Source: Siphonodentalium dalli (Eukaryota > Mollusca > Scaphopoda > Gadilida > Siphonodentaliidae). Taken from it: 64,000 nt of DNA. The notes beneath the pieces were generated by a model, which saw only the letters and a program-made list of their open reading frames with translations, was not told the origin of the DNA and did no database searches. A program made the translations under genes and the position numbers. Where the stretch lies: NCBI GenBank assembly GCA_032622095.1, contig CP136062.1, positions 153,196,875 to 153,260,874 on the forward strand, in the 5' to 3' direction. The number at the start of each line of letters is the position of its first letter. The stretch's first letter is position 1. Below are positions 1 through 64,000 of this stretch, piece after piece.

Positions 1-546
1 TTTGCACCTGCCCGTCCGTACGTCCGATGTCTGTTCATGACATAACTTGAAAAGTAGTGGTCTGATCGCAATTTGGTATGGATGTTCACTGTACTATCGG
101 GACATTAAATGGAGTCTTCAATCGTTTTGTTCAGGTTTTTCGTTCTATAGTTATTCATCTTAGTTTAGCTGAAAATGTTGGCTTTTTTTGGTCTGTCCGA
201 TGTCTGTTCGGGTCATAACTTAAACAGTAGAGCTCGGATCTTAAATTCTTAATGTAATTTGGTATGGATGTTCACTACTATGGGGACATTCAATGGAGTT
301 TTAAATCGTTTCTTTTTCAGGGATTTCGTTCTATTCATCTTAGTCTAGCTGAACATGTTGGCTTTTTGTTCCATCCGATGTCTGTTCAGGTCATAACTTG
401 AATAGTAGGTCCCGGATCTCAATGAAATTTGTTATGGGTGTTCGCCACTATGGGGACATTCGAATGAAGTGTTCAATCGTTTTGTTTAGGTTATTCGTTC
501 TTTAGTTAATTGTCTCATTCGTCTTTGTTTATTTGAAAATGATGAT
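1..546. repeat. Tandem repeat, about 175-bp unit, three copies
   Basis: Three units begin near 21, 193 and 371, each opening with a TCCGATGTCTGTTC motif followed by CATAACTT, a GGGACATT motif and a CGTTCT motif. The array is cut by the window edge, so its left end is unknown. The style (a CCGTCCG start and degenerate units of 170-190 bp) resembles the repeat-bearing elements at 28122-28788 and 49475-50155. No coding frame is supported. Confidence 0.8.
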
Positions 547-888
547 TTTTGGGTACGTCTGTCTTGAGTATATCAGTCATAGGTTATAGGTATGCCCACA
601 TCATGCGGTATGCCACAAGGGGTTATGCACAACAGTCCATCTCTTGTCATGGTGTGTATCAACGGATAAGGGTGTGTGTGTGCATTTTTGTGTGTGTATC
701 GTGTTAGCCGGGCTTGGGGAATGGATACCTATACATATTGTGGAGTTCGCCCATTTATTGTTATCAGAGTTACATGCCTTGTTGGACCTGGGCGATTTAA
801 AGTTTCTTTAATTTGTGTTCCAATTCACGAATGTCCGTTATGCATACATATTTGAAAAATACACCAGTAGCGGGTGCACGGTGTCAAC
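547..888. other. Unassigned, with a TG-rich tract
   Basis: No gene or clear repeat is seen. A short TG-rich tract lies at about 668-702. Confidence 0.4.
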
Positions 889-1363
889 AACGCTGCAATA
901 CTAAATATGAATTATCCACAACCACATAATGCTGCAATACTAAATATAAATTTTCTACACCACTTAATGCTGCAATACTAAATATGAATTTTCTACACCC
1001 ACATAATTCTGCAATACTAAATATGAATTATCTACACCCACATAATGCTGCAATACTAAATATAAATTATCTACACCCACATAATGCTACAATACTAATT
1101 ATGAATTATCTACACCCACATAATGCTGAAATACTAAATATGAATTATCTACACCCACATAATGCTGCAATACTAAATATGAATTATCTACACCCACATA
1201 ATGCTGCAATACTAAATATGAATATTCTACATCCACATAATGCTGCAATACTAAATATGAATTATCTACACCCACATAATGCTGCAATAGTAAATATGAA
1301 TTATCTACACCCACATAATGCTGCAATAGTAAATATGAACTTTTTACACCCGCATAATGCTGC
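889..1363. repeat. 39-bp minisatellite, about 12 units
   Basis: A 39-bp unit containing AATGCTGCAATACTAAATA and CTACACCCACATAATG is repeated about 12 times. Because 39 is divisible by three, the array stays open on both strands and gives a false 140-residue protein of 13-residue repeats. The repeat phase explains that frame; nothing indicates a gene. Confidence 0.93.
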
Positions 1364-1393
1364 TCATGGCTCAGTTCGTAGCTACAATCCCAA

Positions 1394-1697
1394 GGGTAGG
1401 GATTGATATCATGTAGGCCCAGTTAGACTTGAGGTCAGATCATATCAACGTTGATGACGTGATGCCCCTGATGATTGGTGGAAATGTTTGTACTGTCTGT
1501 GTTGTATAGTGCCAATTCTCAACACCCACCAGAACGCTGCAAGACTAGGGATTGATGACTTTATATAATGTAGGCCCCGTTAGACTTGATGTACGATCAT
1601 GTTGATGTTGTCATGCCCCTCCTGGTGCGTGGTGGAAATGTATTTACTGACTGTTGCATAGTGTCATTAATCTGAACTCTCAACCCCCACCAGAATG
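1394..1697. repeat. Direct duplication, about 150-bp unit, two copies
   Basis: Units start at about 1396 and 1546 with TAGGGATTGAT, and share GTAGGCCC, GTTAGACTTGA, a TGATGCCCCT-like block, GGTGGAAATGT and a CACCAGAA end. The copies are clearly diverged. The duplication directly follows the 39-bp minisatellite. Confidence 0.75.
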
Positions 1698-2370
1698 ATT
1701 CTCACGTGGTTCAGCTCGTCACTAAAATCCCTACCCATGGTATATAGACTTGAACGAAACTTACAATCACGTATCTGAATGTCGATAACCGACTACACAG
1801 AGGGTCATCCCCAATTCCAGACTCGGTGTCTGTTTTCTCTGATGTTTATTCGATATGAGAAAATATGACAGGTTAATTTTCTCAATCGAGTGACAATTTG
1901 TCAGGGGATATGACAGACGGGTTCAAATTATCTAGAAACGTTATTTTGTCGCTGGGCGCTGGTAAATTAAAAATCGAATCTGGTAGCGATGGTATTCTTG
2001 ATATATCGAGCGGTAAATAACATAGTGACATGCGTGGGGCAGGTAAACGAGGCTCGCACGCGATATCATATCGATTCATCAGCCAGCCCAGACTGGTCAA
2101 TGAACATCACATCTCAGACCCGATTAAGTACCTCTATAAATTAAGATCTATCGTTATTCTCTTCGATATTTCGTCAAATTCTATTAGATTATTTTAGCTT
2201 CGTCTCGACCATGTATTTTGCCCTGTGATTTTTCTTGCGGTAATTTGATTTCGCGTCTCATTCTTGCTTCGGTAAATGTGTTGCTAGATAATTATGATAC
2301 CACTATGTTTCTGACAGTTTCGAAGTTTCCGATGTATTGGCATTTCAAATTTTGACCAAATTAAAAAGCT
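1698..2370. other. Unassigned spacer left of the LINE 3' end
   Basis: No gene, RNA or repeat could be supported here. A 72-residue minus-strand frame at 1882-2100 has no recognisable feature. Confidence 0.3.
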
Positions 2371-2371
2371 A

Positions 2372-2406
2372 GGGTCTGTATCTGTATCTGTCTGTATCTG
2401 TATATT
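2372..2406 (-). repeat. LINE 3' simple-repeat tail
   Basis: On the minus strand the sequence reads as several ATACAG units with one shortened unit, just beyond the ORF2 stop. Such short tails mark the 3' end of CR1/L2/Jockey-like elements after target-primed reverse transcription. Confidence 0.75.
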
Positions 2407-2447
2407 TCCGGCGCAGGAGGCTCTCGGCTGTTGTCGCGTCGTTGCTA

Positions 2448-3757
2448 CTACTCTGGTGTTTCTCCTGTTGTATTCCCCGAGCATGCGTAATCTTCTATGC
2501 TGTTCCAGTCCCTGATCGTTCTCACGAAGAATGATTGTTTATATTGCTCCGTGTTGGCTCTTATTGGTTCGAACGATCGTGAGTTGATACACTCTTGGCT
2601 CGAAATGATGTTATCACTTTTGTGGTCTGGAAACTTTTTTGCTCGGATTTTCCTTCCTTTCTTATCCTTTAGTAAATCATGTGCGTGTATGGCTGGGATT
2701 ATCCCCTCAACCACCTTGCCGAAGAGTTCTATTCTCTTCATCTTTCTGCGGATCTCTAGTGAGTCTAACCGTAGTCCATCAATCATGCTGGTTACTGCGC
2801 CTTTTTCCCGGTCTCTATAGTTGTTGGTGATGAATCTTGCCGCTCTTCTCTGCACTTTCTCTAACTTCTCTATTTCTCCTACTGCGGCGGGGTCCCATAT
2901 TTCTGCTCCATATTCGAGTGATGTTCTTACCATGGCTCTATATGCCGTCTCTCTGGATTTACTGTCCGCTCTTCGTAAGTTTCTGCGTAGGAAGCCTAAG
3001 GTGCTATTGGCCCTTCCAGTGATCTTGGATATGTGCGTTGACCATTTTAGGTCATCTGTGATGGTCAGTCCAAGGTAGACGCTTTGTTTGACTGATTGCA
3101 GAATTTGATGGTCAAGCTGGTAGATGAACGATGTTTTGTTCTTGTCCTTGTTCTTCATGGACATTATGGAGCATTTTCCAGCATTGAATCTCATCCCCCA
3201 GGTTTTTGCCCATTCTTCTAATGATGTCAGATCCTGTTGTAGTTGGATGTGGTCTTGGTGGTCATTTATCTGGCGGTATAGTATGCAGTCATCAGCAAAG
3301 AGTCTTACTTCTGATTTGACTGCTTGTGGAAGGTCGTTGATGTGGCAGAGGAATAATAGGGGTCCTAGTACCGTACCTTGGGGTACTCCCGATTCCACTG
3401 GAACACTTTTGGATGATTCTCCTTCCAACACTACTCTCATATACCTTTTTGTTAGGAAGCTTGTCAGCCAAGTGTGTATTGGTCCTGTGATTCCGTAAGA
3501 CTTCAGTTTGTATAGCAGACTCTGGTGTGGTACTGTGTCAAATGCTTTGGAAAAGTCGAGGATTGCCATGTCAGTTTGTTTCTCCGAGTCAAAGGACGAT
3601 AGTAGATCTTGTGTGGTGTTTACAAGCTGGGTTACACATGAGTGGCCAGATCTAAATCCGTGGTTTCTATCAGTCAGTAGGTCGCAGAGTTCCAGGTGGT
3701 CGCGGATATGTCTACACAGGACGTGCTCTAGTAGCTTACAGCATGTTGAAGTGAGTG
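2448..3757 (-). pseudogene. LINE ORF2, C-terminal part: reverse transcriptase palm/thumb and C-terminal domain
   Basis: This is the third reading-frame block of ORF2. It resumes at about 3757 after a frameshift and runs open to a TAG stop at 2448. Numbered from the methionine at 3569, motif A is LDFSKAFD (residues 4-11) with catalytic Asp5, the SGVPQG-type motif is at residues 60-65, and motif C is FADD (91-94). The two aspartates of FADD and the motif A aspartate would bind the metal ions for DNA synthesis. A basic C-terminal region follows, with RRAARFI and RDWNSI blocks typical of CR1/L2-like LINEs. All core catalytic residues are present. The block lacks its own start and is inactive only because it is out of frame with the upstream part. 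Strong match to the non-LTR reverse transcriptase family. Confidence 0.95.
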
Positions 3758-5080
3758 ATACTGTAGTTGGATGGTTGGTGAACGTCTCCTTTCTTATAAA
3801 CTGGTGTTATGTTTGCGTTCAGCCAGTCTTCTGGAAGGGTGCCGGTCTCTATAGATTTGTTGAATATGGTGGTAATGGGTTTCGCCAGTACGTTGGCCAG
3901 TAATTTGAGTACTTTGTTAGGGATGTTGTCTGGACCTGGTGCCTTTGATGGTTTTATATCTTCCAGGAGTTTCTTTATTCCTTCTTCTGTGATTTCCAGT
4001 GGTTTGATGTTTACACTGTTTTGTGGTATGGATGGTAGCTCTTCGTTAGTGTATATGGTGAATACCGACTGGAATTGCTTATTTAGTAGCTCCGCCTTCT
4101 CTTTTGCATCGTTTGTGAGTGCTGTTCCTGTTTTTAGCGGTGGCGTACCTGTTCTTTCTTGTTTTCGGGCCTTCGTGTAGCTCCAGAAGGGTTTTGATGT
4201 TTTCTTTTCCTTCCCCTTCTTTATTATGGTGTTTATATGTTCTTGTTCTGCTTTCCTCATTTCTCTCCTACATTTTTTCTGGTGGTCTTTATACTCTTTC
4301 CAACATCCTGTTTCTTTAGCTTTCCTGTGTAATCTTGCTTTTTTCCTTAGAATCAATTTGAGTCTTCTATTTATCCATGGCAGTTGTTTGCGTCGACATC
4401 TTGGTGCTTTTGGTACTCTTTTTTCTACAACTTCTTTGATGGAATCGCGGAAGAAGTTCCACATGGTGTTGATGTTGGTATCAGTAGAAAAATCTTCTAT
4501 TTGCACCGCTATCTTCCCCACATCTGCAGCTATGTCAGTCCAATTTGCCTTGTCGAATAGATATCTAGTTCTCTGTACTGGTTTATTGTAGGATGGAGTT
4601 GGAGAACAGTCAGCAATGATCATATTATGGTCTGATATGCCAGGTATTGTAGTGGTGGATTTTATTAATGCTGGATTGTTTGTTATGATTAGGTCCAGTA
4701 GGTTTCCTTCCCTGGTTGGGTCCTCCTGTACCTGTTTTAGTCCTAGTTTCGTGCATACGTTGATGAGGTCATTCTGTATCTCTCGGTCTTGTGCACCCGG
4801 CCTTACAGTCATTGTGTCCCAGTCGATGTCAGGACAATTAAAGTCTCCTCCAAGTATGAAGCTGGAGTCAGTCTTTTTCATCAGTGCTTTGATGGATTTT
4901 TCTAGATTTTCTACGTCTGATTTGGATCGATGTGCCATGTAGAAACTTCCCACGTGTATATCCTTGCCTCCTTGTATTGACAGTTTTATCCATTCAATTT
5001 CGCAGTTGGTGATATATTCAGTCTTCTCTATTGCAACTGCTTCCTGTTGAATGGCAATGAAGACTCCCCCACCGTAGTAT
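3736..5080 (-). pseudogene. LINE ORF2, middle part: APE-type endonuclease end and reverse transcriptase fingers
   Basis: This is the second frame block. It is entered by a frameshift near 5080, where a GGGVFIAI block typical of these endonucleases first appears, and it ends at a stop at 3736. From the internal methionine at 4953, endonuclease motifs are GGDFN (residues 35-39), LDLI (86-89) and SDH (107-109), the His of SDH being catalytic in APE-type nucleases. A basic linker with PWIN and KPFW motifs follows, then the first reverse transcriptase blocks KAPGPDNIP and the segment leading to SNY. At about 3757-3762 the usual NYRP(V/I)SL motif is broken: NY is present, RP is lost and the frame shifts, consistent with a deletion of a few bases. 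The endonuclease nicks target DNA to prime reverse transcription. Confidence 0.94.
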
Positions 5081-5720
5081 CTCGGTCGTTCCTATAGGCC
5101 GTATAATCTTCAGGAAAGACTTCAGCTGACTTGATGGCATTTTGGGCTGGTTCTTTTCCTGGTTTCTTTCCTTTGAGCCATGACTCTGTGCCGATGATAA
5201 CATCAGGCTTTATGTAGGAGGTTGCGATTTCCAGTTCCGCTTTGTTGCTAACTAGGCTTCTACAGTTAACAATTAGCAATCTGAGATTGTCTTTCCTTGG
5301 TGTGTTAAAGGTATTTTGGGATGCTAATCTGTTCGATCTTGATGCTGAGTCTAGAGTTGTGTCTGCTTTGGGACTGCTAGTATGGGTCTGGTCGAAAATT
5401 GAGTTCATACTTCGGATGGAGCTGTCTAGATGGCTTAGTGTTTGGTAGTAGTTGGAGGTACTGACTTCATAGCTATGGAATGTGAAGCTCTCGATGTTGA
5501 TGCTGTCACATTTCATGCATTTCCATTCTTTGCTGGGTCTTTCTTCTAGTGATTGGACTTCTGATGTGTCTAGGTCTACGCATGAGTAGTGATGCCAAAC
5601 ATCACAGCTATCGCAGCATACTCCTACGTTGACTGTCCATGTCACTGCTCCTTCACATACTCCGCAGGGGTATACTGATTTTTCCTTTTGCTTGGTGGGA
5701 GCTTTCTTTTTTGCTTTTTT

Positions 5721-5774
5721 GGGCCCCGGGTTTTGTTCGATGCCAGCGATGATGAGGAGGAGGCGCAGGTGTTT
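5721..5774 (-). other. 2A-like ribosome-skipping peptide in LINE ORF2
   Basis: The sense strand encodes LRLLLIIAGIEQNPGP, matching the 2A pattern of a hydrophobic run followed by (D/G)(V/I)ExNPG|P. The skip would fall between Gly193 and Pro194 (codon 5721-5723), separating the repeat-rich leader from the PHD-endonuclease-RT part. 2A-like peptides are known in ORFs of APE-type LINEs of sea urchin, amphioxus and molluscs. Here Gly replaces the usual Asp before Ile-Glu, a change that may lower activity, so function is inferred and not certain. Confidence 0.85.
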
Positions 5775-5818
5775 TGCCGTTGTTATGTTCCCATATCTCC
5801 TTTTGTGGCTATCTGTTA

Positions 5819-6207
5819 GGGGTATAGTATGGTTCAGCCCATACCGACCCGCATTTGTTTTATTTTTGTTGTGTAGATCCTGGTGTTTTTGGTTTTGGTG
5901 TGCATAGAGTGTAGCATGGATCAGCCCATGCCTACCCTTCCTCTGCAGTGCCCGTTGGTAATGGTGTGAATAGGGTGTAGCATGGATCAGCCCATGCCTA
6001 CCCTTTCTCTGCAGTGCCAGTTGGATTGTGCAGGGTGTAGCATAGTACAGCCCATGCCTACCCTTTCTCTGCAGTGCCAGTTGGAGTGTGTAGGGTGTAG
6101 CATGGTACAGCCCATGCCTACCCTTTCTCCGCAGTGCTCCTGATGGTGTGGTCTGGTGTGTTCTTTGTCTGGTATGGGTTATAGCATGGTTCAGCCCATA
6201 CCGACCC
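5819..6207 (-). repeat. Six tandem hairpin/peptide repeats in the LINE ORF2 leader
   Basis: Units lie at about 5819-5850, 5907-5937, 5973-6003, 6033-6063, 6093-6123 and 6176-6207; four start 60-66 bases apart. In sense orientation each has a left arm G(C/T)ATGG, a loop GCTG(A/T)(A/T) and a right arm CCATGC, CCATAC or CTATGC, with outer GGGT/ACCC pairing. Each unit encodes GR(H/Y)GL(Y/N/I)HA(T/I). Variants between units keep pairing in the sense RNA as C-G, U-A or G-U. Confidence 0.85.
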
Positions 6208-6219
6208 ACATTTTGTTTA

Positions 6220-7008
6220 CTACCAGCAGTCTTTGAGTATCTGGTTCGTGATTTTCCGGAGCCAGACTTCACTGAGTAATTCATCAGGGTGGATGCCGTC
6301 ATTTCTGTACAGCTTGTAATTGTACCTGGTCTCAGTCCTGATGTTTCGCCGTGCGCGTCCTGTTACGTGCCTCTTGTACGTGCGCAGGTCGGATGAGAAT
6401 TCCATTGAATTTTGATGGTGAGACTGGTTGACTGCCTTAATCTCGATGTTAAGTTGTCTGATTTGTTCAGTCAGTACGTTTTGGTGGTCTTCTGGATTAG
6501 GAGGTTGTATTGCTGGTGGATATCTTGCCGGGTTCTCTCGGTGTTTTCTTACCTGCTTGTCGTATCGGTAATTGTTCCAGTCAGAGATTGAGTATGCTGG
6601 AGTCTCGAGGATAGTCAATCTACAGTCTTGGTGTCTTCTAATTTCTCTGTAAAGTTCTTGATATTGTAGAGATAATTGATGGACTGTATTTTGGTCACTG
6701 ATTGTGGAGTAACCGCCGGCTATAAGTTTGGTTAGGTCACACGTTCCAGTCCAAATGTAGACGTGTGTGGGTCCGTGCCGCGAGACAAATCGTCCAAAAC
6801 TCTGCTTGATGAACGTGAGTCTATTGGTGGTAGATGCTCCTGATTTGTCCCAGAAGATAATTTCCTTTTCAACACTATCTTCTTTGTCCACTTTATTTTT
6901 AAGATAGCTACCTTTGCTGTCAGTTAGTAGAAGTGGTATTCTTTGCGGGCCCCTCCTTGGCTTTTCCTTCTCTTTCCTCAGGAATTTGTTTAGCTTCCTT
7001 TCAGTCAT
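6220..7008 (-). CDS. LINE ORF1, SGNH/GDSL esterase-like protein
   Basis: This intact 262-residue frame starts at the ATG at 7008 and stops at 6220, overlapping ORF2. A basic N-terminus (residues 1-23) precedes a GDSL-like block I, LLLTDSKG (27-33), with a candidate nucleophile Ser31. A GTCD block (88-91) sits where SGNH hydrolases carry GxND, and the C-terminal block NDGIHPD (236-242) supplies the Asp237/His240 pair typical of block V. This arrangement matches the esterase-type ORF1 proteins known from CR1-clade LINEs, thought to act in the ribonucleoprotein particle, perhaps through lipid or membrane contacts. The asparagine of block III appears replaced by Cys, so catalysis is uncertain. 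No premature stop or frameshift is visible, unlike ORF2. Confidence 0.8.
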   Translation of the reverse strand: MTERKLNKFLRKEKEKPRRGPQRIPLLLTDSKGSYLKNKVDKEDSVEKEIIFWDKSGASTTNRLTFIKQSFGRFVSRHGPTHVYIWTGTCDLTKLIAGGYSTISDQNTVHQLSLQYQELYREIRRHQDCRLTILETPAYSISDWNNYRYDKQVRKHRENPARYPPAIQPPNPEDHQNVLTEQIRQLNIEIKAVNQSHHQNSMEFSSDLRTYKRHVTGRARRNIRTETRYNYKLYRNDGIHPDELLSEVWLRKITNQILKDCW

Positions 7009-7010
7009 TT

Positions 7011-7658
7011 TCCATTAGTTGTTTATTCGTTGACGTTGGTACAGTACGTGGCGTTGCCGGTGATGTTTTTAAGTACCGGTGTTGCAACAGCGCCGCTTAT
7101 TTCTTCATCTTTTCAGGCAAAGGTGGTATATTGGGTGCCCAGTCATAGATTTGTTAGCCACACATGATATACAATTTATATATAAACATAGGATAATAGA
7201 ATTATAAGTGTATATGAGTGACCTCCCGATGAATGTACAAATTGACGTGTTCATGCGTTTTGTCGTTCCGAAAAATGTTCGCAGACATAAATACCGATGT
7301 TTGAAGTCATTGAATTAAGCCGGAATTATTTTCTCCATGCGATGGGTTGGTGCATTCGCACAATACGGTTAGTAACTCTGGAAGTTTGGAGATCAAGGGT
7401 GGTAATTCTAAAATAGTGAAGAACAAGGGAGATAACCTGATGTGGTGTATATAACTATGTGATGAAATGACGTGGCACTTCGTTTTTGGTTGAGACCACG
7501 GTTGCGGGTAATAGCCATTTTGACAATTTAAACATTATGTAGATTAAGATTTATGACCATTTTCAAATGACATATTCAAGGTATTGCTTGCTGTATATTT
7601 TTTATTTTATAGATGCTCAGTGTCGGTACTGAAAGTGGTTTTCTGCTGGAAATTTTGC
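7011..7658. other. LINE 5' flank and unassigned sequence
   Basis: The first 100-140 bases may be LINE 5' UTR, but no boundary or target-site duplication could be set. The rest shows no gene or clear repeat. Confidence 0.35.
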
Positions 7659-7762
7659 CTCGTCGGCGCCGTCATTCTATTCGGATGCACGGGTGTGACG
7701 TGACGCTCAGCTCGTCGGCGCCGTCATTCTATTCGGACGCACGGGTGTGACGTGACGCTCAG
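7659..7762. repeat. 52-bp tandem duplication
   Basis: Two abutting 52-bp copies (7659-7710 and 7711-7762) start CTCGTCGGCGCCGTCATTCT and differ at one position. The unit is GC-rich, with several CpG and two TGACG motifs, unlike the AT-rich surroundings. Confidence 0.95.
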
Positions 7763-7902
7763 AAGGGGAGATGATTTCTCCTGATGTTTGAGTTAAGTTA
7801 TGGTGTATATCTTGTTCGGGGTCTGATTTCTTGCAGATTTGGCTAGTTAGCCGATGGGCTGAAGTTTGTTCAAAAGGCATGTACTGTTATTGCCTATACA
7901 TG

Positions 7903-8119
7903 TATGTATTATATTGGGCTGCATTAATGTGCTGCGTGAGCTATTCTCCAGTTATTGGAGGGGGATCCGGGCCTATGTATATTATATTGGGCTGACTTAA
8001 TGTGCTGCGTGGGCTATTCTCCAGTTATTGGAGGGGGATCCGGGCCTATGTATATTATATTGGGCTGACTTAATGTGCTGCGTGGGCTATTCTCCAGTTA
8101 TTCGAGAGGGGATCCGGAA
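7903..8119. repeat. 71-73-bp tandem repeat, three copies
   Basis: Copies begin at about 7903, 7974 and 8047 with TATGTAT and contain ATTATATTGGGCTG, TGTGCTGCGTG, CTCCAGTTATT and GGGGATCCGG. The last two copies are nearly identical. Confidence 0.93.
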
Positions 8120-9780
8120 AGTTTGCTGCCGGAGTCGAGCGAAGTATTTTTGGTCCCTAATACTGGGAATTCCCAATTTATTTCTGTATTGCATGCCAGC
8201 GCACTGTCTGTATTTCTCGATTCGTGTAACAAGTTTTAGATAGCAAAGATAATGGATAATGATATATGATTTGTTGTGACTATGTTTCCAATTCCGTCGT
8301 GTTTCATTGACGAAATAGAATATAATGCTTCGATTGGAGAAAAATCTTACAAACATGACATCGTTAACAAATCAATGATATTGCTGATATTGACATTTAT
8401 TTTGAGTCGTAATTGCATAATATACCAAACTTGTATAGGTTAAGAAGAGACATTCCACTTATCCCAGACCGGATTGAAATACACTCTGTAGGAACTGTTA
8501 CGTCTGAAGTCGTTCTATCTCCGGTATTGTGATGGTTCTTGACTGATTTGATACGGTTCCTTATGATAAAAAAATTCTCATTTTCGGGACAAAATCACGC
8601 ATAATTATATATATCTTAAATACATTAAACTTTCTTGAACGAACAGAGGCTGCATACGTGCCGTTTTACCGAAACCTGAATTTTAGATCACAATTAACTC
8701 ATATATAGCGAGTTAACGTGTAATTATCAACATGTAATCACTGGAAATCAAGTCTTGTAAACGTAATTTCTTTGTTTTCGGTGGCATACCGACTGTGAAA
8801 CGCACTCTGAAGACGAACACTCAGTATAAATTGTACCTGTGTTATTCTTCTGTAAAATAGCTGAGGAAATATCCCGATGTGTGTCGATAATTTGGAGCAT
8901 TAGCCTCATAATCGCAACTTATGAGTGTTACGGTTCTATTTCAAGGTAATCACGGTTCTTTACATGATATTTATTCGAACGATATCTGCACTTTGGGATC
9001 ATTTAGTTGTGTGTAACAAACGTTTTAAACCCGATAATTGTTGCAGCGGATGTTACCTACATAATCCAAAAAGTTTATTAAGAAATAAGAGTATAGCTAT
9101 CTATTATAACAGACGATTAAGTGGCATTACCTTCACTTCGAGTGGCAGATACAACATATTGAAAGTCATGTTGGGTATAGGATCATATATAATCGTGCAC
9201 GCCCGCATAATTAACCCAATGAAATTAGACATCTACTGTCATGATATTATGTTAATTTAAATGGACATGGCTCCGAGTCATTCGAGCTTCCAAATTTTGT
9301 CTTAAGTAATTTCTAAGGATGTATAAGATTGCTTGCAAATACAAGAAATGTTGATAAGTACGGTATATATATCGGACTCATATGCTCTGAGAAATACATA
9401 CTGTGGTCAGAGCCCTATTCCAGCTGTTTTTTCGTACAGACGTGAAACAAAGGCTCTTTATTTCTACCATATCAAGAATAGAATAATACGGAACGCTCTT
9501 TTTCTGTTCCATGTCGTGCAAATGGCTGTTTTTGTTTGGAACCCAAACATCGCGGGTTCAAAGTTGTATTTTTCACGACTCCAATGTGTCTTTCTGTGAC
9601 ATTATTATACTGCTCATAGAAAGGTATTTCATTTGTTTATCGAGCTATTTCTATATCGGGAAAACTTAAAAAGCGACTATTATTACGCGTATTTTGGAGC
9701 GCAAACCACCAAGTGACTTTATTTGATAAACGAAGGTCTGTGGTTGAAAGTTCCAGGTGGGATATGTGTTCAATTCTAGC
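8120..9780. other. Unassigned AT-rich sequence with old interspersed fragments
   Basis: No gene is supported; the frames of 66-111 residues here show no recognisable motifs. A degenerate interspersed motif (GCTCTTTATTTCTACCATAT, about 9452-9471) recurs elsewhere. At 9265-9300 a block with CATTCGAGCTTCCAAATT-like sequence recurs inverted at about 24745-24785. Confidence 0.35.
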
Positions 9781-9950
9781 CAGGGTTGGGGCGATTACAT
9801 GCCAATGTAATCGATTACGATCACAATTACTTTTGATTTACATGATTACGATTATTGATTCACTTTTTTCAAATGTAATTGATTACGATTACAATTACTT
9901 TAGTAAAATGTAACTGATTACTTTTCGATTACATCTTATTGCAATTGTTA
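9781..9950. mobile_element. hAT-like transposon end (fragment)
   Basis: It begins CAGGGTTGGGGCGATTACA and is packed with subterminal GATTACGATTACAATTAC-type repeats to about 9950. CAGGG/CAGTG-type termini with TGTAATC-like subterminal repeats are typical of hAT elements in animals. No matching right terminus or 8-bp duplication was found, so the fragment is truncated or its far end has decayed. Confidence 0.6.
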
Positions 9951-10455
9951 GTTTCCAACTATTTTGATCCCATAGGAATAACTAATGAAATAAATAAAAT
10001 TAAAATATCAAACAGTATCAAATGTTATTTAATAACAAAAAAAAACTATATAATACGTAAACAAGGAACGACTGAACAAATAAAACAACCAAGCAATAAG
10101 CACATAACCCTTTTTAGTTAATTTGTGATGTTTTGTCATGGAGTTGTGCACCAACATATTGGGAATAGACCATGTTTTATGTGTATTTATTTTATTTTAT
10201 TAAATATATTTTTCATTTCGCTCGAACCATCCAAAATATCGAGAGAAATGTTAATACGCTCGTATATGCTTAGCTGCTAATTTGTATACGAAGCATTTAT
10301 ATAAATAACCCAAATTGCACAAGTAAGCCCAAAATAGAGTTAAAACGAACTTAATTACAAACTATATACCGGTACATGGACTGGCTAAATCGACTAGGAC
10401 TCACTTTATGAAATGACACCTGGACAAAATGAAATTAAAACATGTGTCCACAAGA

Positions 10456-10526
10456 CACCATAAACACCTCCCCCGATCCAAATTCAGTTGATTGCCGTCA
10501 ATTTTGGATCGGTGGGGTTTGTGGTG
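10456..10526. repeat. Small foldback (stem about 25 bp)
   Basis: Arms CACCATAAACACC/CCGATCCAAA and TTTGGATCGG/GGGTTTGTGGTG pair around a 19-base loop. It probably belongs to a small MITE, but no outer boundary was set. Confidence 0.6.
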
Positions 10527-10654
10527 ACTCTTTAAGGCGTCTTGGGGGGGCATCTTACAGCACCCTTTGTTTGACCTGAGAAATGGCATGGAATAAGGAA
10601 TGGAAGTCACGTGGTTCGTATAAGTTTAATACAAGCTGAAAAATGCGACTTTTT

Positions 10655-10727
10655 GAAGAAGAAAAAAACAGTGGCGGCCATTTAAAAAAAAAAGTGACGT
10701 CCATAATGAAAAAAGTGGCGGCCAATT
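10655..10727. repeat. Three short AAAAGTGGCGGCCA-type repeats
   Basis: Three poly-A blocks each followed by GTGGCGGCCA or GTGACGTCCA occur within about 75 bases. Confidence 0.6.
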
Positions 10728-10971
10728 TGAATCAGTCGACCATTATGATTGGTTTGTTGGGGCGAAAAATCAGTCTTCTCAGTTCACATTGGCCATTCAT
10801 GTCAAATTTCATGCTTTGCGTTGACACATAATTATATATAAGAAGGCAGTGTAACTCACCGAAATTTATCATAAGTGGTGTAAATTCAACATAATTGATA
10901 GTTCGTTGTGATCACTTGGTTATTTTCACGTATCCTTCCAAATAATAGTCATCGTATTTCCCTGACAGAAC

Positions 10972-11530
10972 CAGGGTTCGCACTGCCACTTGCCAAATTT
11001 GCCAATGGCAAAAATAATTCACATTTGGCAAGAAATATTTTCATTTGGCAGAATGTTTGGCAAGTCACTTTTTAATTCCTCAAGAAAGTTGAAAATATTG
11101 TTCAAACAATACCATTCATTTCAGGAAAATCTTACAAAATAATTATGTAAGTAGTGTTTTATAAGGTTTAGGAAAAGTTAACACCTCTATTAAGATGCAG
11201 TTAATCTCATAGCATTAGTACCAATGGTTGGCGGGATTACTAGTATTTAGTGTGGTGGTGGTGTTTACATAGCTAATCCTCATGTGTTGTGCTCCTCTGA
11301 TGAAGCAACCCTACTACCATTGTATTATTCGGTGATTGGCTTATTGTTGTATGATAAATCACAATAGAGATGCGTGTATAATTAACTAACTGCTTTTATA
11401 TCGATATCAAAAGTCGTTCAAACCGCGAGTGTCGGATAGCATTTGGCAAATGCTAGAATAATATGGCAAAAACTATTTTCATTTGGCAATTTATTTGGCA
11501 AAAGTAAATTTTGGTCCAGCGCGGACACTG
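10972..11530 (+). mobile_element. hAT-like MITE, copy A, with intact 8-bp target duplication
   Basis: The left end CAGGGTTCGCACTGCC and the right end, read inverted as CAGTGTCCGCGCTGG, are imperfect terminal inverted repeats, followed by tandem (T)TTGCCAAAT-type subterminal motifs on both sides. The flanks 10964-10971 and 11531-11538 are both GACAGAAC, a perfect 8-bp duplication as made by hAT transposases. The 559-bp element has no coding frame, so it must be mobilised in trans. Copies at 19953, 24964 and 63713 share its interior in inverted or partial form. Confidence 0.93.
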
Positions 11531-11538
11531 GACAGAAC

Positions 11539-12455
11539 TGATTAATTTGGGAGAGAACCGACTCGATCGAGAGAAAACCGATCAAGATATCACACAATTC
11601 GCAGTTTTCGTCGTTGTTATTACTCGCACAATAGGATTTTCATAATGTTTACGTTATTTGGGACCATAGATTATGAGGGGAATGGAAAACTAATCGAATT
11701 ATCACCTAGATGGCTCAAAAATTACGTTTTAACTGTCAAAAACTCGCGAAAATGTATAATTTGGCTCATCAAGAACCGTCACAAATCAGTCAAAAACCAT
11801 CACAAATCGGCGATAGAACGACTTCCGATGTAACATTTCCCACAGAGTGTTGAAATATATATGTGGCAAAGTCAACATGACGAAATATAAAAAAAATTTA
11901 AGAATAAGAGGAAAGCTTCCAAAACTCCAAATATATGCATAGTATAATATATATATATAGAGGCGAACAGACTTATTGTTGTACCGCCACCACGCAATCG
12001 AAGATGAGTGCTCGGTAATAAATGATTATTCAGAAGGGCAAGGACATTTCCCAATATATACATTGTGTCTTTCCGAGCGAACATTCGGCATTAGGCGAAA
12101 ACAACCGAGGAGTCCGATTGCTGTGCTATCACAAACACCAAAGCACAACCAAATGCATAAATCCACATGAAAGATATACACGGCGAAATGTTAATATGGA
12201 CACGAATTCACAAATTTCCAAGTATAGCATGGGTTGTAGTTTTGGTAAAAATAAATGGACCAAACCCGTAGTACATGGGTGTCCTTTCTCCCAAGCTGGA
12301 ACCGGTATAGAATATGCCTGCTGCCCCTCAGCGAGGGGTAAGAATCCCCTAATTTGACACCCTGTTTATCGTGGGATGCATCCCGCGATGTGTGGTGTAG
12401 GAGTCCTGGTGGTATTAGGGCTCCATATCACCTTGAGGCATCGACCTGCTGCGGC
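11539..12455. other. Unassigned sequence
   Basis: No gene or clear repeat is supported. Frames of 62-111 residues (for example 12022-12357) have no recognisable motif. Confidence 0.3.
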
Positions 12456-12459
12456 TTAA

Positions 12460-12836
12460 CCCTTTACCCAACAAACCGGCCAAATAAAGCTTCAACAGCC
12501 TAAAATATCTTCGGTCTGCCTCAATAGAACCATACAAATATGGATATCATTGGAACCGGCTCATTGACCACATTGTGATGGTTATAGTTATGCCCTGTGC
12601 CAATGCATTCTCTTATATATGCGAGTCGACCATAGGTCGCCTCGCATATATAAGAGAATGCATTGGCCTAAAAAACACTTTAACACTTTTTACCATTTTT
12701 TCTTACGTTCTTTAACAATTTTATAATTTTTAATGTGTTAAGCCAATGCATTCTCTTATATATGCGAGGCGACCTATGGTCGACTCGCATATATAAGAGA
12801 ATGCATTGGCACAGGGCCCTTCTGTTGGGTAAAGGG
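12460..12836 (+). mobile_element. PAL-1 MITE copy 1, TTAA-flanked, two large palindromes
   Basis: Outer inverted repeats CCCTTTACCCAACA and TGTTGGGTAAAGGG are flanked on both sides by TTAA (12456-12459 and 12837-12840), the target duplicated by piggyBac-type transposases, whose termini also begin CCC. Inside are two 69-bp hairpins (12599-12667 and 12742-12810), reverse complements of each other, built from the arm GCCAATGCATTCTCTTATAT continuing to GCGAG. Between them is an A/T-rich spacer. Left of the first hairpin is a unique arm with AACCGGCC and a CACATTGTGATGGTTA block. No coding capacity. Confidence 0.92.
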
Positions 12837-12840
12837 TTAA

Positions 12841-13770
12841 CTCATGGTTCACTTTGGACCTGCATATCTCGTAGAAGTTCATATATGAAAAGATGGCTTC
12901 AGATCATAAGCAATCGGATATTTTGGATAATAACTCTCGACAAACAGAATAAGAAAAGTGAAATTCAATGCCAAATTCCGACCATATTCGGAAATATGAT
13001 GGCACAACTACTAATATGTGGATCTTAATGAAAAGTAAGCATGAGACCATACTCGGGACGGAATGGGTATGTCTCAATAGAGTGTCACAAGTATAACCTT
13101 CACTCGGAATACTATATACATTTACTTGTGTTACAGCTTATAGCAAATGCTTGTGGTGCAGTTATTGACTTGCTTTAAAAAACGAGGTATACATGCACTC
13201 ATGAATTCCACGAAAAGGCGGCCATGGATACCGATAATGGGTATTTGCATCATTAGCATGTCATCGGGGAATGTTGTTGCTTCTTCTGTATTTCATTATT
13301 ACTATCCAATGAATATATTTTGGAATGGTCATTGCCCTCACTATACAATCTCTTAAACACCAGATATTGTGTGACTGGGGATCAATGATGCGCACATGCG
13401 CAGTCAACGCATATTTTCATATTTTGCCAAATAAGGTCAATGAACCAAGCAGCTCAAGGGTCATTCTATGTTAATAGTGAGGCATGTGTGGAAATGTTAT
13501 TTTTGTCACATTTCCCATATCACAATCTGTCTCAATTACCATAGTATCCCCTTTTTGCACATATATTTTAGTAAAATGACGGTTTAACCCCTACCAACAA
13601 CCCGTTTCTAAGGTAAAAACAGTCGCATAGCAACCGTTGCCATGGAACGTATTTTCGTGATTGCCCCCATATCTGAAAATAATACGTGGGACCTAATATA
13701 CACATGTGCCAAGTTTTATGCTTTTATGACAATGTCCGCACTTGTTACACAAAAAACTATTCCTAAAAAA
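12841..13770. other. Unassigned sequence
   Basis: No gene or clear repeat seen. Confidence 0.3.
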
Positions 13771-13776
13771 TCGCAC

Positions 13777-14182
13777 GGTGATTCCGTCACGCCCATTGTG
13801 TGATTCCGTCACGGCGAACAAACCGAGTTAACTAGTAATATACACACAAGTGTGTGACAATGCGGCTTTTTTCTGCAAGTATAATGTATCTACTTTACTA
13901 ATTGGGAACTTTTTCCAGGTCAGCTTGGCTGAATGAGCAGGGTTCTTCAATAGTACGGACCTACCCTCATATTGATGGCACTTTTTTGGTGATTCCGTCA
14001 CGGACACAATTTGACTCAGAGTGAGATGATACTTAAATACACATATAGTTGTATATAATCAAACAACTTAGTATAGTATGTACAGTGTTTTTTTATTTTA
14101 AGCGGTACCCTACTGGTCATAATTTTAGATGTTATAGGCCACAGAAAAGTGAAATTCCGTAAAATTTGGTGATTCCGTCACG
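13777..14182. repeat. Four GGTGATTCCGTCACG motifs, about 185-bp period
   Basis: The motif occurs at 13777-13791, 13800-13813 (less one base), 13988-14002 and 14168-14182. The last three are spaced 188 and 180 bases. The motif has dyad ends (GTGA...TCAC). Intervening sequence is only weakly similar, suggesting a decayed satellite with a conserved box. Confidence 0.7.
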
Positions 14183-14732
14183 CTGGAATTCATGACTGCA
14201 CATTTTTACATTTACCAAACATTCGAATATTAGAAGTTTCACTCGTTCAGTTGGCCGAATATTCGAATGTCAAAATTGGCCGAATACCGAACACTAATCA
14301 ACGATAGATAAATCTGACGTTTTTCAGTTACCATATCTTGCACAAACACATGTTGGTTACACCCCATTATACCTTAAATAGCAGTCAGGCTGTGTTGATA
14401 AGTCCTGATATATCTTATTAGTCTGAGATATTATGGCTGAGCTGGAGTGACAAATGTTCATAGAATGTCGAAAACAATTGATGCTAAGGAAGTACTGTTA
14501 AACAGCTATGTTGGGGGCTTCAGTCGGTCTCAACACCCACATGGATTGAAGGTTGGACACATGAAACTTCCAGTGACTACATTTACACCGTTAAGCGAAT
14601 TGTATGAAAAAATACATTTGCACATGTACACACGAATATCTCGCACCAAAAACATTTCCAAATGTCTCGACACACTCAGCAATGGATCGTTCATTTCCCA
14701 GTTGAGAATATGAGTTAAGTGTACAGAAATTT
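14183..14732. other. Unassigned sequence
   Basis: Only short repeated CGAATATTCGAAT-like blocks at about 14220-14290 stand out. The 88-residue frame at 14447-14713 is unrecognised. Confidence 0.3.
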
Positions 14733-14946
14733 ATGGTAGATATTTGGCACAGCTGCATGTTACATGTAATTGTCTCCGAGACATGCCGAGACTATGTCTG
14801 GGACTATATAACACCAAGTCGCCGATTTTTAGAAGCTGCGTGTGTTTTGTGTTATATATGTAGTCCCAGTTATGTACACAGGGCAACGCTCGGTATATCT
14901 CGGATATAAGTACATACAACATGCAGCTGTGCCAAACATCTACCAT
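14733..14946. mobile_element. Foldback MITE, 214 bp
   Basis: Left ATGGTAGATATTTGGCACAG and right (inverted) ATGGTAGATGTTTGGCACAG both continue into AGCTGCATGTT and a CCGAGA block. An inner pair CTGGGACTATATAACAC and GTTATATATGTAGTCCCAG makes almost the whole element self-complementary. No clear target duplication. Confidence 0.85.
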
Positions 14947-15039
14947 ATTCACAACTCGGACACAATAAAATGTGCATATAGCGTCCTACGTGCGACGTCG
15001 AAATACAGCGGCCATTTGAGCTTCACTATTTGTTGTGGT

Positions 15040-15140
15040 CGCTTCGGTAGCCGTGTAGTATTGACGTCGGACTTGAGTTGCAAGGAGCGCTCGCCGTCAC
15101 GGGTTTGATTCCCACCCAGCCCCCCCCCCCTCAAATATTT
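15040..15140 (+). mobile_element. tRNA-like SINE fragment
   Basis: An A-box-like GTAGCCGTGTAG (about 15047-15058) and a B-box-like GGTTTGATTCC (15102-15112) stand at tRNA-like spacing, followed by a C-tract. They look like the head of a tRNA-derived SINE. A folded tRNA gene is not supported. Confidence 0.5.
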
Positions 15141-15912
15141 AAAACACATGTAGCTTCTGAAGAATATTAGATGAGAAGCAAGTTTCATACCCTGACATAT
15201 TTTCTGCGGTGTGTCCAGCACTCAGACGGAAATTCAAATCGATGTATGTGATCACAACTGCCAAAGTTGAGGCGGTTGCTCCAGAACAATCTACTCAAGT
15301 TGAGCCAGTTCCAAAACATACTCAAGCTGAGCTTATTGCTTCGAAACAATCGCCACACATTCTCAAAAACAGGTTGATATTTGAGTTTGGAAAGTTTGAC
15401 ACGATACTTCAAGATAAACGTTTAATTTTCTATTACTCCACACATTTTTGTGGGTAGAAGCTTCCAGTTGTGTGAAAGACGACATTCTGTGTCACCTACC
15501 CGATTGTCAACTTGGCGCATTGATAAACTAAAGGCTCACCCCAGATTCATAAAATATAAGTATCATGGCAATGCACCACATCACATATTTCGATGTGAAG
15601 CTTTGCTAAATTAAAGGCTCACTCAATTTTCGATTCCACAGATCACATTATATAAAATATATGCCATATAACATTTGAAAGAGTTTCTGCAAAATCTATT
15701 ATTTTCAATGGAAGGCGAATTTTGTTGCATTCTGTGAGAAATAACGGGGGAAGTCTTGGGTTAATCTGAGAATCTCTGTCGCTTGGTGGACAGTCCAAGG
15801 TCACAGTTCTGTATTCTGGTGAAATATATATTCCTTGGTTCCTCTGCCGAGTGGTACAGAATATGGAATAGGTTGTGTATACTGTGTGCTAATTTAATCC
15901 GTTTTATATTAT
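15141..15912. other. Unassigned sequence
   Basis: No supported gene. A short phrase, TAAAGGCTCAC, recurs at about 15531 and 15613. Confidence 0.3.
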
Positions 15913-16230
15913 ACTAGCAGGTGACCCGACTTCGTCCGGGCTTTGACCTTGAATTGACCATTTTGAAGGTCAATGTCAGGTCGGAGTCATGATTTGACCC
16001 GTCCAAAACACTCCCCGGACAAAATTACCCGTAGGTATCAAATGTCGTCGAAATCCGTCCAGCAGTTTTTCCCGGCCATAGCTAACAGACAGACAAACAG
16101 ACAGAAGTCCCAAAATATATATTAGATCATTTGTGGGTACCCGTTTCAAGGTGAAGGTCACCTCGGGTGGAAAAACTGACCCGATGAAAATCTCCCCCAT
16201 TCACCCTTATGATGTCATACAGATAAAGCC
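15913..16230 (+). mobile_element. GTGACCCGACTTCGTCC repeat, copy 1
   Basis: It starts ACTAGCAGGTGACCCGACTT and holds a TTTGACCTTGAATTGACC phrase with several GGTCAA blocks, a GAAATCCGTCCAGCAG phrase and an ACAGACAGACAAACAGACAG tract ending AAAATATATATTAGA. Such ends are typical of widely dispersed non-autonomous invertebrate elements. The class is not determined. Confidence 0.7.
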
Positions 16231-16849
16231 TCTCGGCGATGAGTCAAGAGAAACGGTTTAGTGCAAGTACATTATTTACGCGATGTGTCGAAAACGGAAA
16301 CATAAGACGATCGATGGAATCAACTAATAAGTATTGTTCCCGGGCAATAAAAAATATCTTATGACTTGCAATAAATCTCTCCTCATAGTCCACACCCTGG
16401 GGCATAACTGGGAAGTGAAGACATAATTTTAGAAGGCCTCGCAAGGGATGAATTGACGCCGAATCGAGTGCGTGATTTCGAGTGACAAAAATGACGATGT
16501 CGGAAATAATAACATATCTCGAACCCGGTGGTCGTATAATTCGATTTTTCATGGGAAAATGGACAGACTCCACGCTTTAATTGTATTAGGCAATTATCGA
16601 AGAGACATAAACGCATTTATTAACAATTTTGCCAGCCTTGGGAAGATTCGTAGAAGCGAGTTCTAGGTAATGGAAATGCATGCATATTTCCTATGTAACA
16701 GTTTAACACATACACGCTCTTTGTCAACGACACTGCGGATACGAACGCTCTTTAACTATCACGCGATTAACCCATGAACTACCAATTACGGTGGCGGGGG
16801 ATTGGAGAATGAGTGCTCTGGTGTTCTCAGAAGCGGTTCGATGACATTC
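16231..16849. other. Unassigned spacer between two repeat copies
   Basis: Contains overlapping frames of 60-110 residues on both strands, none recognisable. Confidence 0.3.
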
Positions 16850-17530
16850 CGTCTGGGATTTTACCCTTATATAGCAAGTTTGGGCTAAATCCGTCCGGCA
16901 GTTTTCCCGACCATAGCTAACAGACAGACAGACAGACAAACAGAAGTCCTAAAATATATATTACTAGAAGGTGACCCGACTTCGTCCGGACTTTGACCTT
17001 GAATTGTCCATTTTGAAGGTCAAGATCAAGTGGGGTCACGATTTGACCCGTCCAAAACACTGCCCGGACAAAAGTACCCGACAAAAGTACCCGTTGGATA
17101 TCCATCCGGTTTTACCCGATTTGACCTTGAATTGATCATTTTGAAGGTCAAGGTCAGGTCGGGGTCACGATTTGACCCGTCCAAAGCACTCATTGGACAA
17201 ACGTAACCCTATGTATAAAATTTATTCGAAATCCCATCAAAATTGGCAATTTGACCTTGAATTGACCCGATTTCAAGGTCAATGTCACGTCGCACGGGCA
17301 AATGAATATGCTTATGAGACTCCCCATACGAAAGTACCCACACATACCAAGTTTCATCGAAATCCCGTGATATTCGCGTCGCACGGGCAAATTAATAGGC
17401 CCATGTCACTCCCCGGCCGAAGATACCCCCACATACCAAGTTTCATCGAAATCGGCTCGGCCGTTTTCGAGTCCATCGATTACAGACAGACACACAGACA
17501 CACAGATCTTCCAAAAATATATAATAGATA
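16850..17530 (+). mobile_element. GTGACCCGACTTCGTCC repeat, tandem partial copies
   Basis: A 3' fragment (ACAGACAG tract at about 16919-16950) runs directly into a new start, ACTAGAAGGTGACCCGACTT (about 16963). This is followed by at least two internal repeats of GACCTTGAATTGA...GGTCAA and GTTTCATCGAAATC, ending with an ACAGACAGACACACAGACAC tract and TATATAATAGATA. Copies are nested or tandem. Confidence 0.7.
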
Positions 17531-17569
17531 TGCTTGCACACTAGTCAGTTCTTGAATTGTGTATTCCTG

Positions 17570-17705
17570 ATCGACTTTATTATCGTCATCATCTCCGTTG
17601 TTTTCGTCATCACCGCCTGTCATTGTCGTCTTTTCGTCATCAGTGTCGCCTCGTCATCTTCATCAGTACCACCATCATCGTCTTGCATCCGCCTTATTGC
17701 TGTCG
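17570..17705. repeat. CATC/GTC-rich low-complexity tract
   Basis: Imperfect TCATC and CGTC triplet runs, similar in composition to 40572-40872. Confidence 0.7.
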
Positions 17706-17812
17706 TCAGAATACACAGTTGATTCGAGATGGTAGTTTTTGTCTACCTTATTGTGTTCTTAGTCGTGATATTATCTAGCGGCTGAAACGACGTTCAACAT
17801 CAACTAATCAAT

Positions 17813-18443
17813 CAACCAAACTATAACCACAGCCAAACGTTAACCACAGCCAAACGCTAAACACAGCCAAACGATAACCTAACGCTACGCTCACCACAGC
17901 CAAACGTTAACCACAGCCAAACGCTAAACACAGCCAAACGATAACCTAACGCTACGCTAACCACAGCCAAACGATAACCACAACCAACGATAACAACAAT
18001 CAAACGTTAACCACGACCAAACGATAACCACAACCAAACGCTAACCACAACCAAACGTTAACCACGACCAAACGATAACCACAACCAAACGCTAACCACA
18101 ACCAAACGTTAACCACGACCAAACGATAACCACAACCAAACGCTAACCACAACCAAACGCTAACCACAGCCAAACGTTAACCACAACCAAACGCTAACCA
18201 CAACCAAACGCTAACCACGACCAAACGCTAACCACAGCCAAACGTTAACCACAACCAAACGCTAACCACAACCAAACGATAACCACAACCAAACGTTAAC
18301 CACGACCAAACGATAACCACAACCAAACGCTAACCACAGCCAAACGATAACCACGACCAAACGCTAACCACAACCAAACGATAACCACAACCAAACGACA
18401 GCCAAACGCTAACCACAGCCAAACGCTAACCACAGCCAAACGA
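17813..18443. repeat. 17-bp minisatellite, about 37 units
   Basis: The unit ACCACAACCAAACGCTA varies mainly at two places (ACAACC/ACAGCC/ACGACC and CGCTA/CGTTA/CGATA). Ordered combinations give a higher-order 51-bp unit repeated in the central part (about 18000-18150). Confidence 0.95.
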
Positions 18444-19828
18444 TGTGGTCTTTTGGAAAATCACCATAACCCAACATAATGTCTGAAACGATGAATCAGA
18501 CCTGATTAATACAATTGAAGAAAAATGAACATGCTTTCTCGATTAACATTTCGACTACTGAAGTGCCTTACGAATCTCAATTTCAAACTATCAGTTTGAA
18601 GGAACAAATCATTATTCTTTATAACCAATGGATGATATAGTATTATAACAACACATGTTTACCCTCTCAAAATGAGATTTCTGCTTATTATGTAAAAAAC
18701 AATCTGAAATCATGAGTGTCTGGATTAAAATAAATCAAACATTTTTCATTGCATATTTTATTTTTTTTGGTAACCATTTGCAGAACAATTTTTTTGGAGG
18801 AAAAATCACCACAATACAAGATAATGTCGGAAAAGATAAATCAGTATTGAGTGTTTGTCTGCCAGATTATTTCAAACGTGGTTGAATAATATTTATGTTT
18901 TTATGTTGGTTTTGGTCCTTAAATTTACTGCTTTTATTTTTTCAAACAAACCCACCCCACCCAGTTGTCAAATCATACTTTTTTGTGCAGTTGCCGTTGT
19001 CATGGAGAATTTTCGTCGTGAACTAGACAGGAATATATATTGCCACATATAGCTATCACTTCAAAGCTTCTTAGAAGCTTTCAAAATCTCCCAAAAAGGA
19101 ATGCAAATTACCTTGATCGGTGGGATGGAAGAGATAGTCTGCGTCTTAAGACGTCATGTCTGTTTATTGCCAAGCGATATATCATACCGATGCAATTATA
19201 CAAAAAGATAAAAAGACTGGATACATTTTTCTGCGTATGATAACTCTTAAATCATGGTATAACTGATATGTTAGTCCCCTCGCGATACCGCGATTTTTCC
19301 ATTTGTTACTGTGCTCCGTGTCAAGAAGATACATTCTTCTTGGAGGAACTTAAATTGAATTTCTGTTCACTCAGATGGAAGTCTCGTGTTTTTGCGGCGG
19401 GGACATGGTTGGCGCTTGTATATAATCAATGTCGCTTGTCGAATGAGGGAAAGTTTGCAAGACTCTCATATATCCAAAAAGGAAACACATGTATTTTCGA
19501 GCGAGATGATTAAAATAGGAAGCATTCAATGTCCCGTATATTTGACTGGCATGTCCGCAACGCACGTGGCGTGATCTTTAAACATAAATTTGGATAGAGT
19601 AACACTCTCTGTGGTCGTTGTGTTACGTTCCCGGATTCAACATACGCCAACAAACACACCACATACATATGGACTCTACATTTTCTGAAGAAAAAAACTA
19701 ATCGAGGTGACAAATTCATTAGCTGTTTCAACTGTACACAAATGATCTTTACTTCAACAAAAACCGTATGCTACTTCAATATATCCTCGTGCAAATAGGT
19801 CCATATTGGACCTAAATATTGGCATTGG
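18444..19828. other. Unassigned AT-rich sequence
   Basis: No gene or clear repeat; short frames have no recognisable motif. Confidence 0.3.
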
Positions 19829-19867
19829 GTCATATTGGACTTATTTGATTCTGGAATAAGCCCATGT
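19829..19867. repeat. ATATTGGACTTATTTGATTC repeat
   Basis: The same block recurs at about 20549-20585, on the other side of hAT-like copy B. Related inverted blocks lie near 26870-26910, 27205-27250 and 36525-36560. Confidence 0.65.
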
Positions 19868-19952
19868 AGTGGTCGTATACCCGTTATTCGGTTGGATTGC
19901 GCGGGCAGTTTACAAAATATATATATATATATATATCTAAAGAGGGTACATA

Positions 19953-20528
19953 CAGGGTCCGCGCTGGACCGAAATTTACTTTTGCCAAATAATTTGCCAA
20001 ATGAAAATATTTTTGCCAAATTATTTTAGCAATTGCCAAATGCTATCCCTCTTAGTATAATTTTCTGCAACCTTAAGTTTTATGTTTCGACACTCGCGGT
20101 TTGAAGGACTTTTGATATGGATAGAAAAGCAGTTAGTTAATAATTAATTATACTCGCATCTCTATTGTGGTTTATCATCCAACAATAAGCCAATCACCGA
20201 ACAATACAATGGTAGAAGGGTTTCTCCATCACAAGGTCACGTCACATGAGGATTAGTAATCCCTCCAACCATCAGTACTCATGCTATATGCGATTAACTG
20301 AATCTTAAGAGAGGTGTTAACTTTCCATAAACCTTATAATACACCGCTAATATAATTATATTGTAAGAGTTTCCTGAAATTAATGGTATTGATTGACCAA
20401 TATTTTTTCAAATTGCTTGAGGAATTAAAAAGTGACATGCCAAAACTTTCGCCAAATGAAAATATTTTTTGCCAAATATGAATTATTTTTGCTATTGGCA
20501 ATTTTGGCAAGTGGCAGCGCGAACCCTG
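19953..20528 (-). mobile_element. hAT-like MITE, copy B, with intact 8-bp target duplication
   Basis: Left CAGGGTCCGCGCTGGACC and right GGCAGCGCGAACCCTG are flanked on both sides by GGTACATA (19945-19952 and 20529-20536). The 576-bp interior is the inverted version of copy A, including the GATTGGCTTATTG-type and CACTCGCGGTTTG blocks. Confidence 0.93.
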
Positions 20529-20638
20529 GGTACATATCCTCGAGGTTCATATTGGACTTATTTGATTCTGAATTAGGCCCATGGTGAGCTTATTTTAAAT
20601 TTATTTAACTAAATTGTTTTTAATCAAATTTTTGAAAA

Positions 20639-21030
20639 ACTAACGCAGTTATAACCTCCGCCAGGGTACCCCGAGTCACCACAACAAATTTGGTTGAAAT
20701 CCGTCAGCAGTCTAGGAGAAAAATCCGGACAGACCTATCCTACTCTTTTATATATAGCTGAGTCATGGCCCTTTTCGACTTCGAATTTAACCAATTCTAT
20801 AACATTTTGGTTTCAGACCGATAACTCCAGTTTGGATTATTTGATCAGAACCAAAGTTTGTATGGGTGTTCCCAGCTCAAAATACAGGCTAAATTCGAAT
20901 ATGGGTTCCGTACAATTATTATTACATGAGTTACGGCCCTTTTTCAACTTACTTAATGCACCTGATTTACTAACAATCTACAATTAACTAATGGGCGTAT
21001 TTTGGCCACGCCCCAGCTGTGCTCTTGTTT
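20639..21030. repeat. Dispersed repeat with CCTCCGCCAGGGTACCC start
   Basis: Contains CTCCGCCAGGGTACCCC, CAAATTTGGTTGAAATCCGT and AAAAATCCGGACAGA. The same block is inverted at 37556-37660. The following 20763-20975 has two weak repeats with GGCCCTTTT and CAACTT blocks, like those in the elements at 28122 and 49475. Confidence 0.65.
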
Positions 21031-21051
21031 TTCTTTCACTTCATGCCAGCT

Positions 21052-21161
21052 ATACCTTACTCTTATTCAAATTCGCGCCGTACTTTTTTTCGTACCAATA
21101 TGTGCGCGAATTTAAAACAGCGAAAAATAGTACTGCGCGAATTTAAATACGAGTAGGGTAA
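21052..21161. mobile_element. Small foldback element
   Basis: Arms TTACTCTTATTCAAATTCGC and, inverted, CTACTCGTATTTAAATTCGC with GTACT continuations form a stem of about 36 bp around a loop of about 35 bases. Confidence 0.75.
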
Positions 21162-21242
21162 TCGATATCCAAATATTTAGTGTATTTCTCGTGAATGAAA
21201 ATTGTCATTTTAAGACTAGCGTCTGATCACTTACATTTGAAT

Positions 21243-21410
21243 GGACAGAACACAATGCGCCACCTTAATCAAGAATCTCGTATTGAATGAGTTGCGGACG
21301 GCGCTTGGATATATTTCACGAAAGCGGAGCTTGAGTGAAATGTGACTATGCGTCGTCCGCAACGAGTGCGATAAAAGATTCCAGATTATTATTTCAAGTT
21401 GTGTTCTGTA
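21243..21410. mobile_element. Foldback element with ACAGAACACAA ends
   Basis: Ends ACAGAACACAA and TTGTGTTCTGT are inverted. Inner GTTGCGGACGGCG and CGTCGTCCGCAAC pair, as do TTTCAC and GTGAAA at the centre. Confidence 0.7.
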
Positions 21411-21488
21411 TTTATTCCACATCATTGTCTCGGTTTAAGTTTAATCCATGACGTGACTACCATTGATACCAGTGAGAGCTTTCCGATA

Positions 21489-21582
21489 AATGGCAACAAG
21501 CCATATTTCCGACTAAATCCTGAAAAATTACCCATAATTCTGCTGTGGTTAAGGAGTCGATTATTTAGAGCGTTACTGTATC
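21489..21582. mobile_element. Half copy of the 180-bp palindromic element
   Basis: Contains GCAACAAGCCATATTTCCGA through CATAATTCTGCTGTGGTTA and GTTACTGTA, the right arm of the palindrome at 57246-57425, without its partner arm. Confidence 0.85.
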
Positions 21583-21588
21583 TGTATA

Positions 21589-22716
21589 ACACCAGCGGAT
21601 TGTTGATGTCATGACGTCGTCGCGTTTGCGAACAACGTTAACTCGAAGTGCATGAAGTGGTTCCTGCTTTTATTTCTCCTGTGGTATACAGGTGTACAAC
21701 AATATGTATTCACTGGATGGTATTCCATTTAACACGCGTGTCTCAAGCCTACGCATGTATCGACTTTATGTGCCATGAAAAGACTTTTAGTTTTGCAACC
21801 GAAATGTTTTCAACCACACATTATCTTATAATATTCTGGAAATATAACTGATATATTGGGAGCACTCCCCATTGTTCCATGTCGGGACAGGGACCCTATT
21901 GTCTTTTTAAGTTGATTAAATAAGTCTGCACGATGTGTTTAATAGCGCTCCCGTTGCCGACCAAATATTCAGATCCGATAACCTTTTGATGAGATATATG
22001 CCAGATCGGACGAAGTCAATCCAGTTTACCCATATTTTTCTTCGAAAATATGTAACATAACAGTCAGTAGGTCAATATCGAAAGATGATCAGTCGGTGCC
22101 ACTTTAAAGTCCAGTATTCCGCACTCGCGTCTGCGCAGAACATTAATTGGCCGCTTGGTGGTCTATCATATTGTACGAGTACATACGTTCTTCCGAATCA
22201 AGATAGAGTGGTAGCCCTTGATTAACGCCTATTCATACAGATTGACTATAAATCGGGAGCTGTTCAATAAGAACCATTTACATGAATACGAAGTGATTGC
22301 GGCGGGTGTTGTGATGATATACCGTGAATTCGCTAATGAACTCCCTTTGACATCTGCATTATGGTATAATATTACTCAATTATCTCCCATTATCAGCTGA
22401 TCCTCACCAGTGCTCCTCCATATATATTGATTTCCGCAAATCCAATGAACTAATAACAATTTATAGATCGCACAATAGCATCCCCGATTCACGCCTGCAT
22501 GGTACAACTTGATTAGAATCTAGAAAAATGTTACTAAAGACTACATTTAGCGATGCCCCATCCGTTTTGTCACAAAGATAGTCACAATTTCCATAGCCAA
22601 GCTACCTGCACACATGAATATTGACATAACTCCAAAACAATACGTTGAGAATATGTATTACTATACGTATGAGCACTCTTTACGTACACCAATACGATAT
22701 ATCATACATGTAAATC
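21589..22716. other. Unassigned sequence
   Basis: No gene or clear repeat is supported; frames up to 67 residues lack motifs. Confidence 0.3.
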
Positions 22717-22861
22717 GGGGGGGGGGGTAGTAAAACATTTGCATGAAGGTATGCCGTTTTTTTTTGCAGCTGGCATTTTAGGGGGACCCACCAATCCCAA
22801 ACCTGCAAAAAAAAAAAAAATTTACTCCCAATTTTGTTGACACCACCCCCCCCCCCCCCCC
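22717..22861. mobile_element. G-tract element, copy 1
   Basis: A run of G followed by TAGTAAAACATTTGCATGAA and GGTATGCCG stands at the left. The right end is a C-run preceded by TTGACACCA. TAGTAAAA...TTTGCA with G-tracts recurs at 36647 and 38150. Confidence 0.65.
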
Positions 22862-23851
22862 AATCTCACTAATTTTGGTCCGAAACCGCATAAAACCTTA
22901 CGAATATTGCTCATACCGCTGGGAACTTATCACATTTAGTCCATTAGACGGATTAACCAGTTTTAGCAGCTATGTTTTAATGAAAATTTAAATGTTTCTA
23001 ATGCTGACTGATAGGTAGATTGTCTACCACAACATGTATTAAGAGTTTCCAGGTCAGTGCTTGACGATAGTATGCTAGGTCAGCCTGGGTTAAATTCCGC
23101 ACTGCTAAATGGAAATTATAATGAGTCGATGTAGTGGATAAATACAGTAACCATTCAGAAGCTAGCTCCATAGTATAAGGCATAATATTATCCAATTTTA
23201 CAAAAATGTTATACAAATACAGTGAGATAGCATTTTCCCATGCAAGCTATTACATGAGCCGAACATGTGTTTGAATATTTGGCTGTAACACCTTTTTAGC
23301 TGATAGCATTATCTCAGGACAATGAACTCTTGACTTTTTAGTCACTGCTGACATGTTGTGGACACTTCGGTGACATATCAGTTGTTAAGCTCCAATTAAA
23401 CTCGAGTTGACATATTTTTTGAAATTAGATAAACACAGAGAGGAGATTTACAAGGCTGCAATTGGAACTATTATTTGATCAATTGCTGATATTAGCAAGC
23501 CGATATCCACACAGGATACAGTCACAATTCCATAAGTTCTAACTATTTTGTCAAATACAGGCACAAAAGCTCTTCAGTAAAACATTTGCATGAGGTTGTA
23601 AAATTTTGACTTGTTGGGTACCTGACTAAAGTTTAAAACCTTCTAAAACTGCTTGCAAGAACTCACATTTATAAACCACAGCCATTGCAAATCAAATTAG
23701 ACACCGAGATAACACAAAAAACAATACGCGAGAACAAGTATTATTTATATACATCGCTATATATGGGGCAACAAAATATTATAAAAGTAGATAAAAATTT
23801 GAGTTTGACTTCACGGGGACCTGACTAAAGTTAACAACTTTGTAAAACTGA
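22862..23851. other. Unassigned, with a local direct duplication
   Basis: TGACTTGTTGGGTACCTGAC (about 23608) and TGACTTCACGGGGACCTGAC (about 23809) head a duplicated 50-bp block. A CAGTAAAACATTTGCATGAG block near 23576 echoes the G-tract elements. Confidence 0.4.
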
Positions 23852-24361
23852 GCTCGTATACTTAAGCAAAGATTACGAAATGAACACGTCGCCGAATTTA
23901 TCAGATCGATCTTCGATGACAACAAGAAAAGTGGTGAAAATAAATTACGAACTTACAGGCTTTTTAAAGATAATTATTCTATGGAGAAATATCTTATTGG
24001 AACAAAATGTGTGGAAGATAGAATGCGTTTTACAAGGTTAAGGATTAGTAACCACAATTTATCCATTGAAAAAGGTCGACATTTCAAACCGAAGAAGAAA
24101 TCCATTGAAGATCGAATATGTTTACATTGTCCGATCAAACAGAAACTAGTTGAAGATGAATTTCATTTTATAATGAAATGTCCGTTATATGCTGATTTGA
24201 GAAATGAACTATATGAAGTAATGAAAGTGCAATATAATGGATTTAGCGCTATGTCAGAAACTCGGCAATTCAATTTGATTCTCAAAAATGAAAAACCAGA
24301 TTCTTGTTATAAAATATGCAGCTTGATTAGAAAATGTTTTGATCGAAGATCCCAGCAGTAG
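23852..24361 (+). pseudogene. C-terminal fragment of a second LINE reverse transcriptase
   Basis: The frame is open from just after a TGA at 23849 to a TAG at 24359-24361, with no valid start of its own (the first methionine is at 23981). It encodes a basic region with KLRTYRLFK upstream of that methionine, then TRLRISNH, a CLHC pair and a DEFHFIMKCPLY block. Together these form the C-x2-C...H-x4-C cluster found at the C-terminus of many invertebrate LINE polymerases. No RT catalytic motifs are present, so this is a 5'-truncated copy. It differs from the 2.4-7.0 kb LINE, whose C-terminus lacks this cluster. Confident as a LINE remnant; clade uncertain. Confidence 0.82.
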
Positions 24362-24472
24362 CAACTATGTGTATATTACTTGTTGTATTTATTTAATATT
24401 GTTATTGTGTGCATACTGCCTTACATGGTGTTTTATGCTAATAAATGTTATGTTATGTTATGTTATGTTATA
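23852..24472 (+). mobile_element. 5'-truncated LINE with AATAAA signal and ATGTT tail
   Basis: About 620 bp survive. After the stop at 24361 a short 3' UTR holds AATAAA (24440-24445), directly followed by five or six TATGT/ATGTT units to about 24472, a typical LINE simple-repeat tail. Confidence 0.82.
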
Positions 24473-24963
24473 CATATACGTTCATTGTACCCAAGAATAA
24501 CTTTCGGTAGACTAGAAATCACAGCTATCCATGCGTCCCCCGTCCCAGATGGTTTGCCATTTGGACGGCGTGGGACAGAAATGACCGTTGCGCGTAAGTC
24601 TATCCCCGATTTGGTAGATATAAAGAGCGTTCATTTCACTTCTTTGTAAAAAGCTGGGAAATGGCTGTAACCATGTAAGTATTTTTTCAGAGCACATGGA
24701 GCCAGTATATGATTACTTCGTGTATTTGTCTGCCTGTATTACTCCCTCCAAATTACGAATTTGGAAGCTCGAATGAGCTATGTCCGTTTTAGCTACCATA
24801 CTTGATACAGCGTTCATTTATGATAATAAAACCATGCTGTTTCAACTGATATTAGTGATATATAATATATTTATTGAAAATAAGAACATCTAGTCACATA
24901 TTACCAGTAGAAAAACTAGATGGACAAAAGAAACCACAATTTCCGCTGACAATTTAAGATGTG
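24473..24963. other. Unassigned sequence
   Basis: No gene. A GGAAGCTCGAATGAGC-like block near 24765 is the inverse of one near 9270-9295. Confidence 0.3.
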
Positions 24964-25554
24964 CTTTGTCCGCGCTGGACCAAAATTGACTTTTGCCAAA
25001 TGAAAATATTTTTTGCCAAATTATTTTAGCATTTGCCAAATGATATCCCTGATAGTATCATTTTCTGCAACCTTAAGTCTTATGTTTGGACACTCGCGGT
25101 TTAACGACTTTTGATATCGATAGAAAAACTAGTTAATAATTAATTATACTGGCATCTCTATTGTGGTTATCATACAACACTAATCCAATCGCCGGACAAT
25201 ACAATGGTCAAAGGGTTGATTCGTCAGAAGGGCACATCACAGGGGGATTAGCTATGTAACCACTACCACCACACTAAATACTAGTAATCCCTCTAACCAT
25301 TAGTACTAATGTTATGAGATTAACTGCATCTTAATAGAGGTGGTAACTTGTCCTAAACCTTATAAAACAGCACTAATATAATTATATTGTAAGAGTTTCA
25401 TGAGATGAATGGTATTGATTGACCAATATTTTTTCAACTTTCTTGAGGAATTAAAAAGTGACTTGCCAAAACTTTTGTCAAATGAAAATATTTTTTGCCA
25501 AATGTGAATTATTTTTGCCATTGGCAAATTTGGCAAGTGGCAGCGCGAACCCTG
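24964..25554 (-). mobile_element. hAT-like MITE, copy C
   Basis: Left end CTTTGTCCGCGCTGG (a mutated CAGTG-type terminus), right end GGCAGCGCGAACCCTG. The interior aligns by eye along its length with copies A and B. Flanking 8-mers (AAGATGTG and CGTACCAA) do not match, so this copy is older or an end was rearranged. Confidence 0.88.
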
Positions 25555-25841
25555 CGTACCAAGCATTCATAATGTGCAAACGCACAAAAACAATGTACGA
25601 GGAACTGACACAAAACATAGCAGTTTGACTGTTGCGAGAATATGCTAGTTTATTTTTTTTGGAACAGTTTGACACCTTATCTTTTCGGAAATACTCAGTG
25701 GTTTTCCCATAATAGTCTGACCAAAGTTGCCAGTCGGAGATCCACACATCTTGGAGAATCCTTCGACTGACAACTTTGGTCAGAATGTTAGAGCAAACAA
25801 ATGTGAATGTGGACATAAATGAGGTATCAGCTTGTTTTTAA

Positions 25842-26233
25842 CCCTTTACCCAACAGAATGGCCCTGTGCCAATGCATTCTCTTATATATGCGAGTCGACC
25901 ATAGGTCGCCTCGCATATATAAGAGAATGCATTGGCTTAACACATTACAAATTATAAAATTGTTAAAGAATGTAAGAAAAAATGGTAAAAAGTGTTAAAA
26001 AAAGATTTTTTTTAGGCCAATGCATTCTCTTATATATGCGAGGCGACCTATGGTCGACTCGCATATATAAGAGAATGCATTGGCACAGGGCATAACTGTA
26101 ACTATCACAATGTGGTCAAGGAGCCGGTTCCAATGATATCCATATTTGTATGGTTCTATTGAGACAGACCGATGATATTTTAGGCTGTTGAAGCTTTATT
26201 TGGCCGGTTTTGGCCGGTTTGTTGGGTAAAGGG
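25842..26233 (-). mobile_element. PAL-1 MITE copy 2, TTAA-flanked
   Basis: CCCTTTACCCAACAGAATGG at left and GGTTTGTTGGGTAAAGGG at right, with TTAA at 25838-25841 and 26234-26237. Both 69-bp hairpins are present (about 25867-25936 and 26014-26083). Orientation is opposite to copy 1. Confidence 0.92.
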
Positions 26234-26459
26234 TTAAATAAAGTATAGCATCTGCTCGTATAGCTGTCAAAATAATATGTAATAAGTAATATCTTAGTTT
26301 ATTACCTTTTTTCCTCGCTTCAGGTTGCGTTTTAGATCGTCTCGGCCATTTTGAATGCGTGATACTCATCAACTCGAAACCACGTGATTCCCCACCGTGA
26401 TACCACCTGGTCGGTTCTGGTTTCCACAATGAGACAATAGCAATAGTGTCACCATTATT

Positions 26460-26580
26460 GTGAAGTCTTTGATCATAAACAAAATTGAAAGCGTTTGCTA
26501 TCGGGGAAAACTCGCAGACAAAGACAGTGATCGGGAGAGTGGTGATTCGTGGCTGTAGATGGAATTGTCTCCCTTTTACG
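26460..26580. repeat. Segmental duplication (pair at 34345-34460)
   Basis: Shared blocks include AAAACTCGCAGACAAAGACA, GTGATCGGG and GAAATTGTCTCCC-like sequence, in the same order. Confidence 0.8.
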
Positions 26581-27466
26581 AAATTCCGATCTACCTGTTC
26601 AGACTGTTCTCCCGAAAACCAGCAAATTATCTGCTTATAATAGCATTTGTTTTAGGTCGATAATCTACTTAGAATCGCGCATTTTGAGTCGGCAATGAAC
26701 TGAAAATGAGAGCGTTTTAGTCACATTATCGACTCGTGATGACTTATAATTGTATGTGAATTATGTGCGGATAATGACACAAATAAACCAACTCACGACT
26801 TAGCAGCTCTTTAAAATGTATTTTCGCTGTGGTCGCGCCATGAAACGGATATTCAGTCCATTATCTGCTTATTTCAGAATCAAATAATCTAATGTGAACC
26901 TATTTGCATATTATAGGTCGTATGTGCGTATTTGCACGAGGATGCGTTGACCTGTTCTCATGAAAAATAAGCTCATATTAAACTTATTTCAAAAACAAAA
27001 ATAAGCCAATATTGGCATTATTTTACGCTCTATATGAACCTAAATTAACTCACTATATGTCAATAGGACATCATCGATACTTTCCGTCGAATGTTGGCGC
27101 GAAAGCACAAAATCAGACATTCGCGATTTGACGAGGGTGATATTTGCTCTTTATAATGTGTTTTCACTGTGGCCCGCACCATAAACGGAATAACGGGTAA
27201 AAGTCCAATATGGGCATATTTCAGAATATAATAAGTCCAATATGAATGTGAATATCGATCAACAGTCAAAGTCACGATAATTTTTCAACTGTTTACAATT
27301 TCTCGCGCAAAAGTAAACGAAACGCTCTTCGTACAATATCAGGAATAGTCTAACAAGGAGCGCTCTTTATTTGTCCACGCCGAAGAAATCCCGATGTTTC
27401 TAAATTTCATGATTTGCATAAATCTGTCCGCGTCATATGAATGCTCAATAAAATTATTTCTCGTGT
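26581..27466. other. Unassigned, with dispersed ATTGGACTTAT-type fragments
   Basis: Several inverted fragments of the TATTGGACTTATTTGATTCT block are scattered at 26870-27250. No gene. Confidence 0.35.
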
Positions 27467-27480
27467 TTATCGCGTATTTG

Positions 27481-27757
27481 TCTGACGTAACCAGACCGAA
27501 TTGCATGACGTAACCAGACCGGGTTGTATGACGTAACCTAACCGGGTTGTATGACGTAACCTGATCGGGTTATATGAGATAACCTGACCGGGTTGTATGA
27601 CGTAACCTGACCGGATTGTATGACGTAACCTAACCGGGTTGTATGACGTAACCTGACCGGGTTGTATGAGATAACCTGACCGGGTTGTATGACGTAATCT
27701 GACCGGGTTGTATGACGTAATATGACCGGGCTGTATGACGTAACCTGACCGGGTTGT
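27481..27757. repeat. 23-bp minisatellite, 12 units
   Basis: The unit TGACGTAACCTGACCGGGT plus TGTA is repeated 12 times with few changes. Two variant units read TGAGATAACC, spaced regularly (about 27573 and 27665). The repetitive 78- and 106-residue minus-strand frames here are repeat artefacts. Confidence 0.95.
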
Positions 27758-27860
27758 AACAAAGGCGAGCTCAATTTCAGGCTTCAAACCACCAATTGTC
27801 TTTAACCCCGAGGTTCATGGCGGGGGCTGTGCAGGTGGCTGTTGCTGCATTAAAGATATT

Positions 27861-28039
27861 GTGCCAGTGCAATCTCTTATACGGTACATGCGAGTCTCCC
27901 CCGTGGAGCCTCGCATTTATAAGAGAATGCACTGATTTACCGGGTCAGGGTAAACAGTGTTAGGCCAATGTATTATATTTTATATGCGAGGCTCCCTATG
28001 GTGGGAGACTCATATATCAGAAAACGCATTGGCACAGGG
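27861..28039. mobile_element. Divergent PAL-type copy
   Basis: Two hairpins start GTGCCAGTGCAATCTCTTAT and GGCCAATGTATTATATTTTA and end with GCATTGGCACAGGG. Hairpin tips read GAGTCTCCC...GGAGCCTC where other copies read GAGTCGACC...GGTCGCCTC, so tip sequence changed but pairing persists. Outer ends are not identified. Confidence 0.75.
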
Positions 28040-28121
28040 TTTTCGCAAACTTTCTGGAATCTCCATTCATGGAAGGGTTAAGATCGTTTGTCAGAGCAAG
28101 CCATGCATTCTTTTTGCTTAT

Positions 28122-28788
28122 TGTCCCCCGACGTTTCCGTCGGAGGACTATAGAAATGACCCTCGTCCGTCCGTCCGTGCGTCCGAGATCGGGTACCTTC
28201 ATGGTGTAATCAACTCCTCCTACAGTTTTAAACGTAGAGATTTGAAACTCTGGGATATTGTTCCCAACATGTTGGTGATTTGCAACATCTATATAGCTAA
28301 TCAAAAATATAATTTTTTCCATATTTTTGGGGGGTATTCGACTTAGAAAATTTGGAACATTTTTGCCTTTTGGATGAGATTGGGTACCTTCATGGTGTAA
28401 TCAACTCCTCCTACAGTTTTAAATGTAGAGATTTGAAACTCTGGGATATTGTTCCTAACATGTTGGTGATTTGCAACATCTATATAGCTAATAAAATATA
28501 TCATTTTTTCCATATTTTTGGGGGGTTTTCGACTTAGAAAATTTGGAACATTTTTGCCTTTTGGATGAGATTGGGTACCTTCATGGTGTAATTAACTCCT
28601 CCTACAGTTTTAAATGTATAGATTTGAAACTTTGGGATATTGTTCCTAACATGTTGGTGATTTGCAATATCTATATAGCTAAAAAAAAAATTATGGAGTT
28701 ATTAACCCTTTTCGACTTAGAAAATTTCAACATTTTTTTTTAATTTCTTTAACAAAGCGGCATCGACTTGCCATGTTGTCGGGGGACA
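28122..28788. mobile_element. Element with TGTCCCCCGAC ends and three 191-bp repeats
   Basis: Ends TGTCCCCCGAC and GTCGGGGGACA form an 11-bp inverted repeat. After a CCGTCCGTCCGTGCGTCCG lead, three units begin at 28185, 28376 and 28567 (period 191) with GAGAT(C/T)GGGTACCTTCATG; the third is shorter. Each ends with a CGACTTAGAAAATTT block. The layout recalls repeat-core non-autonomous elements of molluscs (pearl-like), but class is not proven. Confidence 0.8.
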
Positions 28789-29352
28789 CTGTGGTCTGCT
28801 GACCTTTTATTTATATTAAAGATGCACTGTCCAATTTGACACAATGAAACCGTCATCTGTGCGTTGTCTATATAACAGAAAATACTTATATCGGATGCCT
28901 GAGACCATTACTAGAAGGTTCACTGGGGGGGGGGACCACTACCTGAGAAATTGCTCGCTTTCGATAAACGATACGGTGCGCTGCCTAAACGCTACGTGCA
29001 CAGTCGCGAAGCTACGGTACACTTCCGGTGAAAACAGTTATTACGTGCAATTATTTTGACGATTTCATTAATTATATAGAAACTATTTACTCAAGAAGTG
29101 TGTTGAACATGAACAATAAAGTTGAAAAGTTGTCCCATTGGATATTTATGGAAAAATTTACATCCTAATATATGCTAAAAATCGCAATCCTATTTGTTAC
29201 TTTAGGACAGATAGCACACAGTGCATGAGCCAACAAATTGCCAACGAAAATAACGAAATACTGTCGTCACCTAACTTCGTCTTGAATGTCGATCTATTGA
29301 GCGCTTTTATTAATTAGCTTGCTGACTCCATGCTTTCCGTCTCCATTTGGGG
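28789..29352. other. Unassigned sequence
   Basis: Includes a G-run at about 28926-28935. No gene. Confidence 0.3.
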
Positions 29353-29457
29353 TACAAAAATTTAGCCAAAAGTTTAGCCAAATGATTTTTTTTTATTAGC
29401 CAAATTCGAAAAATATTAGCCATTGGCTAATTTGGCTACCGACAGCGCGAACACTGC
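29353..29457. mobile_element. Short hAT-like variant, copy D
   Basis: Subterminal TTAGCCAAA motifs replace the TTTGCCAAA of copies A-C. The right end GACAGCGCGAACACTG matches their termini. Only about 105 bp; the left terminus is diverged. Confidence 0.6.
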
Positions 29458-29819
29458 CAACAATTCACTGATAAATTATTGATTGGCTATAGAAATAAAT
29501 ATAAAACGATGAATTTGTCCCACTAAAAATTGCTACGGTTCAGGTCTCAAAACATGCTACTCACATGACTCGCTTCCGATGTTTTCGCTACGGTTCCCTC
29601 TTGCATGTAATATGAATTTTGATTGTTGGTGTCTCAGATAGGAAAATATAACGAAACATAACTAAATATACCCCGAATACTTGTGTAATTTGTAACTGGC
29701 TATATAATGAATAGCACACTTCATATATATACCGGCCTTGTACAATACAATAAATTCCGCTTCAGCGAAATCAGGTTGTGCTTCAGCTCATTTGGATTGC
29801 GATTCAGCGCAATCATTAA

Positions 29820-29969
29820 CCCTTTCAGTGCCGAGTCCGGTTTTGTATCAACCCATATTTCCTTTTAGAGATCTTTCCATCAATGTATCACATTATTGTA
29901 ATCAATAAATTTGAAAAAATGATCAAGGAAACATGGGTTGATACAAAAATCGACTCGGCACTGAAAGGG
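29820..29969. mobile_element. TTAA-2 MITE, 150 bp
   Basis: Inverted ends CCCTTTCAGTGCCGAGTC, continuing through TTTTGTATCAACCCAT, are flanked by TTAA at 29816-29819 and 29970-29973. Termini start CCCTTT like PAL-1 and TTAA-3. No coding capacity. Confidence 0.92.
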
Positions 29970-29971
29970 TT

Positions 29972-30350
29972 AAAGACATATTATGGACTTGTTTTTGGTG
30001 CGTAAAAACGATAAATTAGTACTCAGGCGCTATGTCAACTGGGAGAATGTAGCATTCTACTAACATCGCCAAAAATCTCAAAGAAATCTACCATACAACT
30101 CCATAGAACTTGAACACCGTCTGAACTACGCTAAATTGTAAATATTTACATCTCGATTCGGGACGCAACAATCGCCGATAAACTAACGTTAACGAGTCGC
30201 CATCAATACTCATTGCAGTTAATAAATATATAAGACTGACGGTGTGTGATGTAAATATGGATTAATATTCATAAAAAATAACTACTTTGAGAAAGATTAT
30301 TCTCCATTTATATGTGACCACCCAACGGGAATGTTTCACATTACTTTAAC
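29972..30350. repeat. Segmental duplication (pair at 33622-33990)
   Basis: Shared in order: AGACATATTATGGACTTG, GTAGCATTCTACTAACATC, AAATTGTAAATATTTAC and GTGTTTCACAT-like blocks. The copy here begins at the TTAA that TTAA-2 used. Confidence 0.85.
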
Positions 30351-30439
30351 TAAAATTCGGTTTAGTGTAAACAATATTTTATTTTCGAACACAACCCTCA
30401 ACACATACAAACAAATTGACATAATTTTTACAACACATA

Positions 30440-30863
30440 TGTGACCCGCCATATCAAATCCAGTCGTAAGTCGGGATTGTTTTACCCTGTGCCAATGCAT
30501 TCTCTTATATATGCGAGCCGACCATTTATTACAATTTTAAAAAAAAATCTTGTACATTGTGTATTCTTTAACAATTTTATAATTTCACCCATACAGAGCC
30601 CCAGACAAACATGAGCAGACGACACTCTTCTATATGCTTCTATATATGTGTGTGGCTCCCTGCAGGGTAATGGATGTTTTTTATTTTATGTCCTAAAAAT
30701 TGTAAGAAACATTTATTTTAAAAAAATGATAAAACATTGTTAGGCCAATGCATTCTCTTATAAATGCGAGGCGACCTATGGTCGACTCGCATATATAAGA
30801 GAATGCATCGGCACAGGGTAAAAAAATCCCGACTCACGACTGGATTTGATATGGCGGGTCACA
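30440..30863. mobile_element. PAL-2 MITE copy 1
   Basis: Outer ends TGTGACCCGCCATATCAAAT and their inverse are flanked by TA (30438-30439 and 30864-30865). The inner core is the PAL type starting CCTGTGCCAATGC. The first hairpin has lost its second half, while the second (about 30743-30812) is complete. The central spacer (CTGCAGGG, CATATATAGAAGC type) is inverted relative to the copy at 62430. Confidence 0.88.
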
Positions 30864-30865
30864 TA

Positions 30866-31871
30866 TGTTCAAAAACGGGGATAAGACAACAAGCCTTTTA
30901 TTAAGTCTTTTCCTCTGAATAAAGTTACCCTTTGTATATCAGAACTGATACATTATAGGGTAAATTAGCAGACGGGGATAACATGTAACATGCTAGATAA
31001 CAAAAATTGTTCTATAGGAGGGGTTAGACGGACAGAGTGCAGGAAGGAAGAACGTTTGTCAAGTTAATTGGTATTGTATACCATGCATTGGCCAAAATGA
31101 AAGAGGGGAGTGAAGCAAAGTATACCGTATATATTTTTATTTACACAACTTTGGTATTTATAACATACTATTTGCGAACCAAGAACAATTCAAAATCAAA
31201 TCGAAAACGCATCGCGGCCCACTTGGAGGAGAGCGAAAAACATATGTGTAATGTGGATTCAGTAATAAACTAATTGGTTAGAAGTGAACTTTAGCAAAAT
31301 GTGGATTTGGCCTCCCATTTAACCAACCAGTAACGCATCAAATTCAACTTATTTTTCAAAAATTCCCGGGAGAGCTTACTTCAGAATTCTCCCCTCTGGC
31401 GAATTCGCGGCTCCAATGACCTATATGTCAACGCCACATGTATAGTATACTTTCTGATTAGTGTAAACGCTATTTTAGGAAATATGATGAACTTATTCAG
31501 GTATATTTAATCTGCCAAACACTTGTCCTTTGGCAAATATAGTAAAACACCAGTATTGCCGGAAATTTCAACATAGTCGAGACTGAATAAATCTGTCTGA
31601 ATAAATAATTTGAAATATTCATATGGTGAATTGAGTCGTATCAATGTATATGAGCAAACGATATACTATTTTAGGAACACATCATGGACTTTGATATAAT
31701 CAGCTATATATTTAATCAGCCAAGCACATGTCCTTAAGCAAATATAGTAAAACACCAGCATATATAGCCGCAAATTTCAACATAGTCGAGACTAACATTT
31801 CCGGAAACAATAGTTACAAAAAGTCCGAATAAAGAATATAAAATATTTGTATGGTGACACATTGAGTCCGT
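30866..31871. other. Unassigned, with a local direct duplication
   Basis: Blocks with TATATTTAATC(T/A)GCCAA and ATATAGTAAAACACCAG recur at about 31503-31545 and 31705-31755. No gene supported; the 78-residue frame at 31037-31273 has one hydrophobic stretch (YTVYIFIYTTLVFITYYL) but no other support. Confidence 0.4.
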
Positions 31872-32175
31872 TAACGACCAGGGACGTAGCTAGATGGTCT
31901 CTTCTCCCATTTGAATGTTTTATTTCATTACGCTGGTCGTGACTGATAAGCAACACGATTAGAAAAAATTACTATTGTCACCAATTCCCAATTAAATTCC
32001 TAACGTTGTTGCTAGTTGCTACTATACAAATATTACCGTCGGCGCTTACCAAATATTGACTGCGCGTTCTATTTTAAACGTGCGGCGCACACTTTAAGGA
32101 ATGTCAATAGAATTAAATTTGCATAAAAGACACACTTGCTTGATAATTATAACTGCACAATAAAATTATGATAAT
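31872..32175. repeat. Segmental duplication, copy 1 of 3
   Basis: GGGACGTAGCTA, ATTACGCTGGTCGTGACTGA and TAAGCAACACGATTAGAAAA are shared with 32789-33010 and 34075-34340. Confidence 0.88.
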
Positions 32176-32261
32176 GCCGATCTACACGCTTTTTAATATT
32201 CTACCAATAACAGTATTTGATTTGTTCCATCGGCTTATTTAGTGTTGTAACAAATTTTAAA

Positions 32262-32788
32262 GATATGGGCGGTGTTGGCGGTGGGTATGGTGTTAAAATA
32301 TTTACCTCCGTCAAAAACACCGCCATAAACAGAAATAATAGTAAAATATAGACAGACTTTGTTATTATACCAATCAGAAATATGGCATAAACAGTATGTT
32401 ATTGCCAAATGTTTTTCCTTTGTTATGTATACACAAAAGCAAAAAACGTTACAGAACCTGGCTTTTCTTTATATCCGGATATGGAAACATAAAGAGCGTT
32501 ATTTGTTAATGTTTTCCTAATATGGAAATACTAAAGAGCGTTTATATTATTTGTGTGTGATGAACCAATATAATTGCGATGTGTTATGTAAACAGAAGCA
32601 CAACTTATGTAACACGAGCAGGCTCCTGTTTACGCACACCACCGTACGTCTTGGCGACAATATACTATTTACGCGCTGCTATTGTTTGGCATATGAACAA
32701 AACTATATATATTTTAATATTCCTTCTGTTGATGGCGATTTGAACAAATATGAATATTTCTGCAACGAACGCCGCCCGTGCCTTTAAC
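32262..32788. repeat. Segmental duplication of about 525 bp (pair at 44311-44838)
   Basis: Near co-linear, from GGGCGGTGTTGGCGGTGGGT to a GCCTTTAA end. Includes AAAGAGCGTTATTTGTTA and ACGTCTTGGCGACAATATAC. Roughly 90 percent alike by eye. Confidence 0.92.
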
Positions 32789-33010
32789 GAGCAGGGACGT
32801 AGCTATAGATGATCTCCTCTCCGTTCTTCGAAACCCATTTGAAAGTTTAATTTCATTACGCTGGTCGTGACTGATAAGCAACACGATTAGAAAAAAAATA
32901 CTATTGTCACCAATTCCCACTCAAATTCTTAACGTTATTGCTACTAATATAAATATTACCATCGGCGCTTACCAAATCTTGACTGTGAGTTCTATTTTAA
33001 ACGTGCGGAA
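32789..33010. repeat. Segmental duplication, copy 2 of 3
   Basis: Same blocks as 31872-32175, ending near CTATTTTAAACGTGCGG. Confidence 0.88.
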
Positions 33011-33621
33011 TAAAAAATGCAGCGAAATAGAGCGAAATCTGGAAATAAGTTTTATTAACTAAATAACGGAGATATTTGAAGAAGTATTTCTGACGAAATA
33101 ACGGAAATATTTGAAGAATTGTTTTAAAGAGCGTAACCCAAATCTCCCCCAAGCCCACCCACCCACCCTATAGAAGAATTTGACTTACCCTATAGAAGAA
33201 TTTGACTTATATTTCACCAGAGTTTATCTATTGTGGTGTTGCAATTTTTAATACAAATCGCCGTTATTTCGTGAAGGTACATTATTTAAAGAGTTATTAC
33301 CCTTCAGTTTATATATGATAGTCAATCGAAACCACGCGTGCCTCCCGTGGTCGCGATTGTATGCCAATAGCCATCTTATCGTGAACCCCGATTTGTTATT
33401 TTTTGGTAGTCAAGCGTGTGCGTATTAGGTGCAAAAAGAACGTTGACAATGACAATGTCCCAACTGTTTACAATTTCTTGCACAGAAGTGAGATAAAAGC
33501 TCTTTTTTTTCTTACAACTTCGGGAATAGATGTCCGCGTCATCTCAAGCTCCAATAACAGCATTTGATTTGTCCCATCGGCTTATTTAGATCCGTAACCG
33601 GACTTTGTTTTAACAAATGTT
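33011..33621. other. Unassigned, with short local repeats
   Basis: ACGGA(G/A)ATATTTGAAGAA and ACCCTATAGAAGAATTTGAC each occur twice. No gene. Confidence 0.4.
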
Positions 33622-33990
33622 AAAGACATATTATGGACTTGTTCGGTGCGTGAAACTGGTAAGTTAGTATTCAGGTGCTATGCCAACTATAGAGGAATGT
33701 AGCATTCTACTAACATCACCGAAAATCTCAAGCAAATCGACCGTACCACTCCATAGGAAACATTGTCTGAACTACGCTAAATTGTAAATATTTACTACTC
33801 GAATCGGGACGCTTCTATCGGTGATAAACTTACGAAAACGATTTCCCCAGCGGCAGTCACTGCATTTAATTAATATACAAAAATGACGGTGTGTGTTGTC
33901 CATTTAGATATAAAAATAACTACTCTGAACAATGGTATTCTCCACTTCTATTTGATTACCATACCGGAGTGTTTCACATCACTTTACGGG
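33622..33990. repeat. Segmental duplication (pair at 29972-30350)
   Basis: Same block order as its partner, with small indels. TTAA precedes the shared start, as at the partner's TTAA-2 insertion edge. Confidence 0.85.
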
Positions 33991-34074
33991 AGTATAATGT
34001 CAGAATAAGCAATTATTTTGGATGGTTTCTATTAACAAGAATCAATTTGGTTATAGCGAGATAATTCACCGAAA

Positions 34075-34340
34075 CCCATTTCGAAGTTTAATTTCATTAC
34101 CCTGGTCGTGACTGATAAGCAACACGATTAGAAAAAAATATCTATTGTCACCAATTCCCAATTAAATTCCCAACGTTGTTGCCAATAATACCAACATTAC
34201 CTTCGGCGCATACCAAGTCTCGATTGTGAATTGTATTTTAAGCGCACATCGCCTGCTTACTAGAATATTCATAGAATCACATTTGCATAAAAGACACACT
34301 TGCGTGATAATTATAACGGCACAATAAAAATAGTGTCCCA
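34075..34340. repeat. Segmental duplication, copy 3 of 3
   Basis: Shares TGGTCGTGACTGATAAGCAA and CATAAAAGACACACTTGC with copy 1. Confidence 0.85.
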
Positions 34341-34344
34341 ATAA

Positions 34345-34460
34345 TTGTAGAGTCTTTGACAATAAAAAATTAGAAAGCGTTTATTGCTATCGGGAAAACT
34401 CGCAGACAAAGACAGTGATCGGGCGAGCGGTGATTCATGGCTGGAGATGAAATTGTCTCC
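34345..34460. repeat. Segmental duplication (pair at 26460-26580)
   Basis: Same blocks as its partner, abutting copy 3 above. Confidence 0.8.
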
Positions 34461-35335
34461 CTTGGTTCATAACCGGCACTGCAATCAATGAACATCGCGC
34501 TCCGACGCTAACACTCCATCAGTCAGTCTCTTGAGTTCGCGATGGATTGTAGTGTTGTGTTGTGAGTTCGTTCTTTACGTTCTTGCTATCATTGGATCTT
34601 ATCTGGATCGAGTTTATATTCTAAATGAACATGTAACCAAGAACTGGTATGTTTATTGTTCGGTATATTTAAGTCATTAATCGAAGTCGCCTCACATTCG
34701 CCGGTCTACTTTATATCGCTCTCTCGACTTTCTAAGAGTTATTGAATTTACAGCATGGACATTCGCCAAAATTATGATTATGTGATATAGGAGCGTTAGA
34801 TAGAAGCAGTGTGTTGGTCTTGACAGCGTCACTTTGTGTTTTATTTTATCCCAGGCTAATCATAACATCGCTATGTGAGTGCACAAAGTTGTTCCACCGT
34901 AGTATAGGATTTACATTTCAGTTTTTTCTTCACAATTCTCGTTATCTTAAGAGTATTGTCCTGTCTCAGTGCCATGTGCCTGATTATTTCAGAAGTAACA
35001 TGATTCCTCGAACGTATACACTGTTTTATATTTGAAGATATTGGTACGACGAACGAACGTTTTGACAGCGGGAAACGCAGTCTTTTTTATTATCCACTTT
35101 GAAGCTCTTACGCAATTTATATAAGTTCAAATCGAGTTGAGTAACTACATTAGAATAATATAATTTTCGAAAGAGTTTTTTGAACACCAAAGTCAAAACT
35201 GGTTAACATTCGTATCACGTAGAACGTCACCCGTTGACTATGTGGTTGACACTTACCGGCACCATTATACAGTGTATATATGGTGCACTCTATATTAGTA
35301 ACCGTACCACGCTTGATGACCAGTTATAATACGGA
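34461..35335. other. Unassigned sequence
   Basis: No gene or repeat supported. The 74-residue frame at 34811-35035 is unrecognised. Confidence 0.3.
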
Positions 35336-35339
35336 TTAA

Positions 35340-35590
35340 CCCTTTCTATGCTAAATGCTCATCGACTAGTAGTTACTTTAGGAAATGTTCAGACAATATG
35401 TTCAACAAATGACCGTCGTTTGTTGAACTTATTATCTGAACACCCTCATGATAATGAATCATTCTGCTCTAGTGGTTGTTCTCTCTATCGTCTGCTTTTA
35501 TTTCCTGAACAACCCTACAAATGAATAGTAGACCATACCAGTGTATACTTTTATACCTGAATAAAAGAATCCATTTAGCATAGAAAGGGC
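35340..35590. mobile_element. TTAA-3 MITE copy 1
   Basis: CCCTTTCTATGCTAAATG and CATTTAGCATAGAAAGGG ends, with TTAA at 35336-35339 and 35591-35594 (one extra C at the right). About 250 bp, no coding frame. Confidence 0.9.
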
Positions 35591-35594
35591 TTAA

Positions 35595-36400
35595 TATCAC
35601 AACCCCGGACCCTTCTTTGCAATAAGGTCAGTGTCAAAATGGGTTGTGTTTTCTTCAAATCCATGACTAAAATTTCAAATATTAAAATAAAGCAACAGCA
35701 GTTGGAACTTTTGTGGATAATGTCATGAAATTCTACTATGAATACGCCCGTTTATAGAGATCATACTCCACCAGTTCCAAACTTGGGAACTGTTTTTATT
35801 CTGACGGGGGACATTATAACATTGAAACGACACCGCATGTAATATAATTCTTAGTTGATACCTGTGTTTTACAATAGGCGAAGGTCCCAGCTCGGGATTG
35901 CTTTGGACAATACGCACCATGCAATTTCCGCGGGTAATGAATTCAATGTTTTTTTGTGAAATTGAGTCATTAAAATCATGCAATCTCAAGCTTGGACCAC
36001 CCCCTACAGTGAATATATTATTAAGAAACATGTATTAATTAAGAGATATATTCCCTGTTCTTTCAATGTTATAAAAGTTTCCCATGTGAACAGGTCAGAA
36101 CATCAAAAAGTTCCCAGGTGTTGTATTGGTGGAATATGATATATACGGGTGTAGCCAGAGTAGATATTCATGCCATTATATAGAACTTTTTATGTTGGAA
36201 AATCAGTTCGAAATTGTTCTGAGATTTTAACTTTCTGAACAATATTTAGTCTATGATGTATGGTGTTAGATCTATTGTCGATTTTACGCACATGGGCCTT
36301 GTGACAAGGCATCCTGATGGAATATTTTCGACCTCATAGTTTCCAAACTTGAGATAACACATTTGGCAATCCGGTCACATCCATGCTCATTTGTGTAACC
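35595..36400. other. Unassigned sequence
   Basis: No supported gene. The 102-residue minus-strand frame at 35723-36031 shows no motif. Confidence 0.3.
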
Positions 36401-36401
36401 C

Positions 36402-36500
36402 ATTCTATACTGAATGGATTGTCCCAATCAGTTATAAAAGTGTACGTTGGAATGGTCTATTACTCATTTGGAGGGGTATTCTTGAAACCCTTTTCTGTCA
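36402..36500. mobile_element. TTAA-3 MITE end fragment
   Basis: CCATTCTATACTGAATGGAT and a TGGTCTATTACTCATTTGGA block match one end of TTAA-3. The other end is missing. Confidence 0.75.
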
Positions 36501-36646
36501 CAGGAAATCCAGTTAACCATTTCAGATTCAAATAATCCAATATGAACCTATTTGCACGAGGATATGTTGGAAATATAGATCTGCAAATTTTTTCTACCAT
36601 ATCATCAATATACTAACACGAAACAACATTTATTGCTCCATGCGCA

Positions 36647-36752
36647 GGGGGGGGGGGGTAGTAAAAAATTTGCAGGAAGGTATGCCGGGGTGGTGGGTGG
36701 CCCGAGGGGCAAAAAACGCGTTTTTTACACCCTCATGCAAATTTTTTACTAA
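36647..36752. mobile_element. G-tract element, copy 2
   Basis: A G-run leads into TAGTAAAAAATTTGCAGGAA, and the inverse GCAAATTTTTTACTA closes the unit. The centre GCAAAAAACGCGTTTTTTA is palindromic. Confidence 0.75.
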
Positions 36753-36967
36753 AGACCTTTTGTGCCCTTATGTGACTTTTGTAACAGTTTAAAACATATT
36801 ATAAGAATTTATAACTGCAAAAACACCATATTTATGTTACTGGGACCTCATATGGGCCTCAGTAGAGATGACATTGAGCTATATGGCATGTTGCATATGG
36901 GGCGGTGGGGTGAAAAAAAATTCATTCCCGACACCCTTCGGAAAGTAGATTCGAGAAATGAAAACTG

Positions 36968-37345
36968 AAATAAATAAACTTGTCTTGATGTAACTAAAGC
37001 CTAGATCATTGTGTGCATGGAAAAAGAGCGAGCAACTGTCTCAAACAATAATGTGACATCAATGGCTAGAATATAACTGTCATCACACTGTTATTCCAGT
37101 GCATCAAGCCAATCAGTGAAATATTTGCATGTCTATCAACTCGTATATGATCTGTTACTCTCACAACACCTAAATTATCCAAGCCTGGCATAGTGACTGT
37201 TTGTCATTTATTATAACTGAGGTTGCTCCAGTAGACTAACAAAAGTGTTACGGCATAATGCTAGATAATGGGCTGGTTGACAGACTAATCGGGAAATGGT
37301 TAGAAATTACGGAATTGTGTGTATCCTGTACAATGACCTAAGTTT
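36968..37345. repeat. Direct duplication, copy 1 (pairs 37362-37555 and 37912-38000)
   Basis: AACTTGTCTTGATGTAACTA, GAGCGAGCAACTGTCTCAAA and GTGCATCAAGCCAATCAGTG recur in the next unit. The terminal GTTGCTCCAGTAGACTAA recurs at about 37916. Confidence 0.88.
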
Positions 37346-37361
37346 TCATATATATAAGTAA

Positions 37362-38000
37362 ACTTGTCCTGATGTAACTAATGCCTAGATTATTGTGTGC
37401 ATGTAAAAATAGCGAGCAACTGTCTCAAACATTAATGTAGTCCGACTACCAATATATCTGTCATCAGTGCATCAAGCCAATCAGTGAATTATTTGCATGT
37501 CTTTCAACTCTGATGATCTCTCACAAGACCGAATGTATCCAAGTCTGGTATATATATAAACGATCTGTCCGGATTTTTCTCTCAGACCCCTGGACCGAGT
37601 TCAACCAAATTTGGAGTGGTGACTCGGGGGTACCCTGGCGGATGTTCTAATGGTGTTAGTTTTTCAAAAAATTTAATTAAAAAAATAAAATAAAATTGGT
37701 TTTGTTAAATTGAGCAAGGAATTCAATTTTTTTTTTTAAATATATTAAAATAATATATATATATCAAAATGTTTCAATGACCAAATGTGCTTGAAGACTC
37801 TGTCCAAGATCAAAATGTTTACGAAGTCCCACAAAGGGGGCGACATGTATCTCCGATGCTGAATATAGGCTCCGAAAGGTAGCCTGTTTCAGCTAGTCTA
37901 GTATAATAGAAGTAAGTTGCTCCAGTAGACTAATAATAGGAAATAGTTAGAAATTATGATTTTTTTTGTATTCTGCACAATGACCTAGGTTTACAGATGA
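37362..38000. repeat. Direct duplication, copy 2, interrupted
   Basis: The copy is interrupted at about 37556-37905 by the inverted AAAATCCGGACAGA/GGGTACCCTGGCGG repeat and an AT-rich block, then resumes at GTTGCTCCAGTAGACTAA. Confidence 0.85.
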
Positions 38001-38149
38001 TCAGCAATTTATAAAACTTTTTTTATTCAATTAAAACAGCTTCTGAAACAGGTTAAACTGTTATTTGAACTAATTGAGATCATTCCCAGTCATATGAGTG
38101 ATATAAGTAGAGTTTTATGTGATTTTAGGCCAATTTTAGTGAAATTTGG

Positions 38150-38235
38150 GGGGTGGGGTAGTGGGTCCACGAAAATGCCAGATGCAAAAAAACGGCATAC
38201 CTTCCTGCAATTTTTTTACTACCCCCCCCCCCCCT
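38150..38235. mobile_element. G-tract element, copy 3
   Basis: GGGGTGGGGTAGT at left; CGGCATACCTTCCTGCAA and a C-run at right, the inverse of copies 1 and 2. Confidence 0.7.
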
Positions 38236-38290
38236 GCCATGCGAAAGAAAAATCGGGACCCGATATTTATCAACCTATTTAATATCCTAA

Positions 38291-38709
38291 GGGTACGTTC
38301 ATACACTGGCAAGTTTGCACGGTATGGTTTGCAGGCATTTTGTCGTAGAAAATGATATGGTACCAGAATATGAACGGCAACAAGTATATAAAGTGCATCT
38401 GTACCACAGCTAACTACGGGCGAAGTACAATCTCGGTAGTTCCACCTGTAGCGATGCTACCGGAATTTTCCTGTAAATAGCATGCAATTATCTCGCAAGA
38501 ATAATTCATACATACATGTATTTGAAGGCAAATTGCAGTAGCACCGTTACAAGTGGAACTATACATAAATTTTACTTCTCATGTCTTTCGCTTTGGTAAA
38601 GATGCATGTTATGTGCATGCTTCCGTTCATATTCTGGTACCATGTGGTTTTCTATGACGAAATGCCGGCAAAATATACGGTGCAAACTTGCCAGCGTATG
38701 AACGTACCC
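38291..38709. mobile_element. PIF/Harbinger-like MITE with TAA target duplication
   Basis: Inverted ends GGGTACGTTCATACACTGGC and GCCAGCGTATGAACGTACCC extend, imperfectly, for about 80 bp. They are flanked by TAA at 38288-38290 and 38710-38712. The 3-bp TWA duplication and GGG start fit the Harbinger/Tourist type. No coding frame. Confidence 0.9.
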
Positions 38710-38712
38710 TAA

Positions 38713-39270
38713 GGGAGACAAGCTGATTTTAGTTTAATTATTTATATTTATGGTCCTACTCTGATAGCCATGCAGAACGTGACAGAGGTGAGCGATTAGT
38801 TTGTTTAATTTCAAGCATAAGCATCAAGATATGTTGCTGTCATATATATTGATATAAATAAGTACTCGTAGTTATGTCCTTTGGGCACACATTAATTCAC
38901 CCCATGTCACAGGTTACATATTTAAAACGCATGAGGTTCACAACAACTTTTATAGAAAATTACTACGCGAGTTCGGAAAAACATTGAAACATTAGCTTTG
39001 AAGTTTATTCCATGTTAAAATAATGATTCGAGCACGTTCTCTGTGATACTCTCACAAATAAAGTCATACATTTATTTATGTTATGAAGCCTCACATTCCG
39101 CACTGTAATTTTATAAATTTTTTAAATGAACTTTGCTCCTGACGTCTGACATCATGTTATATATAGCATTAGAGGTCGAGCGTAGAAATGCATTCGCGTC
39201 TATCTGATGACAAAATCACTTTCCGCTTTGTCAAAATGCCAACCATATATCACTCGCCCAAGCCTGGATA
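38713..39270. other. Unassigned sequence
   Basis: No gene or clear repeat seen. Confidence 0.3.
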
Positions 39271-39690
39271 TAGTGTGTCTGATATTTGCAGAATGATGAC
39301 CACCCCCCCCCCCAGAGGGTGAATTTAGTGATGCTGTACACTGCACAGCGGGAAAGTATCACCAAATTCACCTTATGTGGACCTCATTCTCCTTAGGCCT
39401 CATCTATAGTCTCAAATTAACATTGTTTTTAGTTACTACCTTTTCCCTTCTGTTCAGTTTCTATATCCCCCAATTCGCAGAAGATAAACTGTATAACCGT
39501 AGTGACTAATGGGTGAATATCACAACTTCAACTTCAATCTTATCCTAGGTCTCCCATGTAAGTTGAGGCCTATGCAGAATGGGGTTCACATAAGGTGAAT
39601 TTGGTGACGCTAGCCCGCCGTGCGGGATATCGTCCCTAAATTCACCCTATGGGGACCTCATAATGCAATTATGCAAATGCCAGACTTGCA
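39271..39690. mobile_element. Bi-hairpin MITE, second family, long copy
   Basis: Ends TTTGCAGAATGA and, inverted, GGCATTTGCATAAT. Two hairpins lie at about 39311-39395 and 39575-39660, each pairing GAATTTAGTGATGCT-type with AGTATCACCAAATTC-type arms, and mirror each other. A C-run sits at 39301-39312. Confidence 0.8.
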
Positions 39691-39741
39691 CTCGTCCACG
39701 CTATATCAGGGTGGCTATCCTCTCTATATCGTCGCTGTTAA

Positions 39742-39992
39742 CCCTTTCTATACTAAATGCATTCTCCCACTCAGTTATAAACTTCTACATTATAATGGTC
39801 TATTATTTATTTGGAGGGAAGCTAAGGATATATAAGCAGACGATAGCCATATGAAAATATAATACAAATGCAGAAGAATTCATATTCATTGGTGGGAATT
39901 GTTATATTAAATAAGTTCAAAAGACGAACAAGCTTATATCTGAACAGTTGCCAAGGGAACAACTCGTCAATGAGTATTTAGAATAGAAAGGG
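39742..39992. mobile_element. TTAA-3 MITE copy 2
   Basis: CCCTTTCTATACTAAATGC left end, GAATAGAAAGGG right end, and TTAA at 39738-39741 and 39993-39996. Interior is inverted relative to copy 1. Confidence 0.9.
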
Positions 39993-39996
39993 TTAA

Positions 39997-40571
39997 AGCA
40001 CCAGGATATATAAGATTCTTGTTAATTCAGGAAATGGTCGTGCAATACGATTATTTACAGCATCGAAATTATATGATGATGGTAGTAATTTAATCATGTG
40101 TATATAACAGTCCGTAAGTGATAAGTTTGACACCCCAGGCTCTATGGTTGGATATTTTCCAACTGATGGCCATCACAGTCCAACACTTTGATTTAAACAC
40201 TATTTATTTGCCCCAATTAAGATAACATTTATGATGAACAACATTTTGATGATGAAAAGATGAAAATAGAATAGAAAAGGTGGAAGAGGAACAAGCATCA
40301 AGCAAATATCAGCTTTTGTTGAGCTATCTCCTCAGGCAAGTAGAAAGATTGTAGAAATAAAGAAAGCGCGAATGACAATTAGCCGAGTTCGAGAAATAAC
40401 AGGTTTAAGAATTGATGGTACATGTATAGTATGTAATTATACCGACGAGTTTACAATATGTGTTGAAAAGATAAGCTTAGGAAGGTAATAAGAAGAGGGG
40501 GTATATTCATGAGGAAAACAAGAGAGGGAGAGAGAGAGATAGACAGTCGCGGTCGCAAAATGTCATTCGTC
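39997..40571. other. Unassigned, with a GA tract
   Basis: A GAGAGAG tract at about 40523-40542 is the only feature. Confidence 0.35.
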
Positions 40572-40872
40572 TTATTCTCAGCACCATCGTCATCATTATC
40601 ATCATCATAAACATCGTCACCATCATCATCAACGCCGGCATCGTCATCATCATCATCATCAACGCTGTCATCGTCATGTATCAATATCATCGTCATAGTC
40701 ATCGCCACAATAATCAATGATGTTATCATAAACATCATAATCATCCTCATCGTCGTCATAGTCATCAGCATAGCCTCGTCGCTATCGTCGTCCCGTTGCC
40801 ATCATCATTATCGCAGTTACATGTCATTGTCATCATTGTCGTCATTATCATCACCATCGTCGTCGTCACATC
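40572..40872. repeat. CATCAT/CGTC trinucleotide-rich tract
   Basis: Imperfect (TCA/TCG)n over 300 bp. The Asp-rich minus-strand frame here is a low-complexity artefact. Confidence 0.92.
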
Positions 40873-41140
40873 CCTGAGAGAATTTGCATTTTTCAAACGT
40901 GAGAGTCGCGTCGCTTTGGTGACAGAACCACCTCGCGATTAAACAAATGTTTTTAATTTTCATTTAACAACATACCAACCAATATATAAATTTAATGCAC
41001 TGTCAGATAGGTTGAAGAGTTGAAGGATAAAGTATGCATTTTTTTAGTGAAACTTAATTCCGTTCTCACTGCAAGTACAAGTGCACTTGTTAGCACTGAT
41101 TGTTAAAAGTAAATTAATATCGGTGGGAGTTTCAGGTGGA
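40873..41140. other. Unassigned, ending in a module edge
   Basis: TAGCACTGATTGTTAAAAGT at about 41092-41111 is the start of the module repeated at 42804, 43688 and 45065. Confidence 0.5.
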
Positions 41141-42440
41141 TAGTGCATTTACAACAATACTAACATCAGGGATATATATGTGTCTACAATATAGTAGAAA
41201 CGATCCTGGGAGCTCAGTGTATAGTGCGCACTCTGTGTAGGGAGCCAGTGTATAGGGCCCACTATGTGTAGGGAGCCAGTGTATTGGGCCCACTCTGTAG
41301 GGAGCCAGTGTTGAAAGGGTTAAAAGTAAATTGATATCGACGTAATATGATACTTTGGTAGAGACGCGTCCTTTATTCTGCATTATAGTGCATTTACAAC
41401 AATACTAACATCGGGCATATAGATGTGTCTATAATATAGTAGAAACGATCCTGGGAGCTCCGTGTATAGGGCGCACTCTGTGTAGGGAGCCAATGTATAG
41501 GGCACACTCTGTGTATGGAGCCAGTGTATAGGGCGCACTCTGTGTAGGGAGCCAGTGTATAGGGCCCACTCTGTAGGGAGCCAGTGTTGAAAGGGTTAAA
41601 AGTAAATTGATATCGACGTAATATGATACTTTGGTAGAGACGCGTCCTTTATTCTGCATTATAGTGCATTTACAACAATACTAACATCGGGCATATAGAT
41701 GTGTCTATAATATAGTAGAAACGATCCTGGGAGCTCCGTGTATAGGGCCCACTATGTGTAGGGAGCCAGTCTATAGGGTCCACTATGTGTAGGGAGCTAG
41801 TGTATAGGGCCCATGCACTATGTGTAGGGAGCCGGTGTATAGGGCCCACTCTGTGTAGGGAGCTAGTGTATAGGGCCCATGCACTATGTGTAGGGAGCCG
41901 GTGTATAGGGCCCACGCTGTGTAGGGAGCTAGTGTATAGGGTCCATGCACTATGTGTAGGGAGCCGGTGTATAGGGCCCACGCTGTGTAGGGAGCTAGTG
42001 TATAGGGTCCATGCACTATGTGTAGGGAGCCGGTGTATAGGGCCCACTCCGTGTAGGGAGCTAGTGTATAGGGTCCATGCACTATGTGTAGGGAGCCGGT
42101 GTATAGGGCCCACTCTGTGTAGGGAGCTAGTGTATAGGGGCCACTATGTGTAGGGAGCCAGTGTATAGGGCCCATCTGTGTATGGAGCCAGTGTATAGGG
42201 CACACTCTGTGTAGGGAGCCAGTGTATAGGGCCACTATGTGTATAAGGGAGCCAGTGTATATAGGGCCCACTCTGTGTATGGAGCCAGTGTATAGGGCAC
42301 ACTCTGTGTAGGGAGCCAGTGGATAGGGCGCACTCTGTGTAGGGAGCCAGTGTTGAAAGGGTTAAAAGTAAATTGATATCGACGTAATATGATACTTTTG
42401 TAGAGATAACGAACACACAGTCATGTAATATTTTGCATTA
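41141..42440. repeat. Higher-order array: three units with an internal 31-35-bp minisatellite
   Basis: Large units start at 41141, 41386 and 41662 with TAGTGCATTTACAACAATAC, and close with GTTGAAAGGGTTAAAAGTAA and GACGCGTCCTTTATTC. Inside each, the unit TGTGTAGGGAGCCAGTGTAT expands from about three copies to more than twenty in the third. In 41790-42110 two variants alternate (GAGCCGG and GAGCTAG), giving a dimeric repeat of about 66 bp. The long frames on both strands are repeat artefacts. Confidence 0.93.
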
Positions 42441-43105
42441 AAGTCAGCCCAGCCTGATTATTTTGAAAATGTTATTCTAATAACCAAAACATGGTATAAA
42501 TGCGGACCATTAATAGACGATACTATATATGTGTGCGGGTAAACAGCACGGCGATTCAAATACATTAATTAATATTTAAAGTTATATTATAGGTGCCACA
42601 CCTTTATAGTTATAAGTTGGAAAAGCTAGTTAAAAACCCGCATGTAATATGACATATAATCAATACTTCTATACCAGATGATGTCATTTTGTTATGGAAT
42701 AAAATAATCTGAATAGTTGAAGAGAATACTAATTTTTGAAACGACAGTGCAACCATGTACAGTTAAACTCAATTCCTTTCTAACTACAAGTACAGGTGCA
42801 CTGGTTAGCACTGATTGTTAAAAGTAAATTGATATCGACGATGCAATAAGATACAATGATGGAGATAACGAACGCGCGTCCTTTATTCTGCATTAAAGTC
42901 AGGGTTGTCTAATTACAAATCGTATACCCGGCGATATTAGTACGCGGGAAAACAGCACGACGATTCAAATAGATAAACTAATTATCCCAGACCTCTATAG
43001 TGAAACATGTAAGTTGAAAAAGATAGTTAAAACCCCACATGTAATATGCCTTATATCACCAATACCTGTATACCAGATGATGTCATTTTGTTATTGAAAA
43101 AATAG
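42441..43105. repeat. Module repeats 1 and 2 (about 400 bp)
   Basis: Blocks TTGATATCGACG, GAGATAACGAAC, GCATTAAAGTCAG, CGATTCAAATA and CAGATGATGTCATTTTGTTA recur in order in two units here and partly at 43688-43899 and 44845-45190. Confidence 0.85.
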
Positions 43106-43271
43106 TCTGAATCATTGGAAGAGTGAAACTGAATTCCTTTCCCACTACACTGATATGTTTATTCTCTCATCGAACATATATGGTACAGAGACAGAACAGA
43201 TTACAATAACAATACCTATCCCCTGCCATGCACGTGCGGATAACAATTTATGTTAAATGGTAAAGCATATT

Positions 43272-43612
43272 TGTGACCCGCCATATCAAATCCAGTCGTA
43301 AGTCGGGATTTTTTTTTACCCTGTGCCAATGCATTCTCTTATATATGCGAGTCGACCATAGGTCGCCTCGCATATATAAGAGAATGCATTGGCCTAACAA
43401 TTTTTTATGATGTTTTTTAAATAAATGTTTCTTACAATTTTTAGGACATAAAATAAAAAACATTCATTACCCTGCAGGGAGACCCACACATATATAGAAG
43501 CATATAGGAGAGTGTCGTCTGGGGCTCTGTATGGGTAAAATTATAAAATTGTTAAAGAATACAAGAACAAATTATTAAAATTGTAAAACATTATTAGGCC
43601 AATGCATAAAAT
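43272..43612. mobile_element. PAL-2 MITE copy 2, right-truncated
   Basis: Starts TGTGACCCGCCATATCAAAT. The first hairpin is complete (about 43325-43393) and the spacer has CATAAAATAAAAAACAT. It ends abruptly in the first bases of the second hairpin (GGCCAATGCAT, about 43612). Confidence 0.88.
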
Positions 43613-43687
43613 GTACGTTAATTTAGACCATTCGTTGATTGTGCTCCATAAAGTTTGCATGTATGTGTTATCAGGACGTGACACTGG

Positions 43688-43899
43688 TTAGCACTGATTG
43701 TTAAAAGTAAAGCCATATAGACGTTGTATAATAACATACTTATATAGAGATAACGAACACGTGTCCTTTATTCTACATTAAAGTCAACATTGTATGAATG
43801 TTTGATAGTTTTATTCCAATTACCAAAACATGGTACTGCGGAACATTAATAGATGATACTATTGTATACGTGCGGGAAACGACGATTCAAATACATTAA
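43688..43899. repeat. Module repeat 3, interrupted by PAL-1
   Basis: Matches modules 1 and 2 up to GATTCAAATACATTAA, where PAL-1 copy 3 is inserted at the TTAA. Confidence 0.85.
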
Positions 43900-44290
43900 C
43901 CCTTTACCCAACAAACCGGCCAAAACCGGCCAAATAAAGCTTCAACAGCCTAAATTATCTTCGGACTGTCTCAATAGAACCATACAAATATGGATATCAT
44001 TGGAACCGGTTCCTTGATCACATTGTGATGGTTACAGTTATGCCCTGTGCCAATGCATTCTCTTATAAATGCGAGTCGACCATAGGTCGCCTCGCATATA
44101 TAAGAGAATGCATTGGCCTAAAAAAAATCTTTTTTAACACTTTTTACCATTTTTTATTACATTCTTTAACAATTTTATAATTTTTAATGTGTTAAGCCAA
44201 TGCATTCTCTTATATATGTGAGGCGACCTATGGTCGACTCGCATATATAAGAGAATGCATTGGCACAGGGCCCTTCTGTTGGGTAAAGGG
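43900..44290 (+). mobile_element. PAL-1 MITE copy 3, TTAA-flanked
   Basis: CCCTTTACCCAACAAACCGG left end, CTGTTGGGTAAAGGG right end, TTAA at 43896-43899 and 44291-44294. Both hairpins are present (44049-44117 and 44195-44263), each with one or two changes. Confidence 0.92.
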
Positions 44291-44310
44291 TTAACGAACA
44301 TGAACATTTA

Positions 44311-44838
44311 AAGATACGGGCGGTGTTGGCGGTGGGTATGTTGTTAAAATGTTCACCTCCTTCAAAAACTGCCATAAACAGAAAGAATAGTAAAATATAG
44401 ACAGACTTTGATCTTATATACCAATCAGAAATATGGCATAAACAGTATGTTATTGTCAAGTGTTTTCCCTTGTTATGTAAACAAAAGCAAAAAACGTTAC
44501 ATAACCTGGCTTTTGTTTAGATCCGGATATGGTAAACATAAAGAGCGTTATTTGTTACTATGTTCCTGATATGGAAATAATAAAGAACGTTTATATCATT
44601 TGTGTGTGATTAACCAATAGAATTGCGCTGTGTTATGTAAACAGAAGCAAAACTTCTGTAACACGAGCATGTACTTGTTTACGTACACCATCGTACGTCT
44701 TGGCGACAATATACTATTTACACGCTGATTGTGTTTGGCATATGAACAAAACTATATATTTTTTAATATTCCTTCTGTTCATGGCGATTTGAACAAATAT
44801 GAATATTTCTGCAACGAACACCGCCTGTGCCTTTAAAA
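44311..44838. repeat. Segmental duplication (pair at 32262-32788)
   Basis: Co-linear with its partner, same orientation. Confidence 0.92.
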
Positions 44839-44844
44839 ATGAGT

Positions 44845-45190
44845 TCACTGTTCCAGACCTCTAATTTCAATTTGGGTATTCTAGTTTTAAAAAATGTCGA
44901 ACACCTACATGCAATATGACATATAATCAATACATTTGACCAGGTAATGTCATTTTGTTATTGAAAAACAAAGTTATAATAGCTGAAATCAAGAATACGA
45001 TTTTTTCAAACGTGAGTGTAACCAGAGTGAAACTAAATGCATTTCCCACTACAGGTGCACTGGTTAGCACTGATTGTTAAAAGTAAATTGATATCGACGT
45101 TGCAATAAGATACTTTGATGGAGATAACGAACACACGTCCTTTATTCTGCATTAAAGTCAGACTCGCCTGATTGCGAATCGTATACCCGG
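44845..45190. repeat. Module repeat 4
   Basis: GCACTGGTTAGCACTGATTG, TTGATATCGACGTTGC and GTCCTTTATTCTGCATTAAA match the earlier modules. Confidence 0.85.
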
Positions 45191-47780
45191 CAGCTTTTAT
45201 CGATTTTACAACCAGGTGAAACCGACGCCAATTGTTGTGTCTTTGTGTTATGTTTATAATCCATTCGGGCAATCACACGAAATAAATGCTCTTTCCTCGG
45301 TACTCATATCCCGCGTCGAGCTATCGACGTTTGTTCAAGGGCGTGTATCAAACTCATTACCACTGTTTGGGTTGGAAACTTGGCTGATTATGACTTTGTG
45401 ATTGATCACTGCAAAGGAACGGTATTATATATGTATTCGCGGAGCGGCCCCAGTGTAATAACGTAATAATATATAGTGGCGAGTCAACTAATGTCGACTT
45501 GGATATAACAGTCTTGAACCACATATTCACATCGCGTTAGATATAAATGTCTTCTTCCTGTTTAAACATATAACCCCATCAATAAATATAGTTTGAAACC
45601 CATACGGACCTTTAAATATCGACAAGTTCGTTTTAGCATCTCTATATATTTGATATCCCCTCTCCCCAAATGACAATTGAAAAGAGCCATGCGTCTTTAA
45701 GTTTACTATGACAGCTAAATAATACGCTAATGAAACGAGTCGTGTGTCTTTAAGTTTAACTATATGACAGTTATATACTATGCCCATGTCCCTTTACGTG
45801 CTGTGAATGTCTGTATGAGTTTTCCACATAGAAACGTTATAAAATAACATAACGAGAACACCACATTGACGGCCATGTTGTTTTGTGCCTATATATCTGG
45901 ACGGGTCGTTGTAATTTTACACCCATATATGTGAGAGTTCCCATCATATACAACGATGGTGTTACCCAAGCTATCTACCCCCACCCACATGAAACCTGAA
46001 TATATGTAAGTTAACAGCCTGCGTACCAGTTAAGGAAATCTGGAATACATAGTAATTTCACACTAATATCATAGTTTTCACTCATTTGCTGAAGCAGTAT
46101 ACATAACGTCAAAATATCAAGAGTTATTGTATGTCATTTGGGCTGTAACATAGACAACAATTTGTGTAATTATGTGCTTAAGCTGTGTACGCAGCCTTTT
46201 TGTTGAATCCATAAAACCGGTATAATTGGAAATGTTTCTACGATTTCAGCTATTTTCTATTACTCTATGTGCACCTTTTGAGACACAGACGTTCCAAATG
46301 GTGATGAATTATAGTATTTTAATTATATTTTATGTAATATAGGTTGTTATTAAAACCTTATATCAAGGCACTATAATCAAAATTAAATGGGCCTTCAATC
46401 CCTGAATCTCGCGTACCATATATAAGAGGGGTTGACACCGTGGTCCACCGACATGATGAATTGTATTATTTGCTGTGTTTATTTCTAACTGGGCCTTCAT
46501 GCATGTAGCCTTGTCTCGGGAATCTCGTCCATTAATTAGGAACAAAGCCCGACCATGCTGTTCTTCACGCTGACCAGATTTGGTGACACCAGGATCCGAC
46601 GCTTTGCGAAATTTAACTCTCATATTTTATCGATTTTATATGGAGTCCAATCGCGAATCCAAAAAGAACAAAGAATGCGCATGACACACTGACACACTAA
46701 CGAACAACGCGCCTAATGAACTTTTGGCGTTTCGATTCACACTTGTCGTGATATGGAGACGTATATATCGATCTGTTTTGAGAATATTTCGATGATTTTC
46801 AAAGAAATGACTGCATGGCAGTGACGCCATATTATAATCGAGGTCAGACCGGGTCGGGGCCAACAGTTCTTTCCTCGTGTTGCTTATTCTTTCAGTTTAC
46901 TGACCCGTGAAAAATCAATTATTTGAGAATATTTATTCGTCATTCACAATTTGGCACAGATGCTAGACAAAGAAGACGTTTAGTTTTATAATCTGATGCA
47001 CGCGACGGGACGTGCGCGTGCACGTGACAAATGAGTAATTTCTAGCGTCTCATTGTTGTATTGTCATAAATAAACAGGAAAATTATGCGTGCCTCGCTGT
47101 CTCATGCTGGAAACACAGGACACAAAGAATCATATCTCAAATGACCAGCGTTTTCGTTTAGACCGACAAAATGTGCAGGGGTGTGGGACAAGGGGTGGGG
47201 ACCAGGGGTGGATCAATTATCCATATATCGTTCACAGCCAGGAGGGACAGGGGCTCAAATCTGCAGATTCCGAGCTCGTCCAATGCATCATTGTTGGGTT
47301 TAAAAGACTTCTGGGATTGGAAACCACGACACTAATTTAATATCTAAACTAGATCATTTTTAATCTGGGACTGACTAATAACTCGGATTCCGGATCCGGA
47401 TCTTACACCACCATTTCAAATCCTCGGAAATATTTTATATTCTGTCAGGGAAGTTTATAACATTGAAAAAACAGTGCAGGCAACATATTTCTTAATTTAT
47501 ACATTTTCCTTAACAATGAATTCACAACTGGAGAAGGTCTCAGCTCGAGAATGCATGGTTTATGTGATTTTGGTGAGCCGATTTTGATTTTGCGTCGCAT
47601 ACAAGCATGGCATTTATACAGGGTAATCAATTCAATAATTATTGCAATGTCAGCTCACAAAAGTAATCAAAATCATGCAACCTCGTGGTGTGAAATAGAT
47701 TAAGGAACAAGCATGAACAAAGAAATATATCTCCTGCATTGTTTGTTCAATATTATAATGTTCCTCATCAGAACATCAAT
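45191..47780. other. Unassigned, gene-free by inspection
   Basis: No gene is supported; frames of 61-86 residues lack recognisable motifs. A 50-bp local duplication with GTGTCTTTAAGTTTA lies at about 45680-45785. Confidence 0.35.
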
Positions 47781-48170
47781 TCCGTGGCACGGTGCGTAGC
47801 CAGATTAGCGATTCGTGGCATGGCGCGTAACCTGAGTAGGGATTCATTGCATAATGCGTAGCCATAGAAATCCATGGCATGGTGCGTAGGCAGAGTATAT
47901 ATAGATTCATGACAAGATGCGTAGCCAGATTACAGATTCATGGCATGACGCGTATAGCCTGAGTAGGGATCCATGGCATGATGCGTAGCCAGAGTAGAGA
48001 TGCATATCATGATGCGTAGCCAGAGTATAGATTCATGGCACGATGCGTAGCCACATTAGAGATCCATGGCATGATGCGTAGCCAGAGTAGAGATGCATAG
48101 TATGATGCGTAGCCTTATTATATTTGTGGCATGATGCGTAGCCAGAGTATATATTCGTGGCATGATCTCG
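47781..48170. repeat. 31-37-bp minisatellite, about 12 units
   Basis: The unit GGCATGATGCGTAGCCAGAG plus TAGAGATTCAT-like sequence varies in length and base composition. Confidence 0.92.
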
Positions 48171-48210
48171 CGGATACTCACGACATCGAGACTCTGATTA
48201 GTTTCCCATC

Positions 48211-48490
48211 TATTATCACTTGAATTCCTGAACGCGGCTCTAAAGTAACCAGTACGATACCTAATAACACTCAAGTGGCTCCGAAATACCGCTATGGATT
48301 TACTTATACTTGTAGTCCCAATCTCACCCCTATTGACCATTCCGCAGCTCGTCAAGTGGAGACAACCCATTATCGAGCCGAATTACTCAGACCTAATCTG
48401 GCTTGTTGAAGGAAATTTGATTTTCACTAAGTTTGTCCAATATCTCAATTCTCAAACGATTTAGATCTAATGTCAGTCGCAATCGTACGA
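48211..48490. repeat. 280-bp duplication, copy 1
   Basis: CTCGTCAAGTGGAGACAACC, GACCTAATCTGGCTTGTTG and TTCACTAAGTTTGTCCAATA are shared with 48771-49040. Confidence 0.92.
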
Positions 48491-48534
48491 TGCGAAAACA
48501 AATATTGCAGGGGCCAACCCGAAATGTTAACATT

Positions 48535-48610
48535 GAAATTTTAAGATCAGACTCGAAATTTTAACATCGAACTCGAACTTTTAACTTTTAACTCGAAATT
48601 TTGACGAGGG
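48535..48610. repeat. Short ACTCGAAATTTTAACAT tandem repeat
   Basis: Five or six degenerate 15-18-bp units between the two 280-bp copies. Confidence 0.75.
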
Positions 48611-48770
48611 CTTTATAACCAGCGTTTATGCCCATATAGAGTTTTAAAATTCTGCCAATATGAGCTTATTTCGCGCAATTATAAAAATAATCCCGCATTG
48701 TGCTTATTTTTACGATAACAACGGCTGCACAGATAACCATGGTATCATGACTGATCTGTTTCAGCATCAA

Positions 48771-49040
48771 TTTACCACTTGAATTTCTGAACCCAGCTCT
48801 AAAGTAACCACTACTACGAAACCAATAACAATCAAGTGGCTCCAGAATGCCGCCACAGAATTACTTAGTGACAATCTCATCCCTATTGACCAGTCCGCAG
48901 CTCGTCAAGTGGAGACAACCCATTCTCGAGCCGAATTACTCCGACCTAATCTGGCTTGTTGACGGAAATTTGATCTTCACTAAGTTTGTCCAATATCTCA
49001 ATTCTCAAACGATTTGGATCTATTGTCAGTCGCTATCGAT
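48771..49040. repeat. 280-bp duplication, copy 2
   Basis: Same order and orientation as copy 1. The plus-strand 112-residue frame here is not kept in copy 1, so coding is not supported. Confidence 0.92.
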
Positions 49041-49334
49041 TTTTGCTCACAAACCGCGGCATGGACTCGGCATCCAATACTACCATACATCGAATATACG
49101 CCTTCTATTATTGAGCAGAACTATCCCCCATTTAAAGACGAAACGGCCCCGATATAATTGGTATTCTCATACTGCACTGCTTTAAAAGATGCTTCAATGC
49201 ATTCTAATATAATTATGCTGGCTTCGTATTAGACGGTTTTGTTCGCTTACTAGTCACATTTCAATCAGAGTTTGGTGTAATTACTCATATGCATTACTCT
49301 ACGATTTACATTCCCGCATATAATGGGATGAAGC

Positions 49335-49440
49335 CCTGGAATTTGAGCAAAAGATGCCCAGGCAATAAATTTGCCTATGTGAAAGAAATCGGCCTAGGAA
49401 AAACTAATTTTACCTAGGCAATTTTGCAAAACTATTCAAT
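49335..49440. repeat. GCCCAGG/CCTAGG repeat, left piece
   Basis: GATGCCCAGGCAATAAATT and TTTTACCTAGGCAATTTT recur in inverted style at 51085-51165 (ACCTGGGCATTGCTTTTACC). They may be decayed ends of one element. Confidence 0.45.
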
Positions 49441-49474
49441 AGTAACCTTACAACTCAGGTATGCTATTTTATTA

Positions 49475-50155
49475 TACTCCCCGCAACGAAGTTAGGTGGG
49501 TATACTGGAGTCAGATTGTTCGTCCGTCCGTCAGTCCCTCCGTCCGTCGTCTGTCGTCTTGATCAATTTCCATGAAACTTGGCACAGACATCAACCACCA
49601 TGGGAACCTGTGCACCTGTGATTATGACGTCTGTCGGACTTTTTTTTGTGGAGTTATCCCCCCTTTTTCGACTTAGGAAATTATCGCAACATGTATACTT
49701 TTGTCCGAGCTTTTATTCCTACATGTTTAGGTCAATTTTTTTTAACGTAGCACAGATATTTAGTACCATGGGAACCTGTGCACCTGCGATTATGACGTCT
49801 GTCCGACATGTTTTGGTGGAGTTATCCCCTTTTTCGACTTTTTTTTTGCAACATGCATAATTTTGTCCGAGCTTTTATTCCTACATTTTCGGTCAATGTT
49901 TTTAAATCTTGGCACTGATATTTAGTACCATGGGAACCTGTGCTCCTGCGATTATGATGTCTGTCCTACTTTTTTGTGTGGAGTTATTCCCCTTTTTCGA
50001 CTTAGAACATTTTCGCCACATGCATAATTTTGTCCAAGCTTTTATTAAAACTGTTATTTTATTATTTTAACTAAATGTTTACTGACATGTGAAACATCTT
50101 AGTATTTTAAAAACAGGGGGTATCCTTAGTCCCATTGGGACAGTCACACCTCTAG
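49475..50155. mobile_element. Repeat-core element with CGTCCGTC lead and three units of about 165 bp
   Basis: Starts near ACTCCCCGCAACGAAGTTAG, then GGTATACTGGAGTCAGATTG and CGTCCGTCCGTCAGTCC. Three units each hold ACCATGGGAACCTGTGC (about 49598, 49767, 49928), GATTATGACGTCTGTC and GTGGAGTTATCCC with CGACTT. Ends near TCCCATTGGGACAGTCACAC. Same layout as 28122-28788, with different sequence. Confidence 0.78.
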
Positions 50156-50159
50156 TTAT

Positions 50160-50818
50160 CATTAGTTATATAAGAAATTATAAACAATAATGTCTGCTTA
50201 AATCTAATTCACTCATATTACTGTCATCTAAAATCTTTGTTATTTCGAGGAACATTGTTTCCAGGTCACTGCTCAACATCTGTGAACAATTCCCCATCCA
50301 TCTCCAAACAGTGGCCTTATAATTAATGTCCAAGTCTAATGGTTATAATACACAAAATACAAATTAGTAGAGTGATTTCCCCTGGGACCCCCAAGGTAGG
50401 ATCAGCATTAAAACAAATCCTGGCAGCTGAATGGTCAATGATACATTGATCAAAAGTGCACGAAAACGTGCAGAAAGGTGTTTACCGACAACGAGAAACA
50501 TTAAATATAGCCACATGGTGAACGGTTAGTGCTGTCCAATTGGCGAATAATTTATGGGAGGGGTTGGTGTTTGTTTCGATGTTATTGTTTTTCTCCATTT
50601 TAAGGGTAGTGTGACGTTTGTCAAGCTGCAGTGTGACGAAATACGTTGACAAGTACTTTTGGGCATATTTTCGTGTGTCTAAAAGGACGTTCTTTAATTT
50701 TTAATACTTGTGCAGGGTCAACCCTTTCCTGCGAATACAGGCCAGCGGGATTTGTTAACACTGAGGCCTGTGAAAATCATTTGGTGTATTGTTACCTTAT
50801 GGCTGCTATCAAGTCTGA
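50160..50818. other. Unassigned sequence
   Basis: No gene or repeat supported. Confidence 0.3.
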
Positions 50819-50996
50819 GTTTAGTGTGCATGTCATTTGCAGAATGAGGTCCCAGAGGGTGAATTTAGTGATGCTACCCCGCATAGCGGGCTAGCATCAC
50901 CAAATTCACTCTCTCGCGATCTCATTCTGATGCTGGATAGCGTTACTAAATTCATCCTCTGTGGACCTCATTCTGCAAATGACAGGCACACTAAAC
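50819..50996. mobile_element. Bi-hairpin MITE, second family, short copy
   Basis: Ends GTTTAGTGTGC and GCACACTAAAC, then TGTCATTTGCAGAATGAGGT and its inverse. Inside, GAATTTAGTGATGCTA and TAGCATCACCAAATTC pair around CCCGCATAGCGGG. Confidence 0.88.
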
Positions 50997-52390
50997 ACAG
51001 GATTGTGGGTGCTATTGTAGTAAAATATACCGGTATGTAAAGAAGAGTGAACGGGACACAATGAGATTTTAGTAACCCAATGAACTGATTTTACCTAGGC
51101 AGACAAATTGATTTTGCCTCTGGTTTACCTGGGCATTGCTTTTACCTAGGCTAATTACCAGAGCTGGGCTGAAACACATATATATGACAACCCATTCATT
51201 TTGCATGTTGGTCAAGCGTCCAAGAAGTCAATTAGGCACATACATGTACGAAATTATATACAGAAAAACGAGGGTACTTACTTATAAAGCCTATATGGCG
51301 CTGTAATATGACGATGAGATAATACAATTGACAAATTTTCGATCATGTTGATACTCTTGTTGTGCAGAAAACAATTGTTTATGGTTCCCACATCAAAGTT
51401 AGCAATGGGGGGTGTCACAGTGTTCTGGGCCCGCAAACAAGGTACCCTGCCCAATTGTTTCTCTAACACGTACTCTTACCAAAGTTTCCAAGCGACAGAT
51501 TTTTATATTAGAACCTGCAATGAGGACGTTAGATACTATTAACTGTCTATGTGCCGTTGTGGTACAGCTCGTATAGTTCGTGGTTGTGGATGCATGCGAT
51601 GCACGTATATTTTTGGCTGCAGCTGTAGGGTTTAGTCACATTCATTATCCATGAACTGACTTTTATCCCAACACATACATGGACTGTCAGTCATTTTATT
51701 GCCCTGCGCCAAGGCAGGATAAAAGAAGTAGGAAGTTTTCACAGAGAAGTAAACTGTGCTAGTAGTATATCGTGCTGCGGTCAAAATGTGTCCATTTATA
51801 ATCACACACCCTCTATACATTCACACAATTAGCGCCCGTAAGAATCGGTACAAATTGCCATACGGATTAGACGAACGTTTCCGAGGTACATAAACCAATA
51901 GCTGATATCTACATTTCAAAAAGAGCTTTGAACCACGTACGTCACTTCAATCTCATCACGTGCTCGCGCTCGCTGCGTGTTGTTATTGGGAGACTGTGTT
52001 GGAATTTGAACAATATATGTTACTTACAATTGTTTTTGGCAGTTTTGACAAGTTGTTCATGTTATTAATATTTTAAAATGTAGTGGTGTGTGATTATGAG
52101 GAATGACTTGAAGATCGATTGGGGTCTTTGGTTTTGACTGGCAGAGTAATTAAATCCAATGACAACAATCGATCTCCAATTCATTTCTTAAGTGATAACA
52201 TGGAATGATGGTATGTTCTTGCGGTTACATGCCTCTGTGTGAGTTTAATTACTTAATTAAATGGCAAAGGTCCTTCCTGGAAATGAGCTCTCGTGAGATA
52301 CAACGGACTGAGGATTAAAACAAGGAAGATTGCTATCCAATCATCCAATGAACACATGCTCATCAAATCACGAAAGGTTCACGATGAAGG
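50997..52390. other. Unassigned, with a GCCCAGG/CCTAGG piece
   Basis: The piece at 51085-51165 pairs with 49335-49440. The rest shows no supported gene. Confidence 0.3.
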
Positions 52391-52520
52391 CTTCCGGACC
52401 GTGTGTCAGTACCCATTTCATGCTATCGGTTCATCTATGGAGGTTTACATTGTGAAATCTTCCGGTCCGTATGTCAGTACCCATTCCATGGTATCAGTCA
52501 ATCTATAGGAGGTATACATG
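52391..52520. repeat. 68-bp tandem duplication
   Basis: Copies at 52391 and 52459 start CTTCCGG(A/T)CCGT and share GTCAGTACCCATT. Confidence 0.9.
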
Positions 52521-52777
52521 GTCTCATCTCGCTATCACGATTGGTAACAGTCTAAGAGAGAATCGGTTCCCGCGATCGATAATTCGAAAAATCAATCGGA
52601 TGTAATGAGGTTAAATAAACTCATTTGATTATCTAAATAGTCGTAACTCAAACACGAAAAGAACGGCATGCCTCGGGGCGTTAGGTTATATTACTCTAAC
52701 GTCTCGTTACATATATCCTCGTTTGATTGCTATGTATTTTAAATATCTGGCACGCGGCGTGTATATAATGTTACTTT

Positions 52778-53120
52778 GCTATTGAAGTGTCTCGTTACAC
52801 AGGGGCGTGATGACACGTTGGAGATTTTGGTGTCTGCCACCTCCAACTTTGAAAAAAAATTCAGATCGAAGATATAGGCTTGAGATTTCTCCGAGTGTTT
52901 AAATCTGCGACCAATACGTTCGTAAAATATGTCGTTTTAGAACGAAATTTGAACATTTTCCTATATGCTATTGAAGTGTCTAGTTACACAGGGACGTGAT
53001 GACATGGTAGAGATTTGGGTGTCGGCCCCCTCCAACTTCGGTAAAAAAAACAACTTTTTTTCTCAAACCGGAGATAGGTGGAGATTTCTTTGTTTATGTT
53101 AATCTGCGACCAATACTGAA
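52778..53120. repeat. About 190-bp tandem duplication
   Basis: Units start GCTATTGAAGTGTCT near 52778 and 52969, and share CGTGATGACA, CCTCCAACTT and TCTGCGACCAATAC. Confidence 0.9.
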
Positions 53121-55239
53121 AAAAATTCCATGTCACCACCATCGTAAGTGTGTCCGGGCGACCTATTTGCCTATAATATTCCGACACACTTAACATATTT
53201 TATCAGAATGTTTGTTGTAATGATTAAAAGCGTCTTAGAGCAAGTAATTGGTTAATCGCTATATAAAACTGTCATTATTATTGTAGAAAGAGTCCATCCT
53301 AGCGGTGTTGTAGAAATTTTCTATCGTGGGGATTTTGTGGACATTTTGCACCTTGAAGTTGTCCAAAGTCTGCGAGATGGACGTTTTGATCTTCAAGCGG
53401 GTTGTAGTTGGATATTCCAAAACCCACAACAAAGACCCTCTCGCCACATACATGTACAGTACAAGTCAGAAGAATTGGTATTTTAAGCGCGCTATTTTCG
53501 CGCCCAATATCCCGCTTATATATATATAGCAAGTTGGGCGATTATAACCGAGCCGCTTGCGATATTGTTCCGATACTTTGAGCTTCATATTACGATATCT
53601 CGTGCTTAATATTGCTACTTAATAATAATCGTAAAATCGCCTTGTGGTGACATGTTGTTTGGACGACTGTTAAAAGGCTCATTTCACTCGTTCACAATGT
53701 TTTCACAGCATCGTCTGGATATATGTTCGTCCAAAAACGCGCGCTCAATATCGCGATAAAGGCGCGTCTCAATATACCAATATATTTTTATTGGTACTGT
53801 ACAGGATGGTTCACACGTATTCTGGTTTGATTGATGTATTTCAAATATTTGACAAGCGCGATCTGTATTCCTGTCAGTTATTTGACAACGACGTGAACCA
53901 TAATAATTTGGCGAACGAACGTAATGAACAGACATGACATATATACAAAATAGACCCTCGCAAATCTGGCAATTGTTTGGTAAACTCATCATGTATGTAT
54001 GGAGGGTAATTAGGGTCACAATTCCAAGTGATAACTTATATATTGTAGAATGTGAAATGCTATTGTCAATTTGTCAAATGCCAGAATTTAGTGCTAACTT
54101 GTATATTGTAGAATGTGAAATGCTATTTTCAAATGTTAAATTCCCGAAATTATTTTGTATTTCTTAATTCTAAATGACAAAATTAAGATTTTATTGCAAC
54201 TTTAAATAATTAAAACTTAAATATAATAGTTTATATAAACAGTATCATGTGTCTTTCAACTTCATTGGTGAAACTTGTAACTAACATTTGAAATTCTGAA
54301 AATCATGTTTTAAAAACTAAAAACTAGAAATAAGAAGTTAAAATAATGGTCAATGGTCAATTGTGGCCAAAGTTATTTCACTATAATGAGATACAACGAT
54401 AAAATAAACACAGGGGTTTGTTAAATTCTTGTCTGGAGGCTGAAAACATGAATTTTCTAAGATTAGATTCACTCTGTATGTGGCTCAATACTGCTGAAAA
54501 AACTGTCTGAAATGGGGGTACTAATCTAATATCAAATAACTTTATCCATAAATTATCTTATATTATTGTCATGGCCCTTAATGTAAAAGGTAGGACAGGT
54601 TCTATCCCAATTCTATGAAAATTTATGTTTTCATCCTCCTGATAAGAATTTATCAGTTTCCAAACCTCTGTTTAGATTTTTAGATAGTTACCTTGGTATA
54701 TGAAATAATACGTATGAGTTGGAAATCCTTGACCGGAAATTATTCAATCAATTAATATTGATTTTATTTCTATATTATATTATTATAATGTGACAGATAT
54801 AGTATCAATATATTCGTTACTATATTTAGAACGTTTAGATAGAGGCACCAGCGTGGTGCTCGAACGAATGCGAGCCACACAATGTCTCCAATTGATTGTA
54901 TCTAATCTAATATTAAGTGCGAACCAAGTAGATAAGACATAGAGTGTAGTTAGTATATGCTTATTTTCAATAACTAAAATAACTTTAAAATAGGCAAAAT
55001 AAAAGGCGGGCGAGAATATCAGTGACCATTATTGAACGGCACAGAGTTATTGTATACGAACAAACATCAAAATAAAATCAATATTTTGTTGGCGATATTA
55101 TGATAGTGCAATTTCTCCCTAATTTTGTGTAAATAAATAATATATAATGTATGCATTTGTGTGTGTAAACTTAATTACCAAATAATGTAGTTTTAACAAA
55201 TGCAAGTTCTTACTGACATGTAACAGCTAACATAATCAT
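53121..55239. other. Unassigned AT-rich sequence
   Basis: No gene supported. A 65-bp duplication with TATATTGTAGAATGTGAAAT is at about 54037 and 54102. The block AAGCGTCTTAGAGCAAGTAA at 53227-53285 recurs at 58350. Confidence 0.4.
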
Positions 55240-55245
55240 TTAAAA

Positions 55246-55639
55246 CCCTTTACCCAACAAACCGGCCAAAACCGGCCAAATAAAGCTTCAACAGCCTATA
55301 ATATCTTCGGTCTGTCTCAATAGAACCATACAGATATGGATATCATTGGAACCGGCTCCTTGACCACATTGTGATAGTTACAGTTATGCCCTGTGCCAAT
55401 GCATTCTCTTATATATGCGAGTCGACCATAGGTCGCCTCGCATATATAAGAGAATGCATTGGCCTAAAAAAAATCCTTTTTTTAACACTTTTTACCATTT
55501 TTTCTTACATTCTTTAACAATTTTATAATTTTTAATGTGTTAAGCCAATGCATTCTCTTATATATGCGAGGCGACCTATGGTCGACTCGCATATATAAGA
55601 GAATGCATTGGAACAGGGGCCCTTCTGTTGGGTAAAGGG
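55246..55639 (+). mobile_element. PAL-1 MITE copy 4
   Basis: CCCTTTACCCAACAAACCGG left end, CTGTTGGGTAAAGGG right end; both hairpins present. The right flank is TTAA (55640-55643). The left flank reads TTAAAA before CCC, so the left target copy is altered. Confidence 0.9.
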
Positions 55640-55643
55640 TTAA

Positions 55644-56173
55644 GCAAGATATAGTAGGTGGGATCGCAGGATATCAGCAATCCTCAGGACGTAACTTGCA
55701 TCACTTCATTGCGCATGCATTTGCTCGCGTCAGATTCAGGGATTGCTAGAGCCCAATTTCATCTCTGACTAGATCGATATACGTTATCAGACTATTTGTT
55801 CCAGTTTTATCCAGTTATTCTTAAACCGACTTATGTCTACGTAATTTGGAAGGAGGTATAAGATGGGTTGACAAATATTTAAAAAAGCGAATGTTACTTT
55901 TGGTGTAATTTGGAGCGGAAACCGCCAAGTGGCTTTAATTCAATGCAAAGGCACAAAAAGTAGAATTTAATACAAATGAGCAGTACGTTATGCCTGATGT
56001 GTGCCGCACATGTAGGTTGGACATTCCGATCGGAAAATAGGTTGAACTTATTCATTCCTTCATAAATACATCATTGTACATGTCGTCATTCAATATTCTG
56101 TAATTCTTTTTACCGGCGTCAGTGCATAGCACATTACATCACGACGGTTAGTCATACATATGAATGGCCTTTA
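55644..56173. other. Unassigned sequence
   Basis: TTTGGAGCGGAAACCGCCAA near 55911 resembles a block near 9692. No gene. Confidence 0.3.
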
Positions 56174-56345
56174 TATGTTGCCTATACAAAATGTTCCGGT
56201 GTCTCCGTAGTGTGGACGGAAGATTCGCCAGAATTATGTTTTATTCACGTATTGAGTCCTCGGCTGCGAACAATCGATTGCTGTGTTTTCACTGTAAACA
56301 TGAGCGGGTCTATAAGGTTAATACACACAGTCACGTGTTATGGGG
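56174..56345. repeat. Duplicated block, copy 1 (pair 57470-57640)
   Basis: GCTGCGAACAATCGATTGCT, TTTTCACTGTAAACATGAGC and GGGTCTATAAGGTTA are shared. Copy 1 opens a long minisatellite. Confidence 0.92.
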
Positions 56346-56885
56346 GTCTATAATGTTAATCCACATAGTCACGTGTTATGAGGGTCTATAATGTTACTAC
56401 ACACAGCCACGTGTTATGGGGGTCTATAATGTTACTCCACATAGCTATTTGATATGGAGGCTCCACAACGTTACTCAACACAGCCACGTGTTATGGGGGT
56501 CTACAAGGTTACTCCATACAGCCACGTGTTATGGGGGTCTACAATGTTACTCCATACAGCCACGTGTTATGGGGGTCTATAAAATTACTCCACATAACCA
56601 CGTGTTATGGAGGTCTACAAGGTTACTCCACATAGCCATTTGATATGGAGGCTCCACAACGTAACTCCACACAGCCACGTGTTATGGGGGTCTACAAGGT
56701 TGTCCATACAGCCACGTGTTATGGGGGTCTATAAGGTTAATCCACACAACCGCGTGTTATCGTGGGGGTCTATACGGTTAATCCACACAACCGCGTGTTA
56801 TCGTGGGGGTCTATAAGGTTACTCAACACAGCCACGTGTTATTGGGGGGTCTATACGGTTACTCCACTCACCCACGTGTTCATGT
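56310..56885. repeat. About 34-36-bp minisatellite, about 16 units
   Basis: The unit CACGTGTTATGGGGGTCTAT plus AA(G/T)GTTACTCCACACAGC is repeated. A longer variant (ATAGCTATTTGATATGGAGG type) appears twice, about 200 bp apart. In-frame stretches are artefacts. Confidence 0.93.
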
Positions 56886-57245
56886 ACTGACGGCGGTTCA
56901 CATAATATCCAATGGATAACAATTATATATCAAAACCACACCATACATCATCCTGTATATATGTTATGTTCGTCATCTACGTTGTATTTGTTAAAATGTT
57001 AATGGGAGAGGGGCGGATTTAAGTTGTTAAAACTTGTGCCCTGATCCCTCTTGTAATATTATATTACAATAAAATATGTTTAAACAAAAAAACAATTATA
57101 TATATTTATGAAGAGATGAACAACCTCAGCCTATTTTCCTATTTCGAATTTCCAACCTATACGACGTGTCATGTGTGGTATTTCCTTGCAAAGCATCAAT
57201 AGCAGCAATTCACATGTCGTGTGAAAAGTCGTGATGTAATGTGCC
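56886..57245. other. Unassigned spacer
   Basis: No gene or clear repeat. Confidence 0.3.
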
Positions 57246-57425
57246 ATGTACAGTAATGTCCTAATTAATCAACTCCATAACCACAGCAGAATTATGGGTA
57301 ACTTTTCAGGATTTAGTCGGAAATATGGCTTGTTGCAACAAGCCATATTTCCGACTAAATCCTGAAAAGTGACCCATAATTCTGCTGTGGTTATGGAGTT
57401 GATTAATTAGGGCATTACTGTACAT
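57246..57425. mobile_element. 180-bp near-perfect palindrome (foldback MITE)
   Basis: Two 90-base arms meet with no spacer at 57335/57336 (centre CTTGTTGCAACAAG) and differ at only about two positions. Ends read ATGTACAGTAATG and the inverse. Half of the same element is at 21489-21582. Confidence 0.96.
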
Positions 57426-57469
57426 AGTGGTGTATCATACGACATGCTCAGTCCATCTATAGATATGTT

Positions 57470-57640
57470 TTCTATACAAACTGGCCCGGCGTCTCCGTGG
57501 TGTGGACAGGAGATTCCCCAGAATTATGATTTCTTCACGTATTGAGCCCTCGGCTGCGAACAATCGATTGCTGTGTTTTCACTGTAAACATGAGCGGGTC
57601 TATAAGGTTACTCCACGCAGCCACGTGTTATGGCTTGTGA
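57470..57640. repeat. Duplicated block, copy 2
   Basis: Same as 56174-56345, but carrying only one minisatellite unit before unrelated sequence. Confidence 0.92.
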
Positions 57641-58098
57641 GCATACTCAGGAATTTCTCAATGTTTTCTCAAACTACAGCGTTAAGCCAGTGATCGTTAT
57701 CCAATATGCGTATTTATTACGGTCGATTCCAAACATTTCCACGCATCAAGCACGCGTGGTGTATCATACTCAGAAGAAGGGATTCGATTTTGAGTTATCA
57801 GCACCAACTTATCAAGTTCATGGCATGCGCGCTACTAAATCAAATTCCGTTCGTCTATATACTTAAGATCGCCATGTCGGAACCCTTGTGGCTCAGCCGG
57901 TACGTTTCGCAGAACAAGGTCGCTCGTATGTTGTGCATGCTTCGCACCATTCATGCGTTAAACGAGTACCAGTCAGCTTGTCATATATTGGTGAGTTTCA
58001 GAGCATGTTCTGGTCAAACTAGTGCAGCCAGCGCCTTTAATGGCCGTGATCGGTTCATTGGTTGGCTTGTACAAATGACTGGGGTAATATTGTAGTGT
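57641..58098. other. Unassigned, with a possible tRNA A-box
   Basis: GTGGCTCAGCCGGTACG at about 57888 resembles a tRNA A-box, but no B-box follows. The 129-residue frame at 57706-58095 is unrecognised. Confidence 0.35.
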
Positions 58099-58102
58099 TT
58101 AA

Positions 58103-58346
58103 CCCTTTACCCAACAAAGCGGCCAAAAACGCCCAAATAAAGCTTCAACAGCCTAAAATATCTTCGGTCTGTCTCAATAACACCATACAAATATGGATAT
58201 CATTGGAGCCGGTTCATTGACCACATTGTGATCGTTACAGTTATGCCCTGTGCCAATGCATTCTCTTATATATGCGAGTCGACCATAGGTCGACTCGCAT
58301 ATATAAGAGAATGCATTGGCACAGGGCCGTTCTGTTGGGTAAAGGT
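58103..58346 (+). mobile_element. PAL-1 MITE copy 5, single-hairpin deletion form
   Basis: Left CCCTTTACCCAACAAAGCGG, right CTGTTGGGTAAAGG with one change, TTAA at 58099-58102 and 58347-58350. Only one hairpin (58254-58322) remains; its tip GCGAGTCGACC...GGTCGACTCGC is perfectly symmetric, as expected if the left arm of hairpin 1 were joined to the right arm of hairpin 2. Confidence 0.92.
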
Positions 58347-58403
58347 TTAAAGCGTCTTAGAACAAGTAATTGGTTAAGCGCTATATACGACTGTCATTAT
58401 TAT

Positions 58404-58520
58404 AGAGCGTTAGGCCACCACAAGCCATCCAGCTCTGGCGAATCTGGTTCGATTCCCAAAATAGACGGTTTTGTGATTCACTCACAATTTATGGAGGCGT
58501 ACTTGATTGCACTTGCATAA
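58404..58520 (+). mobile_element. tRNA-like SINE unit 1
   Basis: B-box GGTTCGATTCC at 58446-58456, preceded by GCGTTAGGCCACC and CAAGCCATCCAGCT. The tail AGGCGTACTTGATT is shared with unit 2. Confidence 0.65.
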
Positions 58521-58529
58521 TTATATATG

Positions 58530-58695
58530 ATGTCCATCTGTAGTGCCAGTGATGGCGCGTTGGGCCACTGCGAAGCACAAGCCATCCAGCTACAGAAAAT
58601 CTGGTTCGATTCCCAAATAGTCGCGGTTATGTGATTAACACACACTGTAGATAGGCGTACTTGATTCGTACTTGCATGTGATGTCCATCTATAGT
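58530..58695 (+). mobile_element. tRNA-like SINE unit 2
   Basis: A-box-like GTGATGGCGCGTTGGG (about 58550) and B-box GGTTCGATTCC at 58603-58613 stand at near tRNA spacing. The tail AGGCGTACTTGATT and GATGTCCATCTATAGTG match unit 1. A tRNA-derived SINE is more likely than a tRNA gene because the stems do not fold convincingly. Confidence 0.68.
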
Positions 58696-59272
58696 GTCAG
58701 TAACGTAAAACAAATTGTAAACAAACACTTGTTTTGCCCGACGCTCACGGTCTCTCCCTGTAAAATATCGTATGTAAACAAAGCGTTCACGATGATCAAT
58801 GACATGCACGACGATTATCTCGCATTGCATCATGTAAAATGATAGGGTCTAATGAATGTCGATTAATTTAAAGCATATTTACCCATTAACAATATTACAT
58901 GAACAACGGAAGTCTCCGTGCTTCACCTGGAAAAGAAGTGAATCTATTGCGGCAGTGGCACGTGATGTAACTTCGTTTTTATCAGCGATATACACCCCTG
59001 GTCAAGTGGTCCTATACTATTCTGCTATGTTGGGGGGGGGGGGGGTCCTGCTGAATAGCTATGATGCTGGTAAGACAAACTGATGCCGTTACGAAAAAGT
59101 TCCGTTTTGTTTTTTACTAAAGTTTTCATTTCCGTGGTGTTTGGCTAATCCGAGCGATTTGATAAATGCCAGTGTCTGTATGAAACATTCAAGAACATAT
59201 AAAATTTGTTTTTAATTTAATACGTCTACGAAACCTCGAACCATGTGGTGCTCGTCATCGTTTTATTTATTA
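58696..59272. other. Unassigned, with a G-run
   Basis: A G-run at about 59032-59045 is the only feature. Confidence 0.3.
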
Positions 59273-59276
59273 TTAA

Positions 59277-59622
59277 CCCTTTACCCAACAGAACGGCCCT
59301 GTGCCAATGCATTCTCTTATATATGCGAGTCGACCATAGGTCGCCTCGCATATATAAGAGAATGCATTGGCTTAACACATTAAAAATTATTTAAATTTTT
59401 TTAGGCCAATGCATTCTCTTATATATGCGAGGCGACCTATGGTCGACTCGCATATATAAGAGAATGCATTGGCACAGGGCATAACTGTAACTATCACAAT
59501 GTGGTCAAGGAGCCGGTTCCAATGATATCCATATTTGTATGGTTCTATTGAGACAGACCGAAGATATTTTAGGCTGTTGAAGCTTTATTCGGCCGGTTTT
59601 GGCCGGTTTGTTGGGTAAAGGG
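59277..59622 (-). mobile_element. PAL-1 MITE copy 6, TTAA-flanked
   Basis: CCCTTTACCCAACAGAACGG left, GTTTGTTGGGTAAAGGG right, TTAA at 59273-59276 and 59623-59626. Both hairpins are present; the spacer between them is shortened by about 45 bp. Confidence 0.92.
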
Positions 59623-59626
59623 TTAA

Positions 59627-60128
59627 CGACACCTCAACGAAGATCCCCCTTCCCATCGGCCACATCATGTCTATGCAGCCTCGAACCATGTGGTGCTCTT
59701 TAACGTTTTACTTATTATGATATATCCCAGCTACATCATTCATCGTTTGCAGCATTACCTGTTAATTGAAGGACTCGCCGTATGATATTAGCAAGCGTGT
59801 AGGTGGAAAAGCATTTACCGCTAAATTGCCCCCAACTGATGTACGATGTCGTTAATACCGCGGCCCAATGTGTGTTCTCACAACAAACTGCTCATCTTCC
59901 CACTCTGATCCATTCCCTTCCGTCGCACAAAAACTGTAAACCTGCCTGGCATCATTATCCCACTTTACGTCAGTCCCTTTGGTCGCACACAAAAAATGTG
60001 ACTGCGGGCTCCCATCGAACTGGCAGGCGATATAACTTCAGAAGCACTGATGGGTAAGGGGCACACCATTCAGAAATAAACCTTTTCCCAATGTAGATTA
60101 TTTAAGAAATGGGTCTTGCTTCGCTTTC
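59627..60128. other. Unassigned sequence
   Basis: CCTCGAACCATGTGGTGCTC occurs at about 59235 and 59679, on both sides of PAL-1 copy 6. No gene supported. Confidence 0.35.
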
Positions 60129-60199
60129 GTTCCATGGAGTATACATGTTGGTCTGACACACAAAAATATCAGACCAACTTGCATCCATACTCCATGGAA
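60129..60199. repeat. Inverted repeat, about 27-31-bp stem
   Basis: TTCCATGGAGTAT...GTTGGTCTGA and its inverse flank a 14-base A-rich loop. Confidence 0.85.
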
Positions 60200-60344
60200 T
60201 CGCTTCTTTTTGGTCCGTGCACCTGGACTCGTACAAGAAAAACACATACTGTACACACCATTGTATAATAACTCAGTATATGTTACCATAATCAAGTGGC
60301 AATGTGATGGATTGAGGGATACTACAGCAGTTCATTATTGAGGG

Positions 60345-61180
60345 TTTTGTTTAGGTAATTACATACATAACGAGATAATTCATTGTACATTTTGGATGGG
60401 TAGCATGGGTTATTGTGGATGGGGTATAAGTTAGTTCATGTAAAATTACTCAATTAGCAAGATAATAATTATTCATAGTAAAACTCGGTTCTTCAATGAC
60501 AATTTCGGTAAACTTATTTAAATACATGTAACAAGATAATTCACAGTATATTTTGGAGGTTGTATAAGGTAGATTATATCAAATTACTCAAATAACAAGA
60601 TACTGCATAGCACACTGTTGATGGGTCTATAATGTAGATCAATGTCAAATGACTCAAATAGCGAGATAATGTATTGTACATTTTTGGAGGGGTATCATAT
60701 GTTCATGTTGGAGGATTAACCCTTTACCCAACAGAAGGGCCCTGTGCCAATGCATTCTCTTAAATATGCGAGTCGACCATAGGTCGCCTCGCATATATAA
60801 GAGAATGCATTGGCTTAACACATTAAAAATTATAAAATTGTTAAAGAATGTAAGAAAAAATGGTAAAAAGTGTTAAAAAAAGATTTTTTTTAGGCCAATG
60901 CATTCTCTTATATATGCGAGGCGACCTATGGTCGACTCGCATATATAAGAGAATGCATTGGCACAGGGCATAACTGTAACCATCACAATGTGGTCAAGGA
61001 GCCGGTTCCAATGATATCCATATTTGTATGGTTATATTGAGACAGACCGAAGATATTTTAGGCTGTTGAAGCTTTATTTGGCCGGTTTTGGGTAAAGGGT
61101 TAAGGTAAATCATGTCAAATTACTCAAATAGCGAGATAATAATCATTCATAGTACAAGTCGGTTCTTCAAGGACAATTTC
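60345..61180. repeat. Degenerate 85-100-bp tandem repeat, interrupted by PAL-1
   Basis: AAATTACTCAAATAGCGAGA-type blocks recur at about 60445, 60575, 60645 and 61117. TTCGGTTCTTCAA..GACAATTTCGGTA recurs at about 60485 and 61150. PAL-1 copy 7 interrupts the array. Confidence 0.8.
60720..61099 (-). mobile_element. PAL-1 MITE copy 7, TTAA-flanked
   Basis: CCCTTTACCCAACAGAAGGG left, GCCGGTTTTGGGTAAAGGG right (a few bases of the repeat lost), TTAA at 60716-60719 and 61100-61103. Both hairpins present. Confidence 0.92.
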
Positions 61181-62427
61181 GGTATGCGCTACTCTCAGAT
61201 ACCCCATCACACTCATGTTATATATAATCAAATTCGTCGCTCCAATTCCTCGTTCCACCACATCATGCGCCAATATGATCCCTCGAGTCTTGTTAAGAGT
61301 TGAAAGGTGAAGAAAAAGTTGCCATCTGCTTGGCACGTCTGTTGGTTAATGAACTTGGTGGTGTCTGTTGGCGCTCGGTCTGTGTAGTCGCAGCTATTCA
61401 CCTGCTTGATACCACATTCTTCGAGATCGGAACCAATGGAGATGAATGGATTATGTCTGACCTGATATATTTATGAGCACATGTTCAAACTTTCTAACAC
61501 GGGAGATTAATCATGTCTTCATATAAGAAGAGTAGTTGTCTAGCCTTGGCACGTCGCTGCTGTACTAGCCTCTATATATGCATGGCATATTCACCTTTTG
61601 TGTTTCTGAACAGTCACGATTGCACCATTATAATTCTCTATCCCCACCCCCCCCCCCCCTGCGCTATGGCGAAGATGGGTCTAATCCCGATTAAAGTACA
61701 ATGAATGTAACTTGATTTGTGCATGTGAGCAATTTCCCCGGTTGTTCTCTGATGTATAGGTTATTTCTGTACGTGCGGTGTGTGGTTTCCCTGTAAAATT
61801 AATCCTGTGTGTTGCCTAGATTCCACTCATAATACTCTTTACAATACTATTTGGAACTGTCTGAGCCATAATATGACCGATACGTGGATATACGCATGTG
61901 CGGCAATATACTGTTGGAAAGTGGGATCATCGTATTTATGTAATTTTCGCCCATTTCATTCACATAATCCCCACATACATGTGTTTTGGAATGGCTCATC
62001 GATAAACCGATGGAATTCACCCCTCTGTGCGACCTTTCATATATCGATTAAACCAACAGGCGACCAAATAATATCGCGCATTGAAATCGGCACGACACGC
62101 CAATTAATCGATTTAATAACTAGACATATAGATTGCCATATATTTATTGGCAGCTAATGACGGGTAAAGTGTGTCATGATATTAGATTCCGATGGTGGAT
62201 AGACGGAACTGGCTCATTTTAACCTCTATAAATTATATTGGAAGGAGGGATAAGATATATGTCTATATTAAAATACAGGCAGTATTGATATACAGACGTT
62301 ATAAACTCTGACAAACGCTCTTTATTTCACCATATCGCCAACATACTAACAAGGAACGTTATATGTTGTTGAATCGGACTGTTTTAGATTACATTAATTC
62401 TGACTTGAATAAGTCTCTCTGTTTGCA
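61181..62427. other. Unassigned, with a C-run
   Basis: A C-run at about 61642-61659, followed by TGCGCTATGGCG, resembles the G-tract element ends. The 125-residue frame at 61780-62157 is unrecognised and has no repeat or domain support. Confidence 0.3.
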
Positions 62428-62429
62428 TA

Positions 62430-62888
62430 TGTGACCCGCCATATAAAATCCAGTCGTAAGTCGTGATTTGTTTTACCCTGTGCCAATGCATTCTCTTATA
62501 TATTCGGGTCGACCATAGGTCGCCTCGCATATATAAGAGAATGCATTGGCCTAACAATTTTTTATCATTTTTTTTAAATAAACGTTTCTTACAATTTTTA
62601 GGACATAAAATAAAAAACATCCATTACCCTGCAAGGAGCCCCACACATATATAGAAGCATATAGAAGAGTGTCGTCTGCTCATGTTTGTCTGGGGCTCTG
62701 TATGGGTGAAATTATAAAATTGTTAAAGAATACAAGAAAAAATTATTAAAATTGTAAAAAAATGTTAGGCCAATGCATTCTCTTATATATGCGAGGCGAC
62801 CTATGGTTGACTCGCATATATAAGAGAATGCATTGGCACAGGGTAAAAAAAATCCCGACTTACGACTGGTTTGATATGGCGGGTCACA
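62430..62888. mobile_element. PAL-2 MITE copy 3, complete
   Basis: TGTGACCCGCCATATAAAAT left, with the inverse CGGGTCACA right; TA at 62428-62429 and 62889-62890. Two hairpins (about 62484-62552 and 62767-62837) flank a spacer of about 215 bp containing CATATATAGAAGCATATAGA and an AAATTATAAAATTGTTAAAG block that is also in the PAL-1 spacer. Confidence 0.92.
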
Positions 62889-62890
62889 TA

Positions 62891-63372
62891 TTGTTTACGA
62901 CGTGTATCTGCTAATTATCAGTATTTTGGCACTGGTTGGCCTATACATGCAAGCACGCCTCCAGTCTCTTTGGAAACCCGAATGAAATCCTAACAGATTT
63001 ACGTATATATAGATCTGTGGATCAGTTTTCATTTTCTTGGACGATGTGGCTTTCCCAAGATGACGAAATAAATCATTTCCAAATATGGAGTGGATGTCTG
63101 TGAAAATCGCAGTATTTAGTATTATAAAATCTGTTGTGATTATCTATCATGGGGAAATTGTCAAAATGTCATTCACCTCGGATATCGCAATTTAAATATT
63201 ATCAACAACGAAGCAGTGTTTGTAATTGTTATCGGCTATTTATAGAGATTAGATTCCGCATTAAATTGATATGTTGCGCCAATAACCAATGAAATCGCAC
63301 ATGCTCTGAGCCATAACCAATGGAATGGAGGGACTCCCATCAATACAGAAAACAAAATTGAATCACATCTCG
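62891..63372. other. Unassigned sequence
   Basis: No gene or clear repeat. Confidence 0.3.
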
Positions 63373-63660
63373 AGACGATTTTTTTTACCCTGTGCCAATG
63401 CATTCTCTTATATATGCGAGTCGACCATAGGTCGCCTCGCATATATAAGAGAATGCATTGGCCTAACAATTTTTTATCTATTTTTTTAAATAAATGTTTA
63501 TTACAATTTTTAGGACATAAAATAAAAAACATCCATTACCCTGCAGGGAGCCCCACACATATATAAAAGCATATAGAAGAGTGTCGTCTGCTCATGTTTG
63601 TCTGGGGCTCTGTGTGGGTGAAATTATAAAATTGTTAAAGAATACAAGAACAAATTATTC
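63373..63660. mobile_element. PAL-2 MITE copy 4, truncated at both ends
   Basis: Begins at TTTTTTTACCCTGTGCCAAT without the TGTGACCC terminus. The first hairpin (63395-63463) is complete. It ends at ACAAGAACAAATTATT in the spacer. Confidence 0.85.
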
Positions 63661-63712
63661 CGTCGGCTTTTCAAAGAGACTGGTGCGCCTCGTATTCAAA
63701 TCATGTAGAGGT

Positions 63713-64000
63713 CAGGGTCCGTGTTGGCCCACAATTTACTTTTGCCAAATGAAAATAATTTTTGCCAAATGCTGTTAGAAGTTGCCAGATGCTATCAGTT
63801 TCTACAAAATTGTTTCTTTTATTTTGATTATTTCGACAATTGCTGCTTGAGCGACCTTTGATATCGATAGGAAAGTAGTCCATTATTAATATTTCTGGCC
63901 TCTATACTTTGGTTTATCATAAAACAATAAACCAACAACATAACAGTGAAATTGTAGAATGGTTTCTTCGTGAGAAAGGCACATCGAAACAAAGATGATT
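63713..64000 (-). mobile_element. hAT-like MITE, copy E, cut by window end
   Basis: Starts CAGGGTCCGTGTTGGCCC, then TTTTGCCAAATGAAAATAAT and TTGATATCGATAGGAAAG blocks as in copies B and C. The right end lies outside the window. Confidence 0.85.

Follow-up and report, generated by a model that had tools for sequence, protein, structure and literature searches.

We found that the minus strand of the window, the whole 64,000-nucleotide stretch of Siphonodentalium dalli DNA analysed here, carries six RNA hairpins in a LINE, and that compensatory changes maintain the same hairpin in the sense RNA of LINE families across this genome. At about an even chance, we read the window array as the tandem multiplication of an ancient, conserved hairpin that acts in cis on the RNA of a radiation of 2A/PHD-type LINEs and links the end of ORF1 translation to the start of ORF2 translation.

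The LINE runs along the minus strand from 7203, its apparent 5' end, where identity begins in blastn comparisons of the window with the copies L081 and L096, to an apparent 3' tail of short TACAGA-like repeats at 2375-2403, recognised from tandem repeats and the sequence of the window copy alone. The element, with its short-repeat 3' tail, may belong to the CR1 clade. The 5' untranslated region occupies 7009-7203 and is followed by ORF1 (6220-7008, 262 aa, with an SGNH/GDSL-hydrolase-like fold), identified from the ORF list, a cross-family ORF1 alignment, AlphaFold and Foldseek, with a TAG stop codon at 6220-6222. The first open stretch of the ORF2 frame in the ORF list (5028-6302, 424 aa) contains the leader with the array, a PHD finger (5508-5666; Pfam PF00628, E 4.5e-6) and, between the leader and the ORF2 protein, a 2A-like peptide ending in LRLLLIIAGIEQNPGP, read from the translation with its position computed (5721-5768). 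In this copy the frame is interrupted past 5028. Pfam places an APE-like endonuclease domain on a second frame piece (4615-4944; PF14529, E 1.4e-13) and a reverse transcriptase domain on a third (3060-3566; PF00078, E 3.1e-25), and with ORF2 in three pieces in the ORF list the window copy is a broken LINE.

The six hairpins lie at minus-strand positions 5818-6209, directly 3' of the ORF1 stop codon and upstream of the 2A peptide. Hairpin 1 (6175-6209; cmsearch E 6.3e-11) reads GTATGG-GCTGAA-CCATGC and contains one U.G pair; in L081, a close copy, the stem base is 9 nt past the end of ORF1, counted from the stop codon. Hairpin 2 (6091-6125; E 2.2e-12) reads GCATGG-GCTGTA-CCATGC, and hairpin 3 (6031-6065; E 1e-9, also found by pattern search) reads GCATGG-GCTGTA-CTATGC with one G.U pair. 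Hairpins 4 (5971-6005; E 3.1e-12) and 5 (5905-5939; E 6.9e-11) both read GCATGG-GCTGAT-CCATGC, and hairpin 6 (5818-5852; E 8.3e-11) reads GTATGG-GCTGAA-CCATAC. The covariance model gave six matches in the 64 kb, every one inside the array, four units of the window's own family being part of the model so that the window matches by construction. Tandem Repeats Finder assigned a period of 60 to the middle of the array (5905-6137). All six stem-loops that the initial annotation had placed at 5819-6207 are thus present, both in the sequence and as covariance-model matches, and its U.G unit (6176-6207) and G.U unit (6033-6063) read as it described. In this family the hairpin arms contain AUGs out of the ORF2 frame (for example at 6209-6211), and in units 1, 4, 5 and 6 arm and loop together form the two-codon reading frame AUG GGC UGA.

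The two wobble pairs had been offered as a sign of selection on the sense RNA. The pairs exist, but a single copy gives them less evidential weight than was claimed. The CTATGC arm of unit 3 occurs in no other place among the matches listed (141 matched) and is a change of the window copy; L007 has the same kind of change, but in another unit. Since the window G.U wobble is private to a copy with a broken ORF2, it is not by itself evidence of selection. When the window leader was folded alone, the sense strand gave z -3.28 (0/100 shuffles) and the antisense strand z -1.51 (5/100 shuffles). The strand argument that rests on the window copy is therefore modest, and, as judged by sequence comparison, the strong evidence for structure is that of the other families and not that of the window copy.

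To follow the motif beyond the window, we searched the genome (2.2 Gb, 9 contigs), which held at least 31 matches to the array DNA and, with 150 of 1205 candidates scored, at least 150 to the 2A-PHD region, the lowest at 43% identity. We sampled 80 leaders, 16 longer stretches and 18 places found with an inner-core pattern, and assigned them manually to 17 groups, F0 (the window's), F1, F2a, F2b and F3-F15, with subgroups F1b and F3b. PHD identity was 37-67% among the 14 of 17 groups compared, F7 and F15 having been lost by the motif filter and F14 being absent. A 2A ending in NPGP stands upstream of the ORF2 enzyme domains in the window and most groups, and HPGP replaces it in the representatives of F1b, F2b, F5 and F8. 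The results showed the same hairpin in 14 of the 17 groups, at one to six copies per leader over all families; F1, F2a, F2b, F3, F4, F5, F6, F8, F10 and F12 carry one to five hairpins of the same plan between the ORF1 end and the 2A. The F6 hairpin has one inner-stem mismatch and matches the model at E 1.1e-6. A clear core motif was not found in F7, F9 and F11, each of which still folds a hairpin after the stop codon. The model (R1) matches by construction in its source families, two of whose units came from non-representative copies (L037 for F8, L074 for F10); its independent matches are F6 (L088), a unit in the F2a 5' UTR, and F13-F15, which were selected by the inner core.

The inner-core pattern GTGTGGN6CCACGCTA occurred 100 times in the genome, compared with 3 times for a reversed control. 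Thirteen of the 18 inner-core places were LINE leaders, including the three further groups F13-F15, and five (L101, L102, L103, L106 and L107) were not. These five matched the model over its inner part only, at 12.5-18.2 bits, compared with 27.2-46.1 bits for the best match per LINE leader. One of them, L101 (G000:C8:47106907-47109007), is a satellite-like array with the open repeat CGLTHPKDTAMHV and an inner core without an outer stem. The additional F2a unit lies in the 5' UTR of L083 (1048-1082, E about 1e-10), approximately 60 nt upstream of the ORF1 AUG; it has A-U where the loop-closing pair is otherwise G-C, and its 141-bp surroundings have one genomic place only.

The hairpin follows one plan: an outer stem, a short asymmetric internal loop, a 6-bp inner stem of the GUGUGG/CCACGC type, a GCUNNN hexaloop and a UA on the 3' side. 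In a hand table of 33 units, the 5' internal loop was 1-3 nt long in 30 and the 3' internal loop 3-4 nt long in 30, with its U in 29 and its A in 31. The first three places of the 6-nt loop were G in 28, C in 27 and U in 28 units, and inner pair 5 was U.G in 25. The outer stems differ between families yet pair, as AGGGU/ACCCU in F0, GUCAG/CUGAC in F3, AUCAG/CUGAU in F4, GCAAG/CUUGC in F8, and CCCAG/CUGGG and UUAG/CUAA in F12. The conserved unpaired letters suggest that a factor, which may be the ribosome, an initiation factor or the ORF1 protein, recognises the hairpin, and that it would not be a mere road-block.

We then assessed the pairing statistically. A descriptor scan of whole leaders detected 33 sense hairpins in 17 leaders, compared with a shuffle mean of 0.33 (maximum 3; 200 shuffles), with at least one match in 12 of the 17; among these leaders F6, F7, F9, F11 and the divergent copy L020 gave no descriptor match. 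In an alignment of 26 units, whose outer-stem register we fixed manually while seeing the structure, as in the G.U/A.C and tree tests, and many of whose units were first seen by the pairing descriptor, 95% of cells were paired compared with 81% after shuffling, 42 cells had two-sided changes compared with 13.1, and the covariation score was 0.505 compared with 0.225. None of 500 shuffles reached any of the three values, and sliding the structure along the alignment lowered pairing to 30-49%. Under a tree-aware null in which substitutions were redistributed on a tree of 33 units (300 replicates, own script), 82 compensatory cells were observed against a mean of 15.0 and a maximum of 45, and the paired fraction was 0.937 against a maximum of 0.796. 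The top four of all column pairs in the tree-aware ranking were structural, two having E below 0.05 individually, and four inner pairs and one outer pair fell outside the top 16.

The whole-leader scan avoids both the hand-set register and the pairing-based choice of units, and so does a test on units selected by the inner core only, from which L020 was omitted. In that test an outer stem of at least 4 bp was present in 31 of 39 units. The summed outer-stem length of ten deep families was 51 compared with 33.4 after shuffling (7 of 20,000 shuffles reached 51), and that of the first units of 15 leaders was 69 compared with 50.9 (12 of 20,000 shuffles). Across 297 cells in 27 units there were 30 G.U and 5 A.C combinations, an excess that points to the sense RNA as the structured strand. 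In all 20 leaders the minimum free energy of the sense RNA past the ORF1 stop codon was better than the average of its shuffles, with a clear margin in 11; in the other nine, F0 included, z was not clearly below the shuffles. The antisense strand also folded well in the F5, F6, F7, F9, F10 and F12 leaders, and some ORF1 control segments were very stable (F2b z -4.35, F1b z -3.03); free energy by itself did not decide the matter. The F12 leader was counted from its DCW codons and not from the true stop codon in the descriptor scan and in the free-energy and distance measures. Selection on sense-strand RNA structure, as the initial annotation had proposed, is supported by covariation above the tree-based null, computed with our own script and not R-scape, and by the sense-ward wobbles.

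Two explanations would make the RNA stem incidental. Conservation of the encoded peptide (of the kind GRHGLYHATP, GWCGLYHAKP or GLCGLNHAIP), with the stem as a by-product, would account for the single codon phase of the F0, F1 and F2 units, whose spacings are all multiples of 3, for the one phase common to 29 of 37 units across families, and for an ORF2 frame open across the leader in most groups; the array of F0, F1 and F2 is therefore either translated or at any rate held open. However, phases differ within single leaders, with two in F3, F4, F5 and F10 and all three in F12, so that one RNA core encodes unrelated peptides, the outer stems pair with wholly different sequences, and one unit sits in a 5' UTR (F2a). 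Leader dN/dS was 0.70, 0.79, 0.60, 0.63 and 0.37 (the last on 19 codons) in five close pairs and 0.39-0.62 in deeper pairs with computable dS; the post-2A values of the same five close pairs were 0.40, 0.61, undefined, 0 and 0.04 on 18-33 codons, so that constraint on the leader looks weaker, a real but thin contrast. Phase, re-paired outer stems and the unit in the 5' UTR disfavour peptide conservation as the cause, to which dN/dS adds a little, and leave it very improbable. DNA-level inverted repeats or recent tandem duplication, without any selection on RNA, are hardly credible at all. Within-family tandem copies are partly recent duplicates, and the antisense descriptor scan found 7 hairpins compared with 0.8 in shuffles (maximum 4), as perfect palindromes must give; against this stand the compensatory change among families at 37-67% PHD identity and the excess of G.U over A.C, which DNA cruciforms do not favour.

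The initial annotation had named three possible roles: a binding site for ORF1 protein, control of ORF2 translation and RNA packaging. Control of ORF2 translation fits the anatomy best, the base of the first stem standing 8-48 nt past the ORF1 stop codon in 14 of 20 leaders, those measured, for which we chose the stem sizes manually. The first F12 unit is inside an extended ORF1 tail. The ORF2 start that had been placed at 6302 is an AUG in the ORF2 frame, but it lies inside ORF1, 80 nt before its stop codon, and 6284 is a second candidate. The first AUG past the ORF1 stop codon stands at +4 in F3 and F4, at +10 in F2a, at +16 in F5 and F10, at +31 in F2b, within the loop of hairpin 1, and at +68 to +136 in F1, F6, F7, F8, F9, F11 and F13. 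In F1b, F2a, F3 and F4 a hairpin begins 5-15 nt past a candidate ORF2 AUG.

We next examined the frame of the first AUG, in a table that omits F1b, whose frame was not found, and does not list F3b, F14 or F15. In 13 of 15 families, all but F0 and F12, the first AUG was in the ORF2 frame, which was open from there as far as the PHD; per copy it was in the ORF2 frame in 40 of 55, with F0 copies making up nine of the 15 misses. The family count has a nominal binomial p of 3e-5 against 1/3. Control start points inside ORF1 gave the ORF2 frame in 1478 of 2269 (65%), and against this rate p is about 0.06, the families not being independent. The first-AUG pattern may thus lend weak support to coupling. 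Several other sequence features were seen near these AUGs. In six copies, L088, L089, L090, L091, L093 and L098 (F6, F7, F8, F9, F11 and F13), the first ORF2-frame AUG opens a hydrophobic, signal-peptide-like stretch upstream of the 2A, and F3 and F4 have a similar stretch from a later AUG (+145). In F7 and F9 (L089 and L091) the stem right after the ORF1 stop codon begins with AGGTAAGTG and can pair with a downstream CACTTACC; AGGTAAGTG resembles a consensus 5' splice site, and may be a hidden splice donor.

Known systems offer partial parallels. According to reviews (PMC5902531 and PMC5972666, citing Kojima et al. 2005, as excerpted), the silkworm non-LTR element SART1 uses termination-reinitiation, with stop and start codons overlapping as UAAUG and a stable hairpin lying 34 nt downstream. 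Like SART1, the present elements are two-ORF LINEs with a stable RNA structure shortly past the ORF1 stop codon, which in SART1 is reported, in those excerpts, to aid ORF2 translation. Unlike SART1, they have no UAAUG overlap in 15 stop contexts (13 families and two subfamilies), nor in F11, and they share, by comparison with the SART1 excerpts, a sequence-structure motif that is conserved across families and amplified up to six copies. APE-type LINEs of multicellular organisms with a 2A-like NPGP peptide near the start of the endonuclease-RT ORF2 have been described (Odon et al. 2013, via excerpts of PMC4981915); the present elements resemble them in this respect, and the excerpts mention no hairpin array for them. 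The succession of stop codon, adjoining long stem and next AUG soon after the stem in F7 and F9 recalls the plant pararetrovirus ribosome shunt as outlined in part of PMC5902531; unlike in that outline, the upstream frame here is a full ORF1 of 254-267 codons (eight families measured) and not a short uORF. Initiation at upstream AUGs is favoured by double-stranded elements, most of which start no more than 25 nt past the AUG, and the stem, not protein binding, acts at these start codons (PMC10499604, in the portions available). The hairpin shortly past the candidate ORF2 AUG in F1b, F2a, F3 and F4 is similar, but those elements belong to cellular upstream AUGs, and the available portions show neither a shared motif nor a tandem array like those found here. 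Stem-only action as given in those portions needs no conserved unpaired letters, which by that precedent counts against coupling.

The coupling of ORF1 termination to ORF2 initiation is favoured by the presence of a covarying hairpin by the ORF1 stop codon, in a geometry like that of SART1. The hairpin would sit where mRNA enters the terminating ribosome, or close by, and would hold or redirect the post-termination 40S subunit, which could then start at a nearby AUG, either close to the stop codon (+4 to +31) or past the first hairpin (from +68 onwards). In families whose ORF2 translation includes the array, the downstream 2A would detach the leader peptide from the ORF2 protein. Counting against coupling are the first AUGs of F0 and F12, which are out of the ORF2 frame, the F2a hairpin that stands before ORF1 in the 5' UTR, the three groups without a clear core (F7, F9 and F11) and the inner mismatch of F6.

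Two further explanations accept a functional RNA structure and assign it another role. The hairpins could be a series of sites bound by the ORF1 protein, or by some other protein, for cis-preference, RNP assembly, export or localisation, with the position after ORF1 incidental; arrays of two to six copies in several families and conserved unpaired letters in loop and internal loop fit this as well, and the F2a copy in the 5' UTR resembles a repeated recognition site. This is the chief alternative to coupling; we consider it unlikely, though far from negligible. Eleven groups matched the model below E 0.02 (16 stretches, 15 groups) and only F2a did so upstream of ORF1, the 3' part of the elements having been searched in the window, and a general packaging site would not need a place after ORF1. 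Direct binding by the ORF1 protein is further weakened by its lack of an apparent RNA-binding domain. The ORF1 protein of the window family shares 31-47% identity with its counterparts in seven other families, and the window ORF1 matched nothing in Pfam at E up to 0.1. An AlphaFold model of the L081 ORF1 (pLDDT 86.9) had SGNH/GDSL acylhydrolases as its best Foldseek matches (E 1.3e-7, TM-score 0.55 by query length), and ORF1 is thus predicted to have an SGNH-hydrolase fold without a recognisable RNA-binding domain. An internal ribosome entry site, or frameshifting into ORF2 driven by the hairpins in place of termination-reinitiation, would agree with structured RNA right before or within the ORF2 start and with an ORF2 frame that, in 14 of the 16 rows that have a 2A, opens before the end of ORF1 is reached, as in frameshift overlaps. 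This explanation is improbable, since the hairpin keeps its place near the ORF1 stop codon while the ORF2 AUG shifts, and no IRES or frameshift family of Rfam matched the array or any of 13 leaders. A fixed frameshift in particular is disfavoured, because the ORF2 frame relative to ORF1 is +1 in some families and +2 in others and no single type fits both.

We tentatively propose, at somewhat less than an even chance, a wider reading in which a new modular RNA motif, recognised by the translation machinery or the ORF1 protein, persisted throughout the radiation of 2A-LINEs, shifted from one reading frame to another, gained copies that set the ORF1:ORF2 ratio and on one occasion was duplicated into the 5' UTR, with the 2A discarding the forced leader peptide. 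The 2A at the ORF2 start may accordingly have a purpose, namely the removal of a leader peptide that an RNA structure happens to encode. The idea of a hairpin that aids ORF2 translation is known; a conserved, covarying, tandemly amplified motif across many LINE families is, as far as we searched, a novel form of that idea. No paper in the literature searched deals with such an array in its title or abstract, a scope that excludes most subscription journals and so does not imply that the array is unpublished. The translation of ORF2 from a two-gene LINE RNA is understood in only a few elements. Because its consensus is clear, it evolves by compensatory change and it occurs naturally in one to six copies, the motif can be tested by simple reporter mutants, and it provides a covariance model for scanning other genomes.

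Known RNA families were compared with the array and with 13 leaders. No covariance model, including those of the iron-responsive element, IRESs, ribozymes and others, matched either; the 13 leaders gave no Rfam match at E up to 1, and in the window region 5000-8500, at E up to 5, the sole match was to a snoRNA model (7705-7789, E 2.1) and did not fall in the array. Two tandem arrays with units of 52 bp and 73 bp lie at 7659-7762 and 7907-8117, upstream of the apparent LINE 5' end (7203) and hence external to the LINE. Elsewhere in the window, positions 892-1363 hold a 39-bp tandem repeat in 12 copies, which is open as a repeated peptide of the kind LHPHNAAILNMNY.
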